This document shows, in pieces, positions 1-64,000 of a stretch of DNA of 64,000 bases. The DNA is from Thermocrinis jamiesonii. GTDB taxonomy: Bacteria > Aquificota > Aquificia > Aquificales > Aquificaceae. A program made the position numbers and the translations under genes. Numbering within the stretch: the stretch's first letter is position 1; each line of letters begins with the position of its first letter. The stretch is from NCBI RefSeq assembly GCF_000702425.1, contig NZ_JNIE01000003.1, positions 124,650 to 188,649 on the forward strand. Reading direction: 5' to 3'. Under the pieces are notes generated by a model. It was not told where the DNA came from. It worked only from the letters and a program-made list of their open reading frames with translations, and did no database searches.

Positions 1-95
1 ACTTCAAAGTGTTTGCTAAGGTGTAAAGCGTTTAGGTAGGTCTGTTCCTTAGTTCCGCACCATCCTAAGCCGTCTATAACTTCCAACACCTTCAC
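1..95 (-). CDS. Glycosyltransferase, N-terminus only (leaves the window)
   Basis: A GTG at 95 opens a reading frame that runs off the left edge after 31 codons. It begins VKVLEVIDGLGWCGTKEQTY, which resembles the first beta strand and glycine-rich loop of family-4-type (GT-B) glycosyltransferases, where a short hydrophobic strand is followed by G-L-G-x-x-G-x-E/K. Only this N-terminal strand and loop is visible, so donor and acceptor are unknown. It is divergent from epmA, with 31 bp between the two starts. No clear ribosome-binding site precedes the GTG. The fragment is short, so the call depends on the sequence outside the window continuing the frame. Confidence 0.5.
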   Translation of the reverse strand, partial: MKVLEVIDGLGWCGTKEQTYLNALHLSKHFE

Positions 96-109
96 CGCAC
101 TCTAAGTAA

Positions 110-115
110 TATAAT
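110..115 (+). promoter_or_regulatory. Promoter -10 box of the epmA operon
   Basis: TATAAT lies 11 bp before the epmA ATG at 127, with no Shine-Dalgarno sequence between them. Transcription starting about 7 bp after the box would give a 5' leader of only a few bases. Confidence 0.5.
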
Positions 116-126
116 ATTTCACGCTT

Positions 127-1038
127 ATGTTTAAAAAGACAGAAAACTTGCTTACCGCCTGGGCAGATTTTTTAGACACCATACGGAACTTCTTTAAATC
201 AAAAGGTTACTTAGAGGTAACAACTCCGACCTTACAGAAATACCCAAACGTGGATCCCAACTTAGAACCTATCAAGGTCAAGCTTAATCTAAAGGGAAAG
301 GAAAGGGAGTTTTGGCTTCATACTTCACCCGAGCACGCAATGAAAAAATTGCTTGCAAAGTTCCCGACAAACATGTTCCAGATAACCAAAGTTTTCAGGA
401 ATGGAGAATACGGAAGACTACACAGACCAGAATTTACCATGCTGGAGTGGTATAAGCTAAGGGCAAACTACGAGCACCTTATAGAAGAGATTGGAGAACT
501 TTTAAAAGTCTTTGGGTTTGAAAACTACGAGGTCCTTGAGCTTGAAAGTGCCTTTGAAAAATACTTAGGTGTGGTTCTATCCGAAGATGAAGAGGTCCTA
601 AAAAACAATCTCATATCTTACGGATATGAGTTTGACGATAAGGAAAATTGGGAGAGCTTATTTTACCGCCTATACATAGATTTGGAAAAGCACCTTGGCT
701 TTGAAAATCCTACCTTCCTCGTAAATTTCCCTTCCCAGCTTGCAATTTACAGCGTGGTAAGGGACAGATACGCAGAAAGATTTGAGCTATACATAAAGGG
801 TGTCGAAATAGCAAACGGATGGACGGAGGAAAGGGACCCGGAAAAAGTAAGAAAAAGAATGGAGTTGTGGGTAAAGGATAGAAAACTTCCGGTGGATGAA
901 GAGCTTTTGCATGCGTTAGCCAATCTACCAGAATTTGCAGGATGTTCCATAGGCTTAGAAAGATTGTTTATGGTAGTTTATAATATAGAAAGCTTAGACA
1001 AACTTCCTTGGACCTTTACGATGGAGGAAAAAGAATGA
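127..1038 (+). CDS. epmA: EF-P (R)-beta-lysine/lysine ligase EpmA (GenX/PoxA-type)
   Basis: A class II lysyl-tRNA synthetase-like catalytic core of 303 residues without the N-terminal anticodon-binding OB domain. This is the architecture of EpmA, which attaches lysine or beta-lysine to a conserved lysine of elongation factor P so that the ribosome can resolve stalls at polyproline. Motif 2 is visible as FRNGEYGRLHRPEFTMLEWY and motif 3 as GCSIGLERLF near the C-terminus. The preceding HTSPEHAMKKLL stretch matches the adenylate-binding region. The ATG at 127 is preceded by a -10 box rather than a ribosome-binding site. The stop overlaps the next ATG (ATGA). No lysine 2,3-aminomutase (EpmB) or EF-P gene lies in the window, so the lysine form used cannot be told. 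Confidence 0.85.
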   Translation: MFKKTENLLTAWADFLDTIRNFFKSKGYLEVTTPTLQKYPNVDPNLEPIKVKLNLKGKEREFWLHTSPEHAMKKLLAKFPTNMFQITKVFRNGEYGRLHRPEFTMLEWYKLRANYEHLIEEIGELLKVFGFENYEVLELESAFEKYLGVVLSEDEEVLKNNLISYGYEFDDKENWESLFYRLYIDLEKHLGFENPTFLVNFPSQLAIYSVVRDRYAERFELYIKGVEIANGWTEERDPEKVRKRMELWVKDRKLPVDEELLHALANLPEFAGCSIGLERLFMVVYNIESLDKLPWTFTMEEKE

Positions 1039-2255
1039 ACAGTCTAAAGGACGCCCTTAAAACACTTTTGGAACCTTCCTATGCTCCCTTTTTAGTTTCA
1101 AGCCTTTATTTGAGACTTACACCAGAAAGCAGAGCGGATCAGAAATATCTAAAGGTCTTTAAAAACATGGTAAAGGCTCAAAAAGCGAACCTGGAAAAGA
1201 GAAACCTCAGCAGAGAAGTCTTTGACTCTGTATTAGAAGACTTTCAAAAAATGGAGGCTTTTGTTGGCGATCCGGAAAATTTGAAGTCCTGTGGAGCAAT
1301 AGCCATCTTTTCGTGCAGTAGTAAAAACGTATTTGTTCCCGTAAAGCTTCCTTACGCATACAGAGACAGGTTGATGGTGTCAGTAAATCCGTTGGTCAGG
1401 GAAATAGCAGCCATAGACGAAGAATTAGGTAGAATTGGCGTTGTTCTTTTAGACAGAAAGCACATTAGGTTCTTTTTGATGGATTTTGAAAGCATTGTAG
1501 AAGTTTCTGATTTTCTGGAACCGTTGGCCACAAGGTCCCATAGGTTTCACAGCGGTGGTGCTGCGTTGAAGGGAGCACAAGGCACCTTTAAATACTCCAT
1601 ACCCTCGAGGGCTTCATCACCAAACATGGTCCAGCACTCTATGGGTGAATACAGGTTCCACATGAGGATTCAGGAAGAAAAGCACAGGATATTTAAAATA
1701 GCCAACGACGCCCTTATGGAAGCATGGAAAGAAAGCAAGTTTGACAAGTTGGTCATAGGAAGCTTAAGGGAAGATATAAAAGACATAGAAAGTCACCTAC
1801 ACACTTACCTTTTGGAAAGATTGGTGGGCTATGTAAGGCTAAATCCTTCGGAGGCAAATGAGCAGGAGATTAGGGAAAAAGTCTTGGACTTGCTTTGGCA
1901 GAAAGACAGAGAGCAAGAGGAGAGTCTTATAAATCAGCTTAGGAGTTTGGAAGGGGAAGGTTTAGCGGTCAGCGGTCTATCAAAGACTCTTGAGCAGTTG
2001 TACGTAGGAAACGTAAAGACCCTTCTTGTCGCAGATAGCTTTGAAAAACCGGGTTTTTACTGTCCGCAGTCTAACTTGCCAACCTTAAAGCCCGAATGCC
2101 CAGTGGATGGAGAGGTGCCCTATCCAGTGGAGGATGTGGTGGATGAGATAATAGAACTTGCTTTAGAAGAGAGGGCAAGCGTAGAAGTAATAATCAGAGA
2201 AGACCTTCAGAAGAAGTTGGACGGCGTGGGAGCTCTTTTGAGGTGGCGGATATAA
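1035..2255 (+). CDS. eRF1-like protein (bacterial archaeo-eukaryotic release factor, baeRF family)
   Basis: A 406-residue protein with the domain order of archaeal/eukaryotic release factor eRF1 and its bacterial relatives (baeRF, including VLRF1). The C-terminal part (about 320-406) has the L7Ae-like eRF1 domain 3 pattern: a segment beginning LSKTLEQLYVGNVKTLLV, then a V-V-D-E-I-I-x-L-A helix and a final GVGALLRW. The middle has a domain-2-like helix (EYRFHMRIQEEKHRIFKI). A canonical GGQ tripeptide is absent; the nearest glycine-rich loop is SGGAALKGAQGT at about residues 182-193. The chosen ATG is preceded by GGAGG at a 7-bp spacing and overlaps the epmA stop. Release or ribosome-rescue activity is inferred from family and neighbours, not shown. 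Confidence 0.72.
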   Translation: MNSLKDALKTLLEPSYAPFLVSSLYLRLTPESRADQKYLKVFKNMVKAQKANLEKRNLSREVFDSVLEDFQKMEAFVGDPENLKSCGAIAIFSCSSKNVFVPVKLPYAYRDRLMVSVNPLVREIAAIDEELGRIGVVLLDRKHIRFFLMDFESIVEVSDFLEPLATRSHRFHSGGAALKGAQGTFKYSIPSRASSPNMVQHSMGEYRFHMRIQEEKHRIFKIANDALMEAWKESKFDKLVIGSLREDIKDIESHLHTYLLERLVGYVRLNPSEANEQEIREKVLDLLWQKDREQEESLINQLRSLEGEGLAVSGLSKTLEQLYVGNVKTLLVADSFEKPGFYCPQSNLPTLKPECPVDGEVPYPVEDVVDEIIELALEERASVEVIIREDLQKKLDGVGALLRWRI

Positions 2256-2264
2256 ACTTTTTTT

Positions 2265-2855
2265 ATGGAAAAGGTAGCGGTATTCATAGATGGCTCTAAT
2301 ATTTTCCACGCCATAAGACAGCTGAACATAAAGATAGACTACACAAAGCTCGTGGACTTTCTAAAAGAGGACAGAAGGCTTATAAGGGCATATTTTTATG
2401 GTGCGGTTCCACAGGAAAAGGACCTAAAAAAGAACACACCCGAGTGGGAAAGCTATCTAAGACAAAAAAGATTCTTAGAGGAACTATCACTGCAAGGCAT
2501 AAAGGTAAAGACTGCAAACCTAAGAAGACTTCCCAGTGGAGAGTTTATAGAGAAGGAGGTGGATATAATGTTGGCTACCGACATGTTAAGCCTTGCGTAT
2601 AAAAATGTATATGACACTGCCATCTTAGTAAGTGGAGACAGCGATTTTTCTTATACAGTGGAAGAAATTCAAAGCTTGGGTAAAAGGGTAGAAAACGCAT
2701 CTTTTAAGAAGACAAGTTCTCATATTCTTAGAAAGGTCTGCGATAGATTTATTCTATTGGATGACTACCTTGATAGGTTTGTGGTGGAGGAAAAACTGCA
2801 GGTAAGTCAGGAGGTTAGCTTTTGGGAAAAGGTGCTCAAACTATGGAAAAGGTAG
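2265..2855 (+). CDS. NYN-domain (LabA/DUF88, PIN-like) putative RNase
   Basis: A 196-residue protein with the NYN domain, a PIN-like metal-dependent nuclease fold. The acidic active-site residues are visible: AVFIDGSNIF at the N-terminus, EKEVDIMLATDML in the middle, and VSGDSDFSYTVEEIQSLGK where the GDSDF aspartates sit. Family members cut RNA, but substrates are known for few of them. The C-terminal 40 residues extend beyond the domain. The gene starts 9 bp after the baeRF stop, and its 3' end overlaps the ribF start by 13 bp, so all four genes are probably one transcript. Placement directly after an eRF1-like gene suggests it may act on mRNA or tRNA at stalled ribosomes; that is inference. 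Confidence 0.8.
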   Translation: MEKVAVFIDGSNIFHAIRQLNIKIDYTKLVDFLKEDRRLIRAYFYGAVPQEKDLKKNTPEWESYLRQKRFLEELSLQGIKVKTANLRRLPSGEFIEKEVDIMLATDMLSLAYKNVYDTAILVSGDSDFSYTVEEIQSLGKRVENASFKKTSSHILRKVCDRFILLDDYLDRFVVEEKLQVSQEVSFWEKVLKLWKR

Positions 2856-3802
2856 TTTCTCTTAACCTAAACTCAAAGTGTTTAAAGGAATTAGACTGCG
2901 TAGATGAGTTGGAAGGTGATTGGGCAATTACGGTGGGCGTTTTTGACGGCGTTCATCTTGGACATAGATATTTAATACAAAAGCTTGTGGATAATGCAAG
3001 AAAGAGAAATCTTAAATCTTGTGTTCTGAGCTTTTATCCACATCCCTCAAAGATCCTATCTCCAAGCCAACAGCCTTGCGAACTAACAGATCCTTTGGAG
3101 AGGGCAGAGAGGATCCTAAGTCTTGGTGTGGATAAAGTGGTTTATATAAACTTTGATAGAGAATTTTCTAAAATAAGGGCAGAGGATTTTCTGAAGGATG
3201 TTATCTACAGAAGGTTAAAGTGTAAATATCTTTTGGTGGGATATGACTGGAGGTTTGGCTACAGAAGGGAGGGAGAAATAGAATTAGCAAAGGAATTTGG
3301 ACAAAAGTTGGGTTTTGAGGTAGAAACCGCAGAACCGTTTTATAAGAACGGGCACCTAATAAGTAGCACCTATATTAGAAGGCTTCTACACAGCGGGAGG
3401 TTAGAAGAAGCTTTTGAATACTTAGGAGAAAGGTATTACATAAGAAGAAAAGTAGTGAAGGGTTCAGGTAGGGGCAGTTTGCTTGGCTATCCCACCGCAA
3501 ACCTTGGAGGAACAGAAAACCTGTGTTTAAAAGAAGGAGTGTATGCGGTTATGGTAGATGATAAATATTTAGGCGTTGCAAACTACGGCTATAGGCCTAC
3601 CTTTGATGGAAGGACAAAGGTGCTTGAGGTTCATCTTTTAGACTTCAAGGGCAACTTAAAGAGCAAAAAAGTAAAAGTGGAGTTTTTGAGTTTTATAAGG
3701 GAGGAGAGAAAGTTTTCCTCAAAAGAAGAGTTAATCAAACAAATAGAAAGGGACATTGCTACCGTGCAAGATAGCTTCCGTAAAGTATTTCCCCGTTTTT
3801 GA
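2843..3802 (+). CDS. ribF: Bifunctional riboflavin kinase / FAD synthetase
   Basis: The protein phosphorylates riboflavin to FMN and adenylates FMN to FAD. The N-terminal FAD synthetase domain shows GVFDGVHLGHRYL, the HxGH-type nucleotidyltransferase motif, with the partner SSTYIRRLLHSG further on. The C-terminal riboflavin kinase domain shows GSGRGSLLGYPTANL. The length, 319 residues, is typical. I chose the ATG at 2843 because AAAGGTG precedes it; an in-frame TTG at 2822 would add seven residues inside the NYN gene. The 3' end overlaps the opposing small gene by 44 bp. There is no functional link to the translation genes upstream beyond co-transcription. Confidence 0.92.
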   Translation: MEKVVSLNLNSKCLKELDCVDELEGDWAITVGVFDGVHLGHRYLIQKLVDNARKRNLKSCVLSFYPHPSKILSPSQQPCELTDPLERAERILSLGVDKVVYINFDREFSKIRAEDFLKDVIYRRLKCKYLLVGYDWRFGYRREGEIELAKEFGQKLGFEVETAEPFYKNGHLISSTYIRRLLHSGRLEEAFEYLGERYYIRRKVVKGSGRGSLLGYPTANLGGTENLCLKEGVYAVMVDDKYLGVANYGYRPTFDGRTKVLEVHLLDFKGNLKSKKVKVEFLSFIREERKFSSKEELIKQIERDIATVQDSFRKVFPRF

Positions 3803-4037
3803 GAAGCACAAAGGACTTTTCCATCTTATCCTTTAGCCCCTTTTTGTTTTCTATAAAGTCATAAAGCGTCTTTGGCTCTCCGTGGGCTTTTAGTAAGTAT
3901 TCTTTTTCTTCTCCGTTGTCAAAGATTATCTTTACAGGCAAGCAGTAAAACTTTGAGTTCTCTCCTTCTGAACATCTATGTATCTCGCCTATAATTTCAA
4001 TAGCCTTGCTTCTGGCAATGATGTCCTCTTGTTTCAT
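3759..4037 (-). CDS. Small hypothetical protein
   Basis: I do not recognise this 92-residue protein. It has an amphipathic N-terminus (MKQEDIIARSKAIEIIGEIH), a beta-rich middle, and a C-terminal beta hairpin (SFVLLKNGEILYG), and reads like a small soluble alpha+beta domain without membrane segments. It follows the GlcF-like gene by 8 bp in the same direction, so it is probably that gene's operon partner. Its last 44 bp overlap the ribF 3' end on the opposite strand. Codon choice matches its neighbours, which supports its being real. Confidence 0.6.
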   Translation of the reverse strand: MKQEDIIARSKAIEIIGEIHRCSEGENSKFYCLPVKIIFDNGEEKEYLLKAHGEPKTLYDFIENKKGLKDKMEKSFVLLKNGEILYGSYLAR

Positions 4038-4045
4038 GCAATAAA

Positions 4046-5236
4046 TTATAATCGCTCCTCAAGGTGTTCTGCCAAGTAATCCGCAAGGTGCATAACCTTT
4101 TGCCCCGTTTTGTAGGTCTTTACACCATCTGTTAAGTTAAGAACACATCCGGGACAGGAGGTCAAAACTACGTCTGCGCCGGTTTTGTTGATATCCTCTA
4201 TCTTTTCTCTTTGAATTTTTTCAGAGAGTTTTGGGTTTGTTATTGAGAAAAGTCCCGCAAAGCCACAGCAGGACTTATCCTTTTCCCCTTTTATCAGCTC
4301 ATCTGATTCTACCCTTTGGATCACACCGTAAAAAACCTTTTCACTCACCTTCATCGCACTGTATGAATGGCAGGGCACGTGAAAGGTAACCTTTTCCCCT
4401 TTTCCTTTGAAATTTAGCCTACTTTCAAAGATTATCTCAGAAAAGTCATAAACCTTTTTGTCTATGCCATAGTCTTCCTGTAGGGCTCCTCCGCATGTGG
4501 GACAGGCTACCACTATGGCATCAAACTCATACTTTCCCATCTCTTTTAGGTTATGTTCTTTAAGCTTTTCAAAAGCAGATATGTTGCCAGAGTAGTAATG
4601 AGGCGCTCCACAGCACTTTATATCCTCCGGCACTATCACGGTCCAACCTGCTTTGTTCATAAGCTTGACCACGCTTTCCCCCGTTTTGGAATAGAAGGCG
4701 TCTATCATACAACCTGTAAAAAACAGTAGTTTTCCTTTTTCCTGCTCAGCCTTGAAGGTTTTACCCCTTAAACCAAAAGCCTTTCCATCGGGCTTTGGCA
4801 TAAACTTGACCGCTCCTGTGGGAAAGAACACTCTAAACTCTTTGTAAGGAAGCTTGTCCATTACTTTCCCCAAAAACTTAACCGCTTTCCTCCCCACATT
4901 GGACTGCAAAACATCCAAGGCTTTAAGTCCAGTTTCTTTGATGAGGGATCTATCCTGTTTGTTTCTGGCACTGACGATGATTTCCTTGTATTCCACGCCG
5001 TTGGGACAGATCCACTCGCACCTTCTACACATGGCACACTGGTCTAAGTGTTTGTAAGCTTCCTTAGTTTCCGATATTTCCCCCTTTAGCAACATCTCAG
5101 CCAACACAAGCCTACCCCTTGCAAACCCACCCTCCTCCTTTATGTATGGATAGGTGGGACAAACGGATTTACACAGAGCGCACTTTACGCACTTTTGAGC
5201 TAAGTCCAAAGAGATCTCTACTTGCTTTTTATACAT
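4046..5236 (-). CDS. GlcF/GlpC-like Fe-S oxidoreductase subunit (CCG domains)
   Basis: An iron-sulfur electron-transfer protein related to the glycolate oxidase GlcF, GlpC and heterodisulfide reductase HdrB-type subunits. The N-terminus carries two 4Fe-4S motifs, CVKCALCKSVCP and CAMCRRCEWICP. Two cysteine-rich CCG domains follow, marked by FTGCMIDA with DIKCCGAPHYYSG, and VPCHSYSA with KSCCGFAGLF; these usually bind a further cluster or form the disulfide-handling site. The length of 396 residues fits GlcF. No FAD-linked partner (GlcD/E) is adjacent, so the substrate is open: glycolate, lactate or another donor are all possible. The small gene at 3759-4037 follows by 8 bp. Confidence 0.75.
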   Translation of the reverse strand: MYKKQVEISLDLAQKCVKCALCKSVCPTYPYIKEEGGFARGRLVLAEMLLKGEISETKEAYKHLDQCAMCRRCEWICPNGVEYKEIIVSARNKQDRSLIKETGLKALDVLQSNVGRKAVKFLGKVMDKLPYKEFRVFFPTGAVKFMPKPDGKAFGLRGKTFKAEQEKGKLLFFTGCMIDAFYSKTGESVVKLMNKAGWTVIVPEDIKCCGAPHYYSGNISAFEKLKEHNLKEMGKYEFDAIVVACPTCGGALQEDYGIDKKVYDFSEIIFESRLNFKGKGEKVTFHVPCHSYSAMKVSEKVFYGVIQRVESDELIKGEKDKSCCGFAGLFSITNPKLSEKIQREKIEDINKTGADVVLTSCPGCVLNLTDGVKTYKTGQKVMHLADYLAEHLEERL

Positions 5237-5284
5237 AGGGCTTAAAGATATGCTAAAAACCTTATCTTTATGTGATTAGTCTCA

Positions 5285-6538
5285 TTATGGCTCCACCACC
5301 ACACAGTGATAGCCTTTTTTTAGAGCGTCCCTCACTTTTAGCACATCTTGTAAAGAAACCTCCTCTATGTGCTTTACGTAATCTTGCTCCATCTTGTATC
5401 CAAATCCTACAATTTCCCAAAAGCCTAAGTAAAAGGCTTGCCTTCCTCTCGTTTGTCTATCCAAAAGGTAACCACCTATGATCTTTCTTTTGGCGAGAGC
5501 TATGTCTTCTTCAGTTATGTTTGCGTCCTGCACCACCCATATTAGGTCCTTTATTGCACTTTCCTTCTTTTCGGGGGAAGTGCCTATGTAGGCAAATAGC
5601 CTTGGAGAGTAAAGCCTGATGGGAGACATAGAATAGGTAGCGTAGGCATAGCCTCTTTTTTCTCTAAGTTCGTCAAAGAGCTTGGAGGTCATTCCATCTC
5701 CAAGAATGCTGTTTAGAACTCTAAAGGCAAAAAAGTCTTTACCCTTTGGGGGCACCCCCTGAAAGGCACAAAGGACAGTTGCCTGAGAACCATCCCTTTG
5801 AACCTTCTGTATAAGACTATCTTCTACCAAAAGCTCCTGCGTGCTAAAGCTAAATTCCCCCGAAGGTAGGCGAGAAAAGACTTCTGAAAATTTTCTTTCC
5901 ATTTCTACAAGATCAACATCTCCCACAACCGCTACTACAACGTTTTTGCCCTTCAAAAGCTCCTCCCACCTTTTCAAAAGGTCTTCCCTACCTATCTTTT
6001 GCAGATCCTCTTCTGTCCCTAAGGGGGAAACTTCGTAGGTAGTTCCTTTGTAAGTTATAAGTCTTAGCTTTTCCATTGCAAGCTCAAAACCATCCTCCCT
6101 TCTTGACCTTATGCGGGACAGGGCTCTCCTTTTTTCCACCTGAAGGTTTTCTTCTTTGAAGGATGGTTCAAGGAGAATACTCTCTATAACCTTCAGAGCT
6201 TGATCAAGCCCTTGGGGCCTTGTGGCAAAGCTTATCTCCACATAATCGTCTGCAGCAGAAGAACTTATGAATCCTCCCCAATCTTCAAAGGCGCTGGCAA
6301 TTTCATAAGAGCTGTAGGTTTTTGTCCCCTTTGTCAAAAGGACTGCCATTAGGTTGGTGGTTCCTCTCTTTCCTTCTCCGTGTGTGCCCCCTTTTATGAA
6401 AATGGAGCCTGCAATAATTCCTCTACCCTTTGTCTCCTTTAGGATCAACTTAACACCGTTTTCCAAAACAACCTCCTTCAAGTTCTGACCTCCATAGACT
6501 AAGCCCAAAAGCAAAAAAATTATAAGGATTGTTTTCAT
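5285..6538 (-). CDS. M16-family zinc peptidase-like protein, degenerate active site
   Basis: A two-lobed M16 (insulinase/PqqL-like) protein of 417 residues with an N-terminal signal peptide (MKTILIIFLLLGLVYG). At the position of the zinc motif HxxEH the sequence reads RGTTNLMAVLLTKG, so both metal histidines and the catalytic glutamate are missing. The C-terminal lobe retains the R-Y motif region (LREKRGYAYATYS). In the family such inactive copies pair with an active subunit, here the upstream gene, whose stop it overlaps (ATGA). The pair probably forms a periplasmic heterodimer degrading small peptides. Confidence 0.85.
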   Translation of the reverse strand: MKTILIIFLLLGLVYGGQNLKEVVLENGVKLILKETKGRGIIAGSIFIKGGTHGEGKRGTTNLMAVLLTKGTKTYSSYEIASAFEDWGGFISSSAADDYVEISFATRPQGLDQALKVIESILLEPSFKEENLQVEKRRALSRIRSRREDGFELAMEKLRLITYKGTTYEVSPLGTEEDLQKIGREDLLKRWEELLKGKNVVVAVVGDVDLVEMERKFSEVFSRLPSGEFSFSTQELLVEDSLIQKVQRDGSQATVLCAFQGVPPKGKDFFAFRVLNSILGDGMTSKLFDELREKRGYAYATYSMSPIRLYSPRLFAYIGTSPEKKESAIKDLIWVVQDANITEEDIALAKRKIIGGYLLDRQTRGRQAFYLGFWEIVGFGYKMEQDYVKHIEEVSLQDVLKVRDALKKGYHCVVVEP

Positions 6539-7827
6539 CTTTGTGGCACCATAAGTATCTCAGAGTAAGGTTTGCTGAGTATGTATTTTCTTAAAACGTC
6601 TAACACGTCCTTCTTTCTCACAGACCTTATGTTGTTTTCAAAATACAGATAGTAGTCCAAAAGTCCCACCACAGTCAGAGAATAGCCAATGTAGTATGCT
6701 TCCCTCTGAACTTTTTCTAAGGAAAAAACTTCCGAGTTTATGATCTTTTGCTTTGCCTTTTGCACATCCTCATCTGTGAGGTTCTGGGACAAAGTTTCAA
6801 GCATCTCATAAACTTTCTTTTTCACCTCTTCGTATTTTTCTGGGTCAGAAACCGCAGAGATAACAAAGAGGTTGTCCCTTGGTCTTGCAAAGTCCCCTGA
6901 GTAAACAGAGTAGGCAATACCCTTTTCCACGAGCTCCCTATACAAAATTGACGTCCTTCCACCACCTAAGATTTGGTCTAAAACCAAAAGGGAATAGTAT
7001 TCCTTAACACCTACGGGCATTACTCTCCAACCTATTATCCAATAGGCCCTCTCAAGTCTTTTATCTTCTATTTTCTTAAACCTTGGTTCCAACTGTTCAG
7101 GTTCTGGGACATATTGACTTCTTACCACAGGCTTGCCCGCTTCTTTGCCAAAAGTTTGTTCTACGTATTCCTTCACCTCTGACGGATCCACATCTCCCAC
7201 AACCACAATTACCATATTTTGAGGCTGGTAGTAATTTCTAAAAAACTCAAGCAAGCTTTCTCTTGTAAATCTGCTTATGGTTTCTTCATAGCCTATTATG
7301 GGATGTCTGTAGGGAGAAACTTTATAAACAAGCTTTTCAAACTCCTCCCAAAGCACGTCTGTAGGATCGTCCTTTCCCCTCCTTAGCTCTTCTATAACTA
7401 TAGGTTTTTCTTTTTCTATCATATCTTCATCTAGCTTGGGTTTTTGTGTAAGCTGATAGAGAACCTCTAAGGCTTCCTTCCAATAAGGCTTGGCTATGTT
7501 TATGTAGTAAAAGGTATATTCCTTAGAAGTTCCCGCATTCATCCTACCGCCAAAACCTTCCACGATCCTATCTATCTCACCGTAAGCGTATTTTTCAGAA
7601 CCATTAAAAAGCATATGCTCAAGAAAGTGTGCCATACCCTTTTGTTGATAGTTTTCTTCTATGGAACCAACCCTAAACCACACTTGCAAGGATACCGCCT
7701 CTGTATCCTCCCTTTTCTTTACAACCAAAACCGCTCCGTTGTTTAATCTATACTTTGCTATTTCTTGCAAAGCCAAAGCCTGAGCCATAAAAACAACCTC
7801 CAAAAGTAAAATAAGAACAGCTATCAC
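6535..7827 (-). CDS. M16-family zinc peptidase, active subunit
   Basis: An M16B metallopeptidase with an intact zinc motif, GMAHFLEHMLFNGSEK (HxxEH), and a distal glutamate in the following helix. The C-terminal lobe contains the LYRELVEKGIAYSVYSG region typical of M16B. The start is ambiguous. The GTG at 7827 gives a leader ending ALA that looks like a signal peptide (MIAVLILLLEVVFMAQALA) but has no ribosome-binding site. The ATG at 7788 has a good GGAGG (7797-7801) 8 bp upstream but loses the hydrophobic leader. I kept the longer form because the partner is also exported. It overlaps the inactive partner gene by 4 bp. Confidence 0.88.
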   Translation of the reverse strand: MIAVLILLLEVVFMAQALALQEIAKYRLNNGAVLVVKKREDTEAVSLQVWFRVGSIEENYQQKGMAHFLEHMLFNGSEKYAYGEIDRIVEGFGGRMNAGTSKEYTFYYINIAKPYWKEALEVLYQLTQKPKLDEDMIEKEKPIVIEELRRGKDDPTDVLWEEFEKLVYKVSPYRHPIIGYEETISRFTRESLLEFFRNYYQPQNMVIVVVGDVDPSEVKEYVEQTFGKEAGKPVVRSQYVPEPEQLEPRFKKIEDKRLERAYWIIGWRVMPVGVKEYYSLLVLDQILGGGRTSILYRELVEKGIAYSVYSGDFARPRDNLFVISAVSDPEKYEEVKKKVYEMLETLSQNLTDEDVQKAKQKIINSEVFSLEKVQREAYYIGYSLTVVGLLDYYLYFENNIRSVRKKDVLDVLRKYILSKPYSEILMVPQR

Positions 7828-7839
7828 AAGATAATGATT

Positions 7840-8238
7840 TTAATTTTTTTCGTTGATTTTGCAACCCAACAGATCTTTAAGTTTTTGCGGTATAGAAACT
7901 ATTTTTGCCCCTTTGGTAAAGCAATGTTTGGTTTTTCCCACTGCCTTTAGTCTCTCTTCAACCCACACCTGATAGCTGAAATGGAAAAAATACCTATCCA
8001 TCTCCGTTAGATTAACTTCCACATTTACTTCCTGATCGTAGAGTATGGGTTCCCTAAATTGACAATAGGCTTCAAGCAAGACAACTTCATAACCTTCCTC
8101 TCTGAGCTTAGAGTAAGGCACGCCTATGCTTCTCAAAAACTCACCCCTTGCTTCCTCGAAGAGCCTAAAGTAGTTTGAATGATGGACTATTCCTTGAGCA
8201 TCTGTTTCGTAAAAGTGAATGCGCCTTTTGTATATCAC
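7840..8238 (-). CDS. YbgC/4HBT-type acyl-CoA thioesterase
   Basis: A single hot-dog-fold domain of 132 residues. The diagnostic motif FYETDAQGIVHHSNYFRLFE near the N-terminus holds the catalytic aspartate and the D-x-x-G-x-V-x-H-x-x-Y pattern of the 4-hydroxybenzoyl-CoA/YbgC thioesterases. Such enzymes hydrolyse short or aromatic acyl-CoA, and YbgC is often associated with the Tol-Pal envelope system, which is not nearby here. The start overlaps the gspE stop by 4 bp, so translation is probably coupled. The substrate is not predictable from sequence. Confidence 0.85.
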   Translation of the reverse strand: MIYKRRIHFYETDAQGIVHHSNYFRLFEEARGEFLRSIGVPYSKLREEGYEVVLLEAYCQFREPILYDQEVNVEVNLTEMDRYFFHFSYQVWVEERLKAVGKTKHCFTKGAKIVSIPQKLKDLLGCKINEKN

Positions 8239-9872
8239 TTTGCTAAAACCCTTTCTACCTCTGCTATATCCGTTATACCTTTGCGGACCTTAGCGGTAGC
8301 ACCTTTGACAATAAGTTTTCTCATTTCTTCGTCCACTTCCAAAATTTCATGAACCGCAATCCTCCCTTTATAGCCCGTACCATTACATTGCTCGCACCCA
8401 CCGGGCTTTGCCTTATAGATTGTTATATCTTCGTCTATGCTTTTTAATACGCCCAATCTCAGCAGTGCTTCCCTTGGTGTATCGTCTACGATTTTACACT
8501 TAGGACACAGTTTTCTTAGCAATCTTTGGGCAACCACAAGTATGACAGAAGAACCAACCAAGAATGGTTCTATACCCATGTCAACAAGTCTGGTTATAGA
8601 AGAAGGTGCGTCGTTGGTATGCAAAGTAGAAAATACTAAGTGTCCAGTAAGAGCTGCCCTTATACCTATTTCTGCGGTCTCTGTATCTCTTATCTCTCCT
8701 ATTAGGATTATGTCTGGGTCTTGCCTTAGAAAGGCTCTTAAGGCTGACGCAAAGGTGAGTCCTATTCTTTCGTTTATCTGCACTTGGTTTAGTCCTGGGA
8801 TGGAAACCTCCACTGGGTCCTCTGCTGTCATTATGTTGACATCTGGACTATTTCTCTCCATCAATGCAGCATACAAAGTAGTGGTTTTCCCAGATCCCGT
8901 AGGACCAGTAACCAGCACCATACCCCACGGTGTCCATATAGCCTTCCTAAACTTTTCTAAGTCGTCAGGTTCAAAGCCAAGGTCTTCCAGCCTTACATTA
9001 AGATACTTTTCTGCCTCTTGAATTCTCATAACTATTTTTTCCCCATAAACAGTGGGAACAGTGGAAACCCTAAGGTCTACCTTTTTACCACCGATCTTTA
9101 CCCTTATCCTACCATCCTGAGGCCTGCGCTTTTCTGATATATCCAAGTTTGACATTATCTTAAATCTTGCAGCTACCGCATCCTTTATATGCACCGGCAA
9201 TTCGTGAAATATTCTTAATACTCCATCTACTCTGTATCTAACTATCAACTTTTTTTCTTGGGGCTCTATGTGTATATCCGACGCTCCCACATTTACCGCT
9301 TCCATTATAATAAAATTAGCCAGTCTTACTATGGGTGCTTCAGAAGCTTCCCGTCCCAAAATGTCGGGGGATAATTCGGTTTCCCCTGCTTCTATTTCAA
9401 TATCACCTACTTCACCTATTTCTTCTAAAATCTTCCCCTCCGGTGGATATAGTTTATTTAGAATGTCCTCTATAACCTTCTTTGAGCTTGCATAAGGTAT
9501 TATGTTGTCAATTCTGCTGGCAAACCTCAATTCGTTTATTGCAGACTGATTGAACGGATTTGTCATAACTACGATAAGCTTGTTATCTTTGTAGCTAACA
9601 GGAGCTATCAAGTGTTTTCTTAGTATATGCTGAGGCAGTTTGTTCAGTATTTCAGCAGGTATATTTATATCCTGTGGATTGCCTTTCCACAGTTTGTTAG
9701 AGGCGTACTTTGCGTAAAAATCCAAAAGTTTATTATCATCTAAAAAACCAAGCCTTAATAGCGTGCTTATAATATCCTCGTCCTTTTCCTTAGAAGATAG
9801 TGCTTTTGCAACCTGTTCCTTAGTTATGTATCCTGTTCTGTTAAAAAACTCTAAAAGCTTAACATCATCCAT
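8235..9872 (-). CDS. Type II secretion / type IV pilus assembly ATPase (GspE/PilB)
   Basis: A hexameric secretion or pilus-extension ATPase. The N-terminal MshEN-like domain (about 1-160) is followed by the ATPase core: Walker A GPTGSGKTTTLYAAL, the Asp box, Walker B with LRQDPDIILIGEIRD, and the His box with TGHLVFSTLHTNDAPSS. A tetracysteine zinc motif (CPKCK... CEQCNGTGYKGR) near the C-terminus is typical of GspE/PilB. The length is 545 residues. It stands apart from pilMNO (33-35 kb) and has no PilC or secretin gene adjacent, so GspE and PilB cannot be separated by context. It overlaps panB by 8 bp. Confidence 0.88.
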   Translation of the reverse strand: MDDVKLLEFFNRTGYITKEQVAKALSSKEKDEDIISTLLRLGFLDDNKLLDFYAKYASNKLWKGNPQDINIPAEILNKLPQHILRKHLIAPVSYKDNKLIVVMTNPFNQSAINELRFASRIDNIIPYASSKKVIEDILNKLYPPEGKILEEIGEVGDIEIEAGETELSPDILGREASEAPIVRLANFIIMEAVNVGASDIHIEPQEKKLIVRYRVDGVLRIFHELPVHIKDAVAARFKIMSNLDISEKRRPQDGRIRVKIGGKKVDLRVSTVPTVYGEKIVMRIQEAEKYLNVRLEDLGFEPDDLEKFRKAIWTPWGMVLVTGPTGSGKTTTLYAALMERNSPDVNIMTAEDPVEVSIPGLNQVQINERIGLTFASALRAFLRQDPDIILIGEIRDTETAEIGIRAALTGHLVFSTLHTNDAPSSITRLVDMGIEPFLVGSSVILVVAQRLLRKLCPKCKIVDDTPREALLRLGVLKSIDEDITIYKAKPGGCEQCNGTGYKGRIAVHEILEVDEEMRKLIVKGATAKVRKGITDIAEVERVLAK

Positions 9873-10656
9873 AGCTTTCTGCTTCTGTGGGGAAGCGTCC
9901 CTTTTCTACATCCTCCTTAAACTCGCTTAGAGCTTTCCTAAACAACTCTATTCCGTTTAAGTACCTTCTAACGAACTTTGGCTTTATATCCTCCACCAAA
10001 CCTACCAGGTCGTGAAAAACAAGCACCTGTCCGTCGCAGTAAGGCCCTGCGCCTATTCCTATGGTTATAGACTTAGCAGACTCTGTTATTTCTTTTGCAA
10101 GAGTTAGGGGAACCGCCTCTAAAACTATCATAAACGCTCCAGCTTCTTGCAAGATCTTAAAATCCCTCTTAACCCTTTCTGCTTCCTCCTCTTTGCCCAC
10201 CACCCTGTAACCACCTATGGTGTTTATCTTTTGAGGAGTAAATCCAACATGTCCCACTACGGGAATACCTATGCTTACCAGTTTGTAAACTAACTCCGCA
10301 ATCTCTTCTCCACCTTCCAGCTTTACTGCATTCGCTCCTGATTCTTTAATCACCTTGCCACAGTTTTCCAGTGCCTTTTCTAAGCTTGTGTGATAACTCA
10401 TAAAGGGCATATCGGTTATAACAAAAGCCTCTTTAGCTCCCCTTCTGACTGCTTTTGTATGATAGATCATCTCCTCTAAGGTTACTTCTAAGGTAGAACT
10501 TTTTCCTTGGAAAACCATTCCCAACGAATCACCCACCAAAATACAATCAATACCAACCTGATCGCAAAGCTTGGCAGAAATATAGTCGTAAGTTGATATC
10601 ATCGTGATCTTTTCCTTATTTTCCTTCTTCTTAAAGAGGGACCGAATGGTAATCAT
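9865..10656 (-). CDS. panB: 3-methyl-2-oxobutanoate hydroxymethyltransferase
   Basis: Ketopantoate hydroxymethyltransferase, the first committed enzyme of pantothenate/CoA synthesis, which adds a hydroxymethyl group from 5,10-methylene-THF to 2-oxoisovalerate. The 263-residue TIM barrel shows the family signatures: CDQVGIDCILVGDSLGMV near the N-terminus, DMPFMSY, GANAVKLEGG, VVGHVGFTPQ, and IGIGAGPYCDGQVLVFHD. Metal-binding aspartates are in the VGDSLG and DMPF motifs. It sits 3 bp after a small helical gene and overlaps gspE, a housekeeping gene in a mixed operon. Confidence 0.95.
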   Translation of the reverse strand: MITIRSLFKKKENKEKITMISTYDYISAKLCDQVGIDCILVGDSLGMVFQGKSSTLEVTLEEMIYHTKAVRRGAKEAFVITDMPFMSYHTSLEKALENCGKVIKESGANAVKLEGGEEIAELVYKLVSIGIPVVGHVGFTPQKINTIGGYRVVGKEEEAERVKRDFKILQEAGAFMIVLEAVPLTLAKEITESAKSITIGIGAGPYCDGQVLVFHDLVGLVEDIKPKFVRRYLNGIELFRKALSEFKEDVEKGRFPTEAESYG

Positions 10657-10659
10657 TAC

Positions 10660-10980
10660 TCAGCTTTTTTCTTCTTCTTTTAAAGAAACTTCTTCCTTTG
10701 CTCCATCCAACGTTTGGAGAAGTTCAAAAGCTAACGCTCTGACTTTTTCCAGATCCTGAAGTTCCCTTAACTCCCTTATTAACGGAAAAAGTATGCCTAA
10801 CAGTTTATCCTTGTGAGGTCCTTCCCCAACCTTAATCTGATAAGCGCTTGCAATTATAGGGTTAATAACTGCCTGAGTTAATTCTTTTGCAAGCTTTCTA
10901 TCTTCTACTTTGCTTAGGGCTTCCAATTCTTCGTGTATTTTATTCAACAGATTTAAACCAAATTCATATTCCCTTGTCAT
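10660..10980 (-). CDS. Small helical hypothetical protein
   Basis: I do not recognise this 106-residue protein. It appears almost entirely alpha-helical, with repeated charged helices such as NLLNKIHEELEALSKV and REL-type heptads, and an acidic lysine-rich tail. No cysteines, signal peptide or membrane segment are present. GGAGG lies 8 bp upstream of the ATG (complement of 10991-10995 area), and a minus-strand TATAAT lies further up at 11030-11035, so it heads the panB-gspE operon. It may be a small regulatory or adaptor protein; no function can be assigned. Confidence 0.7.
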   Translation of the reverse strand: MTREYEFGLNLLNKIHEELEALSKVEDRKLAKELTQAVINPIIASAYQIKVGEGPHKDKLLGILFPLIRELRELQDLEKVRALAFELLQTLDGAKEEVSLKEEEKS

Positions 10981-11029
10981 TACTATAGCTCCTCCACATG
11001 TAATTTCTCAAAAAATGCGCTACTCTTTT

Positions 11030-11035
11030 ATTATA
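11030..11035 (-). promoter_or_regulatory. -10 box for the 10980 (panB-gspE) operon
   Basis: Minus-strand TATAAT (plus-strand ATTATA), 49 bp upstream of the ATG at 10980, back to back with the plus-strand promoter at 11093. No clear -35 box is seen. Confidence 0.45.
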
Positions 11036-11092
11036 ACTTGAAATTTTAAAGGGAAAGTTCTTTGTAAGGAACCTATCTTCCTCAAACTCTGT

Positions 11093-11098
11093 TATAAT
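11093..11098 (+). promoter_or_regulatory. Extended -10 promoter of the 11111 operon
   Basis: TGTTATAAT (extended TGn-TATAAT) ends 12 bp before the ATG at 11111. No -35 box and no Shine-Dalgarno are evident, so the leader would be about five bases. Confidence 0.5.
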
Positions 11099-11110
11099 TG
11101 AAGAAAAGCC

Positions 11111-11428
11111 ATGAGCATACTTGTATTTGTTAGTATGACCCCCTTGGGCAAAGGGGAAAGTGTGAGCCATTATGTCTCAAGGGTTGTGGATGTTATAGAC
11201 AAATCAGGATTGCCTTACGTGCTTACACCTATGGGAACCATTGTGGAAGGGGAAAGCTGGGAGGAGGTGATGGAAGTCCTAAAGAGGGGCTTTGAGGAGC
11301 TAAAGAAAGACTGTTCCAGAATCTCCATAACTATGAAAATAGACTACAGAGAGGGCAAATCAGGTAGATTGGTTTCCAAGGTAAAATCTGTGGAGGAAAA
11401 ACTGGGTAGAGAGATTAAAAAGTTGTGA
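11111..11428 (+). CDS. MTH1187-family thiamine-binding protein
   Basis: A 105-residue protein of the MTH1187/YkoF-like thiamine-binding family (DUF77): a small ferredoxin-like domain that forms tetramers and binds thiamine or a related ligand. The conserved N-terminal strand with S-x-x-P-x-G appears as SMTPLGKGESVSHYVSRVVD, followed by LTPMGTIVEG, the ligand-binding signature, and a final beta strand with KVKSVEEKLG. It overlaps the Lon-like gene by 4 bp. Its biological role is not settled in the family. Confidence 0.85.
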   Translation: MSILVFVSMTPLGKGESVSHYVSRVVDVIDKSGLPYVLTPMGTIVEGESWEEVMEVLKRGFEELKKDCSRISITMKIDYREGKSGRLVSKVKSVEEKLGREIKKL

Positions 11429-13758
11429 GTGTAAAAAAGCTAAGCAGAAAAGACTTAGAGTATGGTTATGCATTTAAAGTTTCAACAAGCGAAGTAGAAC
11501 CGGAAGAGCTCTTCCTAAAGCAATATAGAGTAGAAAAAGCTTTTGATTTAGCTCTTAGCACAACCAGTGAAGGATACAATCTGTTTATCTCTGGTCCAGA
11601 AAGCGTAGGAAGAACCACCTATGCATTGCGGAGACTGAAGGAAAAGGCACAAACGGAACCCGTTCCCGAAGACTTGTGTTATGTGTATAACTTTGACGAT
11701 CCCCTGCGTCCAAAGTATCTACTCTTACCAGCGGGAGTTGGAAGAGGTTTTGTAGAAGAAATAGAGAGAATAGTAGAGCTGCTCAAAACAGAAATACCCA
11801 AAGCTTTTGAAAGCAAGGAATATGAAGAAGAAGTTGCCAGAATAACGAAGGAAATAGAAAAGAAAAAAGAAGAAATACTAACAAACTTGGCAAAGGAGGC
11901 AGAGGCTAAGAACCTGGGAGTTGTAGTCACTTCAATGGGAATAAAGCTATTACCTATAGTCGGCAGGCGTATAGTGGAGGAGCCAGAGCTATTTGCCAAC
12001 CCAAAAATTCAAGAAAGCTTTCAAAAGAATCTGTCAGAATTTGAAGAACAATTTAGGGATTACATCAGAGAACTCAGAGAGGCGGACCATGAACTTATTG
12101 AAAAACTGAGAAAGCTTAAAGAAAAGGTAGCAACTTTTGTAGTTGAAAAGTTATTTTCAAAATGTGATGAAAAGTACTGTAAATACCCTACTATAGCTGA
12201 ATTTTTGGAAAGGCTAAAGAGAGAGATCGTAAAGAGCGTGGACCTTTTTCTTATGTGGAAAAGTGCTATGGGAAATACTTTTATGCTAACTTACCTGGAA
12301 AAGGCCTTTAGAAAATTTAAGATAAACCTGATTGTGGATAACTCGGAACTAAAGGGTGCCCCTGTAATTTACGAAGAGGTGCCTTCTTTTCAGAGTCTCT
12401 TTGGCAGTATTTCCTATAGCATGGAGATGGGCGTGCTTTATGCGGATCACACGAGCATAAAGGCGGGTAGCTTACACAAAGCCAGAGGTGGATATCTTTT
12501 GCTCAGAGTGTCTGACCTTCTAAAAAACTATTTCCTTTGGGATGCATTCAAAAAAGCTATCATGCACTCAAAGGTGCACATTCCAGGTTACGCCTTAGAA
12601 GACTTATTTTTATCTTATATTGGCATTTCTCCTGAACCTATACCTATTCGTTTAAAGGTAGTTCTTATAGGAGATTATCTAACCTACCAGTTACTTTCCC
12701 TTTATGATCCTGAGTTTAGAAGACTTTTTAAGATCAAGGCAGAATTTGATCCGGTGGTAGATTTAGACCAAGAGGTTTATGATAAATTCCCACGCTTGGT
12801 AAAAAAGATAATACAAGATGAAGGTATAAAAGATTTAGAACCTGAGGCCCTATCTGAGTTGTTCAAACACGCAGTAACACTCTCAGGAAGCACCAAAAAG
12901 ATCAGCATAGTTATGGGAGATATGGTGGATATTATGAGAGAGGCTAATACTTTTGCAGGAGAAGACAAACTGATAAGGAGAGAACATATAAAGAGGGCAA
13001 TAGAGGAAAAGTTCTACAGATCAAACCTAATAGAGGAGAAAATAAGAAAGGCTATATTGGAAGGAAAAATAATATGCTCAGTAAAAGGCAAAAGTTTGGG
13101 ACAAGTGAATGGGCTTAGCGTTTATGAGCTTGGAGACATTAGCTTTGGAAAACCAACAAGAATTACCGCATCTGTTTATCCTGGTGAAAAGGGTGTGGTA
13201 AGTATTGAAAAAGAAGTAGCACTAAGTGGTCCAATCCACTCAAAGGCTGTTCTAACACTTAGTGGATACTTAAACGGAAAATATGGTAAAGAGGTTCCCC
13301 TTTATCTTTCCTGCACCCTAACTTTTGAGCAATCTTATGAAGAAGTGGAAGGAGACAGTGCTTCTGTGGCTGAACTTTTAGCCATACTTTCTGCTATTGC
13401 AGAAGTTCCAGTAAGACAAGATATAGCAGTTACAGGTTCAATAGATCAGTTTGGAAATGTTCAACCTGTAGGTGGAATCAAGGAAAAGGTGGAAGGATTT
13501 TATAAAGTTTGTAAGGCATTGGGCTTTACAGGAACGCAGGGAGTTATAGTGCCGTCAAAAAACTGGGATAACTTAGTTTTGTCTGATGATGTTTTGGAAA
13601 GTGTAGAAAAAGGCGAGTTTCACATATATCTAATAGATACCGTAGACGATGCTATTGAACTGATGACAGAGATGAACGCTGAAAAATTCCACAAGCTTGT
13701 TAAGAAAAGGCTTATGGAATTTTACAAAAAGATAACCATGAGGAGGGACAAAGTTTAG
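11425..13758 (+). CDS. Lon-like (AAA_32/LonB-type) ATP-dependent protease
   Basis: A 777-residue serine peptidase of the Lon family. The N-terminal ATPase region has a P-loop-like GPESVGRTTYALRRL and a long helical insertion (about residues 110-280). The C-terminal S16 protease domain carries the catalytic serine in EGDSASVAELLAILSAIA and the catalytic lysine in PVGGIKEKVEGFYKVC, giving a Ser-Lys dyad. It lacks the Lon N-terminal substrate domain and resembles the bacterial AAA_32 Lon-like group. The Walker A reads GxxxxGRT, with arginine in place of the canonical lysine, so ATP hydrolysis may be weakened; members of this group may be ATP-independent. The start is GTG at 11425, overlapping the previous stop. 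Confidence 0.88.
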   Translation: MSVKKLSRKDLEYGYAFKVSTSEVEPEELFLKQYRVEKAFDLALSTTSEGYNLFISGPESVGRTTYALRRLKEKAQTEPVPEDLCYVYNFDDPLRPKYLLLPAGVGRGFVEEIERIVELLKTEIPKAFESKEYEEEVARITKEIEKKKEEILTNLAKEAEAKNLGVVVTSMGIKLLPIVGRRIVEEPELFANPKIQESFQKNLSEFEEQFRDYIRELREADHELIEKLRKLKEKVATFVVEKLFSKCDEKYCKYPTIAEFLERLKREIVKSVDLFLMWKSAMGNTFMLTYLEKAFRKFKINLIVDNSELKGAPVIYEEVPSFQSLFGSISYSMEMGVLYADHTSIKAGSLHKARGGYLLLRVSDLLKNYFLWDAFKKAIMHSKVHIPGYALEDLFLSYIGISPEPIPIRLKVVLIGDYLTYQLLSLYDPEFRRLFKIKAEFDPVVDLDQEVYDKFPRLVKKIIQDEGIKDLEPEALSELFKHAVTLSGSTKKISIVMGDMVDIMREANTFAGEDKLIRREHIKRAIEEKFYRSNLIEEKIRKAILEGKIICSVKGKSLGQVNGLSVYELGDISFGKPTRITASVYPGEKGVVSIEKEVALSGPIHSKAVLTLSGYLNGKYGKEVPLYLSCTLTFEQSYEEVEGDSASVAELLAILSAIAEVPVRQDIAVTGSIDQFGNVQPVGGIKEKVEGFYKVCKALGFTGTQGVIVPSKNWDNLVLSDDVLESVEKGEFHIYLIDTVDDAIELMTEMNAEKFHKLVKKRLMEFYKKITMRRDKV

Positions 13759-13776
13759 AGCATAGGGTTTGCTTTG

Positions 13777-13785
13777 TGTTATACT
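13777..13785 (+). promoter_or_regulatory. Extended -10 promoter before fabD
   Basis: TGTTATACT matches the extended -10 form and ends 16 bp before the fabD ATG at 13802. An internal promoter in the 11111-16765 gene run is likely. Confidence 0.45.
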
Positions 13786-13801
13786 TTACTCATTCAAGGC
13801 T

Positions 13802-14734
13802 ATGAGAAAGATAGCTTATGTGTTTCCCGGACAAGGTTCTCAGTATGTTGGGATGGGCTATGATTTTTACAGAGAGTTTCCAACTGCAAGGGACGTTTTT
13901 CACTCCGCAGAAAAAGCACTTAGGTATGACCTTCCCAGTATAGTATTCAAAGGTCCAGAAGAGGAATTGAACAAAACGATAAACACTCAGCCAGCCATAC
14001 TGACAACTTCTGTAGCTATTTATAAGGTAATGGTAGAGCTTGGCTTTCCAAAACCAGATGTGGTAGCTGGACACTCTTTGGGGGAATACTCCGCTTTGGT
14101 GGTAGCAGGTGGTGTGGAAATTTTTGAGGCGGTAAGGTTAGCTCACCTAAGAGGAAAGCTCATGCAGGAAGGCGTTCCAGAAGGAAAAGGCGCTATGGCT
14201 GCAATACTCAAACTCTCCCCAGAAAAGGTGGAAGAGATATGTAGGCAAGCAAGCGACGTGGGAGTTGTGGAACCTGCAAATTACAACTCACCGGAGCAAA
14301 CTGTAATCTCAGGAGAAAAACAAGCGGTGGAAAGGGCTATGGAGATCGCAAAGCAAATGGGAGGTAAAGCCATTCCTTTAAAAGTTTCTGTCCCTTCTCA
14401 CTGTTCTTTGATGAAAGGACCGGCAGATGCCTTCAGACTAAAGCTTGCCCAAACCCCAATAAAGAACCTTTCAATTCCCTTAGTGCAGAACTACACCGCA
14501 AGAGAACACACTATGGCCCACGAGGTTAGAGAAAATCTATACCGTCAGCTGTTTTCACCCGTAAGGTGGTATCAGAGCGTGCAGTATATGGTAGATAAAC
14601 TTGGAGTGGGTGTGTTTGTAGAAATAGGGCCAAAGAACGTACTTTCTAAACTGATACAACAAACAGTTAGTGGTGTTTCAGTTTTTAACGTAGAGAAGTT
14701 GGAAGACTTAGAAAAGCTCAAAAAAGCGCTGTGA
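13802..14734 (+). CDS. fabD: Malonyl-CoA:ACP transacylase
   Basis: Transfers malonate from CoA to acyl carrier protein for fatty acid elongation. The catalytic serine is in AGHSLGEYSAL (GHSxGE), with the N-terminal FPGQGSQYVGMG oxyanion-hole motif and the C-terminal catalytic histidine in VSVPSHCSLM. Later motifs (VEIGPKNVLSKLI) also fit. The length of 310 residues is typical. I use the ATG at 13802, which gives the usual MRKIAYVFPGQG start; an in-frame TTG at 13769 would add an unlikely leader across the promoter. gatA follows by 13 bp. Confidence 0.95.
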   Translation: MRKIAYVFPGQGSQYVGMGYDFYREFPTARDVFHSAEKALRYDLPSIVFKGPEEELNKTINTQPAILTTSVAIYKVMVELGFPKPDVVAGHSLGEYSALVVAGGVEIFEAVRLAHLRGKLMQEGVPEGKGAMAAILKLSPEKVEEICRQASDVGVVEPANYNSPEQTVISGEKQAVERAMEIAKQMGGKAIPLKVSVPSHCSLMKGPADAFRLKLAQTPIKNLSIPLVQNYTAREHTMAHEVRENLYRQLFSPVRWYQSVQYMVDKLGVGVFVEIGPKNVLSKLIQQTVSGVSVFNVEKLEDLEKLKKAL

Positions 14735-14747
14735 TAAAATAGGCATC

Positions 14748-16187
14748 ATGCTTTGGAAGAGATCTGCTTATGAGCTTTTGTCTTTGATGAAAAGAAAAGA
14801 AGTAAAACCTGTGGAAGTGCTGGACGCTTTTTATAGCAGATATTTAGAAACAGAGGATAAAGTTAAAGCATACATAACCGCTTTTTACGAAGATGCAAGG
14901 GAACAGGCAAAGGCTTTGGAAAACAAAAATCCAGAAGACTATCCCCTTTATGGCATACCAATCGCCATAAAGGACAACATAAACGTAGAAGGATACCCCA
15001 CCACATGTGCGTCAAGGATCCTTGAAAACTACATATCCCCTTACGATGCGACTGTTGTAGAAAAACTTAAGCTTGCGGGTGCTTTGATAGTTGGGAAGAC
15101 CAACATGGACGAGTTTGCCATGGGCTCATCCACAGAATACTCTGCCTTTTTTCCCACAAAAAACCCATGGGATTTAGAAAGGGTGCCGGGAGGCTCCTCT
15201 GGTGGTTCTGCGGTGGCAGTTGCGGTCCAATCTGTACCACTTTCCCTCGGCTCAGACACGGGAGGTTCCATAAGACAGCCCGCGAGCTTTTGTGGTGTTA
15301 TTGGGCTAAAGCCAACTTATGGAAGAGTTTCCCGTTATGGACTGGTTGCCTTTGCTTCCTCCCTTGATCAGATAGGACCCTTTGGGAGGTGGGCAAAGGA
15401 TGTAGCGCTGATCATGGAGGTTATAAGCGGTTTTGACCCAAAAGATTCCACCAGTGTAAGGGTGGAGGTGCCAAAGTTCAGCCAGGAGATAGAAAATGTC
15501 CCAGAAAAGCTAAGGGTAGGCATTCCAAAAGAGTTTTTTGAATTTGAGATAGAAGAAGGAGTAAAAGAGTGCTTCGATGGGTTTTTAAAGTTTTTAGAAT
15601 CTCAAGGGTTTGAATTGGAGGAAGTATCCCTTCCCCACAGCAAGTATGCCATACCCACATACTACATAATCGCACCTTCGGAGGCAAGCTCCAATTTGGC
15701 AAGGTATGACGGCGTGCGATTTGGATACAGGGCAAAAGCCAAAGACATAAACCAGATGTATGCAGAAACCAGAGATTACGGTTTTGGTCCAGAGGTAAAA
15801 AGGAGAATACTTTTGGGTACCTTTGCACTATCTACCGGATACTACGAAGCCTATTACCTAAAAGCAATGAAAGTAAAAGCTCTCATAAAAAGGGACTTTG
15901 AAGAAGCTTTCAAAAAGGTTGATGTTATAGCTTGTCCCACCTCACCTACCACTGCCTTTAAGTTTGGAGAAAGAACTTCCGACCCAATAAAGATGTATTT
16001 GGCGGATATATTTACCGTTAGCGTAAATTTAGCGGGACTTCCGGCCATATCTGTTCCCATAGGAAAGACCAATGGACTGCCCGTAGGGGGACAGCTCATA
16101 GGAAAAGCCTTTGATGAAACCACACTTTTGAAACTTGCCTATCTTTGGGAACAAAATTACAAACACTACGAAGAAACACCTTTATGA
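14748..16187 (+). CDS. gatA: Asp-tRNA(Asn)/Glu-tRNA(Gln) amidotransferase subunit A
   Basis: The glutaminase subunit of the GatCAB transamidosome, which supplies ammonia to convert Glu-tRNA(Gln) and/or Asp-tRNA(Asn). The amidase signature GGSSGGSAVAVAVQ is present, with the catalytic lysine in PIAIKDNINVEG and the serine pair in LGSDTGGSIRQPASF. The length, 479 residues, is normal. gatB and gatC are not in the window, so the complex is encoded at scattered loci. The stop overlaps the tsaB start (ATGA). Confidence 0.96.
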   Translation: MLWKRSAYELLSLMKRKEVKPVEVLDAFYSRYLETEDKVKAYITAFYEDAREQAKALENKNPEDYPLYGIPIAIKDNINVEGYPTTCASRILENYISPYDATVVEKLKLAGALIVGKTNMDEFAMGSSTEYSAFFPTKNPWDLERVPGGSSGGSAVAVAVQSVPLSLGSDTGGSIRQPASFCGVIGLKPTYGRVSRYGLVAFASSLDQIGPFGRWAKDVALIMEVISGFDPKDSTSVRVEVPKFSQEIENVPEKLRVGIPKEFFEFEIEEGVKECFDGFLKFLESQGFELEEVSLPHSKYAIPTYYIIAPSEASSNLARYDGVRFGYRAKAKDINQMYAETRDYGFGPEVKRRILLGTFALSTGYYEAYYLKAMKVKALIKRDFEEAFKKVDVIACPTSPTTAFKFGERTSDPIKMYLADIFTVSVNLAGLPAISVPIGKTNGLPVGGQLIGKAFDETTLLKLAYLWEQNYKHYEETPL

Positions 16188-16765
16188 AAATACTTTCCTT
16201 AGACACTTCCTTTTCTTTCCTAAACCTTTCGGTGTTAGAAAATGGAAAGCTAACCTTAATTTACTATGAGGATAGCAACAAAAAGTCTTTGGAACTTTTG
16301 CCCACTGTGCTTAGAAAACTGGGCTTGGAACCAAAAGACTTTGATGCCTTTTGTGTATCCATCGGAGTAGGTTATCTAACCTCCCTTAGAGTGGGAATAA
16401 CCTTTATGAAAACCTTAGCATACATAAACCAAAAACCTATATACACATACGAAAACTTAGAACTTATGCTTAAATACACTTTAACTCCCCCACCAAAGTC
16501 TGCTTTCCTGAAGGTAAGCAGAAACCTATTTTACAGGGTGAGTGATGGAAGCTCTTTAAGCCCAGTAAAAGTTTGGAAGGGAGAACCTTTGGAAGGTAAC
16601 GTAATAGCCCTAAGGTCCCATTCTGTGGATTTTGCCAACTACCAGCTTGATTTTTTCCCTTTTTCAGCCTACGGAGCCCTTCTGGCATACGAAAGGTTCC
16701 TGTCCGGTGACAAGGGAGAGGATGTTTTTAAGTTGGAACCGTATTATATTAATTCTTTGCCTTAA
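16184..16765 (+). CDS. tsaB: tRNA t6A biosynthesis protein TsaB
   Basis: A 193-residue ASKHA-fold protein that pairs with TsaD to make N6-threonylcarbamoyladenosine at position 37 of ANN-decoding tRNAs. The N-terminal MKILSLDTSFSFLNLSVLEN and the SIGVGYLTSLRVGITFMKTL stretch match the conserved TsaB D-T-S and G-P-G-S-F-T-G-x-R-x-G region, although here the second motif reads GVGYLTSLRVG. It is shorter than E. coli TsaB (about 230) at the C-terminus. The start is set by the ATGA overlap with gatA. tsaC, tsaD and tsaE are not in the window. Confidence 0.82.
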   Translation: MKILSLDTSFSFLNLSVLENGKLTLIYYEDSNKKSLELLPTVLRKLGLEPKDFDAFCVSIGVGYLTSLRVGITFMKTLAYINQKPIYTYENLELMLKYTLTPPPKSAFLKVSRNLFYRVSDGSSLSPVKVWKGEPLEGNVIALRSHSVDFANYQLDFFPFSAYGALLAYERFLSGDKGEDVFKLEPYYINSLP

Positions 16766-16793
16766 CTGTGCTTAGGTAATTTCTTACCCAGCG

Positions 16794-16799
16794 TATAAT
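16794..16799 (+). promoter_or_regulatory. -10 box before the PilZ gene
   Basis: TATAAT ends 7 bp before the ATG at 16807. Transcription would begin at or within a base of the start codon, a leaderless arrangement. There is no Shine-Dalgarno. Confidence 0.5.
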
Positions 16800-16806
16800 A
16801 CTCTTT

Positions 16807-17490
16807 ATGAATGTTTATGACATACTAAAAGACATAAAAGAGGGACATAGCTATGAAATAATAACCACTTGGCACGGTATTCCGGTCAAAATTAGGTTAA
16901 AGGTTAAGTGGGTTTCTTTGCAGGACAGGTTCATAAGTTTTGATTTTTCTGAGTGTAAATTTAGGCGCGCTTTTGCTGAAGAGAAAGTGTATATAAAGTT
17001 AGGTGAAATTTACATTGAATGTGACATCTTTAGCAATATAAGAGATGAGCTGGTTCTTTCGGCTAACAGTATAAGCCCTCCACCCCCAGTTATAATGAGG
17101 GAGTTTGTAAGGGTCGAACCAGATGAAAACAAGCCAGTTTTTGTGTCTTTTTGCATAGGCGACGAATGCATAGGTCCTGCAAAGGCAGTAGATATTAGCG
17201 AAAAAGGTGTGGGTATTGTGCTTTCAAAACAAGAGGTAGAAAAGCTGTTTTCAGCTTTAGGCACAGACAGTAAGGAAGTTTATCATAATAACATCCCTTT
17301 AATTATAGAGATTCCTGGAGAAAGCCCGATAAATGCAGTTGGAGAGTTAAAAAATATCATAGGTAAGCAAGATGAAGTTTATTTTAGATTAGGTTTTAAA
17401 TTAGATTTAAAGCCTTCAGATCTAAAAAAATTAAGGAACTACATAATTAATCGCCAAAGAGAAATACTGGATAAACTTAGGACTTTATGA
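16807..17490 (+). CDS. PilZ-domain protein (putative c-di-GMP receptor)
   Basis: A 227-residue protein with an N-terminal YcgR-like beta domain (about 1-95) and a C-terminal PilZ domain. The PilZ signature is partly recognisable: REFVRVEPDENK at the RxxxR position, with only one full arginine pair member (R-x-x-x-R is reduced to R-E-F-V-R), and KAVDISEKGVGIVLS at the D/NxSxxG position. Both c-di-GMP contact motifs are therefore present in usable form. PilZ proteins link cyclic di-GMP to pili, flagella or envelope functions; GspE/PilB, PilMNO and FliN are elsewhere in the window. The stop overlaps the LolC/E start (ATGA). Confidence 0.75.
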   Translation: MNVYDILKDIKEGHSYEIITTWHGIPVKIRLKVKWVSLQDRFISFDFSECKFRRAFAEEKVYIKLGEIYIECDIFSNIRDELVLSANSISPPPPVIMREFVRVEPDENKPVFVSFCIGDECIGPAKAVDISEKGVGIVLSKQEVEKLFSALGTDSKEVYHNNIPLIIEIPGESPINAVGELKNIIGKQDEVYFRLGFKLDLKPSDLKKLRNYIINRQREILDKLRTL

Positions 17491-18641
17491 GTTTGATTCT
17501 TAGATTAGCTATCAGATATCTTACGAGCGTTAAAGGTTCTGCTCTGTTAGTATCTCTAATTGCTTTTTTGGGAATATCTCTCAGCGTAAGTGCCATATTG
17601 CTTACGATGGGCACTTTTTCTGGGTTTCAAAAGGCGCTCAAAGAAAAAATTTTATCCACCACACCTCATGTAATAATCAGCGTAATTGAAGAGGGTAACT
17701 ACGAGGTAGAAGAAAGGAAATTAAAAAACCTTCCTGAAGTAAAGAATGTGATTTATGTAACAATATATCAGGGTATGATTTCCAAAGAAGGAAGAGTGCA
17801 AGCGGTGAGTGTGAAGGGAATGAAGAAGGAAGAGGTAGGTTTAAACGCAGAAGGTGGTGTTTTGGTAGGGGAAGGTTTAGCCAGTTTATTGGGTATAGGA
17901 TTGTGGGATGAGATAGTGTTAATTTCTCCGTTCAGTGTGAGAACACCCCTTGGCTTTGTCCCAAAGGTGGGATACTACAAGGTGGTAGGTTTTATAAAAA
18001 CGGGCACTTTTGAGCAGGATTATCTAACAGTAATAATGCCCATAGAGGATGCTCAAAAATTCTTTGGACAGCAATGGCAACTGAAGGGTTACGAGGTGTA
18101 TATAAAGGATCCTTACTTAGCCCAAGAGGTAAAGGAAAAGATAGGGAGAATATTCGGTTCAAAGGCTTTTGTTAGTTCGTGGATAGACCTAAATCGTCAG
18201 CTCTTTAACGCTTTACAGCTTGAAAAGATGGCTATTTTCTTTGTCTTACTGCTCATGGCAACCCTATCCTCCTTTAACATAACAAGCCTGCTTTTTATGA
18301 AAGTAAGGGACAAGGTAAGGGATATAGCGGTGCTTAGAACTTACGGATTTAAGAGGAAAGACATAATGCTTACCTTTTTAATGCAGGGTCTTATTTTAGG
18401 TTTCAGCGGTGCCGTTTTTGGAACATTCTTGGCTTTTGTTGGGCAGTTCTTGATAAACCACTACAGGCTTATAAGGGTGCCTTCAGAAGTTTATCTGATG
18501 GATCACATTCCTTCCAACATAGAACTGGTGGATGGAATTATTACTTTTGTTTTGGCATTGCTGATTTCACTTTTGGCAAGCCTTATACCTGCCTACAGGG
18601 CAGGGAAATTGAGCGTGGTAGAAATTCTAAGAAAGGACTGA
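17487..18641 (+). CDS. LolC/LolE-type ABC transporter permease (FtsX family)
   Basis: A 384-residue inner-membrane permease with one N-terminal transmembrane helix (about 20-45), a periplasmic MacB-like domain, and three C-terminal helices (about 245-375, FtsX domain). This is the LolC/E topology for extracting lipoproteins from the inner membrane. The N-terminal RYLTSVKGSALLVSLIAFLG is typical of LolC/E. No LolD ATPase is adjacent; a single LolC/E-type subunit acting as a homodimer (LolF-like) is possible. It follows the PilZ gene with a 4-bp overlap. Its 3' end overlaps miaB on the other strand by 15 bp. Confidence 0.82.
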   Translation: MSLILRLAIRYLTSVKGSALLVSLIAFLGISLSVSAILLTMGTFSGFQKALKEKILSTTPHVIISVIEEGNYEVEERKLKNLPEVKNVIYVTIYQGMISKEGRVQAVSVKGMKKEEVGLNAEGGVLVGEGLASLLGIGLWDEIVLISPFSVRTPLGFVPKVGYYKVVGFIKTGTFEQDYLTVIMPIEDAQKFFGQQWQLKGYEVYIKDPYLAQEVKEKIGRIFGSKAFVSSWIDLNRQLFNALQLEKMAIFFVLLLMATLSSFNITSLLFMKVRDKVRDIAVLRTYGFKRKDIMLTFLMQGLILGFSGAVFGTFLAFVGQFLINHYRLIRVPSEVYLMDHIPSNIELVDGIITFVLALLISLLASLIPAYRAGKLSVVEILRKD

Positions 18642-19937
18642 AACAAGTTTGCAATCCAAGCTATACGGATGTGCTTTTACCACCTGCACCAACACAGTTT
18701 TACCTAAGAGCTCTTTTGGTCCTTCCACATTGGCCCATCTGTTGGTGCGCGTCCTTCCTATCAGTTTGCCATTTTCCCAACCTTCAATTAAAACTTCCTG
18801 ATAGGTGCCCTCGTATCCTTTGGCTATTTCAGAAAGAATAGCCTTTTGAACATTCAAAAGCCTTTCCATCCTTGCGGTCTTTATTTCGTCTTCTACCTGA
18901 CCTTCCATAGAGTAAGCGGGAGTTTGGGGCCTTGGAGAAAACTTAAAGGAAAAGAGCTGTTCAAACTTTACAGTTTTTATCAAATCAATGGTTTCCTCAA
19001 AGTCTTCTTCGGTTTCCGTAGGAAAGCCTACAATAACGTCTGTAGAAAAAGTTATGCCCTTTTTGTATTCTCTTAGCATTTGGATTTTTTCCAAGTATTC
19101 TTCCTTTGTGTACCCTCTGTCCATGAGTTTTAGGATACGGTTAGAACCTGCTTGCACAGGCATGTGTATATGTTCGCAAACCTGAGGTATCTCTCCTATT
19201 GCCTTTGCTATTTTTTCGTCCATATCTTTTGGATGTCCTGTGGTGAATCTTATCCTTTCTACTCCATCCACCTCCGCAACTCTGTAAAGCAGTTCAGAAA
19301 AGTGCATGCCTATGTCTTGACCCCAAGCGGTTACGTTCTGTCCAAGAAGGTGTATTTCTTTAACACCATCATCTATTAGATACTTTACCTCCGATAGAAT
19401 GCTTTCCAAGCTTCTTGACCTTTGCCTTCCTCTTGTCTTTGGCACTACACAGTAAGTGCAGTTTTTGTCACATCCTTTCATAACTGTAACGTATGCACAG
19501 TATTGATTGTCCCTAACGGTTGGATACTCCCAAAGCTTATCTTCGTCCTCGGGTGGATTTTCCAATATGGCTATAGCCTTGTAACCTGCCTGCGCTTGCT
19601 GGATAAGCTCTGGAAGCTGGTGTATGTTGTAGGAGGAAAACATAATATCCACTACTGGAGCTTTTTTAACAAGCTCCCAACCCATTCTTTGAGCCAAACA
19701 ACCACACACTCCTATCAGTGCCTTTGGGTTCTTTTCCTTTATCTTTTTGTACTCACCAAGATAGGAGTATACCTTTTGGTCTGGTTTTTCTCTTATGGTA
19801 CAAGTGTTTATAAGTATTAGATCCGCCTCTTCGTAGTTATTTGTTTGCTCGTATCCCAAGCTATGTAAAATCCCCTTTATTCTCTCCGAGTCGTTAAAGT
19901 TCATCTGACAACCGAAGGTTTTTATGAAAAACTTCAT
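18627..19937 (-). CDS. miaB: tRNA-2-methylthio-N6-dimethylallyladenosine synthase
   Basis: A radical-SAM methylthiotransferase making ms2i6A at tRNA position 37. The N-terminal UPF0004 domain carries the cysteines of the second cluster (TFGCQMN, NTCTIREK, CGCLAQR). The radical-SAM cluster is CDKNCTYCVVPKTRG, and a TRAM RNA-binding domain ends the 436-residue protein. It differs from the RimO homologue at 31792 in having the MiaB-type RGRQRSR. The ATG is only 7 bp from a -10 box, with a divergent start 20 bp away. Confidence 0.95.
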   Translation of the reverse strand: MKFFIKTFGCQMNFNDSERIKGILHSLGYEQTNNYEEADLILINTCTIREKPDQKVYSYLGEYKKIKEKNPKALIGVCGCLAQRMGWELVKKAPVVDIMFSSYNIHQLPELIQQAQAGYKAIAILENPPEDEDKLWEYPTVRDNQYCAYVTVMKGCDKNCTYCVVPKTRGRQRSRSLESILSEVKYLIDDGVKEIHLLGQNVTAWGQDIGMHFSELLYRVAEVDGVERIRFTTGHPKDMDEKIAKAIGEIPQVCEHIHMPVQAGSNRILKLMDRGYTKEEYLEKIQMLREYKKGITFSTDVIVGFPTETEEDFEETIDLIKTVKFEQLFSFKFSPRPQTPAYSMEGQVEDEIKTARMERLLNVQKAILSEIAKGYEGTYQEVLIEGWENGKLIGRTRTNRWANVEGPKELLGKTVLVQVVKAHPYSLDCKLVSVLS

Positions 19938-19957
19938 ATTTAATAATATAAACCCCT
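19938..19957. promoter_or_regulatory. 20-bp bidirectional promoter between miaB and tadA
   Basis: The whole gap between the two divergent start codons is 20 bp. Plus-strand TAATAT (19944-19949) and minus-strand TATATT (19945-19950) overlap and lie 8 and 7 bp from their ATGs. Neither gene has a Shine-Dalgarno, so both transcripts would be leaderless. Confidence 0.5.
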
Positions 19958-20398
19958 ATGGAAAAAAGGTGGATAAAAGCCTGCTTGGAAGAAGCAAAAA
20001 AAGCCTATAAGATTGGAGAGGTACCCGTAGGTGCCATAATCGTAAAGGACCGCAAAATAGTATCCAGAGCGCACAACAAGGTTGAAAGGTTAAAAGATGC
20101 CACAGCCCATGCGGAAATGTTGGCTATAAAAAGGGCCTTAAAAAAACTTAAGACAAAATACCTTTATGGTTGCACTATGTATGTTTCTTTGGAGCCCTGT
20201 CCTATGTGTGCTTATGCACTAATTTTAGCTCGCATAGAAAAAGTAGTTTTCTTGGCAAAAAGTGAAAAAACTGGAGCGGTTATGAGTCTTTATAATCTGT
20301 TGGATGACCTTCGTTTTAATCACAGGGTAAAATGGGAGTACAGGCCTTTCAAAGAAGCACAACTGCTTGTTGAAAAGTTTTTTGAAATAAAAAGATGA
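19958..20398 (+). CDS. tadA: tRNA adenosine(34) deaminase TadA
   Basis: Deaminates wobble A34 to inosine in tRNA-Arg(ACG). The cytidine-deaminase-fold zinc site is complete: HAEMLAIKRA (His ligand and catalytic Glu) and EPCPMCAYALILARI (two Cys ligands). The length of 146 residues is typical. It starts with MEKRWIKACLEEAKKAYK, the usual TadA N-terminal helix, and its promoter overlaps that of miaB. glmU follows after a 143-bp gap. Confidence 0.93.
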   Translation: MEKRWIKACLEEAKKAYKIGEVPVGAIIVKDRKIVSRAHNKVERLKDATAHAEMLAIKRALKKLKTKYLYGCTMYVSLEPCPMCAYALILARIEKVVFLAKSEKTGAVMSLYNLLDDLRFNHRVKWEYRPFKEAQLLVEKFFEIKR

Positions 20399-20459
20399 AA
20401 GTCCATGATTGAGCGCTATGAGGATCTTATCAATTAGGAACAAAGGACGGAGCTTGTGT

Positions 20460-20484
20460 GTTTTAAATTGTGTGAAGTTGAAAG
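20460..20484 (+). repeat. Solitary sequence resembling a CRISPR repeat
   Basis: In the 143-bp gap between tadA and glmU, a 25-bp stretch starts GTTTTAAATT and ends GAAGTTGAAAG. The 3' end resembles the GGAGTTGAAAC tail of thermophile CRISPR repeats. Only one copy is present, with no spacers and no cas genes, so this is at most a relic and may be chance. The rest of the gap shows nothing else I can name. Confidence 0.15.
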
Positions 20485-20541
20485 GCTGTTTAAATCGTTT
20501 TATCATATATTCCCAAAAAACGTGTTAGGTTGAAAGTAACT

Positions 20542-21951
20542 ATGAGAGCTTTAATACTTGCGGCAGGATTGGGTAGTCGGTTTAGGAGTAAAAAGGCAAA
20601 AGTGTTGCACACCATAATGAACAAGCCCATGGTTTGGTATGTGTATCAAACAATTAAGGAACTCAACGTAAAAGATATAGGGGTCGTGGTTGGACATCAG
20701 GCTGAAGAGGTTAAGAAAATATTTGAGGGGGAAGATAACCTGTTGTTTTTTACTCAAAAAAATCCGAAGGGAGGGACTGCCGATGCGGTCATTTCAGCCA
20801 TAGACTTTTGGAGAGATTATCAAGGCTACCTTCTTGTAATCAACGGGGATAATCCTTTGGTAAAAAGCCAAACCATAAAAAACATGCAAAGATATATACA
20901 CTTAGTTGAAGAGTATGAAAACATAAAGCTAAGCGCCCTTATACTTTCCAGCTTCTTTCCCGATCCAACAGGATACGGAAGGGTAGTAAAGGACAGTCAG
21001 GGCAATGTAATAAAAATCGTGGAAGAAAAGGACGCGTCTTTTGAAGAAAAACAGATAAAAGAAATAAACGGTGGAGTTTATCTTTTTTACAGCCCACATT
21101 TGCTGAACGTTATTTTTTCAGTAAAGCCAAGTCCAGTAAGCGGAGAGCTTTATCTTACTGAAGTCATCAATTTAATGAGTCAAAGGGGGTTTGTAGTCAG
21201 AAGCTTTATGGCGGAGGAGCAGGCGGAGGTTATGGGAGTTAATAATCGTTGGGAGCTTGCTATAGCGGAAAACGTGATAAGGCTAAGGATAATAGAAAAG
21301 TTAGCTAAGGAGGGTAATACGATCCATCAACCAGAAACTGTTTGGATAGAGCCAAGCGTAGTTTTGGAGGGTGATGTGGAAATAGAACCAGGGGTTGCCA
21401 TAATGGGAAACAGTAGATTGGGTAAAGGTGTGCGGGTAGGAAGGGGAAGCATTATACAGAACTCCATTCTTGAAGAAGGCGTAATAGTGGAACCATACAG
21501 TGTGGTGAAAGATTCCTACATAAAAAGTGGGGCAGTGGTGGGTCCCTTTGCACACGTGAGGAACCAGTCAGTTGTAGGTGAAAGATCTCACGTGGGGAAC
21601 TTTGTAGAAGTTAAAGCATCAAACATAGGAAACCAAGTCAATGCCAAGCATCTTGCTTACATAGGCGATGCGACCATTGGCGATCGCACTAACGTAGGCG
21701 CAGGTGTAGTCTTTGCCAATTACGACGGTAAAAAGAAATACCAAAGTTACGTAGGGGAAAATGTCTTCATAGGCAGTAATTCTCTGATAATAGCTCCCAT
21801 ACAGATTGGCAGTTATTCTTACATAGCAGGTGGCTCAGTAATAAACAAAAACATAGAAGGGGGTGCTTTGGCTATAGCAAGGGCTAAGTTAAAAGTGCTA
21901 AAGGACAAAGGCAAAGAAAAGCTTACTCAAAGTGAGCCGGGAGGGATTTGA
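20542..21951 (+). CDS. glmU: Bifunctional GlcNAc-1-P uridyltransferase / GlcN-1-P acetyltransferase
   Basis: Makes UDP-GlcNAc for peptidoglycan and LPS. The N-terminal pyrophosphorylase domain has the L-x-G-x-G-T-x-x variant LAAGLGSRFRSKKAKVLH, NPKGGTADAV, and VINGDNPLV. The C-terminal half is a left-handed beta helix with hexapeptide repeats and the acetyltransferase catalytic histidine region (GPFAHVRNQSVVGE, KHLAYIGDATIG). I use the ATG at 20542 giving MRALILAAGLG; an in-frame TTG at 20530 would add four residues. The last 19 bp overlap the 3' end of tRNA-Lys on the opposite strand, so its C-terminus SEPGGI is encoded by tRNA complement. Confidence 0.93.
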   Translation: MRALILAAGLGSRFRSKKAKVLHTIMNKPMVWYVYQTIKELNVKDIGVVVGHQAEEVKKIFEGEDNLLFFTQKNPKGGTADAVISAIDFWRDYQGYLLVINGDNPLVKSQTIKNMQRYIHLVEEYENIKLSALILSSFFPDPTGYGRVVKDSQGNVIKIVEEKDASFEEKQIKEINGGVYLFYSPHLLNVIFSVKPSPVSGELYLTEVINLMSQRGFVVRSFMAEEQAEVMGVNNRWELAIAENVIRLRIIEKLAKEGNTIHQPETVWIEPSVVLEGDVEIEPGVAIMGNSRLGKGVRVGRGSIIQNSILEEGVIVEPYSVVKDSYIKSGAVVGPFAHVRNQSVVGERSHVGNFVEVKASNIGNQVNAKHLAYIGDATIGDRTNVGAGVVFANYDGKKKYQSYVGENVFIGSNSLIIAPIQIGSYSYIAGGSVINKNIEGGALAIARAKLKVLKDKGKEKLTQSEPGGI

Positions 21952-22006
21952 ACCCTCGACCCACGGATTAAAAGTCCGTTGCTCTACCAGGCTGAGCTAC
22001 CGGCTC
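21933..22006 (-). tRNA. tRNA-Lys(TTT)
   Basis: Reading the minus strand gives a complete cloverleaf. The acceptor stem GAGCCGG pairs with CCGGCTC; the D-arm is GCTC...GAGC. The anticodon arm is ACGGA-CTTTTAA-TCCGT with anticodon TTT, and the T-arm is GAGGG-TTCAAAT-CCCTC, with discriminator A at 21933. CCA is not encoded. Its 3' acceptor and part of its T-arm overlap glmU's stop region by 19 bp. tRNA-Lys decodes AAA and AAG. Confidence 0.97.
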
Positions 22007-22063
22007 TACAAAATTTATTATATACTAATTTTAGGGTAAATTAAATTTCAAAGGAGGGAGCCT

Positions 22064-22636
22064 ATGATCGTAGATTTGGACAAAAAGCTCATAAGACTAA
22101 AGGTTGTTTATTATGGTCCTGCAATGTCTGGTAAAACTACTAACTTAGAAAGTCTTTCCAAATTGGAAGGTTTAAAGCTTGCAAAAATAGATACAAAAGG
22201 TGAAAGAACCCTAGTCTTTGACTTTTCAACTAAAAAAGTGCCTGTTAGCAACATGACTGCTTATTTTGCACTCTATACGGTGCCCGGTCAAGAAATATAC
22301 AAAGACATGAGGCTAACTGTCTTGAAAGGTGTGGATGGTATAGTTTTTGTTGCAGATGCTCAAGCCCACAGGCTTGAGGAAAACATAAGGTTTTTTGAAC
22401 TTCTCAAAGAAGATTTATCTAAGGTAGGCAAAAGGTACGAAGAGGTTCCTAAGGTCATACAATACAACAAAATGGATTTGGACAATGTGCTTCCTTTAGA
22501 AGTCTTAGAGGAGAAAATAAACAAAGATGGATTATCCTCGGTATGTGCCAGCGCTATTAGAGGTAAAGGGGTAAAAGAGGCGTTTAGTATGATAGAAGCA
22601 TTGTTGCTATCACGTTTGGAGAGAATGTTAGGATGA
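22064..22636 (+). CDS. MglA-like Ras-family GTPase
   Basis: A 190-residue bacterial small GTPase of the MglA family, which sets cell polarity and controls type IV pili or gliding motility. G-motifs are visible: G1 GPAMSGKTTN, G3 YTVPGQEIYKDMR (T-V-P-G-Q of MglA), G4 QYNKMDL (NKxD) and G5 CASAIRGKG. The start is firm: AAAGGAGGG lies 8 bp upstream of ATG 22064. No roadblock MglB partner is adjacent; instead the next gene, overlapping by 4 bp, is a PATAN-like protein. The two probably act together. Confidence 0.9.
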   Translation: MIVDLDKKLIRLKVVYYGPAMSGKTTNLESLSKLEGLKLAKIDTKGERTLVFDFSTKKVPVSNMTAYFALYTVPGQEIYKDMRLTVLKGVDGIVFVADAQAHRLEENIRFFELLKEDLSKVGKRYEEVPKVIQYNKMDLDNVLPLEVLEEKINKDGLSSVCASAIRGKGVKEAFSMIEALLLSRLERMLG

Positions 22637-24057
22637 TCTCGGGTTATTTTGTTTCCCAACAGGACTTTGTTGATCTGGTTAATGGATATCTTTCTAACAA
22701 AGAGGGCATACTTGGGATTTACTTGGAAGGTAAATCCATAGAGTTATACATTGAGAAAGGCTATATAAAGGGTTTTTATGTAGAAATGGAAGACCTTGTC
22801 GATTCAGAGGCCAACACGCTGTCCCTTTTAATTTATAGCTTATTTAACATGCTAGATAATCCAAATGCTTTGTTCGCATTCAAAACAGGCGTGGAGAGAG
22901 ATAACTTCCTTAAACTGCACGAACCTATATCTGCTGAGGAGTTGATCCTTCAGCTTCAGCTTGCTTACCAAGAGTTTAAATCCCTTTTAACTCTTATCAT
23001 AACACCCTTTGCCACCCTTAGGGTGTTGAAACCCTTTGATGGTATGCACCATTACGATGGAAAGACTGTTATTTCTGCAATCCTTACGTCCAAGAATACG
23101 TTGGTTTCTGAAATAAGGAAACTGGAGGAACTTTTACGGTCAGGATTTCTGGATATAGGACAGTTTATAACTCCCGAGGTTAATAAAAAAGCCTTTGAGA
23201 TAAACTACATAGTCAAAAATGTAAGTTTGACGAATATAAACGTGTTTTCCATATTTGAAAGCCTTAAGCTGAGTAAATTTACAGGTTGGATTAGTATAAG
23301 CAAAGCTAACGGCAGTTACAATGCCTATTTCAAAAGAGGCAAGTTCTTAGCGCTTTATCCCTACAGCCCTGATTTCTTTGGCTTCCTTCTTAGCACCAGA
23401 AAAGATTACACGATAAGCATAGTTAGCATGTCTGAAAATCTTTTAGAAAACTTCATGCTAAGACATTCAACGAAAAAATTGATAAACAATCTTTCTGATG
23501 ACTTTGTGGAACTGGGAAAAATTTTCTTAGGGATTATAAGGAAAGGATTTAGTGGCTTGCTAACGCTACAAAGAGGAAACGAAAGAATGCACTTTGTGTG
23601 CAAAAACGGTGTTTTGTTGGCTTCCCTACTGGATAGGGATGGGATAGAAATATCCAAAATGGAACCCTATAAGGAGAGCTTTTTATTGGAGCTTGTGCCC
23701 TTTGAGCCTATGGAAAACTTTTGGGAAGTGCTTCATCTTCTTTTGATCAATACGGTTTATAGCATAATTTTAAGGCATAGCAGTCAAGCGATCCAAAGCA
23801 TACTCTATTATTTGGCATCCTCTGACCTGTTCAAAGTAGTGGAAGGGAGTGTGTACTTTAGAACGGATCCTAAGGGTAGGAAAGAAGAAATCTTGGGCTT
23901 TCTGTCTTTTCTTTTGGATGTGGGTTATAAGATTTTAGGCAAAGAGAAGTTAGAAGAGGAATTGGAGAATTCTTTACATCCATACAAGGAAATTTTTAAG
24001 ATCTTAGACTTAGAAGACTACACAAAGCTTTGGAGCGAGATCGTTATTGATAGTTAA
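22633..24057 (+). CDS. PATAN (DUF4388)-like domain protein, MglA partner candidate
   Basis: A 474-residue protein with no membrane segment. Two stretches match the PATAN/DUF4388 pattern of a hydrophobic helix, then F/S-G-x-I/L-x-I, a short strand and F-x-x-G-x-x-x-A: one in the middle (VFSIFESLKLSKFTGWISIS, then YFKRGKFLALYP) and one later (LGKIFLGIIRKGFSGLLTLQ, then FVCKNGVLLAS). The N-terminal third may hold a third copy (ILGIYLEGKSIELYIEKGYI). PATAN proteins are known as two-component or motility regulators in cyanobacteria and deltaproteobacteria. The start overlaps the mglA-like stop, so I infer an effector or regulator of that GTPase. Confidence 0.6.
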   Translation: MISGYFVSQQDFVDLVNGYLSNKEGILGIYLEGKSIELYIEKGYIKGFYVEMEDLVDSEANTLSLLIYSLFNMLDNPNALFAFKTGVERDNFLKLHEPISAEELILQLQLAYQEFKSLLTLIITPFATLRVLKPFDGMHHYDGKTVISAILTSKNTLVSEIRKLEELLRSGFLDIGQFITPEVNKKAFEINYIVKNVSLTNINVFSIFESLKLSKFTGWISISKANGSYNAYFKRGKFLALYPYSPDFFGFLLSTRKDYTISIVSMSENLLENFMLRHSTKKLINNLSDDFVELGKIFLGIIRKGFSGLLTLQRGNERMHFVCKNGVLLASLLDRDGIEISKMEPYKESFLLELVPFEPMENFWEVLHLLLINTVYSIILRHSSQAIQSILYYLASSDLFKVVEGSVYFRTDPKGRKEEILGFLSFLLDVGYKILGKEKLEEELENSLHPYKEIFKILDLEDYTKLWSEIVIDS

Positions 24058-24087
24058 GGACCAAGTTTTCTTGTTGGTTTTCTAGTT

Positions 24088-24093
24088 TAAAAT
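24088..24093 (+). promoter_or_regulatory. -10 box before apgM
   Basis: TAAAAT ends 9 bp before the apgM ATG at 24103 and 6 bp before an in-frame GTG at 24100. There is no Shine-Dalgarno, so the leaderless pattern recurs. Confidence 0.35.
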
Positions 24094-24102
24094 GTTAGAG
24101 TG

Positions 24103-25320
24103 ATGCTGGAAGGTCTAATACAAAAGAACAACAGTAAGATCCTGCTGATCGTTCTTGATGGAATAGGTGGGCTTCCGGTAAAGGGTGGAAAAACTGAATT
24201 GGAGATTGCAAACACTCCAAACTTGGACGCCTTAGCTAAGGAGTCTGCCTTGGGTTTGCACCTGCCTGTGGATTACGGAATAACTCCGGGTAGCGGTCCA
24301 GGGCATTTGGGTATATTTGGATACGATCCGGTGGAGTATCAAATAGGAAGGGGAATATTGGAAGCCTTGGGACTTGGATTGACTGTAAGGGAAACAGACA
24401 TAGCTATAAGGGGCAACTACGCCACTGTGGAATACCAAAACGGAAGTGTAATAGTCAAGGACAGAAGGGCTGGAAGGATCCCTACGGAGGAAAACAGAAG
24501 GATAACTCAAAAACTAAAGGAGTCTATAAAAGTTATAGACGGAGTAGAGGTGCTTTTGGAAGCGGGTATGGAACATAGGTTAGCGGTAGTTTTGAGGTTT
24601 CCTGAACCACTTCCAGAAGACAGCGCTCTCATAAACGATACGGACCCTCAAAAGGAAGGCAAGCCTCCCCTTGAACCTAAGGGAAAAAACGAGCATTCTC
24701 AGAAGGTAGCAGATGTGGTAAAAAAGTTTTTAGAAAGGGCTTCCGAAGTCTTAAAGGACGAACCAAAGGCAAACTATATACTTTTGAGAGGCTTTTCCCA
24801 AAAGCCAAAGATGAAAAGTTTTGAAGAAAGGTTTGGACTTAAAGCCTGTGCCATAGCGGTTTATCCGATGTATAGGGGCCTTGCAAGCCTGGTTGGTATG
24901 GATGTTTTGGATGTTCAAGGACAAAGTCTGGAGGATCAAATAAAAGTGCTAAAGGATAACTGGAATAATTATGACTTTTTCTTCTTACATATCAAAAAAA
25001 CTGACTCTTACGGAGAGGATGGAAACTGGGAGGGTAAGGTTAAGGTTATAGAGGAATTTGATAGTAAATTACCGCAGATCTTAGCTTTGAACCCAGAGGT
25101 GCTGGTCATAACGGGGGATCATTCCACGCCTTCCCTTTTGAAGGGACACTCTTGGCATCCTGTGCCCGTGCTTTTAAAATCTCCGTATGTGCTTGGTATG
25201 ACATCCAACAGATTTACCGAAAGAGAGTGCTTAAAGGGAGAACTTGGCATCTTTCCTGCAAAAAAGTTGATAAACTTAATGCTTGCCCATTCCCTAAGAC
25301 TTTCTAAGTTTGGAGCGTAA
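24103..25320 (+). CDS. apgM: Cofactor-independent phosphoglycerate mutase, archaeal type
   Basis: Interconverts 3- and 2-phosphoglycerate without 2,3-bisphosphoglycerate. It belongs to the alkaline-phosphatase superfamily: the metal-binding LIVLDGIGG-like start ([12 protein letters not shown]), the catalytic-serine region [14 protein letters not shown], and the C-terminal [19 protein letters not shown] that supplies Asp and His ligands. The length of about 405 residues separates it from the longer bacterial GpmI (about 510). It serves gluconeogenesis with ppsA. GTG at 24100 would add one residue. The 3' end overlaps the opposing symporter gene by 27 bp. Confidence 0.93.
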
Positions 25321-26670
25321 GGAGAACAAAAGGAAACTAAGAAGGCTGGCACCAAGTCCAGCAAGCAGTGCAAATTGATGATGGAATACGTATTCCAACA
25401 CAACCCACACAAAAAATCCGCATATCATACTTGCCACTGCGGAGGTTTGGTCCGAAGTCTTAAAGTAAAGCGCTCCAACCATAGGAACGAAAAGGGATAC
25501 CAAGCTAAGCGCAGAAGAACTTTCCACAAGGCTGAATATAGATTCGCCACCAAAGGCAAAGGCTAAGGACAAAAGCGTCACTATAATTACGCTAACCCTG
25601 GTTAGTCTTAAAAAACCTCTGTCCGAAAGGTTTTTAAAGATTGGTCTTAGTATGTTTTCGCTTAACACCGCAGACGGTGCCAAAATAGCACTGCTTGCGG
25701 TGCTCATAATAGCAGAAAGTAAAGCTCCAAAGAATAAAACCTTTGTTATCTGAGAAGTGTGCTCCATGATCATGGTGGGCAACATAAGCTGGGGGTCTAT
25801 GTCAAGCAGGTTTGGATATTTAACCCTTGCAAATATAGCCAAAAGCAGTGGGATTAGGGCTACCGTAAGATACATAAACCCTGCGGTTATAGAAGAAAGA
25901 ACTGCTACCCTTTCTGATCTCGAAGACATCACTCTTTGAAACACGTCTTGCTGAGGTATAGAGCCAAGCCCTATGGTTATCAGTGCGCTAACGAAAAGAA
26001 GAATCTCCTCTATGCTAAAGCTTGGAAAGAACTTATAGTATTCTGGAGGTTGGGATGCAACTACTGGGACTACATCAGAAAAGCCATTGGAAACCTCATA
26101 AAGCACAAAGATTAAACCTAAGACAATGACTACGGTCTGTATAAAGTCCGTCAGAGAAACTGCCCACATACCTCCAAAAAAGGTGTATAAAAGCACTATA
26201 AGGGAGCCAATTATTATGCCAAAGCTTTGAGATATGCCTGTGGTGATGTGAAGGATTATACCTATGGCAACCATTTGAGCAGCTATCCAGCCAAAGTAAG
26301 AAGCAATGAGCATAATGCTTGCGACTATCTCTGCCTTCCTGCCGTATTTGATCCTATAAAAATCTCCAAAAGTAAGAAGGTTCATTCTGTAGAGGGGTTT
26401 GGCAAAAAAAAGACCAACGAGTATTAGACATAGAGCTGCGCCAAAGGGGTCTGCCACTACACCCCAAAGACCTTCCTTTGCCATCACAGAGGATGCACCT
26501 AAGACTGTTTCTGACCCAAACCAGGTAGCAAAGGCTACGAAGGTAGCCATATAAAAAGGTAGATTTCTACCTGCAAGTATGTAGTCCCGTGAATTTTTAA
26601 CCAACCTACCTGCATATACACCTAAGATCAAAGTAAAGAGCATGTAAAGGACTACAAAAACTATGATCAT
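25294..26670 (-). CDS. Sodium/solute symporter (SSS family)
   Basis: A 458-residue integral membrane protein with 12-13 hydrophobic helices and no signal peptide. The N-terminal [20 protein letters not shown] and [15 protein letters not shown] stretches fit the SSS (SLC5-like) family, as does [18 protein letters not shown] in the middle, which resembles the family's QR-containing signature. Substrates in the family range from proline and pantothenate to acetate and cannot be told here. It begins 1 bp after mnmG's stop and is likely co-transcribed. The 3' end overlaps apgM by 27 bp. Confidence 0.88.
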
Positions 26671-26671
26671 A

Positions 26672-28516
26672 TTAGTCCAACTTTCCTAAGTATGCGAGCA
26701 AAGCGGTTATAGTAGCGGGCGTTATGCCATCTATTCTGCTAGCCTGCCCCACAGTCAAAGGTTTGAACTTCTTAAGTTTTTCCTTAGCTTCATGAGTTAG
26801 CCCGGGCACTTTATCGTAGTCTATGTCTTCGGGAATGGGTGTGTCCTCAAGCTTTTTCAACTTTTCATTTAGTTTCCTTTCCCTCTCCAAATAGGGTTCA
26901 TACTTTAGCTCAATCTCCACCTCCTCTGCGACATAAGGGTGTTCTGGAATTGCTACTCCCAAGCTTTTAAGGTCGTGTATGGAGTATTCAGAGGTGAGTA
27001 GCTGGGATAGGCTGTAGGGCTTTATATCTGAGCCTATGGCTACGGAAACTTTATATCCTTTATAAAACTCAAGCCAGGAGTTTATTTCCCTTTCCAACTC
27101 CTGCACCAGTTTATACTGCTCTTCAGACAAAAGTCCTAATTCCCTTCCCAACTTTGCGAGCCTGAGGATAGCATTGTCCTGTCTTAGGTAAAGTCTATAT
27201 TCGGACCTTGATGTAAAGAGTCTGTAAGGTTCTGTAACTCCCTTTGTGGTTAAATCGTCCACCATGATGCCTATGTAACTTTCGTCCCTTCTTAGATATA
27301 TAGGTTCCTTTCCAAAGGCTCTCAGACAAGCGTTTATGCCTGCCAGTATGCCTTGACCTGCTGCTTCTTCGTATCCGGTGGTGCCGTTAAAGTTGCCCGC
27401 ATGGAAAAGCCCCCTTATTTTCTTTGTCTCTAATGTGGGATAAAGCTCAGTAGGTGGAACTATGTCATACTCTATGGCATAGGCAGGTCTTATGAGCTCC
27501 ACCTTTTCTAAACCGGGTATGGACCTATACATCTCCCATTGGACTTCCTCAGGAAGAGAGGTAGAAAGACCATTTGGGTATATTTCTATGGTGTCCCAAC
27601 CCTCCGGCTCTAAGAATACCTGATGTCTTTCTTTATCAGGAAACTTTACCACCTTGTCCTCTATGGATGGACAATACCTTGGACCAATACCTTTGATGAG
27701 ACCTCCATAAAGCGCGGTTCGGTGTAGATTTTTTCTGATTATCTCGTGGGTCTTTGGTGTGGTGTAGGTTATCCAACAAACAGCCTGTTTTTTCCCTTTT
27801 TCAAACCAGTATGTGCCTACGGGTTCTGTCCAAAAGGAAAACTTAGGGGGTGGATCGTCTCCCGGTGCAATCTCAAGGTTGGAAAAATCTATGGTTCTTT
27901 TGTCAAGCCTTGCAGGTGTGCCTGTCTTAAATCTCATTAGCGGAAAGCCGTGCCTTTTGTAAAACTCAGAAAGTCCGGTAGAGTTTGGCTCCCAAGCCCT
28001 GCCGGCGGGAAAGGTTTTGTCTCCTATGTATATAAGACCGTTCAAAAAGGTTCCGGTAGTTACCACTACAGCCTTTACCTTGTATTCAAGCCCAAGCCTT
28101 GTCTTTACAGCTACAACCCTTCCATCCTTTACGATAATATCCACTACCTCGTCCTGTTTTATGTGAAGGTTCTCTTGGGTTTCGCAGACCTTTTTCATGT
28201 ATTCTCTGTATGCTCTTTTGTCCGCCTGAGCCCTTGGAGACCAAACAGCCTTTCCCTTTCTCGTGTTCAGCATCTTAAACTGTATGCCCGTATGATCTAT
28301 AGCCTTTCCCATCTCCCCACCAAGGGCATCTATTTCTCTTACCACAATTCCCTTTGCTACTCCACCTATGGCAGGATTGCAGGACATCTGCCCTATGTTA
28401 TCCGCATTTAGCACAAACATTACTGTCTTTGCTCCCATGCGAGCAGATGCCAAAGCAGCCTCTATACCCGCATGACCCCCACCTATTACAGCTACATCAA
28501 ACTCATCAACCAACAT
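26672..28516 (-). CDS. mnmG: tRNA uridine 5-carboxymethylaminomethyl enzyme MnmG (GidA)
   Basis: An FAD enzyme that, with MnmE, modifies wobble U34 of tRNAs reading split boxes. The FAD-binding GGGHAGIEAALASARMGAKT opens the protein, followed by CNPAIGGVAKGI and DHTGIQFKMLNTRKGKAVWSPRAQ, both diagnostic for MnmG. GLFHAGNFNGTTGYEEAAGQG near residue 370 is the second family signature. The length of 614 residues is typical. The start is 8 bp from a -10 box and divergent from the 28535 gene across an 18-bp gap. Confidence 0.97.
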   Translation of the reverse strand: MLVDEFDVAVIGGGHAGIEAALASARMGAKTVMFVLNADNIGQMSCNPAIGGVAKGIVVREIDALGGEMGKAIDHTGIQFKMLNTRKGKAVWSPRAQADKRAYREYMKKVCETQENLHIKQDEVVDIIVKDGRVVAVKTRLGLEYKVKAVVVTTGTFLNGLIYIGDKTFPAGRAWEPNSTGLSEFYKRHGFPLMRFKTGTPARLDKRTIDFSNLEIAPGDDPPPKFSFWTEPVGTYWFEKGKKQAVCWITYTTPKTHEIIRKNLHRTALYGGLIKGIGPRYCPSIEDKVVKFPDKERHQVFLEPEGWDTIEIYPNGLSTSLPEEVQWEMYRSIPGLEKVELIRPAYAIEYDIVPPTELYPTLETKKIRGLFHAGNFNGTTGYEEAAGQGILAGINACLRAFGKEPIYLRRDESYIGIMVDDLTTKGVTEPYRLFTSRSEYRLYLRQDNAILRLAKLGRELGLLSEEQYKLVQELEREINSWLEFYKGYKVSVAIGSDIKPYSLSQLLTSEYSIHDLKSLGVAIPEHPYVAEEVEIELKYEPYLERERKLNEKLKKLEDTPIPEDIDYDKVPGLTHEAKEKLKKFKPLTVGQASRIDGITPATITALLAYLGKLD

Positions 28517-28534
28517 GTGAATAAAATATATTAC
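28517..28534. promoter_or_regulatory. 18-bp bidirectional promoter between mnmG and the 28535 gene
   Basis: The gap between two divergent ATGs is only 18 bp. Plus-strand TAAAAT (28522-28527) is 7 bp from ATG 28535; minus-strand TATATT (28525-28530) is 8 bp from mnmG's ATG. The boxes overlap, and both transcripts would be leaderless. Confidence 0.5.
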
Positions 28535-28882
28535 ATGAAGGTTAAAGAGTTAAGTCAAAAGCAAATAGAATTTCTAAAGACAGTCTTTGAACTTGAGGAC
28601 TTGCCCTTGGATCAAGAAGTTGAAGAGTTCTTGGAATCAATGGGATGTAAGCTATACCAATGTCTGAGTTGTCGCAAGCTAATATTTCACGACAATTATG
28701 AGTTTTGGAACCTGTCCGACTGCTGTGATGACAATTCTAAGTTGGTAGCTGACGGGCTTTTGTGTGAGGTGTGCTACGGAAGAAGTGCAGAAAACATGAA
28801 AGATTGGATCTTTTTCAAACCTACCTATTTAAAGACAGTTGAATTCAAAGGAACGTTCAATGCCCCAAATAAAGAGCTTTGA
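28535..28882 (+). CDS. Small cysteine-rich (zinc-ribbon-like) hypothetical protein
   Basis: I do not recognise this 115-residue protein. An acidic helical N-terminus leads into paired cysteines: QCLSCRKLI, then SDCCDD, then LLCEVCYG. Three Cys-x-x-Cys-like sites could bind zinc, as in a ribbon or treble-clef fold. I chose the ATG at 28535, which follows a -10 box; an in-frame start at 28472 would lie inside mnmG. It overlaps the YkuK-like gene by 23 bp, so the two are probably translated together. Confidence 0.65.
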   Translation: MKVKELSQKQIEFLKTVFELEDLPLDQEVEEFLESMGCKLYQCLSCRKLIFHDNYEFWNLSDCCDDNSKLVADGLLCEVCYGRSAENMKDWIFFKPTYLKTVEFKGTFNAPNKEL

Positions 28883-29300
28883 AGAAGTAAAGGAATTTAT
28901 AAAAGGTACTTCCGAAAGGACCGCTATATACGTTGGATGTGACTCTCGTCAGGTAAATGATAGCACGGTTTTCGTTACCGTGGTAGTAGTTCATATAGAT
29001 TCCTGTAGAGGAGCAAAGGTCTTTTGGAAAACTGAGAAAGTAAAGCGTATAAGGTCTCTAAGGCAGAGGCTTATGGAAGAAGTCAGCAGAGCTGTTTATA
29101 CCGCCTTAGAGCTCATAGACGTGGTGGGCAACAGACCTTTTGAGGTTCATCTTGACATAAACCCAAACCCTCAGCACAACTCTTCCATCATTCTAAAGGA
29201 AGCCATAGGCTTTGTTTTGGCTCAAGGATTAAAACCGGTGGTAAAACCAAAATCAATAGCAGCATCTTCTGTGGCAGACTACATAACTGGAAGATACTAA
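28860..29300 (+). CDS. YkuK-like RNase H-fold protein (DUF458)
   Basis: A 146-residue protein of the YkuK/DUF458 family, predicted to have the RNase H fold. Acidic residues of a putative active site are visible: IYVGCDSRQVND near the N-terminus, then FEVHLDINPNPQHNSS in the middle, and SSVADYITGRY at the end. Members of this family are conserved, but their substrates are not settled. The ATG at 28860 follows AAAGGA by 7 bp. The 3' end overlaps the fliN 3' end by 4 bp. Confidence 0.8.
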   Translation: MPQIKSFEEVKEFIKGTSERTAIYVGCDSRQVNDSTVFVTVVVVHIDSCRGAKVFWKTEKVKRIRSLRQRLMEEVSRAVYTALELIDVVGNRPFEVHLDINPNPQHNSSIILKEAIGFVLAQGLKPVVKPKSIAASSVADYITGRY

Positions 29301-29671
29301 AGTGATCTTTTAACCCTTTCTTCTTTTTCTACAATATCCGTTATCTTCACTCCAAATTTATCCTCCACGACCACTATCTCACCTTTTGCTATAAGCTTGC
29401 CGTTTACCTTTATATCCACAGGCTCTTCTACCAAGTTATCAAGCTCTACCACAGATCCTGGACCCAAATTCAGTATTTCCCCCAAAGTAAGCGTTGTAGA
29501 ACCAACTACAACCTCTACCACCAAAGGAAGGTCTAAAAATTTCTTTAACTTCTCTTGAATTTCTGACGTTGAAAGTGCTTTGGACTCTTCTTTTTCTTTT
29601 GTTTTCTCTTCTTGTTCCTTAAGCGCTTCTTGCCACAGATCAGCTAATTCTTCGTTTTTTTGCTCTTCCAT
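29297..29671 (-). CDS. fliN: Flagellar motor switch protein FliN (or FliN/YscQ-like)
   Basis: A 124-residue protein with the SpoA/surface-presentation domain: FLDLPLVVEVVVGSTTLTLGEILNLGPGSVVELDNL is a clear FliN C-ring signature (given here as the region around residues 47-85), ending GEIVVVEDKFGVKITDI. The acidic N-terminal 45 residues are variable in FliN. FliN forms rings at the base of the flagellar switch. No other flagellar gene lies in the window, so it is detached from the usual fliM/fliN/fliP cluster. The start is 6 bp from a TATAAT box. Confidence 0.88.
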   Translation of the reverse strand: MEEQKNEELADLWQEALKEQEEKTKEKEESKALSTSEIQEKLKKFLDLPLVVEVVVGSTTLTLGEILNLGPGSVVELDNLVEEPVDIKVNGKLIAKGEIVVVEDKFGVKITDIVEKEERVKRSL

Positions 29672-29677
29672 AGATAT

Positions 29678-29683
29678 ATTATA
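29678..29683 (-). promoter_or_regulatory. -10 box before fliN
   Basis: Minus-strand TATAAT (plus ATTATA) is 6 bp upstream of the fliN ATG with no Shine-Dalgarno, a leaderless arrangement. Confidence 0.5.
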
Positions 29684-29771
29684 CCTTATGCTTTTCTTCT
29701 AAAATAGTTGTTGTTAAGTATTCCATTATGCAGTATGTCAATTTTTATTGGAAACTCATAGCAGTTTCGTG

Positions 29772-29780
29772 TGTTATAAT
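29772..29780 (+). promoter_or_regulatory. Extended -10 promoter before acyP
   Basis: TGTTATAAT (extended -10) ends 8 bp before the ATG at 29789. Transcription would begin a base or two from the start codon. Confidence 0.5.
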
Positions 29781-29788
29781 CTAACAAG

Positions 29789-30082
29789 ATGGACCATCAA
29801 ACAAAACATATCAGTGCCTATAGGATATTTTTATCTGGTTTGGTGCAGGGTGTAGGTTTCAGAAGCTGGACAAAGCGCTTAGCTGAAAGTTATGGTTTGG
29901 ATGGATGGGTACGCAATCTACCGGATGGTAGGGTTGAATTATTCGCCCAAGGAGAGAACGATGTGCTACAGGACTTTATATGGAAACTGTGGGAAGGTCC
30001 AAAAGGAGCAAGGGTGGATAAAATGGAAATAATAAAGGAAGCTGTTAGCCATGAAGAAAGGGGTTTTTATATTAAGTATTAG
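29789..30082 (+). CDS. acyP: Acylphosphatase
   Basis: Hydrolyses acylphosphates such as carbamoyl phosphate or acetyl phosphate. The 97-residue ferredoxin-like domain has the catalytic signature VQGVGFRSWTKRLAESYGLDGWVRNLPDG: the catalytic arginine in GVGFRSW and the asparagine in VRNL (regions around residues 17-45). The two motifs are the complete PS00150/PS00151 set. Its 3' end overlaps the LysM gene by 32 bp. Confidence 0.96.
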   Translation: MDHQTKHISAYRIFLSGLVQGVGFRSWTKRLAESYGLDGWVRNLPDGRVELFAQGENDVLQDFIWKLWEGPKGARVDKMEIIKEAVSHEERGFYIKY

Positions 30083-31424
30083 CCTTTTATTCAACTTTTC
30101 CTTTGCTCAAGAGTGTAAATATCACAAGGTTAAAAGTGGAGAGACGCTGGAAAAAATAGCAAAAAGCTATGGAGTAAAAACTCAGGAAATATTAGAAGCT
30201 AATAAAAATATAAATCCAAACAAATTGAAGATAGGAGAAAGGATATGCATACCCGTTTCAGAGGCTAAAAACCCAAGGACAGAAGATTACGCTATTTATA
30301 AAGTCAAAAAAGGAGATACCTTAGAGAGTATAGCAAAGAAATTCGGAGTGGATTGGAGAGAGTTAAAAAGTTTTAACAACCTAAAAACAACCAAACTATT
30401 AGAAGGTCAGGAAATAAAGATTCCTGCAAGATCTGTTAGTAAAAGAACTCAAAATCAGATAAAAAACTACGAGACCTATGTAGTTCAAAGGGGTGGTAGG
30501 CTGGAGCATATAGCCAAAAGGCTTGGAGTTTCAGAAAGGGAGTTGGAAAGGCTAAACCCAGAATTGAAGGGTAAGTGGTTGGAAAAAGGAACTGTGGTGA
30601 AGGTGCCCCGTGTTGAGAGAGGAAAAAAAGAGAAGGTTGAAAAGTATGAAATATACATAGTCAAAAGAGGTGGTAGGCTGGAAGATATAGCTAAAAACTT
30701 AGGAGTTTCTAAAGAAGAGTTAGAAAAGTTGAATCCAGAGTTGAAACAAAAGTGGTTATCAAAAGGCACAAAGGTGAAGGTGCCTATAAGGCAACAAAAA
30801 GAAATAACTGAAAACTATGAAACCTATGTTGTAAAAAAAGGTGCTAAACTTGAGCATGTAGCAAAAAGGTTGGGTGTTTCAAAAGAGGAGTTGGAGAGGT
30901 TAAACCCAGAGCTAAAGGGTAAATGGTTAGAGAAAGGGACGGTTGTAAAAATACCTGTTAAGGATAGGGTTCGTGATGTAGTGTCTGCAGAGAAAGAAAG
31001 TAGACCCTCTCTACCTCAAAAAACAGAAGAAAGAACACCAAACGAGCAAACTGATGAGAGAATTCCAAAAAACAGCTTGCCTTTGCCTGTGGAAGGTAGT
31101 ATTACAAAAAGGAATAGAGGAGTGAATATAGTTGCAGAGTGTGGAACTCCTGTTAAAGCGATTGAAGATGGAAAAGTAATATACAGTGGTAATGACCTAC
31201 AAGCATATGGAAACATGATTATATTGGACCATGGAAAGTTTATATCTATATATGCAAATAATCAAGAAAATTTAGTAAAAAGAGGGGAACAAGTATCCAA
31301 AAACCAACAAATTGCATTGGTGGGAAGGAAAAACAACTCTGAGAACTGTGCGCTTTATTTTGAACTTAGAAATAAGGAAGGTATTCCCTTAGATCCCACA
31401 GAATACTTTAGAAGCGCCCAATAA
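30051..31424 (+). CDS. LysM-repeat protein with degenerate M23 (NlpD/EnvC-like) domain
   Basis: A 457-residue envelope protein. A signal peptide (MKKGVFILSISLLFNFSFAQ) is followed by five LysM peptidoglycan-binding domains at about 24-67, 84-127, 140-182, 199-241 and 256-298. The last three are near copies (LSKxxL-N-P-E-L-K pattern). A C-terminal M23 (LytM) domain from about 345 has lost its zinc ligands: RGVNIV where H-x-G-x-D is expected, IYANN where H-x-x occurs, and LYFEL in place of H-F-E. This is the NlpD/EnvC type, which activates cell-wall amidases rather than cutting. A linker rich in Glu, Thr and Pro separates the LysMs from M23. No amidase gene is nearby. Confidence 0.85.
   Translation: MKKGVFILSISLLFNFSFAQECKYHKVKSGETLEKIAKSYGVKTQEILEANKNINPNKLKIGERICIPVSEAKNPRTEDYAIYKVKKGDTLESIAKKFGVDWRELKSFNNLKTTKLLEGQEIKIPARSVSKRTQNQIKNYETYVVQRGGRLEHIAKRLGVSERELERLNPELKGKWLEKGTVVKVPRVERGKKEKVEKYEIYIVKRGGRLEDIAKNLGVSKEELEKLNPELKQKWLSKGTKVKVPIRQQKEITENYETYVVKKGAKLEHVAKRLGVSKEELERLNPELKGKWLEKGTVVKIPVKDRVRDVVSAEKESRPSLPQKTEERTPNEQTDERIPKNSLPLPVEGSITKRNRGVNIVAECGTPVKAIEDGKVIYSGNDLQAYGNMIILDHGKFISIYANNQENLVKRGEQVSKNQQIALVGRKNNSENCALYFELRNKEGIPLDPTEYFRSAQ
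30468..30960 (+). repeat. Tandem near-identical LysM units 3-5
   Basis: Three copies of a 57-59-codon unit begin at about 30468, 30645 and 30816, each encoding Y-E-x-Y-x-V, then L-E-x-x-A-K-x-L-G-V-S, L-N-P-E-L-K and a Val-rich end. They differ mostly by synonymous and conservative changes, suggesting in-gene duplication. Confidence 0.75.
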
Positions 31425-31811
31425 TTATTCCAAATGATCTATGTAAATGATGGTTTTCTGCGTATTTTTTTCTATTCGCTTTATGGTTCTTATCTCATAT
31501 ATCTGATTGTCATTTTTTATTACTCCTGCCTTTTCTAACACATCCCAAAGACTTTTCAGCATATTATCAATATCTCTCTTCCTTCTATTTGGTAGCACAA
31601 GGATAACCTCCATAGATAACGGTCCCTCTAATGGATCACCGCTGTATTGCTGCTTAATTTCCCAAATGGCTCTCATTTCCCAGTTTTTTATTCTGGGAGG
31701 TTTAAAAACCTTACCACCTTTTTTTCTTATGTATCTGTTGCTTTTTGGCACCGGAAGGGAGGAAAGATGTAATTCTATTTTCTTTCTTCCTTCACTCACA
31801 CGTAAATTCAA
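31425..31811 (-). CDS. rusA: RusA-like Holliday-junction endonuclease
   Basis: A 128-residue protein of the RusA family, dimeric nucleases that resolve Holliday junctions. The motif RRKRDIDNMLKSLWDVLEKAG followed by NDNQIYEI is diagnostic: its aspartates (DIDN... D) form the metal site. RusA genes are most often phage-derived, but this one is the last gene of a chromosomal 11-gene run with no other phage gene, so it may be a fixed copy acting in replication or repair. It overlaps rimO by 20 bp and abuts the LysM gene with no gap. Confidence 0.85.
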   Translation of the reverse strand: MNLRVSEGRKKIELHLSSLPVPKSNRYIRKKGGKVFKPPRIKNWEMRAIWEIKQQYSGDPLEGPLSMEVILVLPNRRKRDIDNMLKSLWDVLEKAGVIKNDNQIYEIRTIKRIEKNTQKTIIYIDHLE

Positions 31812-33081
31812 CCAGTAGATCCTGTTCTTTGAAGTCCTTTACCAAAACATCCACCAATTCTCCCTCTTTCACTTCCCACTCAGTTTCCAAATAACAAACT
31901 CCATCTACCTCTGGAGCCTGAAACCATAGCCTGCCAACTGGGACAATGCCCAAGTCTTCATCGTATCCATCCACTAACATCTTAAATTTTTTTCCAAGCA
32001 AACCTTTGTATTTCTTTTGGATCACCTCGTTTTGAGCTTCGTAAAGAGCATTCTTCCTTCTTTCCTTCTCCTCGTAGCTTACCCTATCTCCCAAGACTTC
32101 TGCTGGAGTATTTTCCTCCAAGGAATAACTAAAAACCCCAACCCAGTAAAAGTAGCCCTTTTCCACAAACTCTAATAGCTCCTGAAAATCTTTCGGACTT
32201 TCTTCTGGATAGCCAACTATAAAACTTGTTCTTATCACCGCATCAGGTATGGTGTGGAGTATTTTGTCTATTAACTTCTCTACAAAGTTCTTATCGTAAC
32301 CCCTTCTCATGCTTTTTAAAATTTTGCTAGAAACGTGTTGAAAAGGTATGTCAAAGTAGGGAAGGACCTTTGAAGATTTGGCTATGTAGTTTATAAGATC
32401 ATCGCTAACATCTGTTGGATATAAGTATAAAAGTCTTATCCAGTTTATGCCCTCTATCTTCTCAAGCTTCTCAAGAAGCTTAATTATAGCATTTTTTCCA
32501 TACAGGTCTCTACCGTAATAAGTAGTGTCTTGAGAAACCACGCATATTTCTTTAACCCCCTGCTGAGCTATCCATTTAGCCTCTTCCACCAAATCTTCTA
32601 TAGGCTTTGATCTGTACTTACCTCTTATTTGGGGTATAGCACAAAAGGAGCAAAGTCGGTTGCATCCTTCGGAAATTTTAAGGTAAGCATAGGACCTTGG
32701 TGTTGTAAGAATTCTTTTATTTTCTTTTACTTTTTCAAGCCCCAAAAACTCCAAAATCTCATCCCAACTTTCTGTTCCAAAATAAGCTGAGACCTCTGGT
32801 ATCTCTTTTATCAGCTCCTGTTTGTATCTCTCTACCAAACAACCCATCACTATAACCTTTTTCTTTCCCGCATACTCAAGGATATAGTCTATTGCCTCCT
32901 CTTTGGCTGGATTTATAAACCCACAGGTGTTTATAATTATCGTGTCTGCCTTCTTAGGATCGTTAGTAAATTCCGCCCCTGCTTGTTTTAGCTTGCCCAG
33001 TAATACTTCCGTATCCACAAGATTTTTAGAACAACCTAAGCTTATAACTCCTACTTTTAGCTTACCTTTTCTGCGACTCAT
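31792..33081 (-). CDS. rimO: Ribosomal protein S12 methylthiotransferase RimO
   Basis: A radical-SAM enzyme that methylthiolates Asp of ribosomal protein S12. The N-terminal cysteines (SLGCSKNLVDTEV, NTCGFINPAKEE, GCLVERY) and radical-SAM motif EGCNRLCSFCAIPQIRG fit RimO; the GCSKNLVD element is the RimO hallmark that separates it from MiaB. A C-terminal TRAM domain is present. The length is 429 residues. The ATG at 33081 follows GGGAG and sits inside the previous gene by 20 bp. Confidence 0.95.
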   Translation of the reverse strand: MSRRKGKLKVGVISLGCSKNLVDTEVLLGKLKQAGAEFTNDPKKADTIIINTCGFINPAKEEAIDYILEYAGKKKVIVMGCLVERYKQELIKEIPEVSAYFGTESWDEILEFLGLEKVKENKRILTTPRSYAYLKISEGCNRLCSFCAIPQIRGKYRSKPIEDLVEEAKWIAQQGVKEICVVSQDTTYYGRDLYGKNAIIKLLEKLEKIEGINWIRLLYLYPTDVSDDLINYIAKSSKVLPYFDIPFQHVSSKILKSMRRGYDKNFVEKLIDKILHTIPDAVIRTSFIVGYPEESPKDFQELLEFVEKGYFYWVGVFSYSLEENTPAEVLGDRVSYEEKERRKNALYEAQNEVIQKKYKGLLGKKFKMLVDGYDEDLGIVPVGRLWFQAPEVDGVCYLETEWEVKEGELVDVLVKDFKEQDLLVEFTCE

Positions 33082-33286
33082 CTTCTCCCTTCCTTAAAAA
33101 CTGTTTTGGATTTTTATCAACTTTTACCATCCTAAAACCACCATCCTTCCCTTCAACTACTAAATAATTCTCTACTTTTCCTTTCCTTTCCACAACTATG
33201 TATCCTACCACACCCTCCAAATCAGTAAAAGGCTCCTTTGTGTAAGCTATAAATAGAAAAACCAATAATACGAATAAAACTTTCAT
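33062..33286 (-). CDS. Small exported protein in the pilP position
   Basis: A 74-residue protein with a signal peptide (MKVLFVLLVFLFIAYT) and a short beta-rich body (VVGYIVVERKGKVENYLVVE). It occupies the place of PilP, immediately after pilO, but has no lipobox cysteine and is less than half the PilP length. No PilQ follows. It may be a truncated or lineage-specific PilP, or an unrelated pilus accessory. I cannot choose. It overlaps pilO by 4 bp and rimO by 20 bp. Confidence 0.6.
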   Translation of the reverse strand: MKVLFVLLVFLFIAYTKEPFTDLEGVVGYIVVERKGKVENYLVVEGKDGGFRMVKVDKNPKQFLRKGEDESQKR

Positions 33287-33945
33287 AAACTTTCCTCCTT
33301 CATAAGTACAAATAAGGTAATATCTCCTTTGAGCTTTTCTCCTTCAAACTTACTAATCCTCAGGGAAGAGGGATAAGAGACAAAACCTTCTTCACCTAAG
33401 TCCTTCAGAAAACTAACTATTTGAGAGTAGCTACCAATAAAAGAGAGTTTTAGTTCTGCAGTAGGATATTTGACATACGTTTGCCCTTGATCTTTTGCGA
33501 TCTTAACAATCCGTTTACCCTCTTCTACTTTCTCTATATCATACCCTATTTCAACAGGTTTTCCAAGGTTTGCTGAAAGGATTACAACCCCATTCTTCTT
33601 AGCTATCAGCCCCAATCTTCTATACACTGTGCCTGGGTCCTTTTTAGAGGGGATTTCTCCAACGACCTTTTCCAACTCCTGCTTTTTTTGTGAAAGCTGT
33701 ACCTGTAGTTGTTCCTTTTGTCTTTTAAGCGAATCTAACGACCTGGGATCTGTTAGCCTTTTTAACTGCTCTATCTCCGAATAGATCTGATCCTTTTCTT
33801 TTTTAGCTTTTTCAAGCTCTTCTTGTAGTGGAGATAGGAACATTAAATAAATGTAAGCTATTACTGCTATGGGTAAAAAGATCAAAATCACGTATTTTTG
33901 CCACTGCGGAAGAGCCTCCCATTGAGCCTTCAGCTTTTCCATCAT
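33283..33945 (-). CDS. pilO: Type IV pilus alignment subcomplex protein PilO
   Basis: A 220-residue inner-membrane protein with a short cytoplasmic N-terminus, one transmembrane helix (YVILIFLPIAVIAYIYLMFL), a long periplasmic coiled coil (about 40-95), and a C-terminal ferredoxin-like domain. PilO pairs with PilN to connect PilM to the secretin in type IV pili. It follows pilN with a 4-bp overlap. Sequence conservation is low in this family, so context supports the call. Confidence 0.82.
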   Translation of the reverse strand: MMEKLKAQWEALPQWQKYVILIFLPIAVIAYIYLMFLSPLQEELEKAKKEKDQIYSEIEQLKRLTDPRSLDSLKRQKEQLQVQLSQKKQELEKVVGEIPSKKDPGTVYRRLGLIAKKNGVVILSANLGKPVEIGYDIEKVEEGKRIVKIAKDQGQTYVKYPTAELKLSFIGSYSQIVSFLKDLGEEGFVSYPSSLRISKFEGEKLKGDITLFVLMKEESL

Positions 33946-34589
33946 TTCCCTCCAATATTCCTTTCTATGTTTAACTTAGCCAAATAGTACTCATAGCCAC
34001 TGGGATTTGTTTTTCTTTCTATGCTACTTACAAAAACTTCGTTATTGGCTTTTTTTAAGCTAACTGTGTAAGCGCTTATGCTATTATAATCAAAAGAGCT
34101 TAACTCAAATTCTGTGGTTAGTTTTCCACTCCCTACGTCTAGGGTTTGGTTGTATGCGATGATCCAGCTGGCAGGAGGAACGGAAGAAGAGAAGGTTTTA
34201 AATCCTTCGTTGAAAGGAATGTATAGCTCTTTTAAACCTATTAATATGTCTTTACTGCGATCCAAGGCGTCTATCTCACTTTTTAATTGGTTTATTTCAG
34301 ACTCTATCTTCTTTTTCTCCTCAACTATCCGCTGGACCTGAACGCTCAGTCTGTTTTTTTCCGCTTGTAGTTGATCCACTTCCCTTTTTATCTTGTTCAA
34401 CTGCGTTGAGGCTTTCCAATACCATGCCCCTACACCCAAAACACTTAGCCATAGTGCTACAGAAAGATACACCTCTACCTTGACCAACTTAACAAGTTCG
34501 CCTATCCTTATTTCTCTTAAAGTTTTTTTGTAAGGAGAAATTTCCGCTTTTCTTGGCTTTTTTTCTTTGAGCAGGTTAATTCTTATCAT
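33942..34589 (-). CDS. pilN: Type IV pilus alignment subcomplex protein PilN
   Basis: A 215-residue inner-membrane protein that begins MIRINLLKEKKPRKA, the conserved PilN N-terminus (I-N-L-L) that binds PilM. One transmembrane helix (VEVYLSVALWLSVLGVGAWYW) is followed by a long coiled coil (about residues 70-120) and a periplasmic beta domain. It lies between pilM and pilO with 4-bp overlaps. Confidence 0.9.
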   Translation of the reverse strand: MIRINLLKEKKPRKAEISPYKKTLREIRIGELVKLVKVEVYLSVALWLSVLGVGAWYWKASTQLNKIKREVDQLQAEKNRLSVQVQRIVEEKKKIESEINQLKSEIDALDRSKDILIGLKELYIPFNEGFKTFSSSVPPASWIIAYNQTLDVGSGKLTTEFELSSFDYNSISAYTVSLKKANNEVFVSSIERKTNPSGYEYYLAKLNIERNIGGK

Positions 34590-35455
34590 TTTAGCCCCTC
34601 TCTTATACTAAGTATATAAGGGACAAAAAAGTTGGGCGGGAGTTCTCCAACATCCAGGATTCCTATTACTGGTAAATTTTCAAGCAATCGCTCTAAGAAA
34701 CTCTCGTCTGCCAATGCTACACCGGCGATGTAAATGTTCGATATATCATTTATGACGATTAAATTCCTAATTTCTGCAAGAAAGCTTTCCAATAGCTCTT
34801 CATCGTTGTTTTTACTGTATTCCCAATAGCTCCAATGTGTAATTGAATAAACAAGATTGGAACTGCTATACGATAGAAGTATGGAGTAATCGTAGTCTAT
34901 ATACAAAATAGAGAAGGGAATGGAAAGTTTGTGATATATTCCGTAGTTTGCAATGGCAAGTACTTCATAATCAACTATTTCGGGCTTTAGGCCCACAGAA
35001 TGGATCAGGTTGGCCAGTCTATTAACAGATTCCGCACGTGCCATTACTAAGGCTACATTTAAGACCTTTTCATCCCTTAGAATGAAATAGTCATACACTG
35101 TCTCTTCCTTTATTTCCGCTGATTCTTTTTTTACTATCCAATTTATGGCATTTTCTAAGTCTTTCTGACTTATGGTTGAGGGGTATTTATAAAGTTTTAG
35201 CATACCATCGGTAGCAGGTATGCAAGTTATAACCCCCTCCCCTTGTATTCCAAACTTATTCACCAAATCCTTTAACACAGTTATTTTTTTATTTTCGTCA
35301 CCATCCTCAAAGATCACTTCTTGGGGTGGAAAGGATGGTTTTTCTCCACTTTTGAGCAGTCTTATAAATCTCTGACCAACCTGTAGGGCTATCTGGGGTT
35401 TTGACTTTTTAAGCGTAGGAAGGCTTAATTTTTTGATGCGCTCAAGGAGTTTCAT
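34586..35455 (-). CDS. pilM: Type IV pilus assembly ATPase-fold protein PilM
   Basis: A 289-residue cytoplasmic actin-fold (FtsA-like) protein that binds the N-terminus of PilN. The N-terminal ALQVGQRFIRLLKS is in place of the usual L-G-I-D/V-I motif, and the middle has YDYSILLSYSSS, where the phosphate-binding loops of actin folds would be. The length is a little short of typical PilM (about 350), with a reduced C-terminus. pilMNO follows ppsA with a 4-bp overlap. The pattern of successive overlaps suggests strongly coupled translation. Confidence 0.8.
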   Translation of the reverse strand: MKLLERIKKLSLPTLKKSKPQIALQVGQRFIRLLKSGEKPSFPPQEVIFEDGDENKKITVLKDLVNKFGIQGEGVITCIPATDGMLKLYKYPSTISQKDLENAINWIVKKESAEIKEETVYDYFILRDEKVLNVALVMARAESVNRLANLIHSVGLKPEIVDYEVLAIANYGIYHKLSIPFSILYIDYDYSILLSYSSSNLVYSITHWSYWEYSKNNDEELLESFLAEIRNLIVINDISNIYIAGVALADESFLERLLENLPVIGILDVGELPPNFFVPYILSIREGLK

Positions 35456-38013
35456 ATCCGCACCTGCTTACTTCTATTTTCTGCTTCTATTATTACCAGT
35501 AGTGTCTTTAATACTGAGTCTGGATTTAAAGAAATACTGTCTATTCCTTCCTCTACCAAAAACTCGGCGAAGTCTGGAAAATCGGAAGGACCTTGACCGC
35601 ATATGCCTACTTTCTTTCCCTTTTCCTTTGCTACCTTTATAAGCTGGGATATGAGCCTTTTCACCGCTTCATTTCTTTCATCGTAAAGATGGGCCACTAA
35701 TCCCGAATCCCTGTCCAAACCAAGGGTAAGTTGGGTAAGATCATTGGAACCTATGGAAAAACCATCAAATATGTCTGCAAACTTGTCTGCAAGAATTACG
35801 TTAGATGGAAGTTCAGCCATCACATAAACTTCCAAACCGTTTTCTCCTTTTTTAAGCCCGTATTCCTCCATAACTTTGAGCACTTTTTCTCCTTCTTCCG
35901 GCGTTCTGCAGAAGGGAATCATAACCTTAGTATTTGTAAGCCCCATTTTGTTGCGAACTCTTAGAATGGCTTGGCATTCAAGCCCAAAGGCTTCTTTGTA
36001 TGTTTCTGAATAATACCTTGATGCACCCCTCCATCCTAACATTGGGTTTTCTTCCTCAGGTTCAAACAACTCTCCCCCTATTAGACCTTTATACTCGTTG
36101 GATTTAAAATCTGAAAAGCGCACTATCACAGGATTTGGATAAAAGGCGGCGGATATTTTGGCTATTCCGTAGGATAGTTTCTTTACAAAGTATTGGGTTT
36201 TATCTTCATAACCAAAAGTTAGATTTTCAATATCCTCGATGAGTTTTCTTAGAGCTATCTGTTTTCTGTCTTTACCTTTTGCTAACTTGCTTTTCAAGGG
36301 CTCTTGCGCATGCTTGTATATGGAAGCCATGGAGCAAACACCCTTATCATCAATAGCACCACACTCTTCCAACTTCTTTACCAAAGCCTTTAGATCCTCG
36401 TAGTGTAAAAGGGCTAAAGGATGAATCTTTATGTAGTTTGCTATGATGAACTCCTCCCTCGCCAAGCCTACCCCATCGTTGGGTATAAAGGAATACTTAA
36501 AAGCGGATTCTGGATTGCCTACGTTCATCATAACTTTTGTCTTAGGTCTGGGTATTTCCCTAAGGTTTATCTCATCTACTTCGTAAGGTATGTATCCTTC
36601 ATAAATATAGCCCACCTCACCCTCTGCGCAGGAAAGGGTTATTGTATCTCCGGTTTTGAGCACCTCCGTAGCCTTGTGGGTTCCCACCACTGCGGGAATA
36701 CCAAGCTCTCTTGCAACTATCGCTGCGTGAGCGGTTCTTCCCCCTCTGTTTGTGATAATACCGCTGGCTTTTTTCATTATAGGTTCCCAGTCTGGGTCAG
36801 TTATATCTGTAACCAATATCTCCCCTTCTTCAAACTGCCCCGCATCCTTTAGGTCGTGAATAACTCTTACCCTTCCGTGTGCTATTTTGTCTCCTACCGC
36901 TATACCGTATAGGACTCTCTTTTTAACCCTTTCTTCCAAAGGCACACTAAATTTGTAAACCTTAAGCACGTTTTCCTCTTTTCTTGAGTGGACAGTTTCT
37001 GGTCTGGCTTGAACTATAAACAGCTCGTTTAGAATACCATCCTTTGCCCACTCTATGTCCATCGGCGTCCACCTACCATTTTTCTTAGTGTAGTGTTCTT
37101 CTATGAGGATGGCCCATCTTGCAAGCTTTAGAATTTCGTCATCTGTAAGAGCAAAACGCTTTTGTTCAGACAGAGGCACATTTACTATCTTTGTCCTTTC
37201 CTGACCTGCACCGTAAACCATTTTCCTGTCCTTTCTACCCAATTTTTTCTCTATTATGGCTGAGTATCCCGCCTGAAGGGTTGGCTTAAAGACCATGTAT
37301 TCGTCCGGAGTTACCATTCCCTGAACCAACAGCTCACCTAAACCGTATGTAGCATTTATCACCACAGCGTTTTTAAAACCTGATTCTGTATCTAAGGTGA
37401 ACATAACACCAGAGGCACCCAGATCAGACCTCACCATCTTTTGAACACCCATAGCTATGCCAACCTTTAAGTGATCAAAGCCAAAGGAGTGTCTGTAGGA
37501 TATTGCTCTGTCCGTGAAAAGGGAAGCAAAGCCGTTCTTTATCGCAGTTAAAACGTTTTCTGCACCCACCACGTTTAGATACGTTTCCTGCTGTCCTGCA
37601 AAGGATGCATGGGGTAAGTCCTCTGCGGTAGCCGAAGACCTAACCGCCACATCAACCGCAAAGGAGTTATACATTTGAGACAATTCAGAGTAGTATTTCT
37701 TTATCAACTCCTCCAATTCTGGAGGAAACTCTCCTCCTCTTATAAGCTCTCTTACCTCATGACCTCTCTTAGCTAAGTCCTGTATATTGTTTGGGTCTAG
37801 ACCGTCTAAGATCTTCCTTATGGCTTCCTCCAGTTTGTTGTATCTTAGGAACTCGTAGTAAGCGTAAGATGTTACCACAAAGCCGTAGGGAATGTTGATC
37901 CCTAAGCTGGAGAGGTTCCTTAACATTTCTCCCAAGGATGCATTTTTTCCACCAACCAACGGCACATCCTCTATACCTACACTGTCTAACCACACTACAA
38001 GTTTCTGTTTCAT
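35452..38013 (-). CDS. ppsA: Phosphoenolpyruvate synthase
   Basis: Makes PEP from pyruvate and ATP, entering gluconeogenesis from the reverse TCA cycle. The N-terminal ATP-grasp domain has VGGKNASLGEM and SSATAEDLPHASFAGQQETYLN; the swivelling phosphohistidine is in GGRTAHAAIVARELGIPAVV; the C-terminal PEP-binding barrel has FSIGSNDLTQLTLGLDRD and VGICGQGPSD. The length of 853 residues is in the PpsA range. It starts 2 bp after glyS's stop with AGGT-type Shine-Dalgarno upstream. Confidence 0.96.
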   Translation of the reverse strand: MKQKLVVWLDSVGIEDVPLVGGKNASLGEMLRNLSSLGINIPYGFVVTSYAYYEFLRYNKLEEAIRKILDGLDPNNIQDLAKRGHEVRELIRGGEFPPELEELIKKYYSELSQMYNSFAVDVAVRSSATAEDLPHASFAGQQETYLNVVGAENVLTAIKNGFASLFTDRAISYRHSFGFDHLKVGIAMGVQKMVRSDLGASGVMFTLDTESGFKNAVVINATYGLGELLVQGMVTPDEYMVFKPTLQAGYSAIIEKKLGRKDRKMVYGAGQERTKIVNVPLSEQKRFALTDDEILKLARWAILIEEHYTKKNGRWTPMDIEWAKDGILNELFIVQARPETVHSRKEENVLKVYKFSVPLEERVKKRVLYGIAVGDKIAHGRVRVIHDLKDAGQFEEGEILVTDITDPDWEPIMKKASGIITNRGGRTAHAAIVARELGIPAVVGTHKATEVLKTGDTITLSCAEGEVGYIYEGYIPYEVDEINLREIPRPKTKVMMNVGNPESAFKYSFIPNDGVGLAREEFIIANYIKIHPLALLHYEDLKALVKKLEECGAIDDKGVCSMASIYKHAQEPLKSKLAKGKDRKQIALRKLIEDIENLTFGYEDKTQYFVKKLSYGIAKISAAFYPNPVIVRFSDFKSNEYKGLIGGELFEPEEENPMLGWRGASRYYSETYKEAFGLECQAILRVRNKMGLTNTKVMIPFCRTPEEGEKVLKVMEEYGLKKGENGLEVYVMAELPSNVILADKFADIFDGFSIGSNDLTQLTLGLDRDSGLVAHLYDERNEAVKRLISQLIKVAKEKGKKVGICGQGPSDFPDFAEFLVEEGIDSISLNPDSVLKTLLVIIEAENRSKQVRI

Positions 38014-38015
38014 GT

Positions 38016-40001
38016 TTAAACCTCCAAAGTTTGTTCAAAAACGATCTTTTCAAAATCTGCAAATTGATTAAACAGCTTTTTTATTCTGTAAAGTAAAGCC
38101 AGCCTGTTTCTTCTTAGAGAAGGGTCCTTATCCATAACCAACACTCTGTCAAAGAACAAGTCAATGTTTTTTTTCAAATCCCAAAGATCTAAAACTCCCA
38201 CCCTTTCCGTTTCTAACTTCTTGACCTCCTCCCAAAGAGCTTTCTCTTCCTCCTCTTGCATAAGCTCCTCTTCCACAAAACTGTCTTCCCACCCCGCAGG
38301 CAGGATCTTAACCACCCTTTTGTAAGCCTCTACTATATCTTTAAATTTCTGTGACTCTTTCAGATTGGCAAGCTCTTCGGTAAGCTTTATGATTTCATAC
38401 GGTTTTAGTGGGTCCTTTACTTCCAGCACCGCCCTAACCACATCATAACCGTATGGTTCTAAGTAAGCCTCTAACCTACTTCTTATAAACTCCTCAAAGC
38501 CTTCTGGCAGATCTTCCAAAAGCTTTCTCAAGTCCAAGTTGTAGCGATTTTTGTGAATTATGGCAAAAACTCCATAGGCGTTGCGCCTAAGTCCATAGGG
38601 ATCTGAGCTTCCGGATGGCATCTCTCCAGCCTTTATGAGGGTGTAAAGGTTGTCCAATTTGTCAGCTATAGAAAGAACTTGAGAAATAGGACTTTTTGGA
38701 ACTTCTTCGGAAGGTGTTCTTGGAAGGTAGTGCTCGTATATAGCCCTTGCTACTTCTTCATCCTCTCTCCAAGCTTTGGCATAAACCATACCCATGTATC
38801 CCTGAAGCTCGTCTAACTCTTTAACCATGTTTGTTAAGATGTCTGCCTTAGAAAGAAGCGCAGCTCGTTTGAGCTTTTCTATCGTCTTTTGATCAAATCC
38901 AAGCATCATAGCTATCTTCTCAGAAAGAGAGATAAGCCTTTGGGTTTTTTCCCACATACTGCCCACTTTTGGATGGAAGATCACACCCTTTAGAGCATCC
39001 ACTAAACTTTCCAACGGTGTTTTTAGGTCCTCTTTGTAGAAAAACAGGGCATCTTCAAGCCTAGCCCTTAAAACCTTTTGGTATCCTTCTAAGATTTTTT
39101 CATTTGGTTTGTTGTTGCTAAAGGCGATAAAGTATGGGATGAGTTTGCCCTCTTTGTTTGCAAGACAGAAAAACCTTTGGTGGTGGGCAAGGACTGTGAT
39201 CAAAACCTTTTCTGGAAGTTCTAAATACTTTTCTTCAAACTTGCCTACGACAGGAAAAGGAAATTCCAAAAGGTTGGCGACTTCCTCTGGTAGTCCCTCT
39301 GTATACCTTGGCGTGCTTTCCAAGGCATAAGATTCTTCCCTTAGCATTTCCAGAATAAGGCTCAACCTTTCGTCAAAAGAAGGTATAACGAACCCTTCCT
39401 TTAGCTTTTCTTCATACTCCTCTGCATCTTTTATTAAAATAGGACCCTTTGAGAGGAACCTGTGTCCAAAGGTTAGGTTGCTGGCTTTTAGCTTACCAAA
39501 ACTCAAATGCACTACTTTGTCTCCATAAAGCGCACATATCCACCTTATTGGTCTTGAAAAGCTCAAGCTACTGCTGTCCCATCTCATACGCTTAGGTAAA
39601 GGTATGGAAAGCAAAATGCTTTCAAATTCTTCCTTAAGCCTTTCCAAAGGGCTTTTGTCCTTATAGACCCTCTTTATCGCTACGTATTTTCCTCCCCCTC
39701 GCTCAACTTCTAAAACCTCATCCAAAGAAGCTTTAACCCTTTCCAAAAAGCCAAGAAGTGCCTTTGTAGGTTTCCCCTCTTTGTAAGCTATGCCCAAAGG
39801 TGGTCCGTATATTAGTTCTTCCTTTTCCTCTGGTTTGTCTTCAAAGTCTTCTGTAATAACCGCCAAGCGCCTCGGTGTGCCATAGGTTTTTTGTATGCCA
39901 ACTCCCAAGACCTTTTCCAAACTTTCCTTAAGACTTTTCAGTGCTTGGTTTATTACGTTAGCGGGAAGTTCTTCTGTGCCAATCTCCAACAAAAGCTTCA
40001 T
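38016..40001 (-). CDS. glyS: Glycyl-tRNA synthetase beta subunit
   Basis: The beta chain of the alpha2beta2 bacterial-type glycyl-tRNA synthetase. It starts MKLLLEIGTEELPANVINQA, the conserved N-terminal signature, and has TYGTPRRLAV, MRWDSSSLSFSRPIRWICAL, HRFLSKGPI and an HD-like segment. The C-terminal helical region binds the anticodon. The length, 661 residues, is typical. The alpha subunit (glyQ) is not in the window. It overlaps the TPR gene by 4 bp and precedes ppsA by 2 bp. Confidence 0.95.
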   Translation of the reverse strand: MKLLLEIGTEELPANVINQALKSLKESLEKVLGVGIQKTYGTPRRLAVITEDFEDKPEEKEELIYGPPLGIAYKEGKPTKALLGFLERVKASLDEVLEVERGGGKYVAIKRVYKDKSPLERLKEEFESILLSIPLPKRMRWDSSSLSFSRPIRWICALYGDKVVHLSFGKLKASNLTFGHRFLSKGPILIKDAEEYEEKLKEGFVIPSFDERLSLILEMLREESYALESTPRYTEGLPEEVANLLEFPFPVVGKFEEKYLELPEKVLITVLAHHQRFFCLANKEGKLIPYFIAFSNNKPNEKILEGYQKVLRARLEDALFFYKEDLKTPLESLVDALKGVIFHPKVGSMWEKTQRLISLSEKIAMMLGFDQKTIEKLKRAALLSKADILTNMVKELDELQGYMGMVYAKAWREDEEVARAIYEHYLPRTPSEEVPKSPISQVLSIADKLDNLYTLIKAGEMPSGSSDPYGLRRNAYGVFAIIHKNRYNLDLRKLLEDLPEGFEEFIRSRLEAYLEPYGYDVVRAVLEVKDPLKPYEIIKLTEELANLKESQKFKDIVEAYKRVVKILPAGWEDSFVEEELMQEEEEKALWEEVKKLETERVGVLDLWDLKKNIDLFFDRVLVMDKDPSLRRNRLALLYRIKKLFNQFADFEKIVFEQTLEV

Positions 40002-40558
40002 CCTTCCACTTCCTTTAACAAAACTTTAGCGATGTTCGACCAATAGGTATTTTTTGAATCTTTTATGGTTTGATTTAATACACTCTTTGCCTCGTCTTTT
40101 TTCCCCATATCCAGAAGTATCTGAGCTTTTAACAGCTGAGCAGAGGGATGGTTAAACCTTTCTTTTCCTATGGACTCAAGCACCTTTAAAGCTTTCTCCT
40201 TCTGCCCTTCTTTAAAGTAGGCAAAGGCAAGTCTTTCAGTATAAAGGGCTATCAGCTCTTCGTCCCTAAGGTTAGATATCATCTCTTGAATTATTTCGCT
40301 TTCTTTTTTGCCCACATCTATCTGCAGTGAGTAAGAAAGGATCAAAGGCTTAAAAGCACCACCCTTTTTTAGACCTTCTTCTATCAGACCCTTAACCTTA
40401 TCTAAATCTCCACTCTGCAGGTACTTTCTTATCTCCCACTCTATATAGGAAACCTGTTGATTCCTTCTTTTTTCCCATTCCTTGTATAAAACAAAGCTAC
40501 CTACCAACAGCAGTAAAGCTATAGGTAAAACTAAAAACCTTAAAGGTAAAAACAGCAT
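39998..40558 (-). CDS. TPR-repeat protein with one N-terminal membrane helix
   Basis: A 186-residue protein with an N-terminal transmembrane helix (about 5-26, LRFLVLPIALLLLVGSFVLY) and a periplasmic or cytoplasmic helical repeat region of tetratricopeptide type (KALKVLESIGKERFNHPSAQ, then LLKAQILLDMGKKDEAKSVL). It resembles YfgM-type anchored TPR proteins but is not clearly homologous. It sits between mdh (14-bp gap) and glyS (4-bp overlap). No partner can be named. Confidence 0.7.
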   Translation of the reverse strand: MLFLPLRFLVLPIALLLLVGSFVLYKEWEKRRNQQVSYIEWEIRKYLQSGDLDKVKGLIEEGLKKGGAFKPLILSYSLQIDVGKKESEIIQEMISNLRDEELIALYTERLAFAYFKEGQKEKALKVLESIGKERFNHPSAQLLKAQILLDMGKKDEAKSVLNQTIKDSKNTYWSNIAKVLLKEVEG

Positions 40559-40572
40559 TCCATTAATACATT

Positions 40573-41571
40573 TTAAACCAATTTGCTTAGCATTTCCTCC
40601 ACTGTTTTTAGGTTTTTAACTACCGATTGAACCGATCTTTCCCACATTTCCCTCTCCTCCGGTATCATGGGGATCTTTATTATTTCTTCTATTCCGCAGT
40701 TTCCGAGCTTTACGGGAACTCCCACACACGCACCTTTAACCCCGTAATACTCTCCAACTTCGCCATCCAAGTAAACAGAACAGGGAAGTATCCTTTTGTT
40801 GTCCGTAACTATAGCTTCCACCATTTCCACTATGGAGGCTGCAGGGGCATGATAGGCAGAGGTTCCCATAAGATCCACTATCTCTCCACCTCCAAACTGA
40901 GTTCTCCTTATAAGCTCTTGAAGTTTTTCTTTACTGAGTATGTCCTTTAGGGGTATTCCGCCTACGTTGGATATGGATATAAGGGGGACCATCTCATCTC
41001 CATGACCACCTATGACGTAAGCGTGTATGTCCTGAGGAGAAACCTTTATTTCTTTTGAGATGAAAGTCTTAAAGCGTGCGGAATCCAAAACTCCAGCCAT
41101 ACCCATCACTCTTTTGGGCTCAAAGCCAAGAAGTTTATAAACCGCATAGGTCATAAGATCCACTGGGTTTGTTACGACGATAACTATAGAGTCTTTGGCA
41201 AACTCTTTTATTTTTTGGGCTATAACCGAGAGTATGTTTATGTTTTTCTCCAGCAAATCCTCCCTTGACATACCCGGCCTTCTTGGAAAGCCTGCGGTGA
41301 TTACCACTATGTCACTTCCTTCCAAGGCTTCGTATCCATCTCCCTCGGGACTGACCGAATAGCCCTCCACCTTTCCGTCTATGTTTAGAGCTGATAGCAT
41401 TTGCTGTATATCTAAGGCTTTACCTTTGACAGGTTCTATGATCCTGTCTCCATCCTTTTTTGGCAAATCAAACATGCGCACATCCACCAAACCTCTCAAA
41501 GCCAACAAAGCTGCAGTATGCTCTCCTACATTTCCTGCCCCTACTACCGAAACTACCTTTCTTAGTTTCAT
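40573..41571 (-). CDS. mdh: Malate dehydrogenase
   Basis: NAD(P)-dependent oxaloacetate/malate interconversion, running reductively in the reverse TCA cycle. The N-terminal Rossmann motif VVGAGNVGEHTA, the mobile loop AGFPRRPGMSREDLLEKN (arginines that select oxaloacetate), VTNPVDLMTYAVYKL and the catalytic histidine in IGGHGDEMVPLIS are all present. The length of 332 residues is that of the LDH-like MDH group. ATG 41571 overlaps the aconitase stop (ATGA). Confidence 0.94.
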   Translation of the reverse strand: MKLRKVVSVVGAGNVGEHTAALLALRGLVDVRMFDLPKKDGDRIIEPVKGKALDIQQMLSALNIDGKVEGYSVSPEGDGYEALEGSDIVVITAGFPRRPGMSREDLLEKNINILSVIAQKIKEFAKDSIVIVVTNPVDLMTYAVYKLLGFEPKRVMGMAGVLDSARFKTFISKEIKVSPQDIHAYVIGGHGDEMVPLISISNVGGIPLKDILSKEKLQELIRRTQFGGGEIVDLMGTSAYHAPAASIVEMVEAIVTDNKRILPCSVYLDGEVGEYYGVKGACVGVPVKLGNCGIEEIIKIPMIPEEREMWERSVQSVVKNLKTVEEMLSKLV

Positions 41572-43532
41572 ACCTTCACCCCCTGTTTGCTCTTTATCCA
41601 ATTTAACAAACCACCTTTCAAAAGAACGGAAATTTGCTTTTGTGTTAGGTTATAGGTGCATAGCACCTCCTCTCCGGTGGTTTTGTTTATAACAACGATT
41701 TCCTTCCCTTCCTTTAGTCTTTCTTTTAACTCCGGTATGAGTATCTCGTCTCCTAAAGAAAACTTATTGTAGTCCTCCTTATTTTTGAACTCTAAGGGAA
41801 CTATACCAAAATTGACGAGGTTTGCATGGTGAATACGGGCAAAGGACTTGGCTATTACCGCTCTAACTCCTAAAAATCTTGGAGCCAATGCGGCGTGTTC
41901 CCTTGAGGATCCTTGTCCGTAGTTTTCTCCACCTATTATGATGTTTGCCTTCTTTTTGTTGTCTCTTATCTCCTTTGCCCTGCTTACAAAGTGTGGATCT
42001 ACGTAGTGATAAACGTATTCGCTTATGGCGTAGATGTTGGAACGCAGAGGTAGAATTTTAGCACCTGCGGGCATGATGTGGTCTGTGGTGATGTTGTCCC
42101 CCACTATGAGAGAAACTTCTCCTTCTATGCTTTCTGGAAGTTCGTCAAACTCGGGAAGTGGTTTTATGTTTGGACCTCTGTAGATCTCCACCTTCTTGGC
42201 TTCTTCTTCCGGAAGTGGTTCTATAAATGCTTCGTCTCCGTATGGAAACCTTTCCGGCATTTCAACCTTTATCCACTTTAGACCAAGCTTTCTTGGATCT
42301 ACAATCTCTCCAGCTATGGCGCAGGCAACGCAGACTTCTGGAGAGGCAAGATAAACCTTTGCATCCGGAGTGCCAGACCTTCCCTCAAAGTTTCTATTAA
42401 AGCTCCGCACAGAAACACCACCTGATGGTGGCGCAAAGCCCATACCTATGCACGGACCACAGGCACTTTCAAGAATCCTTGCACCAGCCTTTAGGAAGTT
42501 TAACAAAGCTCCATTTTGGGTTATCAGCTCCAAAGCCTGCTTAGAGCCTGGAGCAACTGCAAAAATTACGTCTGGATGGACCTTTTTACCTTCTAAAAGC
42601 TTTGCTGCCCTTGTAAGATCCACAAAGGAGGAGTTTGTGCATGATCCTATTACCACCTGATCTACCTTAATTCCCTCCACTTCTCTGACAGGCACCACGT
42701 TATCCGGAGAGTGGGGGCAAGCTATTAATGGCTCAAGCTTTGAAAGGTCTATCTCTATGATCTCGTCGTATTCTGCATCTGGGTCTGGCAAGAGTTCTAT
42801 CCAGTCCTCTTCCCTTCCCTGAGCTTTAAGGTATGCTCTGGTTATCTCGTCGGAAGGAAAAATAGAAGTGGTAGCTCCAAGCTCTGCACCCATGTTGGTT
42901 ATGGTTGCCCTCTCTGGAACAGAAAGCTCCTTTATGCCTTCCCCAAAGTATTCAAAGATCTTTCCCACTCCTCCCTTTACCGTTAGCCTTCTTAAAAGCT
43001 CAAGGATGATATCCTTTGCGGTAACCCACTCCGGAAGCTTACCTATTAGATGGACTCCCACTATCTTTGGCATTTTTAGATAAAAAGGCTCTCCAGCCAT
43101 TGCGGAGGCTACATCCAACCCACCAGCTCCTATGGCTATCATCCCCATCCCACCAGAGGTGGGTGTATGAGAATCTGAGCCAAGCAAGGTTTTTCCAGGC
43201 TTTGCAAACCTTTCTAAATGCACCTGATGGCATATGCCATTGCCGGGTTTGGAAAGCCATATACCATACCTTTTTGCCACGCTCATTAGGTATTTGTGGT
43301 CATCGGGATTTTTGTAGTCCGTCTGTAGCATGTTGTGGTCTATATAGCTAACGGAAAGCTCAGTTTTAACCCTATCCACGCCCATAGCCTCAAACTGAAG
43401 GTAGGCCATAGTTCCCGTAGCATCTTGCGTAAGCGTTTGGTCTATCTTTATGGCTATCTCCTCTCCGGGCACAAGCCTACCGCTAACCAAGTGACTTTCA
43501 AGGATCTTGTATGCAACAGTTCCTTTAGCCAT
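41568..43532 (-). CDS. acnA: Aconitate hydratase
   Basis: Interconverts citrate and isocitrate through a 4Fe-4S cluster. The cluster cysteines are in VVIGSCTNSSFVDL and ESACGPCIGMG (C-x-x-C). The N-terminal HQVHLERFAKPGKTLLGSDSHTPTSGG and C-terminal swivelling domain with QGSSREHAAL are diagnostic. The length of 654 residues is close to the mitochondrial-type/LeuC-like short forms (750 in longest). A strong AAAGGAGG precedes the ATG. It leads an operon with mdh, fitting the reverse TCA cycle. Confidence 0.94.
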   Translation of the reverse strand: MAKGTVAYKILESHLVSGRLVPGEEIAIKIDQTLTQDATGTMAYLQFEAMGVDRVKTELSVSYIDHNMLQTDYKNPDDHKYLMSVAKRYGIWLSKPGNGICHQVHLERFAKPGKTLLGSDSHTPTSGGMGMIAIGAGGLDVASAMAGEPFYLKMPKIVGVHLIGKLPEWVTAKDIILELLRRLTVKGGVGKIFEYFGEGIKELSVPERATITNMGAELGATTSIFPSDEITRAYLKAQGREEDWIELLPDPDAEYDEIIEIDLSKLEPLIACPHSPDNVVPVREVEGIKVDQVVIGSCTNSSFVDLTRAAKLLEGKKVHPDVIFAVAPGSKQALELITQNGALLNFLKAGARILESACGPCIGMGFAPPSGGVSVRSFNRNFEGRSGTPDAKVYLASPEVCVACAIAGEIVDPRKLGLKWIKVEMPERFPYGDEAFIEPLPEEEAKKVEIYRGPNIKPLPEFDELPESIEGEVSLIVGDNITTDHIMPAGAKILPLRSNIYAISEYVYHYVDPHFVSRAKEIRDNKKKANIIIGGENYGQGSSREHAALAPRFLGVRAVIAKSFARIHHANLVNFGIVPLEFKNKEDYNKFSLGDEILIPELKERLKEGKEIVVINKTTGEEVLCTYNLTQKQISVLLKGGLLNWIKSKQGVKV

Positions 43533-43609
43533 GAAAACCTCCTTTACAAAAGTTGATGATATTAATTATAACTTTTTGGAGCTTGGTCCTGAGTTTAATT
43601 ATTCAAGTT

Positions 43610-43615
43610 TAAAAT
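43610..43615 (+). promoter_or_regulatory. -10 box before argH
   Basis: TAAAAT ends 6 bp before the ATG at 43622 with no Shine-Dalgarno; the transcript would be leaderless. Confidence 0.4.
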
Positions 43616-43621
43616 AATCCT

Positions 43622-44998
43622 ATGCAAAAACCTTGGGAAGGAAGGTTTAAAGAGAAAACAGAAAAGCTTGTGGAGAAATTTACTCAATCGGTTAGCTTTG
43701 ACAAAAGGCTTGCCCTTCAAGATATAAGGCAAAGCATTGCCCACGTAAAGGCGCTGAGCCAAGCTGGAGTAATCACAAAGGAAGAAGAAGAGCTATTAAT
43801 ATCTGGATTGCTAAAGCTAAAGGAAGATGTGGAAAGTGGAAAGATGGAGTTTTTGGAAGAGTTAGAGGATGTGCATATGAACATAGAAAGAGCTTTAACG
43901 GAAAAGGTAGGAGAGGTGGGTGGGAAGGTGCATACCGCAAGGTCCCGTAATGACCAGGTAGCAACCGACGAAAGACTTTTTCTAAAGGAAGAGATAGAAA
44001 AAATACTAAAGGATCTAAGGAAGCTAAGAGTAGCTTTGGTAGAGCTTGCTGAAAAAACGGTGGATGTTTTAATACCTTCTTATACACACCTTCAGAGGGC
44101 TCAACCTATAAGGCTTGCTCATTACTTTTTGGCATACAGAGAAGCCTTTTTGACAGACAGCTTAAGATTTGCCAATGCTTACAGGTTTGCAGATGGTCTT
44201 CCCTTGGGTAGCGGTGCGAGTGCGGGTGTGGATTTCCCCATAGATAGGTTTTATACCGCAAAGGAACTTGGATTTAGGTCTGTTATCAGAAACTCTCTTT
44301 ATGCTACCGCAGAAAGGGACTTTATCCTTGACGTGCTTTACGCTTGTGCGGTTTGTGGTATGCACCTTTCAAGGCTTTCAGAGGATTTAATATTGTGGTC
44401 AACGGAGGAATTTGGCTTTGTATCTTTGCCAGACAGACTTTGCACCGGCAGTTCCATAATGCCTCAAAAGAAAAATCCAGATGTGTTGGAGCTAATAAGA
44501 GGAAAGACAGGAAGACTCTATGGGAATTTAATAAGTCTTCTAACCACCCTAAAGGGACTCCCTTATGCATACAACAGGGACTTACAGGAGGACAAAGAAC
44601 CACTCTTTGATAGCTTAGATACCCTAAGAAGCTCTTTGGAAGTTATGACTCTTTTGCTAAAAGGTTTGCAGATAAACGAAGAAAGAATGTTTTCCTGTGC
44701 TGGTGGCTTTACCTTAGCTACAGATTTGGCAAACTACCTTGTGCTAAAGGGCTTACCCTTTAGACAAGCCCATAAAGTAGTGGGTTCTTTGGTGGGCTAT
44801 CTTTTGGAAAAAGGTAAAAGGCTTGAGGAGGTTAGCTTGGAAGAGCTAAAAGAGTTTTCTGAGCTTTTTGATGAAACCGCCTTGAAGCTTTTGGACCCAA
44901 GGGTTTGCGCAGACAGGAAGAAAACCTACGGAGGCACATCCAAAGAACAGGTGCTTATGCAGATAGAAAACGCAAAGAGAGAGGACGGTTTGCTATGA
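43622..44998 (+). CDS. argH: Argininosuccinate lyase
   Basis: Splits argininosuccinate to arginine and fumarate in the last step of arginine synthesis. The fumarase/ASL superfamily signature GSSIMPQKKNPDV is present, with TARSRNDQVATD and THLQRAQPIRLAHY. The length of 458 residues is typical. The stop overlaps the LapA-like ATG (ATGA). Nothing else in arginine synthesis is near. Confidence 0.97.
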   Translation: MQKPWEGRFKEKTEKLVEKFTQSVSFDKRLALQDIRQSIAHVKALSQAGVITKEEEELLISGLLKLKEDVESGKMEFLEELEDVHMNIERALTEKVGEVGGKVHTARSRNDQVATDERLFLKEEIEKILKDLRKLRVALVELAEKTVDVLIPSYTHLQRAQPIRLAHYFLAYREAFLTDSLRFANAYRFADGLPLGSGASAGVDFPIDRFYTAKELGFRSVIRNSLYATAERDFILDVLYACAVCGMHLSRLSEDLILWSTEEFGFVSLPDRLCTGSSIMPQKKNPDVLELIRGKTGRLYGNLISLLTTLKGLPYAYNRDLQEDKEPLFDSLDTLRSSLEVMTLLLKGLQINEERMFSCAGGFTLATDLANYLVLKGLPFRQAHKVVGSLVGYLLEKGKRLEEVSLEELKEFSELFDETALKLLDPRVCADRKKTYGGTSKEQVLMQIENAKREDGLL

Positions 44999-45222
44999 AG
45001 CTTTTTATATACTTTATCTTCTTCATAGCTTTGCTCTTAGGTTTTGGTTACTTGGTATATCTAAACAGTTCTCCTGTGGAGTTTGTTCTTACTCCTGAGT
45101 TTAACGGAACGTATTATCGCATACCACCCATTCCCCTTGGGCTTTTGGTAGTGGGCAGTTTAATTGTTGGTTTTGGATTGGGATATGTTTTTAGTTGGTT
45201 TGGAAGGTTGTTTAAGGGATGA
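44995..45222 (+). CDS. Small membrane protein, LapA (DUF1049)-like
   Basis: A 75-residue protein with two membrane segments: FIYFIFFIALLLGFGYLVYL near the N-terminus and LGLLVVGSLIVGFGLGYVFS at the C-terminus, separated by a short loop with N-S-S-P-V-E-F. This fits the LapA/DUF1049 family (N-x-x-x-V-x-F-x-L), whose E. coli member supports LPS assembly. A longer in-frame reading from 44905 lies inside argH and is unlikely. It couples argH to bioW. Confidence 0.75.
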   Translation: MKLFIYFIFFIALLLGFGYLVYLNSSPVEFVLTPEFNGTYYRIPPIPLGLLVVGSLIVGFGLGYVFSWFGRLFKG

Positions 45223-45950
45223 TAAGCGTGCGTATGAGGGCTGAGCTAAAGGGTTTGCACGTTTCTGGAGCGGAAAGGCTTATAGAAGAAGGGTCTTTAA
45301 AGCAAGTGGTCCAAGAGCTTCTTAGAAGGCCAAAAGCTTACGACAAGTTGGTAATTACTGTGGAAAAAGTAGAGAAGGTGTTTCTGATCCCAAAGGCTTT
45401 AACTATATACAGTTATGACTTTAAGTGTGTTGAAGATGCGAGGGCTTTTGCGTTGGAAAAGTTGGAGGAGGTAGGAATAAAGCGGGAGCTTGGGCAGAAG
45501 GCTTTAGAGCTTTTGGACAAAGGACCAAATCCAAGGGGTGGTAATATGAGGGGTGCAGTGCTTATGGACGTGCAAACGGGGGAAAGATTGGAGCCAGACA
45601 AAGAAAGGGGCATAAGAACAGTAAGGGTAGATTGGAAGGACAGAAAAGCCATAAAGCAAGCCCTTTTAAAGAGGGGGATAAAAAGGAAGTATTTAAACAG
45701 GCTTATGGATGCTTTGGCATTGGCTACAAAAAACGTCCATTGTGGTGTTTTGGCAGAACTTTGTTGGAGCGACGACGAAGACTACACTACGGGCTATGTT
45801 GCAAGTAACTTGGGTTACATCAGAATAAATCCACTTAAAGAATTGGGAAAACCAATAGGCGGGAGAGTTTATTTTGTGAAAAGGGAAGACTTGGAAAATC
45901 TGATAGAGTGTTTAGAAAGCAAAGCTGTGCTGATAGAAGCTTTAACTTAA
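45219..45950 (+). CDS. bioW: 6-carboxyhexanoate-CoA ligase (pimeloyl-CoA synthetase)
   Basis: Activates pimelate with CoA and ATP to begin biotin synthesis. The 243-residue protein shows the BioW motifs SVRMRAELKGLHVSGAERLI near the start, PNPRGGNMRGAVLMD and ERGIRTVRVDW in the middle, and TGYVASNLGYIRI near the end. Its presence suggests that the pimelate route is used rather than BioC/BioH. Other bio genes are absent from the window. Its 3' end overlaps the ZnuB-like gene by 9 bp. Confidence 0.92.
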   Translation: MISVRMRAELKGLHVSGAERLIEEGSLKQVVQELLRRPKAYDKLVITVEKVEKVFLIPKALTIYSYDFKCVEDARAFALEKLEEVGIKRELGQKALELLDKGPNPRGGNMRGAVLMDVQTGERLEPDKERGIRTVRVDWKDRKAIKQALLKRGIKRKYLNRLMDALALATKNVHCGVLAELCWSDDEDYTTGYVASNLGYIRINPLKELGKPIGGRVYFVKREDLENLIECLESKAVLIEALT

Positions 45951-46670
45951 CAGGCGAACTAAGAAAACCAGCACACCCAAAAAAGAGTTAAAGAATACCA
46001 CACTAAAGCCAGTGGGAAGGTCAAAAAGAAAGGAAAGAACTATGGCTAAGGTATTAACCGCAGAGCCATATATCCAAGCAAACACAAGACCCTTTCCTAA
46101 GAGCTTGGCGGTAAGGGCAGGAGCAACCAATATGGAAAAGACCACCAACACTCCCACCAGATTTACCGAGCTTGTTACGGTTAAAGCAAACAGGACAAAA
46201 AAGACAAAATCCTTCAAATACCCTTTTAAAAACCTTTCCCTTATGTAGAGCAAAAACCCGATGAACGCATACAAAAGGCCTGTTTTTATTGTTTCTTCTC
46301 TAAAGACAAAAAGAATGTCCCTTGCGGTAAGCTTTAGAAGCTCTTCCATACCGTGGGGAGATTTGGAAAGCAAAAGCACCACCGAAGAAAAGCCCAAAGC
46401 ATACATCAAGCCTATAAAAGCTTCTGAATACTCTTTAAACCTTTGGGACAAAGCAATGAGAATACTTGAAAGCAGTGCAAAGGATAAGGAAAGAAAGTAG
46501 GAGGGTCTGTCAAAGAAAAAAAGGGAGAGGGCAAGCCCCGAAGCAGAAGCCTGCGCTATGGCAATGTCTGTAAAAATTATCCCCCTTCTTACTATCTCAA
46601 GCCCAAAGTAGGCGTGAATGCCCAAAAGAATGAAGGAAAGCAGTAGGGCATTTAAGAGTATGTCTGTCAT
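45942..46670 (-). CDS. znuB: ZnuB-like metal ABC transporter permease
   Basis: A 242-residue membrane protein with 7-8 helices in the ABC-3 (ZnuB/TroC/MntB) family. Typical elements are the N-terminal HAYFGLEIVRRGIIFTDIAI, ALAQASASGL region, and SVNLVGVLVVFSILVAPALTA with the conserved G-x-L-L-V. It overlaps the binding-protein gene by 4 bp. The partner ATPase is missing from the island; the only ABC ATPase in the window, at 62586, is MlaF-type. Confidence 0.85.
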   Translation of the reverse strand: MTDILLNALLLSFILLGIHAYFGLEIVRRGIIFTDIAIAQASASGLALSLFFFDRPSYFLSLSFALLSSILIALSQRFKEYSEAFIGLMYALGFSSVVLLLSKSPHGMEELLKLTARDILFVFREETIKTGLLYAFIGFLLYIRERFLKGYLKDFVFFVLFALTVTSSVNLVGVLVVFSILVAPALTAKLLGKGLVFAWIYGSAVNTLAIVLSFLFDLPTGFSVVFFNSFLGVLVFLVRLLS

Positions 46671-47539
46671 TGGCTGAACCTTTTGAGGATCTCATCAAAC
46701 AAGGAAAATAGATCCTTGGCTTCTGGCACTGCACCTACGTCGTGGGGTAAGATTAGCACTTTGGCATTTAACCTTTTTGCCAAGTATTCTGCAGTCCTCT
46801 TTTCGTGATAGATATCCTGAAGGATAAACTTCACTCCTTGGGCTTGGGCGGTGAGATTTTCTATATGCTTGGTAGTTGGGGGAATGCCCGGAAGTGGTTC
46901 CAAAGTTCCCACCAAAACTATCCCGTATCTACTTAAGAAATAGTTATACAGCTTGTGATAGCTTATAACCTTAGTTCCCCTTAGCTTTGAGAATTCTCTG
47001 TCCCACTCCTTTAACTTTGCGTTCCATCTTCCCAAAAAGTCTTCAAGATTAGCTCTGTAGTAAGAGCAGTTTGGGCTATCCAGCTGACACATTCTTTCTG
47101 CGACAGCCCTTGCCAGAATGGGTATGTTGTGTGGGTCCAAATTGTAATGGGGATTTCCTTCTGGATGCACATCTCCCATCTCTCTGGAAACTCTCTGAGG
47201 TTTCTCTATAAGTTCCACAAACTGGGAAAGGTCCAAAAAGCCTTCTCTACCCGGCTGAATCCTGGGATTGTTGGATTGCTGAAGAAGGGGAGGAAGAAAG
47301 CCTATCTCTATGCTTGCACCTTGGATGATCAAAAGGTTTGCGTCCCTCATTTTAGCAATGTGAGAAGGCTTTGGAACAACAAAGTGAGGGTCATCGGTGC
47401 CTTTTGCGATGATATGAATCTTTACCTTATCTTTTCCTATCTCCTTTACCAGCTCTCCTATCCAGGGATAAGTCGCAACTACTTTTAGCTGGGCTAAACT
47501 AAAACCAACAAGGATCAAAATAAAGAGCATAACTCTCAT
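46667..47539 (-). CDS. znuA: ZnuA-like metal-binding periplasmic protein
   Basis: A 290-residue cluster A-I substrate-binding protein with a signal peptide (MRVMLFILILVGFSLAQ). Metal ligands fit the ZnuA/PsaA type: the H in TDDPHFVVPKPSH, the H in GNPHYNLDPHN, the H in ISYHKLYNYF and an aspartate in LPHDVGAVPEA. The histidine-rich loop of ZnuA is absent and the GNPHYNLDP element is also found in manganese/iron proteins, so zinc is favoured by neighbours, not proved. GGAGG precedes the start by 8 bp and lies inside the terminator T-tract of the upstream porin gene. Confidence 0.85.
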   Translation of the reverse strand: MRVMLFILILVGFSLAQLKVVATYPWIGELVKEIGKDKVKIHIIAKGTDDPHFVVPKPSHIAKMRDANLLIIQGASIEIGFLPPLLQQSNNPRIQPGREGFLDLSQFVELIEKPQRVSREMGDVHPEGNPHYNLDPHNIPILARAVAERMCQLDSPNCSYYRANLEDFLGRWNAKLKEWDREFSKLRGTKVISYHKLYNYFLSRYGIVLVGTLEPLPGIPPTTKHIENLTAQAQGVKFILQDIYHEKRTAEYLAKRLNAKVLILPHDVGAVPEAKDLFSLFDEILKRFSQ

Positions 47540-47552
47540 GTCTTTAGCCTCC

Positions 47553-47576
47553 TTTTAAAAAGCCCCCAGAGGGGGC
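47553..47576 (-). terminator. Intrinsic terminator/attenuator between the porin and znuA
   Basis: On the minus strand GCCCCC-TCT-GGGGGC is followed by TTTTTAAAA. The 6-bp G+C stem and T-tract form a good Rho-independent terminator. The T-tract overlaps the znuA Shine-Dalgarno, so read-through would be limited and znuAB expression reduced relative to the upstream genes. Confidence 0.85.
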
Positions 47577-47583
47577 AAACTTG

Positions 47584-49002
47584 TCAGAAGGGATGGGCAC
47601 CGTGGGCTCCTATGGCAAAGTTAAACTGAAGGATGACCTCATTTACTGTTTTTCTTCTACCTCCTTCGTAGAATGCCCTGTTTTGTCCTGCTTGCAGTCT
47701 TATGCGGGAAAACTCCGTAGGACTAAACTCAAGCATAGCATAGTAAGCGGAAAGGTTCTTTGGCAAATCATTCTTAACCCCATCTTTTTTGACGTCGTTT
47801 TTGTTTATAAGGTTGTACTGAATACCCGCTCTCCACATTTTGTCAAACCTAAAGACAAGCTGAGAATAAAAGCCCCCTTGCTTCTTTTTAACTTCTTCTG
47901 TGGTTAGCGTAGAACCATCGTATTCAAAACCTGTCCCTTTACTGTCTCTGTAGATATACTCCCCTTGGAAGGATATATACCTTATAGAGTCCAGATTATA
48001 CCTTGCGGTAAGGTCAAAGCCATAGAGCTTGGTCTTTCCCGCAAAGGCATGCTCTTCACCTTCGTGTTTATGGTATATTCTGCTGTGTCCAGTGCCATAA
48101 GAAAGTCCGGTTAAGATTGAAAGATTACCAACGTCAAAAGACGTTTTCACAAAACCCACGTATAGGTTTGGTTTCCTTGTTTCCGAGACCTCTACTGTGC
48201 CTATCTTAAAGCCATCCGTTCCAAAGCTCTGTTCGTTCTCTCCTTGGAGGACTTCCGCACCGAGTAGTAAATAGAAAGGTGTAGGCGCAAGCCAGTTTAT
48301 TTGAATGCCTTTTTCTGTAAGTCCGTCATCTCCAAAGAAGACTTTATAGACTAAGGGCTGGGTTGCAAAGTCCCAGGCGTGTGGGTGCTGAGAGTTTAGC
48401 CTTCCAAAGGAGCTTCTAAATTTACCTACTTTTAGTTGAAAACCACCGGGAAGTCCCCTCGTTACCGCATAAGCTTCCTCCACTTCCGCACCGTGCTCGG
48501 AAAAAGGAATAGTGGCGTAAAGGTCAAAGTATGGATCTACCGGTGCATAAAAGAAAAGCTCTGCATAGTTTAGGTTAAAGCCTCTTTTTTCGTTTAGGGC
48601 TCCGTGTCCGTGTTTGTCATGTTCGTGCTTGTGATACAAGCCAGGGATTTTAAGCTCTCCAAGTTCTTTGTCTTTTTTGTTCCTTCCCACAACGGATGTA
48701 TCCACTATCAAGGAGATGTCTGGTAAAAAGGCTGTCTGCCTGAAGGGAGATATTTGAAATGCTTTAAGCCTTTCTTCGTACTTGCTTCTTAGCTGAAGGG
48801 TTCTGTCTGCAGGTATAGGTTTTTCTTCCTTCTTGTCCTCCTGCTTTGCTTCAGGCTTTTGAGCCTTCTCAAGGGCTTCAATTTTTTTCTCAAGTTCCCT
48901 TATGAGCCTTCTTTGTTCTTCAAGCTGACGCTTTAGCTCTTCCAAGTTTTCTTGGGCAAAAGAAAGGCTAAATATAGAAAGCAAAAGCATTGCCTTCTTC
49001 AT
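47584..49002 (-). CDS. Outer-membrane beta-barrel with coiled-coil N-terminus and His-rich loop
   Basis: A 472-residue exported protein. A signal peptide (MKKAMLLLSIFSLSFAQ) leads into a charged coiled coil (about 18-60) and then a long series of amphipathic strands ending in ...NFAIGAHGAHPF, a terminal phenylalanine as expected for BAM-inserted barrels. The segment at about residues 122-134 has seven histidines (HKHEHDKHGHG), and another, HKHEGEEH, occurs later. These suggest a metal-collecting surface loop. It sits in a metal-uptake island, so a zinc-permeable or zinc-binding porin is likely. No TonB box is visible, so it is probably a passive barrel. Confidence 0.75.
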   Translation of the reverse strand: MKKAMLLLSIFSLSFAQENLEELKRQLEEQRRLIRELEKKIEALEKAQKPEAKQEDKKEEKPIPADRTLQLRSKYEERLKAFQISPFRQTAFLPDISLIVDTSVVGRNKKDKELGELKIPGLYHKHEHDKHGHGALNEKRGFNLNYAELFFYAPVDPYFDLYATIPFSEHGAEVEEAYAVTRGLPGGFQLKVGKFRSSFGRLNSQHPHAWDFATQPLVYKVFFGDDGLTEKGIQINWLAPTPFYLLLGAEVLQGENEQSFGTDGFKIGTVEVSETRKPNLYVGFVKTSFDVGNLSILTGLSYGTGHSRIYHKHEGEEHAFAGKTKLYGFDLTARYNLDSIRYISFQGEYIYRDSKGTGFEYDGSTLTTEEVKKKQGGFYSQLVFRFDKMWRAGIQYNLINKNDVKKDGVKNDLPKNLSAYYAMLEFSPTEFSRIRLQAGQNRAFYEGGRRKTVNEVILQFNFAIGAHGAHPF

Positions 49003-49015
49003 AGCACTACCTCCT

Positions 49016-49252
49016 TTAAAGTGTTATTACTTGTTCTACGCCCAATTGCTTGGCTTTCCCATAAAGCATGGGAAAACATCCAATGACCGCACCTTCTACC
49101 AGCTTGTCTGCAATGTTTCTCTCATAACAACACTGGTCGCAACCCATCAAAAAGCCAACCTTTCCGTCCTTTAAAAGCTTAGAAAGTCTTTCTCCTATTG
49201 GATTGCCTTTAACCAGCACGTAGGTGTTATCCTGAAAAAAGAACATACCCAT
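49016..49252 (-). CDS. DsrE-like mini-protein with CxxCC
   Basis: A 78-residue protein resembling the second half of a DsrE/DsrF-like fold: KDGKVGFLMGCDQCCYERNI then VEGAVIGCFPMLYGKAKQLG and a final strand. In the family a cysteine at this place carries sulfur or takes part in redox. Here C-x-x-C-C is present. The N-terminal half of a standard DsrE domain is shortened. It follows the His-rich gene by 52 bp and precedes the barrel by 13 bp. A thiol-based or metal-handling role is inferred only from context. Confidence 0.6.
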   Translation of the reverse strand: MGMFFFQDNTYVLVKGNPIGERLSKLLKDGKVGFLMGCDQCCYERNIADKLVEGAVIGCFPMLYGKAKQLGVEQVITL

Positions 49253-49304
49253 TTGTACCTCCTGAAGTTTTTTGTGTTTAAAAAGTGGTGTGGTTAGGAA
49301 GGGT

Positions 49305-49571
49305 TTATTCCGTTGGTGGTGCTCTGGTTAGTGTGTGCTTTTTATATGAGGACGAGGGCAAAACTTGCGGTGCTTTTGGGTTTTCTAAGGAAATTGTGGG
49401 GAAATGGAAAGTTAATTCTAAATTTACGTCATTTGTGTGCTGTGGCTGATGCTGGACTATACAGAGCTCACAATCGTGATGGTATTGAAGGTCTTCGTGA
49501 TGATGCTCTGAAGCCTTGAAATCCAAAACTAAAAGAAGAAGGATCAAGATAAAGTGCGTTAAGAGTTTCAT
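49305..49571 (-). CDS. Small His-rich exported peptide
   Basis: An 88-residue ORF with a strong signal peptide (MKLLTHFILILLLLVLDFKA) followed by a short region with the motif EHHHEDLQYHHDCELCIVQH: six histidines, two cysteines and acidic residues within 20 positions. The remaining 40 residues are Pro/Thr/Ser-rich without clear fold. This looks like an exported metal-binding peptide, perhaps capturing Zn(II) or Cu. The start overlaps the COG0523 stop (ATGA), supporting real coupled translation. I know no clear family. Confidence 0.65.
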   Translation of the reverse strand: MKLLTHFILILLLLVLDFKASEHHHEDLQYHHDCELCIVQHQPQHTNDVNLELTFHFPTISLENPKAPQVLPSSSYKKHTLTRAPPTE

Positions 49572-50836
49572 ATCTTTGTATTATTATAGCAAGATAGCAC
49601 AAAACTTTCCTTTTCTGGAGTGTCTAACCTTAATGAAAGATAAGCCTTTGGAAGCAAGTAATGACTGCTTAGATGATAGACCCTTTTATGCTTGGGCAGT
49701 TTGCTGAGTATGTAGCTAACCACACCGCTTGGCACTTTCCAAAACAAGATCTTGTCTTTTTCCGAGTTTATACATACTTTTAGCAAATCATTCACTTCGC
49801 TGAAGTTTTTAAACCTTTTTTCTTCAATAAACAGAAAATCCCCCTCTTCCAAATCATTTAGCAGTCTTTCTGCGGTATCCAGCTCATCCATAGCTATACC
49901 TTCAATGTATGCAATACCTTCCCTTGCATCAAACTCTTCTATCGGAAAGCACACCTTTTCGTGCTCAATACCTAAATCCCCACCTTTTGGAAACTCTTCA
50001 AAGATTTTTTTGTTCAGGTTTTGTCCTATAAAAACCAAAAATGGCTTTTGCTCTGTTTCTAATCTTTCCCAACTGATATAACCAAAGCTGTAGTTTAAAC
50101 CAAGGGGCAATGGACTCTCAAGGCAATTGACTACTCCCTTTACTCGGTATACGCCCTTTGGAAGGTTTAGCAAAAAACTTTCAAGTTCCTGTTTTGAATA
50201 ATAACCATCAAGGTGTAAAGTAATGCTATCAAAGACTGAGTGGTGTCCTTTCAAAGCAGGGGGTGTTTTCAAAGTCCCAAAAAGCTTATGGATGTCCTCA
50301 TCTACAAAACCTTCTTTTGCCAAAAAGAGAGGCTTTTGATAAGAGTGAAAAAATTCTAACTTTTCTCTCAGCTGGGCATTGCTTAAAAGGTCTGCCTTTG
50401 TTAGGACTAAGCAGTGGGCTGAATCTATCTGAGATTGGACCAAAGCTGTTTTTAAGACATCATCCTCCATATCTAAGCCAAAAACGCCAATGATGAGTTC
50501 TACAACATAACCAGAAGTTTCCAAACTGTAATAAATAGGAGATGGGTCCGAAAGGCCAGAGGTTTCCACTATGAGAAATTCAGGCTCTTTTCTCTTTATT
50601 TGGGCTAATGCACTTAAGAGTTCTCCTCCAAGCTCACAGCAAAAGCACCCTCCCTCAACCCCATATACCTCCATACTTTCCTGATACAACCTTATTTTGT
50701 CGTAATTTACCTTTCCAAAGTCATTAACCAGTATAGCTATCCTTTTTTCTTTAAACTTCGGAAGCAGAGACCTTATTATGAAGGTAGTTTTTCCACTCCC
50801 TAAAAAGCCTCCAACTATTAAGGCTGGTATTCTCAT
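49568..50836 (-). CDS. COG0523 (CobW/ZigA-type) metal GTPase
   Basis: A G3E-family GTPase of 422 residues. Walker A is GGFLGSGKTTFI, the metal site is VEGGCFCCELGGEL (C-x-C-C), then ETSGLSDPSPI and a TKAD base-specificity motif. The C-terminal CobW_C-like domain (about 200-420) is long and divergent. COG0523 proteins deliver zinc or other metals to client proteins, often under zinc limitation. It lies between the propeller (1-bp overlap, TAATG) and the His-rich peptide (4-bp overlap). Confidence 0.88.
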   Translation of the reverse strand: MRIPALIVGGFLGSGKTTFIIRSLLPKFKEKRIAILVNDFGKVNYDKIRLYQESMEVYGVEGGCFCCELGGELLSALAQIKRKEPEFLIVETSGLSDPSPIYYSLETSGYVVELIIGVFGLDMEDDVLKTALVQSQIDSAHCLVLTKADLLSNAQLREKLEFFHSYQKPLFLAKEGFVDEDIHKLFGTLKTPPALKGHHSVFDSITLHLDGYYSKQELESFLLNLPKGVYRVKGVVNCLESPLPLGLNYSFGYISWERLETEQKPFLVFIGQNLNKKIFEEFPKGGDLGIEHEKVCFPIEEFDAREGIAYIEGIAMDELDTAERLLNDLEEGDFLFIEEKRFKNFSEVNDLLKVCINSEKDKILFWKVPSGVVSYILSKLPKHKRVYHLSSHYLLPKAYLSLRLDTPEKESFVLSCYNNTKI

Positions 50837-52116
50837 TAAACTAGATAAGGATTTACTACCCTTTCAAACACTCCGTAAAAGTGCTTAACCAGTTGTCCCT
50901 GAGCCTGCCCAGACTCTGCGGTAAGGATCCTTTTTATCACCTCAAACTTTTGCGCATCTATCACAAATACCGAGTCCGCCACCCTGTTGCTAACGTAAAA
51001 CTTCTTCCCATCTTCCGAAAATACCACGTGTCCCATGTGTCTGCCCACACCCACGTCTATGACCTTTATCCTCTCAAAATTCTTCAGGCTTATTATTTCA
51101 ACTTTCGTATCTCCGTATTGGGTTATAACCGCATACTCTCCGTTTGGGGATATATAAGCATGTCCTACTCCCTTAACCGCAGAGTCTATGACCTTTACCA
51201 AATCACCGTTTGCATTATAAACCCTAATCGTTGTTCCTTCAAAGGGAGACGCTCCTCTGTTGCAAACCATAAAGTGTTTTCCGTCGTTGGTAAAGTTCCC
51301 GTGATGACCCTCTATCCTTGCAGGGTTTGCCGACTCCTCTGCGCTTAATTCCACACTTAAAGTTTTCAAAAGCTTTGGCTTTGAGGCATCAGATATATCA
51401 TAAACATAAACTATGGGAGTAGATTTTGTAGATTTTGGCTCGTTATACTCTACAGTAACCCACACGGTGTTTTTGTTAAAGTCAAAGTAATGGGGATTGC
51501 CAGACACATCCACATGGGCAACTACGGAAAAGTCCTTCGTGGATATGATAAAGAACCTGTTGTCTGAGTAACTTCCTACGAAGTAATACCTGCCATCTGG
51601 GCTAAAGGTCCCGTGCATACTAAAATCTCCTTTGTGTCCTGTGTTTAATACAGGCAGTTCCACGATCTTTACAATCTCAAGGTCTTTTGGAGATATAAAA
51701 GCAACACGATTTTTACCGTTATCAATGCCAGAATGATTCACCGCTACCAATCTTCCATCAGGAGAGACCACAGGATGCTTAGGCCTTGAACCAGTTTCAA
51801 TGTCTTTAACCTTCCTTAGATTGACAGTGTCTATCACGCTTACGGTCCTTTGGTCTGGTGCGTTGTTTGCGACAAAGAGATACCTGCCGTTTTTACTAAC
51901 CGAACCCAGCGTCCCACCCTTCCCACCAGTGGATATTCTTGCTATTACTTCGTCCTTTTTAGTATCAATGGCTACCACAAAACCGTCCCCCCTAAGGGCA
52001 AAGAGAGGTGTTTCCATTGGCTTTTCAGCACCTGCAAAAGAAAAGCTCTTATAAAGGGTAGCATAAGCGACACCAAAGCCCGCAAGTTTTAAAAGTTCCC
52101 TTCTGCTCGTTTTCAT
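50836..52116 (-). CDS. Tat-exported YncE-like beta-propeller with a histidine ring
   Basis: A 426-residue protein. The N-terminus MKTSRRELLKLAGFGVAYA is a twin-arginine signal (S-R-R-x-L-L-K). The rest is a seven-bladed YncE-type propeller with blade motifs of the form S-P-D-G. In six of seven blades a histidine stands three residues before that motif: H114, H168, H209, H272, H319 and H363 (numbered from this start); the first blade has leucine. Such a ring could bind metal at the propeller mouth. I chose the ATG at 52116, preceded by GGAGG at 8 bp; an ATG at 52131 would break the Tat layout. It heads the metal island. AztD is a known periplasmic propeller-type zinc chaperone, but homology to it is not evident. 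Confidence 0.8.
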   Translation of the reverse strand: MKTSRRELLKLAGFGVAYATLYKSFSFAGAEKPMETPLFALRGDGFVVAIDTKKDEVIARISTGGKGGTLGSVSKNGRYLFVANNAPDQRTVSVIDTVNLRKVKDIETGSRPKHPVVSPDGRLVAVNHSGIDNGKNRVAFISPKDLEIVKIVELPVLNTGHKGDFSMHGTFSPDGRYYFVGSYSDNRFFIISTKDFSVVAHVDVSGNPHYFDFNKNTVWVTVEYNEPKSTKSTPIVYVYDISDASKPKLLKTLSVELSAEESANPARIEGHHGNFTNDGKHFMVCNRGASPFEGTTIRVYNANGDLVKVIDSAVKGVGHAYISPNGEYAVITQYGDTKVEIISLKNFERIKVIDVGVGRHMGHVVFSEDGKKFYVSNRVADSVFVIDAQKFEVIKRILTAESGQAQGQLVKHFYGVFERVVNPYLV

Positions 52117-52134
52117 AGTATATCCTCCCACAGA

Positions 52135-52146
52135 TTTATAGCGCTA
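52135..52146 (-). promoter_or_regulatory. Putative promoter and palindrome of the metal island
   Basis: Minus-strand TATAAA (52135-52140) lies 18 bp upstream of the propeller ATG. An 8-bp palindrome, TAGCGCTA (52139-52146), overlaps it and could be part of an operator, but no known Zur/Fur consensus is recognisable. Confidence 0.3.
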
Positions 52147-52230
52147 ATTTTAGTTTTTTGAGGGAACATTTCAATAAAAATTGTTTCTGGTGTTTATAAG
52201 TGTGTCTAATGTAAGTTTTTTAGAATATGC

Positions 52231-53544
52231 TTAAAACCTAAAAGGTGGTCTTGGAATACCAAGAGGACCTTTAGCATTTTTCATACTTCTTATATATTTT
52301 TTCATCTGTTCGTACTCTTTAAGTAGTTTATTCACATCAGATATTGACGTACCGCTTCCTTTCGCTATTCTAATTTTTCTACTCATGTTTATTATCTTTG
52401 GATTTCTCCTTTCTTCCTTGGTCATGGATTGGATAATTGCCTTCTTTTTCTTTATTAATTTTTCGTCTATTTTAATATACTTTACATAAGCAGAAATTCC
52501 AGGCACCATGCTTAACAGCTTATCTATTGGACCCATCTTTTCTATAAACTCAAATTGCTTTAGCATGTCTTCCAAATTAAACTCCCCGGTTAAAATCCTT
52601 GTAGCCATAACCTGAGCTTCATCTTCCGGTATAACTTTTTGAACTTTTTCCATTAGACTTTGCACATCTCCAAGGCCCAATATTCTCTGAGCAATTCTGT
52701 CTGGATAGAAAGGTTCTATGTCCTCAAGCCTTTCTCCTGTTCCTACAAACTTTATGGGAATTCCCAAAGCTTCCCTTATAGAAAAGGCTACACCGCCACG
52801 GGCATCGCCGTCCATCTTGGTAAGGACCGCACCGGTAAGCCCCACCTTTTCGTGGAACACCTTTGCTACCCTCAAAGCTTCTTGCCCTTGCATTGCGTCC
52901 GCTACATAGAGGACCTCAGAAGGAGATACAGCCTCTTTTATGGCTTTCAGCTCTTCCATAAGCTCGTCATCTATATGTAATCTTCCAGCGGTATCCAAAA
53001 GTAAGTAATCCACTCCTTCAGATTTTGCTTTAGAAGAAGCAAGCTTAGCTATCTCAATGGCACTCAATCCTTCTTCAAATTTATAGTATGGGACATCTAT
53101 TTTTTCCGCCAATCTTTGAAGCTGTAGCATAGCCGCAGGTCTTCTCACATCTGTGGAAGACACTGCTACTTTGTTTCCTTGTTCCCTTAGATACTTAGCC
53201 AATTTTCCTATGGTAGTGGTCTTTCCAGTACCTTGAAGCCCGACAAACAAAACCACTCCCTTTTCCAGTTCAGACCTACTTCCACCGAGTATTTTTACCA
53301 ACTCATCATAAACCGTCAATAACAAGTGTTCATAGGGTGAAAGCTTTTTAGTTATATCCTCTTTGAGAGCTTCTTCCCTTACCCTTTTGAGAAAGGTTTT
53401 AACGACTTCGTAATCCGCATCGCTTTCCAATAAAGCTGTCCTTATTTCCCTTAATATGTCGTTTATCTGCTTCTCGCTTAATTTCCTGCTTTTTTCTGCC
53501 TTAGAGAGAGCTTTACTAAACTTATCTATTAATAACTCCAGCAT
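52231..53544 (-). CDS. ffh: Signal recognition particle protein Ffh
   Basis: The SRP54-type GTPase that targets nascent membrane proteins to FtsY. The N-domain is followed by the G-domain: VGLQGTGKTTTIGKLAKYL, DVRRPAAMLQLQ, LLDTAGRLHID, LTKMDGDARGG and FVGTGERLEDIEPF. The C-terminal M domain is methionine-bearing, with GPIDKLLSMVPG and GSGTSISDVNKLLKEYEQMKK. The length of 437 residues is typical. It begins 9 bp from a TGGTATAAT extended -10 box. The SRP RNA is not seen nearby. Confidence 0.97.
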   Translation of the reverse strand: MLELLIDKFSKALSKAEKSRKLSEKQINDILREIRTALLESDADYEVVKTFLKRVREEALKEDITKKLSPYEHLLLTVYDELVKILGGSRSELEKGVVLFVGLQGTGKTTTIGKLAKYLREQGNKVAVSSTDVRRPAAMLQLQRLAEKIDVPYYKFEEGLSAIEIAKLASSKAKSEGVDYLLLDTAGRLHIDDELMEELKAIKEAVSPSEVLYVADAMQGQEALRVAKVFHEKVGLTGAVLTKMDGDARGGVAFSIREALGIPIKFVGTGERLEDIEPFYPDRIAQRILGLGDVQSLMEKVQKVIPEDEAQVMATRILTGEFNLEDMLKQFEFIEKMGPIDKLLSMVPGISAYVKYIKIDEKLIKKKKAIIQSMTKEERRNPKIINMSRKIRIAKGSGTSISDVNKLLKEYEQMKKYIRSMKNAKGPLGIPRPPFRF

Positions 53545-53553
53545 AATTTTAAA

Positions 53554-53562
53554 ATTATACCA
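53554..53562 (-). promoter_or_regulatory. Extended -10 promoter of ffh
   Basis: Minus-strand TGGTATAAT (plus ATTATACCA) ends 9 bp before the ffh ATG at 53544. No Shine-Dalgarno is present. Confidence 0.5.
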
Positions 53563-53620
53563 ACACGTCAGTTGGATAAAAGCTATTTAGGGATAAAGAG
53601 TAATAAGTTCTGCTTAACTT

Positions 53621-53629
53621 TGCTATAAT
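53621..53629 (+). promoter_or_regulatory. Extended -10 promoter of the LysR gene
   Basis: TGCTATAAT, an extended -10 box, ends 22 bp before the ATG at 53652. It gives a leader of about 16 bases. Confidence 0.45.
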
Positions 53630-53651
53630 CTTGTATTATATTTTAAAACTA

Positions 53652-54581
53652 ATGATTGACATTACAAAGTTAAAGACCTTTGTGGCGGTTGCCGATTTAG
53701 GTAGTTTTTCAAAGGCTTCTGAAATACTATACATCACCCAACCTGCGGTTACACAGCAAATAAAAGCTTTAGAGAAAATGGTTGGTGCAAAACTGTTTCA
53801 AAGGCATGGTGGGCGGATGGTTCTAACGGAAGAAGGAAAGCGTATCTATGAACTGGCAAAGTCTCTCCTAAGGGACTATGAAAGCCTTATGGAGGAAATG
53901 GCAAAGATAAAGAAGGATTTTAAGGATACTTTGTTTGTGGGGATAAGCACTACACTGAGTGAGTATAAGGTTCCAGAGCTGTTGGTGGAGTTTCATAATC
54001 AAATGCCAGGCATATCCATAAGGGCTTTTGTGGAAAATTCCCAGCAGATAGAGGAAGGGTTATCCTCTGGCGTTTTAAACATTGGACTTATTGAAAGAGA
54101 ACCCTCTGAAAAATTCAAGGCGATCCGATGGTTTTACGACGAGATAGTATTTTTTACCCATCCATCCCATCCTTTTGCCAAGGTGGGGGAAATAAAGCCG
54201 GAGGATTTATATTCAGCAGACTTGATATTCAGAGAAATCAGTTCGGGCACTAGGAGGGTAGTAAAGGAGGAGTTGGAAAGATTGGGAATAATCTTTGAAA
54301 AATTGAGGATAAAGATTGAAATAAACTGTGGAAGGTCTATTCTTAGTATGGTCAAAAGCGGATACGGCTGTAGTTTTCTTTCAAGAGGAATACTAGAAAA
54401 AGATTTGCAAGAAGGCAACGTAGTTGAAGTAAAGATAAGTGGATTTAATGCAAGAAGATGGTATTATATAGTTTTTCCAGAAGACAGTAAAATAACCTTT
54501 TTAGCAAACAAGTTTGCAAAATTTTTGCTGTCCAAAAGCAATAATGAGCTTATAAAAGATGAAGAAAGGGTTAATCTTTGA
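53652..54581 (+). CDS. LysR-family transcriptional regulator
   Basis: A 309-residue regulator. The N-terminal winged HTH reads LKTFVAVADLGSFSKASEIL followed by YITQPAVTQQIKALEKMVGA and LFQRHGGRMVLTEEGKRIYELA, the conserved LysR pattern. The C-terminal co-inducer domain of two lobes follows (GISTTLSEYKVPELLVEF, then IGLIEREPS). The effector is unknown. LysR regulators often control a divergent gene, here ffh, which is an unlikely target; the downstream HAD phosphatase overlaps it by 23 bp. A TTG at 53631 is in-frame but within the promoter region, so I chose the ATG. Confidence 0.9.
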   Translation: MIDITKLKTFVAVADLGSFSKASEILYITQPAVTQQIKALEKMVGAKLFQRHGGRMVLTEEGKRIYELAKSLLRDYESLMEEMAKIKKDFKDTLFVGISTTLSEYKVPELLVEFHNQMPGISIRAFVENSQQIEEGLSSGVLNIGLIEREPSEKFKAIRWFYDEIVFFTHPSHPFAKVGEIKPEDLYSADLIFREISSGTRRVVKEELERLGIIFEKLRIKIEINCGRSILSMVKSGYGCSFLSRGILEKDLQEGNVVEVKISGFNARRWYYIVFPEDSKITFLANKFAKFLLSKSNNELIKDEERVNL

Positions 54582-55239
54582 TGTTGATGGTGTTATAATA
54601 GACGTAAGCCTTTCTTATCATTATGCTATAAAAAATACTGCAGAAAAATTCTTAGGTATTAGCTTGGATATAGAAAAAGTCAGAGAAATAAAGTTTAAAA
54701 ATGGTATAAACAACGATTACATAGCTACCTTAGAAGTTATAAGAAGTTTCAATAAAGAAGTTTCTTTGGAGGAGATTATAAAAGAATTTGATGCTGAGTA
54801 CGAAAGACTCAAGCATTTGGAGAGGTTGATCCTAAGCAGGGAGTTTTTTAAAAAGATCAGAGAGTTCAAATGTCCCTTAGGCATACTTACAGGGAGACCG
54901 AGGAAGGACTTAAGGAATGCCTTTGACAGGTTCGGACTTTGGGAATTTTTTGATTTTGTAGTAGATGACGACACGATAGAAGACCCCAGTTTGAGAAAGC
55001 CAAATCCATATGCCCTTAACTTTTGTTTGGAAATTGCACAGTTGGACGGTGCAATTTACGTAGGAGATAGCCTCGCGGACTACTGGATGGTAGAAAACTA
55101 CAAAAAAATCTATAAAAAACCTGTTGATTATATACACTTCGGTGAAAGGGTGAAACCCAGTGGAGTTAAGATTGTGTCTTCTGAGGATGAGCTTTTTCAA
55201 GCTCTGAAAGAGGCTTTGCAGAGTCGGGAGTTAGTATAG
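54559..55239 (+). CDS. HAD-family phosphatase (phosphoglycolate phosphatase-like)
   Basis: A 226-residue haloacid-dehalogenase-like hydrolase. The nucleophile motif I is FDVDGVIID (D-x-D), motif II is GILTGRPRKDL, motif III lysine is in RKPNPYAL, and motif IV is YVGDSLADYW. The helical cap lies between residues 20 and 85. The substrate is unassigned; phosphoglycolate-like or nucleotide/sugar phosphates are possible. It overlaps the LysR gene by 23 bp. Its last 74 bp are also the end of the opposing Trm112-like gene. Confidence 0.85.
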   Translation: MKKGLIFDVDGVIIDVSLSYHYAIKNTAEKFLGISLDIEKVREIKFKNGINNDYIATLEVIRSFNKEVSLEEIIKEFDAEYERLKHLERLILSREFFKKIREFKCPLGILTGRPRKDLRNAFDRFGLWEFFDFVVDDDTIEDPSLRKPNPYALNFCLEIAQLDGAIYVGDSLADYWMVENYKKIYKKPVDYIHFGERVKPSGVKIVSSEDELFQALKEALQSRELV

Positions 55240-55372
55240 GTATGTCTTCAATTATTTCGTAAAACACGCCACATCTCTGACATATCAAAACTTCCAGCTT
55301 TTCATCGTATTTTAGATCACCCTTACACCTTGGACAAGCCAAAATATCCAAAAGCTCTTTGCTTATACTCAT
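55166..55372 (-). CDS. Trm112-like zinc-ribbon protein
   Basis: A 68-residue Trm112 family protein (YcaR-like). The zinc ribbon cysteines are CPRCKGDLKYDEK and ICQRCGVFYEI; the ending D-I-P-I-L is the family hallmark. In eukaryotes and archaea, Trm112 activates methyltransferases of tRNA, rRNA and release factors; bacterial members are often paired with LpxK or GT genes. It overlaps ompH's stop by 4 bp. The unusual feature is a 74-bp overlap with the HAD gene on the other strand. Confidence 0.85.
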   Translation of the reverse strand: MSISKELLDILACPRCKGDLKYDEKLEVLICQRCGVFYEIIEDIPILTPDSAKPLSELEKAHPQKTQS

Positions 55373-55851
55373 TTTGCATCCAACCTTTTTATAACTTCAT
55401 CCGTTATTTCTATTTCCGCAGACCTATAGACAAACACGCTACAATCCAAAACTCCAGTGAAATTGGCTTTCTTTGAAATATCTTCAGATATTTCTTTTAT
55501 TTTTTTTGTAAGTTCATCTTCTGTTTTTATTCTCAACTCTGTAAGTTCTTTTTGGGCTTTTTGTTGAAATTCCATAGCTTCTGTTTCTAACTTTTGATAT
55601 TCTCTTATCTTTTCTTCCCTCATCTTTTGACTTATGGCTTTACTTTCTATTTGCTTTTTCAATTCCTCTAATTTCTTTGCTTTCTCGTCCAACTGCTTTT
55701 GATAAAACTGAAACTTACTTCTCAATTCCTCTTGTGCTTTCCTAGCAGTTTGGGATTCTTGGAGTATCCTGTTGGGGTCTATGCATGCAAACCTTTGCTG
55801 GGCAAAGGACAATCCACCAAGAACTAAGGAAAAAAGTAGTATTTTTTTCAT
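55369..55851 (-). CDS. OmpH/Skp-family periplasmic chaperone
   Basis: A 160-residue exported protein with signal peptide MKKILLFSLVLGGLSFAQ. The body is a long coiled coil (residues 35-115, KAQEELRSKFQFYQKQLDEK onwards) that forms the tentacles of Skp, with beta segments at both ends. Skp holds unfolded outer-membrane proteins in the periplasm. A good GGAGG precedes the ATG. It follows mqnD by 36 bp. Confidence 0.85.
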   Translation of the reverse strand: MKKILLFSLVLGGLSFAQQRFACIDPNRILQESQTARKAQEELRSKFQFYQKQLDEKAKKLEELKKQIESKAISQKMREEKIREYQKLETEAMEFQQKAQKELTELRIKTEDELTKKIKEISEDISKKANFTGVLDCSVFVYRSAEIEITDEVIKRLDAK

Positions 55852-55887
55852 TACAAACCTCCTATTAAACAGCTTATATTATAACAA

Positions 55888-56748
55888 TTATTCAGCCTCG
55901 TCTTGAGTTTGAATATCCTCGTCCGAGAATATTACCTTGGGTGGTGGAACCTTTATGATTCCTTGCTTATATCCGAGGTCCAAAAGCAACCTTACCGCTC
56001 TCCTACCATCTTCCCCATAATCCAAAGTCCTTTGATTAACATACATACTCACGAATTTATCCACCTTAGCCCTATCTTCTTTTATGTCCCTTGCGTATTT
56101 TATGGCAAAACTGAGAGCTTCTTCCCTATGGGAAAGTGCATACTCAACACTTTTTTTCATCAATCTTTCTATCTTTCTTATAACTTCATTCCCTAAGTCT
56201 TTTCTCACCACGTTGCACCCTAAGGGTAAGGGAAGACCAGTCTGGAATTTCCACCATTCTCCTAAATCTACTAATTTTAAAAGTCCTTTGTCTTTGTATC
56301 CCAACTGTCCTTCGTGTATTACCAGCCCTGCTTTAACTTGTCCAGATAAAACCGCATCAAGAACTTGGTCAAAAGGATAGACTACTGGTTCAATTTCTGG
56401 CTCGTAAAGCTTTAGAACTAAATAGGCGGTGGTTAAAAGTCCAGGAACTGCTACTTTTTCTCCTTTTAAGCTTTTTAGCCCCTCTTTTGCGACAACCAAA
56501 GGTCCATAACCATCCCCCACACTTCCTCCACTGGTAAGGACTAAGTATTTGTCTGATATATAAGGATAAACATGGAAAGAAACTGCGGAAACTTCATAAG
56601 TTCCCTTCATTGCATGCTCGTTTAAGGTTTGAATATCCGCCAGCACGTGTTCTATCTGCAAACCTTCCGTGTCTAAAATACCTGCAGTCAAAGGATAGAA
56701 CATAAAAGCATCATCTGCGTCTGGACTGTGGGCTATTCTTATCAGCAT
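55888..56748 (-). CDS. mqnD: MqnD-like 1,4-dihydroxy-6-naphthoate synthase (futalosine pathway)
   Basis: An enzyme of the futalosine menaquinone pathway, with the periplasmic-binding-protein-like fold shared by MqnA and MqnD. The N-terminal IAHSPDADDAFMFYPLTAG, VSAVSFHVYPYI and GDGYGPLVVAK follow the MqnD pattern (S-P-x-x-x-D-x-x-x-F), and LVIHEGQLGYKDKGL contains the conserved H-E-x-Q/R. The length of 286 residues fits. MqnA and MqnD are close relatives; I favour MqnD for the S-P-D/C-x-N/D-D start. The start lies inside the 3' end of the 82-codon ORF by 7 bp. Confidence 0.82.
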   Translation of the reverse strand: MLIRIAHSPDADDAFMFYPLTAGILDTEGLQIEHVLADIQTLNEHAMKGTYEVSAVSFHVYPYISDKYLVLTSGGSVGDGYGPLVVAKEGLKSLKGEKVAVPGLLTTAYLVLKLYEPEIEPVVYPFDQVLDAVLSGQVKAGLVIHEGQLGYKDKGLLKLVDLGEWWKFQTGLPLPLGCNVVRKDLGNEVIRKIERLMKKSVEYALSHREEALSFAIKYARDIKEDRAKVDKFVSMYVNQRTLDYGEDGRRAVRLLLDLGYKQGIIKVPPPKVIFSDEDIQTQDEAE

Positions 56749-56990
56749 GGAAATATAATGGGGCGTTCCCTAACCTCTAAAGGAACTAACCTGCTTGTCC
56801 GCCTTTGCCATTTCTCTTCCAGCAAAGGCAAGACAAGGGCGGACTTCAGAACTTGCAAAGCATTTTGATGGGAGTTGGGATTACTCGGCTCGTTTATTGC
56901 GAATGATTGCTTGCGCATTAATTCCAAAAGCCTTTTTCTGTCGGAGCTGTTAAGTTGGAGTTTGAACCGCACGTTTATATACATCATCAC
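56742..56990 (-). pseudogene. 82-codon ORF, possible decayed transposase (TnpB-like) fragment
   Basis: An 82-residue ORF starting MMMYINVRFKLQLNSSDRKR. The start (basic beta strand, then a helix with L-L-E-L-M-R-K-Q-S-F-A-I-N) looks like the first 35 residues of IS200/IS605 TnpB proteins (strand, then L-x-x-L-x-x-x-F-x-x-A-x-N), but after residue 35 the sequence loses resemblance (Pro, Asn, Gln-rich, no zinc ribbon, no catalytic DED motifs). It starts 4 bp inside the PGI/PMI 3' end and overlaps mqnD by 7 bp. It may be a fragment, or a small genuine gene. The call is weak. Confidence 0.3.
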
Positions 56991-57937
56991 TTAAGGCTTT
57001 CCTTTATGCGGTCTATTATTTTAACCGGTAATGGGTCATATCCGTATATATCAGCCAAATAAAAGCTTACCCAGTCTTCTAAATAGGCAAGATACATAAG
57101 CCTTTCCTCTAAGCTTTGGCCTTTTCCTTGTAAGATTAAAGGAGCAAGTCCCAACTCTTTAAATATCTGAACAGTTATTTCAACTCTTTTTATAACCCTT
57201 GGGTGGTCCTCTGGGTCGTAGAGTATTATAAAATGACATAGGTTTCTGGCAATGGGGTTATCCAAGCCTACCACTTCGTTGTGATGAAGCTCTGGGAGAA
57301 CTGCGGTATAACAAAGGGTTTTTGAGTTTTCGTTTATCTGGGTTTTCCAACGGAAGGCAATGGGTTCAGTTAGAGGTGTGCTATAGACTACTGGAATGTA
57401 GTTTTGTAAAACCTGCGCTATGCTGTGAGCGGTTTCCTTTATCTCTTCCTTGTTTTCGTTTAGGTTTTTTCTTATGTTTTCTAAGCTTTTACCAAAGCCG
57501 AAAAGACTCATAACTGCAGAAAGCATGAAACCAAAGGCATAGCGTGGCGCATAGCCAGAAGGCACGGAGATAAACCTAAAACCTTCCTTATCCGCTACTT
57601 CCTTTAGTTTGCCTCCGGAGCTGATGCATATTATGTTTAGTCCCTTTTGTATAGCCTCTTGCACCGTGCTTAAAGTTTCTTCCGTATTTCCACTGTAGCT
57701 TACCGCCACCAAAAGCCAATCCCGCTTTGCATAGGGCGGAAGTTGATAGCCGTGGAGTGAAATGACGGGAATACCTATCCCCCTCCTTTCCAACAAAAGC
57801 TTTAGCACATCCCCCACTATTCCAGACCCACCCATTCCAGAAAAAACAATACCTTTGTAGTTTTCTATGGATAGAGCATCCACATCGTATGGACTAAACT
57901 GACTTGGCATTGTATTTAGCCACTCTTTTGCTTTCAT
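56987..57937 (-). CDS. Bifunctional phosphoglucose/phosphomannose isomerase (SIS domain)
   Basis: A 316-residue sugar isomerase with two SIS subdomains, interconverting fructose-6-P with glucose-6-P and mannose-6-P. GMGGSGIVGDVLK is the N-terminal SIS signature, and SYSGNTEETLS marks the second phosphate-binding site. The catalytic pattern PELHHNEVVGLDN (Glu-x-x-H-x) is characteristic of PGI/PMI of thermophiles and archaea. Shine-Dalgarno GGAGGT lies upstream. It supplies sugar nucleotides and gluconeogenic hexose. Confidence 0.9.
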   Translation of the reverse strand: MKAKEWLNTMPSQFSPYDVDALSIENYKGIVFSGMGGSGIVGDVLKLLLERRGIGIPVISLHGYQLPPYAKRDWLLVAVSYSGNTEETLSTVQEAIQKGLNIICISSGGKLKEVADKEGFRFISVPSGYAPRYAFGFMLSAVMSLFGFGKSLENIRKNLNENKEEIKETAHSIAQVLQNYIPVVYSTPLTEPIAFRWKTQINENSKTLCYTAVLPELHHNEVVGLDNPIARNLCHFIILYDPEDHPRVIKRVEITVQIFKELGLAPLILQGKGQSLEERLMYLAYLEDWVSFYLADIYGYDPLPVKIIDRIKESLK

Positions 57938-57996
57938 AAAGTACCTCCATCCCTATTTTTCCTTATAGATAAACATAACATGGTTTGAGTGGAAAA

Positions 57997-58491
57997 TCAA
58001 AGAACAGTTGTTAGTCCCAACCTTTGATTGAAGTTTATAGCATGCTCAAGAACATCTTTGTAGATCTTTAACGGTGTAAGGATTACCTTTGTCTTTTCGT
58101 CCCATTCTGCTATGCTTAGGATGTTTTCCAAAAGTTTTATCATAGCTTCCAAACAGCTGTTTATACTGTTTACAGCGTCCAATCTTTCTATTTCTCTTTC
58201 CAACTCTTCTGGAATGTTTGACAAAAAGGTTATATCAAAGTTAAAAATTTCATAGAGGTCATAGATCTGGTCTAAGGATTGAGAGATAAGCTCTGTAAAT
58301 TCTCTTTCAAAATCTATCAAAATCTTCAAAAGGTTTTGCCTTTCTTCTGGCGCTAAACAAGCTTCTACAAGTATTTTAGATTCCTCTATGTCTGGTTTTA
58401 TCTCTCTTAACAATCCCTCCAGCAGGTCCAAGTTAAGCTTTATGAGCTTATCCTGAATCAGCAGATTTCTTAAGACTTCTGACTTTCTCAT
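57997..58491 (-). CDS. Alpha-helical hypothetical protein
   Basis: I do not recognise this 164-residue protein. It is all-helical, acidic and leucine-rich, with repeated amphipathic stretches (LLEGLLREIKPDIEESKILV, FEREFTELISQSLDQIYDLY) and no signal, membrane segment or cysteine cluster. It overlaps the TOPRIM gene by 44 bp, so coupled translation is likely. It may be a partner of that TOPRIM protein, but this is only a neighbour-based guess. Confidence 0.65.
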   Translation of the reverse strand: MRKSEVLRNLLIQDKLIKLNLDLLEGLLREIKPDIEESKILVEACLAPEERQNLLKILIDFEREFTELISQSLDQIYDLYEIFNFDITFLSNIPEELEREIERLDAVNSINSCLEAMIKLLENILSIAEWDEKTKVILTPLKIYKDVLEHAINFNQRLGLTTVL

Positions 58492-58810
58492 ATAAGTCCT
58501 CCATGTATATCACTCCACATTGTTTAAGCTTTTCTCTAAACTCACTTTTTAAAATATATCCCTGCGAAGAGAGAATGGCTACCACCTTTTGATGTATCCT
58601 TTCTCCATGGGTATCCAGGTCAAAGAGAGGTATGACAAAAGTTTCACCCTCTAAAATGTCCGCAAGGTCTGTCAGTCTTTTCCCAGCAATTGTTATAACG
58701 TTATCTATTCCCAATTTTTTTAGAGCTTCTTTATCTCTTTTGCCTTCCACTACAACAACTGCGTTTTTTGAAGCTAACCTTAGTTCATCTAAAACTTCCC
58801 TTAGATTCAT
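58448..58810 (-). CDS. Small TOPRIM-domain protein
   Basis: A 120-residue single-domain TOPRIM protein. The glutamate motif is VVVEGKRDKEALKKLGI and the D-x-D motif is FVIPLFDLDTHGERIHQKV, together the metal-binding acid triad. It resembles small primase-like and RNase M5-type TOPRIM proteins (COG1658/archaeal small TOPRIM group) rather than DnaG. Whether it cuts or joins nucleic acid is unknown. It overlaps the carbonic anhydrase gene by 26 bp and the next gene by 44 bp. Confidence 0.82.
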   Translation of the reverse strand: MNLREVLDELRLASKNAVVVVEGKRDKEALKKLGIDNVITIAGKRLTDLADILEGETFVIPLFDLDTHGERIHQKVVAILSSQGYILKSEFREKLKQCGVIYMEDLYEKVRSLKKSADSG

Positions 58811-59318
58811 CTAAGTATGTGTTTTTGTATAGGATGTAATTATAAGCAGACTGTTTTATCATTTCTATCTCTTCAGGTTTGAGGTCTCTAACTACCTTTG
58901 CGGGAAAGCCAGCTACCAAAACACCGGATGGAAATTTCTTTCCCGGCGTTAGCAGCGCACCTGCGCCTATTAGCACGTAATCTTCCACTTCTACCCCATC
59001 CATCACCACCGCAGACATGCCAACTAAAACGAAATTTCCTATTTTACATCCATGAAGCACCACCCTGTGTCCAATAGTTACATAATCACCTATGATGGTT
59101 GGATAAGTTTCGTGGGTCACGTGCACTACAGAGTTGTCCTGAATGTTTGTCCCTTTACCTATGCGTATGTAATTTACATCTCCTCTGACTACTGTTCCAA
59201 ACCACAAACTTGAATCCTCGCCTATTTCTACGTCTCCAATAACAACCACATTTTCGGACATATAAACAGAAGGATGGATCTTAGGATATATCCCCCTGTA
59301 AGGTTTTATTAAAGCCAT
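58785..59318 (-). CDS. Gamma-class carbonic anhydrase-like / hexapeptide transferase-like protein
   Basis: A 177-residue left-handed beta-helix of the YrdA/PaaY/Cam-like group. The zinc histidines appear in NSVVHVTHETYPT and GHRVVLHGCKIG, at the spacing found in gamma carbonic anhydrases, with the RGDVNYIRIGKGTNIQDNS arginine/aspartate pair. A CO2 hydration role would suit an autotroph, though many family members are of unknown activity. The start shares one base with the PBP1A stop (TAATG), and it overlaps the TOPRIM gene by 26 bp. Confidence 0.82.
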   Translation of the reverse strand: MALIKPYRGIYPKIHPSVYMSENVVVIGDVEIGEDSSLWFGTVVRGDVNYIRIGKGTNIQDNSVVHVTHETYPTIIGDYVTIGHRVVLHGCKIGNFVLVGMSAVVMDGVEVEDYVLIGAGALLTPGKKFPSGVLVAGFPAKVVRDLKPEEIEMIKQSAYNYILYKNTYLDESKGSFR

Positions 59319-61534
59319 TATGGAACCTCCTTCACCTTAGGTGTTTCCTGCAAAAACTCTGGATCCACTATACCCTCTAATTCGTCCTGCTGATCTTTTT
59401 CCTTCTGGATTTCTGGACTACACACACTTTCTGTGCCACTGACGAAGGCCATGGGGGTAGGACACTCCACAAAAACTACCCCTTCTGGTATTGGGAAATC
59501 CTCCTGTGGATACATGTAAGCTGCAAGGGACATAAAGTCAATCCAGATAGGAAGGGCAACCTTTGAGCCAGCCATTCCTTTCCCCATACTTCTTTTCAAG
59601 TCAAACCCAACCCAAACACCTGCCACTATGTGTGGAGTAAAGCCCACAAACCATGCGTCCATATAATCGTTGGTGGTTCCGGTTTTGCCTGCTACGTATC
59701 TTTGAATGGAAGAAGCAGAAACACCAGTTCCTTCCAAAACCACAGCCCTTAGCATATCCACAAGCACCCTCGTTTCTTGAGGTGGAAGCACCTGCTCACA
59801 CTGGGGACCGTTTTCCTCCAACACCCTCCCATCCAAAGAAATGATCCTTACCACAAAGTAGGGTTTGCATCTAACACCTAAGTTGGCAAAGGCTTGATAG
59901 GCGGAGGTGAGCTCTAAGGGCGTAACCTCTATGCTTCCAAGGGCCATTGAGTAGTAAGGTTTTAGTTCCAGTCCAAGACTTCTTCCAACCTCCATAGGAA
60001 GGTCAAAGCCTATTTCTGCCAAAAGATTCACCGTAGCGGTGTTTATACTCTTAGCCAACGCAGTTCTTAAGGAAACTGGCCCGTAGTCTATTCCCTCGTA
60101 GTTTTTGGGTGTCCAGTCCTTTCCAGTGGATGGATCGTAAAAACTTTTGGGGCTTGCGTCCACTATGCTCACCTGAGTGTATCCTTTCATCAAAGCAGAT
60201 AGGTATATAATTGGCTTTATGGCAGATCCAGGTTGTCTTTTGGCGTAAACCGCCCTATTGAAGGGACTTCTCATGTAAGAATATCCACCTACCATTGCCC
60301 TAATAGCACCGGTTTTTGCATCAAGAGCTACCAAGGCACCCTGAAGGTCTGGCAACACCTCCCACTTGAGCTTGCCCTTTACCCTGTAAAATCGGACAAA
60401 TACGTAATCGCCCTTTTCAAACGTAAGCTCTCCTTTCTCTGCTCTGAATTCCTCTTGACCGATCTCTACAACATACTCGTCCCCTAAGACGTTCTTGATC
60501 TTTCCTATAAGAACCTTTCCTGGTCTTATATCAACCTTTTGCTCTTTATACATCCTCTCCGCTTCGTAGTAATCCGAGGGAAGGGATGGAATTCCGTTTG
60601 CCTTTGCAACACGGAAAATGCCTCTTTCCAAAACCCTTCTTGCATGCTCCTGCAGGTCTTTGTCTATGGTTGTATAGATGGCATATCCCCCTGCAAGGAT
60701 AACTTCACCGTATTTCTCCACCACGTATTCTTTTACATAGTCCAAGAAGTAATCCATGCCATAATATCTGTTTTCTAATCTTAGCTTTATGGGTTTTTGA
60801 CTGTATGCCTGAAATTCTTCCTGAGTTATGTATCCATCTTCTAACATTCTTGAAAGCACATAGTTTCTTCTTTCTAAGATCCTTTCGGGATTTCTAAAGG
60901 GATTGTATTTTGTGGGAGCCTTTGGGAGACTTGCAAGGACCGCCGCCTCATCCACCGTCAGCTCTTTTACTGACTTACCAAAGTATATCTTTGATGCTGC
61001 TTCCACACCGTAAGCACCCTGTCCAAGGTAGATGTAATTTAAATAAAGTTCCAGTATCTGATCCTTTGAAAACTCCCTTTCTATCTTTATAGCCAGCAAA
61101 GCTTCCTTTATCTTTCTTGAAAGGCTTTTTTCGGGAGTTAAGAACAGGTTCCTTGCCAGCTGTTGGGTTATGGTGGATGCTCCTTGCTTGATGTCTCCGC
61201 TGAGGATGTTTGTTATAAGAGCCCTGAGTATAGCTATGGGGTCTATGCCAAAATGCTTGTAAAAGTTTTTGTCTTCTGCGGATATAAAGGCGTGCCTGAC
61301 GTGCGATGGTATGTATTTTAGCTCAACGTAATACCTCCTTTGAATGCCAATGTCTCCAAAAGGTCTTCCTTTGTGATCGTAAATAACTGTAGCTTGCGGT
61401 GGTTTCCAGTTCTTGAGAGCTTCGGGCGAAGGAAGACTGAAGTAGATTAAAAGGACAAAAACTGTTGAAAGCAAGAAAGATGCCCCCAAAACTACCACCA
61501 AAAGTAAAAATAGCTTATAAGCAACTTTCCGCAT
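59318..61534 (-). CDS. mrcA: Class A penicillin-binding protein 1A
   Basis: A bifunctional peptidoglycan glycosyltransferase/transpeptidase of 738 residues with one N-terminal membrane helix (about 10-35). The GT51 domain contains ISAEDKNFYKHFGID and QGASTITQQLARNLFL. The transpeptidase has the S-x-x-K in PGSAIKPIIYLS, S-x-N in AKSINTATVNLL, and KTG in AGKTGTTNDYMDAW. A beta domain lies between. The ATG at 61534 gives MRKVAYKLFLLL; an in-frame TTG at 61546 is less likely. The C-terminus has a Glu/Lys-rich tail. Confidence 0.94.
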   Translation of the reverse strand: MRKVAYKLFLLLVVVLGASFLLSTVFVLLIYFSLPSPEALKNWKPPQATVIYDHKGRPFGDIGIQRRYYVELKYIPSHVRHAFISAEDKNFYKHFGIDPIAILRALITNILSGDIKQGASTITQQLARNLFLTPEKSLSRKIKEALLAIKIEREFSKDQILELYLNYIYLGQGAYGVEAASKIYFGKSVKELTVDEAAVLASLPKAPTKYNPFRNPERILERRNYVLSRMLEDGYITQEEFQAYSQKPIKLRLENRYYGMDYFLDYVKEYVVEKYGEVILAGGYAIYTTIDKDLQEHARRVLERGIFRVAKANGIPSLPSDYYEAERMYKEQKVDIRPGKVLIGKIKNVLGDEYVVEIGQEEFRAEKGELTFEKGDYVFVRFYRVKGKLKWEVLPDLQGALVALDAKTGAIRAMVGGYSYMRSPFNRAVYAKRQPGSAIKPIIYLSALMKGYTQVSIVDASPKSFYDPSTGKDWTPKNYEGIDYGPVSLRTALAKSINTATVNLLAEIGFDLPMEVGRSLGLELKPYYSMALGSIEVTPLELTSAYQAFANLGVRCKPYFVVRIISLDGRVLEENGPQCEQVLPPQETRVLVDMLRAVVLEGTGVSASSIQRYVAGKTGTTNDYMDAWFVGFTPHIVAGVWVGFDLKRSMGKGMAGSKVALPIWIDFMSLAAYMYPQEDFPIPEGVVFVECPTPMAFVSGTESVCSPEIQKEKDQQDELEGIVDPEFLQETPKVKEVP

Positions 61535-61658
61535 AGCTTTATCCAATTATTCATCTTTACGTCCCCAAAAGAAAGCTTCTACTTGGCTAAAGGATAATTT
61601 AAACTGTATTATTCCAAACACAGTGTGTTATATTATAATTGGAAGGCTAAGCGAATGG

Positions 61659-62402
61659 TTATGCGTCCGTAAGGCTTTTTGGAAGGAAAACCTTTTCAAG
61701 AGTTAATCCCTTTGCTTTGGCGGTGTAAGGACACCTTTTACCGTTTAGGAATTCCTTAATATCGCTGATGGTTAGCTTACCCATACCTAAGTAAATTAAA
61801 CATCCCGCTATGCGCCTTACCATGTATCTCAAAAACCTCCTTGCCCTTACCCTTATCTCTATTATTCCATCTACTTCTTCCACACTACATTCCTCAAGCT
61901 CCACAAAGGGGTTGTCCTCCTCTTCTAACTTGGCAAAGCCTAAAAAGTTGTGATTTCCAAGAAAAAGCTCCGCACCTTTCTTCATGATTTCTTTGTTCAA
62001 ATTATAGGGGATGCGCCACAGAAAAGGTTCCAAAAAAGGGTCCCTCGTATGGGAAGGAAAAACCCGATAAACATAAAGCTTACCGGATACGGAATACCTA
62101 GCGTTAAAGCTAAGGTCTTCAAACCACACCTTTTTTACACCTACGTCTTCAGGTAGCACCGCATTAAGAGCTTTCAAAAGATTTTCTAAGGGAAAGGTCT
62201 TGGAGCTTTTGAAGTTGGCTATGTATTCCTTTGCATGAACCCCTGCATCCGTCCTACAGCAACCTATTAGCTTTATTTTTTCTCCAAAGAGTGTGCCCAA
62301 AGCATCACTCAAAACTCCCTGCACAGTCCTCAGATTTGGTTGCACTTGCCAACCGTGAAAATTTGTCCCTACGAAAGAAAGCATCAGACAGTAGTTGTGC
62401 AT
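61659..62402 (-). CDS. truA: tRNA pseudouridine(38-40) synthase TruA
   Basis: Converts uridines 38-40 of tRNA anticodon stems to pseudouridine. The catalytic aspartate is in CCRTDAGVHAKEY. GWQVQPNLRTVQGVLSDAL is the conserved N-terminal element, and RRFLRYMVRRIAGCLIYLG lies near the end. The length is 247 residues. An ATG at 62402 (7 bp from TATTAT) is more likely than the TTG at 62405. It is separated from PBP1A by 124 bp with no gene. Confidence 0.95.
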   Translation of the reverse strand: MHNYCLMLSFVGTNFHGWQVQPNLRTVQGVLSDALGTLFGEKIKLIGCCRTDAGVHAKEYIANFKSSKTFPLENLLKALNAVLPEDVGVKKVWFEDLSFNARYSVSGKLYVYRVFPSHTRDPFLEPFLWRIPYNLNKEIMKKGAELFLGNHNFLGFAKLEEEDNPFVELEECSVEEVDGIIEIRVRARRFLRYMVRRIAGCLIYLGMGKLTISDIKEFLNGKRCPYTAKAKGLTLEKVFLPKSLTDA

Positions 62403-62409
62403 CAAAAAT

Positions 62410-62415
62410 ATAATA
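62410..62415 (-). promoter_or_regulatory. -10 box before truA
   Basis: Minus-strand TATTAT (plus ATAATA) lies 7 bp upstream of the truA ATG without a Shine-Dalgarno, again a leaderless layout. Confidence 0.4.
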
Positions 62416-62554
62416 AAAAACTACACACGCAAAACTCTATCTTATCCTTCCTACCTTCTCAACGCATTCTTTCATTACCACCTTTGTTAGGGTTTAGGGA
62501 TATTAAAAATCCTTGCTCTCCAAAGGGCTTTCTAATAAGACAACTCAACGCTTT

Positions 62555-62563
62555 TGATATAAT
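62555..62563 (+). promoter_or_regulatory. Extended -10 promoter of the MlaF-like gene
   Basis: TGATATAAT (extended TGn form, TG at 62555-62556) is 22 bp before ATG 62586, and AGAGGA serves as Shine-Dalgarno. The rest of the 180-bp gap between truA and this gene shows nothing I can name. Confidence 0.5.
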
Positions 62564-62585
62564 TTAACACAGCTCAGAGGAAGAA

Positions 62586-63353
62586 ATGTCCTTTGTCATA
62601 GAGATTAACAACCTAAACCTAATTATAAACGGAAGGCAAATACTAAAGGACGTTAGTTTTCAGGTTAAAGAAGGGGAAATATTTACCATACTTGGGGGGA
62701 GTGGAAGCGGTAAAACCACCATTACAAAGTGCATAGTTGGTTTGCAAAAGCCTACCAGTGGTCAAATTAAGGTTTTTGGAAATGACCTATCAAAACTAAG
62801 CCCTATACAGCTGAACGAACTCAGAAAAAGTATTGGATATGTTTTTCAAAGTGCTGCCCTCTTTGATAGTCTTAAGGTTTGGGAAAATGTAGTTTTTTAC
62901 TATCTTGAACATTCACGGATGAAAGAGGAAGAGCTAAAAACAATAGCGCTAAGGTATCTAAAAATGGTAGGCTTGGGAGAGGAAACCTTAGAACTTTATC
63001 CTGCAGAGCTCTCCGGTGGGATGAGAAAGAGGGTGGGAATAGCTCGTGCCATAGCGACAGAACCCAAACTTATCATCTACGATGAACCTACTTCTGGCTT
63101 AGACCCCATAACCAGCAGATTGATAGATGATCTTATTCAGGAACTTAGGGACAAAACGTCCTCCACCGCTTTAGTGGTTTCCCACGACATGGTTTCCGCT
63201 TTTAACATATCGGATAGGATAATGATAATCAAAGATGGGCAAGTGGTATTTATAGGCACACCCCGTGAAGTTCTGACGCACGAAGATGAATTTGTTAGAG
63301 AGTTCTTAAAAAGTGGCTTTGGCCAACTTCAAGTAACAAGCAAAGGATCATAA
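62586..63353 (+). CDS. mlaF: MlaF/Ttg2A-type ABC transporter ATPase
   Basis: A 255-residue ABC ATPase. Walker A is LGGSGSGKTTITKCI, Q-loop VFQSAALFDSLKVWENV, signature LSGGMRKRVGIARAIA, Walker B LIIYDEPTSGLDP and H-loop VVSHDM. The LSGGMRKRV signature and SAALFDSLKVWENV stretch fit MlaF, which drives phospholipid transport between the membranes. The permease MlaE and binding protein MlaD should follow but the opposite-strand gene begins instead, so the other Mla parts must be elsewhere. The 3' end overlaps the opposing cyclopropane synthase-like gene by 25 bp. Confidence 0.9.
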   Translation: MSFVIEINNLNLIINGRQILKDVSFQVKEGEIFTILGGSGSGKTTITKCIVGLQKPTSGQIKVFGNDLSKLSPIQLNELRKSIGYVFQSAALFDSLKVWENVVFYYLEHSRMKEEELKTIALRYLKMVGLGEETLELYPAELSGGMRKRVGIARAIATEPKLIIYDEPTSGLDPITSRLIDDLIQELRDKTSSTALVVSHDMVSAFNISDRIMIIKDGQVVFIGTPREVLTHEDEFVREFLKSGFGQLQVTSKGS

Positions 63354-64000
63354 AAAACCCGTCTCATCACAGGATAATCGTTTATTACACCTTTTGAAAA
63401 CAGAAACTGAAACAGGTGATTGCTACCAATATAAAAGGAAACCGCAGAGGCGGTCAAATACAGCTCCCACATCCTATAAAAATCCTTCCCGTATTTTTCT
63501 ATAACGTAGTCGCTTACCCTGTAAAACCTTCTTAACCACTCCTTCAAAGTAAAGTAGTAGTGTATCCTCCAGTTGTCCAAGTCTATGAGATTGAAATCTA
63601 AACCTTTTGTAGCTCTCAATACCTCTTCTATTGAAGGCAAATACCCTCCGGGAAAGATATACTTCCTTATCCACCTGCTCTGAGTAGAAGGATGCACCTT
63701 ACCTATTGTATGAAGTAAAAATAGCCCACCTTCCTCTAAAATACTTGAAACCACTTCAAAGAACTTTCTGTGCCTTCCTTTCCCTACGTGTTCAAACATG
63801 CCCACCGATACAATCTTGTTAAACTTTAGCCCTAACTTTGGCAAATCTTCGTAATGAAGGAGGAATACTTTAACTTTTTGCTCCAAGTTATATTCCTTTA
63901 TCTTCTTTTTCACATAATCGTACTGCTGCTTAGAAACAGTTATCCCTACTGTATCTACATCATACAGCCTTGCAGCTTCAAGGATGATAGATCCCCATCC
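63329..64000 (-). CDS. cfa: Cyclopropane-fatty-acyl-phospholipid synthase-like methyltransferase (N-terminus outside the window)
   Basis: A SAM-dependent methyltransferase whose N-terminal part lies beyond the right edge; the frame is open from 64000. The visible part begins GWGSIILEAARLYDVDTVG, the SAM-binding G-x-G loop region, and continues with ITVSKQQYDYVKKK, VSVGMFEHVGKGRHRKFFEV (the CFA family E-H motif) and a bicarbonate-site-like YFTLKEWLRRF region. It may make cyclopropane fatty acids, but some related Cfa-like proteins act differently. Overlaps mlaF by 25 bp. Confidence 0.88.
   Translation of the reverse strand, partial: GWGSIILEAARLYDVDTVGITVSKQQYDYVKKKIKEYNLEQKVKVFLLHYEDLPKLGLKFNKIVSVGMFEHVGKGRHRKFFEVVSSILEEGGLFLLHTIGKVHPSTQSRWIRKYIFPGGYLPSIEEVLRATKGLDFNLIDLDNWRIHYYFTLKEWLRRFYRVSDYVIEKYGKDFYRMWELYLTASAVSFYIGSNHLFQFLFSKGVINDYPVMRRVFYDPLLVT

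Follow-up and report, generated by a model that had tools for sequence, protein, structure and literature searches.

The 64,000-nucleotide stretch of Thermocrinis jamiesonii DNA analysed here (the window) encodes, at 50836–52116 on the reverse strand, a Tat-type exported eight-bladed β-propeller with six predicted channel histidines and four further invariant histidines. Newly described here is the combination of an invariant twin-arginine signal in this protein with a directly adjacent COG0523 GTPase gene, found at all eight orthologous loci. We infer that the propeller is a periplasmic AztD-like metalloprotein that would be loaded by the GTPase in the cytoplasm and then exported, already folded, by Tat; on this reading as a whole our judgement is evenly divided. 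One part of it, binding of metal by the channel histidines, appears very likely to us. The system is assembled from known elements and is not unprecedented, and the constant pairing of propeller and GTPase suggests a little-studied route of metal loading before export.

Six histidines in one register of an eight-bladed propeller

The propeller ORF starts with ATG and specifies a product of 426 amino acids, in whose translation H114, H168, H209, H272, H319, and H363 are all found at the positions given in the preliminary description. Each was said to stand three residues before an S/T-x-D/N-G turn; the association with a turn holds, but three residues intervene, so the S/T-x-D/N-G-like turn begins four residues after the histidine, and the turn of blade 4 is degenerate (FNKN). 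Of 13 histidines in the protein, six thus share one register. When the mature sequence was shuffled 20,000 times, the best shared register held at most four histidines, and six were reached in 0 of 20,000 trials. Because shuffled sequences never exceeded four histidines per register, we regard the six-histidine pattern as real, and it is well past chance expectation. A generic propeller artefact was also rejected: when 31 further propeller ORFs were aligned with the profile of the family, they did not show the six histidines, and the best of them has three.

AlphaFold2 gave a propeller model with a pLDDT of 80 and a pTM of 0.82 from a three-sequence input, and a second run headed by the Caldimicrobium orthologue gave values of 78 and 0.80. 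Strand lists from the models of these two orthologues contain eight four-stranded blades, the last of which is completed by one strand from the C-terminus joined to three from the N-terminus, which closes the propeller, and both models thereby rule out the seven blades originally counted. The six histidines are placed on the innermost strands of blades 2–7, and the turn that follows each of them is the hairpin between the two innermost strands. At the histidine place, L70/G71 stand in blade 1, and an invariant QAQGQ is found in blade 8. Since six consecutive blades of eight carry the histidines, they would describe a 225-degree horseshoe and not the ring that had been envisaged. That the side chains face the channel, and at what distances from one another, is suggested by their common register and by the comparison with AztD described below.

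Orthologues come from seven Aquificaceae genomes of two genera (including that of the window), from a contig of a Caldimicrobium metagenome-assembled genome (MAG; L031), and from a further genome of the same phylum as that MAG (G265); one Aquificaceae sequence lying on a contig fragment (G081) was left out. The resulting set of eight full-length orthologues spans the Aquificaceae and the Thermodesulfobacteriota. Contamination as the source of the gene pair outside the Aquificaceae was dismissed, as in G265 the pair sits within a 1.8 Mb contig. One MAG record titled Acidobacteria bacterium J001 (L032) carries a contig whose coordinates coincide with those in G079; it was placed in the Aquificaceae, and its title looks wrong.

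Several features of the alignment bear on where the function of the propeller may lie. First, 10 of the 13 histidines in the window protein are invariant in all eight orthologues: H128, H161, H271, H360, and the six of the pattern, which thus pass the alignment check that the preliminary description had set as a possible refutation. Second, the innermost strands (strand A) are the most conserved element, with 38 of 49 residues invariant, and the outermost (strand D) are the least conserved, with 8 of 53. Third, the loops at the face where the innermost strands begin (the top) have 50 of 101 residues invariant, compared with 12 of 71 at the opposite (bottom) face. Judged from this conservation, the working part of the propeller appears to be the channel together with the top face. 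Finally, mean identity between genera is 64% for the propeller and 41% for the GTPase, with the propeller higher in 28 of 28 pairwise comparisons, which agrees with the propeller being the probable functional core, whether as an enzyme or as a demanding metal site.

The best non-orthologous sequence found, a Candidatus Manganitrophus propeller (L086, 3962–5176), carries the first three horseshoe histidines but not the last three, has no adjoining COG0523 gene, and shows 26% identity. On this plasmid, the three-channel-histidine propeller and a porin form a pair (2691–5176) close to cobalamin genes. An anti-phage role for the window propeller was set aside, as PADLOC returned no match.

Structural matches over residues 30–420 include eight-bladed cd1 nitrite reductase, NirF, NirN, Rsa4, and designed propellers, with Z scores of ~30–34; AztD is absent among the matches listed, which we counted neither way. 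Cd1 nitrite reductase, NirF, and NirN are among the best full-length matches (Z 32–34), and the Pfam family Cytochrom_D1 also matches (E 8e-17), which favours a reading in which the histidines bind a tetrapyrrole or another organic ligand, as in those propellers, instead of bare metal. Similar Z scores are reached, however, by unrelated eight-bladed WD40 and designed propellers, the partner protein is a metal GTPase, and to our knowledge a six-histidine horseshoe is no feature of heme d1 sites. We therefore consider tetrapyrrole binding very improbable.

A dedicated GTPase and Tat export

The gene directly downstream of the propeller (49568–50836, reverse strand) overlaps the propeller stop codon and encodes a COG0523/CobW-type G3E GTPase of 422 amino acids, with a GFLGSGKT Walker A sequence, a GCFCC metal motif, and domain matches to PF02492 (E 1e-32) and PF07683 (E 6e-10). 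A COG0523 GTPase of ~416–452 residues occupies the same place in 8 of 8 loci, and the CxCC and Walker A motifs are present in every one. In a comparison of twelve genomes, the seven with the propeller all have this subtype of GTPase, and the five without the propeller lack it.

The twin-arginine (S/T)RR motif, which begins at residues 3–7, is invariant in the eight propeller orthologues, in accord with the Tat signal recognised earlier; no such motif was evident among the AztD sequences examined. The Tat pathway exports folded proteins; the propeller could therefore take up its metal while still in the cytoplasm, the compartment in which the GTPase acts. In the mechanism we propose, the channel of the eight-bladed propeller would bind a single metal ion or two of them, with zinc the likeliest metal. 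H114, H168, and H209 would form one site, an AztD-like triad, and a second triad, H272, H319, and H363, would occupy the other half of the horseshoe. The dedicated GTPase would deliver or check the metal in the cytoplasm, after which Tat would export the folded, metal-loaded propeller; within this genus, the propeller may work beside the ZnuA/ZnuB zinc-uptake cassette. That these proteins constitute a Tat-exported family with a doubled His3 site, filled by its own COG0523 GTPase, and possibly a new periplasmic metalloenzyme, is a tentative proposal to which we give less than even odds.

COG0523 proteins are not limited to zinc, and gene context makes zinc the likely metal here. For few COG0523 GTPases do we know of an established target protein, and the propeller, if our reading is true, would be a defined client for an orphan member. 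Adjacency of the two genes at all eight loci, their co-occurrence, and the candidate metal site make client metallation directly testable in a two-gene system. Clustering of COG0523 subfamily 5 with WD40-repeat genes and znuABC was reported in 2009 (PMC2770081), and the likeness lies in the zinc-related setting of a propeller gene with a COG0523 gene beside it. The passages of that report on these clusters describe no histidine-lined, Tat-exported propeller, and the window GTPase is likened to subfamily 5 by its gene context.

Comparison with AztD and with propeller metalloenzymes

AztD, a precedent cited in the preliminary description, is an eight-bladed periplasmic zinc metallochaperone whose channel site (site 1) in the Pd protein is formed by H124, H167, and H218, whose second site, a hairpin with H99, H102, and D104 plus the C-terminal H408, donates zinc to AztC, and which has a C214–C231 disulfide (PMC6689063). 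Solved AztD structures are PDB 6cmk, 6n01, and 6ck1; our comparison used AztD sequences from plasmid records and the AztD model NF038015. Profile–profile alignment with hhalign made the window family collinear with AztD over its whole length, at a probability of 94–97%, and paired RPKH114 with RPGH and MH168G with HHG of AztD, which contain channel zinc ligands. H209 lies on the next blade, in the register of the third AztD ligand, although hhalign displaces it by about nine residues. The precedent thus gains an alignment of H114 and H168 with AztD channel ligands, with H209 near the third ligand by blade order, and the earlier idea of an exported propeller with a probable, predicted metal site in its channel is supported.

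The window propeller also resembles AztD as an exported eight-bladed protein with channel histidines on consecutive blades, often encoded near ZnuA/AztC and COG0523 GTPases; AztD genes have COG0523 neighbours both in plasmid records and in the published account (PMC6689063). It differs in having three more channel histidines and a twin-arginine signal and in lacking site 2 and the disulfide, and AztD is less conserved than the window family. Neither an HGxHxD hairpin nor a C-terminal histidine was present in seven orthologues, and Cys285 is the only cysteine of the window protein. A true AztD scores 423 bits on NF038015 (cut-off 400 bits), with which the window propeller gave no match at E ≤ 0.1; the model also had no match in 136 Aquificota genomes. 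The missing transfer site, disulfide, and family score exclude the propeller from AztD proper and make it AztD-like but not AztD; we retain AztD as a mode of action. It is the closest functional match, by virtue of resemblance in the probable channel site. If this is so, zinc handling of the AztD kind would extend to deep-branching thermophiles, by a different export route.

A parallel with nitrous oxide reductase (NosZ) had also been drawn, and like NosZ the window protein is a propeller with several histidines and proposed or known metal binding in the channel. It scored 66 bits against lactonase-type (clade III) NosZ (NF052460, cut-off 700) and 18 bits against Sec-type NosZ (cut-off 625). 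NosZ carries a CuA cupredoxin domain with two cysteines; a domain search of the window propeller found no extra domain, and with its one cysteine there can be no CuA site. The window protein is, moreover, eight-bladed, and no nos maturation genes were noticed next door. Scores far below the cut-offs and the absent CuA domain rule out identity as NosZ, and the parallel lapses. Thiocyanate dehydrogenase, another exported propeller metalloenzyme, with a trinuclear copper site, matched (PDB 5f75, 6sji, and 8q9x; E ~0.002–0.01) over residues 73–150, which cover two blades; full-length homology was not found, and its partner genes differ from those in the window.

These comparisons bear on whether the propeller is itself a metalloenzyme that uses copper or some other redox-active metal, bound by several histidines in its active site as in nitrous oxide reductase and thiocyanate dehydrogenase. 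An enzyme would agree with the very strong conservation along the channel and on the top face, with the lead of the propeller over the GTPase in identity, and with weak PDB profile matches to thiocyanate dehydrogenase and to the beta subunit of hydrazine synthase. It would also agree with the twin-arginine signal, since Tat is a typical export route for enzymes with cofactors. Yet the matches span generic blades only and fall far under family cut-offs, the partner is a COG0523 GTPase and not a copper-delivery protein, the CuA cysteines are lacking, and no cytochrome directly adjoins the propeller in the loci read. On balance, we think a redox enzyme of this type distinctly unlikely.

The zinc cassette of the window

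In the window, the propeller–GTPase pair heads and overlaps a cassette of five genes, all on the reverse strand. The first (49305–49571), whose start overlaps the GTPase stop, encodes a small histidine-rich protein of 88 amino acids with an N-terminal hydrophobic stretch (HHHED...HHDCELC), and the same gene is the first of the zinc cassette in relatives without the propeller. A SaoD/DsrE-family gene follows (49016–49252); its product is N-terminally shortened (78 amino acids versus 115 in relatives), with no recognisable trace of the missing part in any of the upstream frames, and the gene may therefore be degraded. Next comes a gene, conserved in the cassette, for a 472-residue protein with histidine-rich stretches (47584–49002), to which a domain search assigned no family and which is probably an outer-membrane porin-like protein. 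A ZnuA/AztC-type metal ABC transporter substrate-binding protein (46667–47539) and a ZnuB/AztB-type ABC-3 permease (45942–46670) complete the cassette. No ATPase gene adjoins this ZnuA/ZnuB pair (45942–47539), and the genome has another ZnuA-family gene, distinct from this one, at a separate location.

Association of the pair with the cassette is not constant. In one genome (G002) the pair is convergent to the cassette, which in others (for example, G003, G016, and G023) is present without the propeller. Beyond the propeller–GTPase pair, neighbourhoods vary between genera, and at 6 of the 8 loci the stretches read show no zinc-uptake genes, ZnuA included, close to the propeller. The regions preceding the propeller and zinc cassettes gave no common Zur-like palindrome, and no RNA element in the operon reached the gathering score.

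The neighbourhood bears on the possibility that the propeller is a periplasmic zinc chaperone or store exactly like AztD, which would pass zinc to the adjoining ZnuA, the GTPase being a separate cytoplasmic protein of zinc limitation. Fold class and collinear channel histidines are shared with AztD, AztC is the nearest NCBIfam model for the window ZnuA (94 bits), and a Thermus brockianus plasmid unites a substrate-binding protein, an AztD-like propeller, SaoD/DsrE, and a COG0523 GTPase, a parts list that resembles that of the window. Set against this, site 2 of AztD, which donates zinc to AztC (PMC6689063), has no counterpart in the window family, ZnuA is not close to the propeller in those six loci, and AztD is less conserved and without a twin-arginine signal. 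We regard a strictly AztD-like role as somewhat unlikely, and prefer a GTPase-loaded, Tat-exported metalloprotein.

On two Thermus plasmids (L066 and L070), genes for a metal substrate-binding protein, an AztD-like propeller, and SaoD/DsrE are clustered, and the propellers are annotated as hypothetical. Near the zinc cassette in genus g11 (L060 and L062), several proteins of 180 residues that resemble one another (TKLTAEEFFKLYPEESRVELI...) are encoded in arrays.
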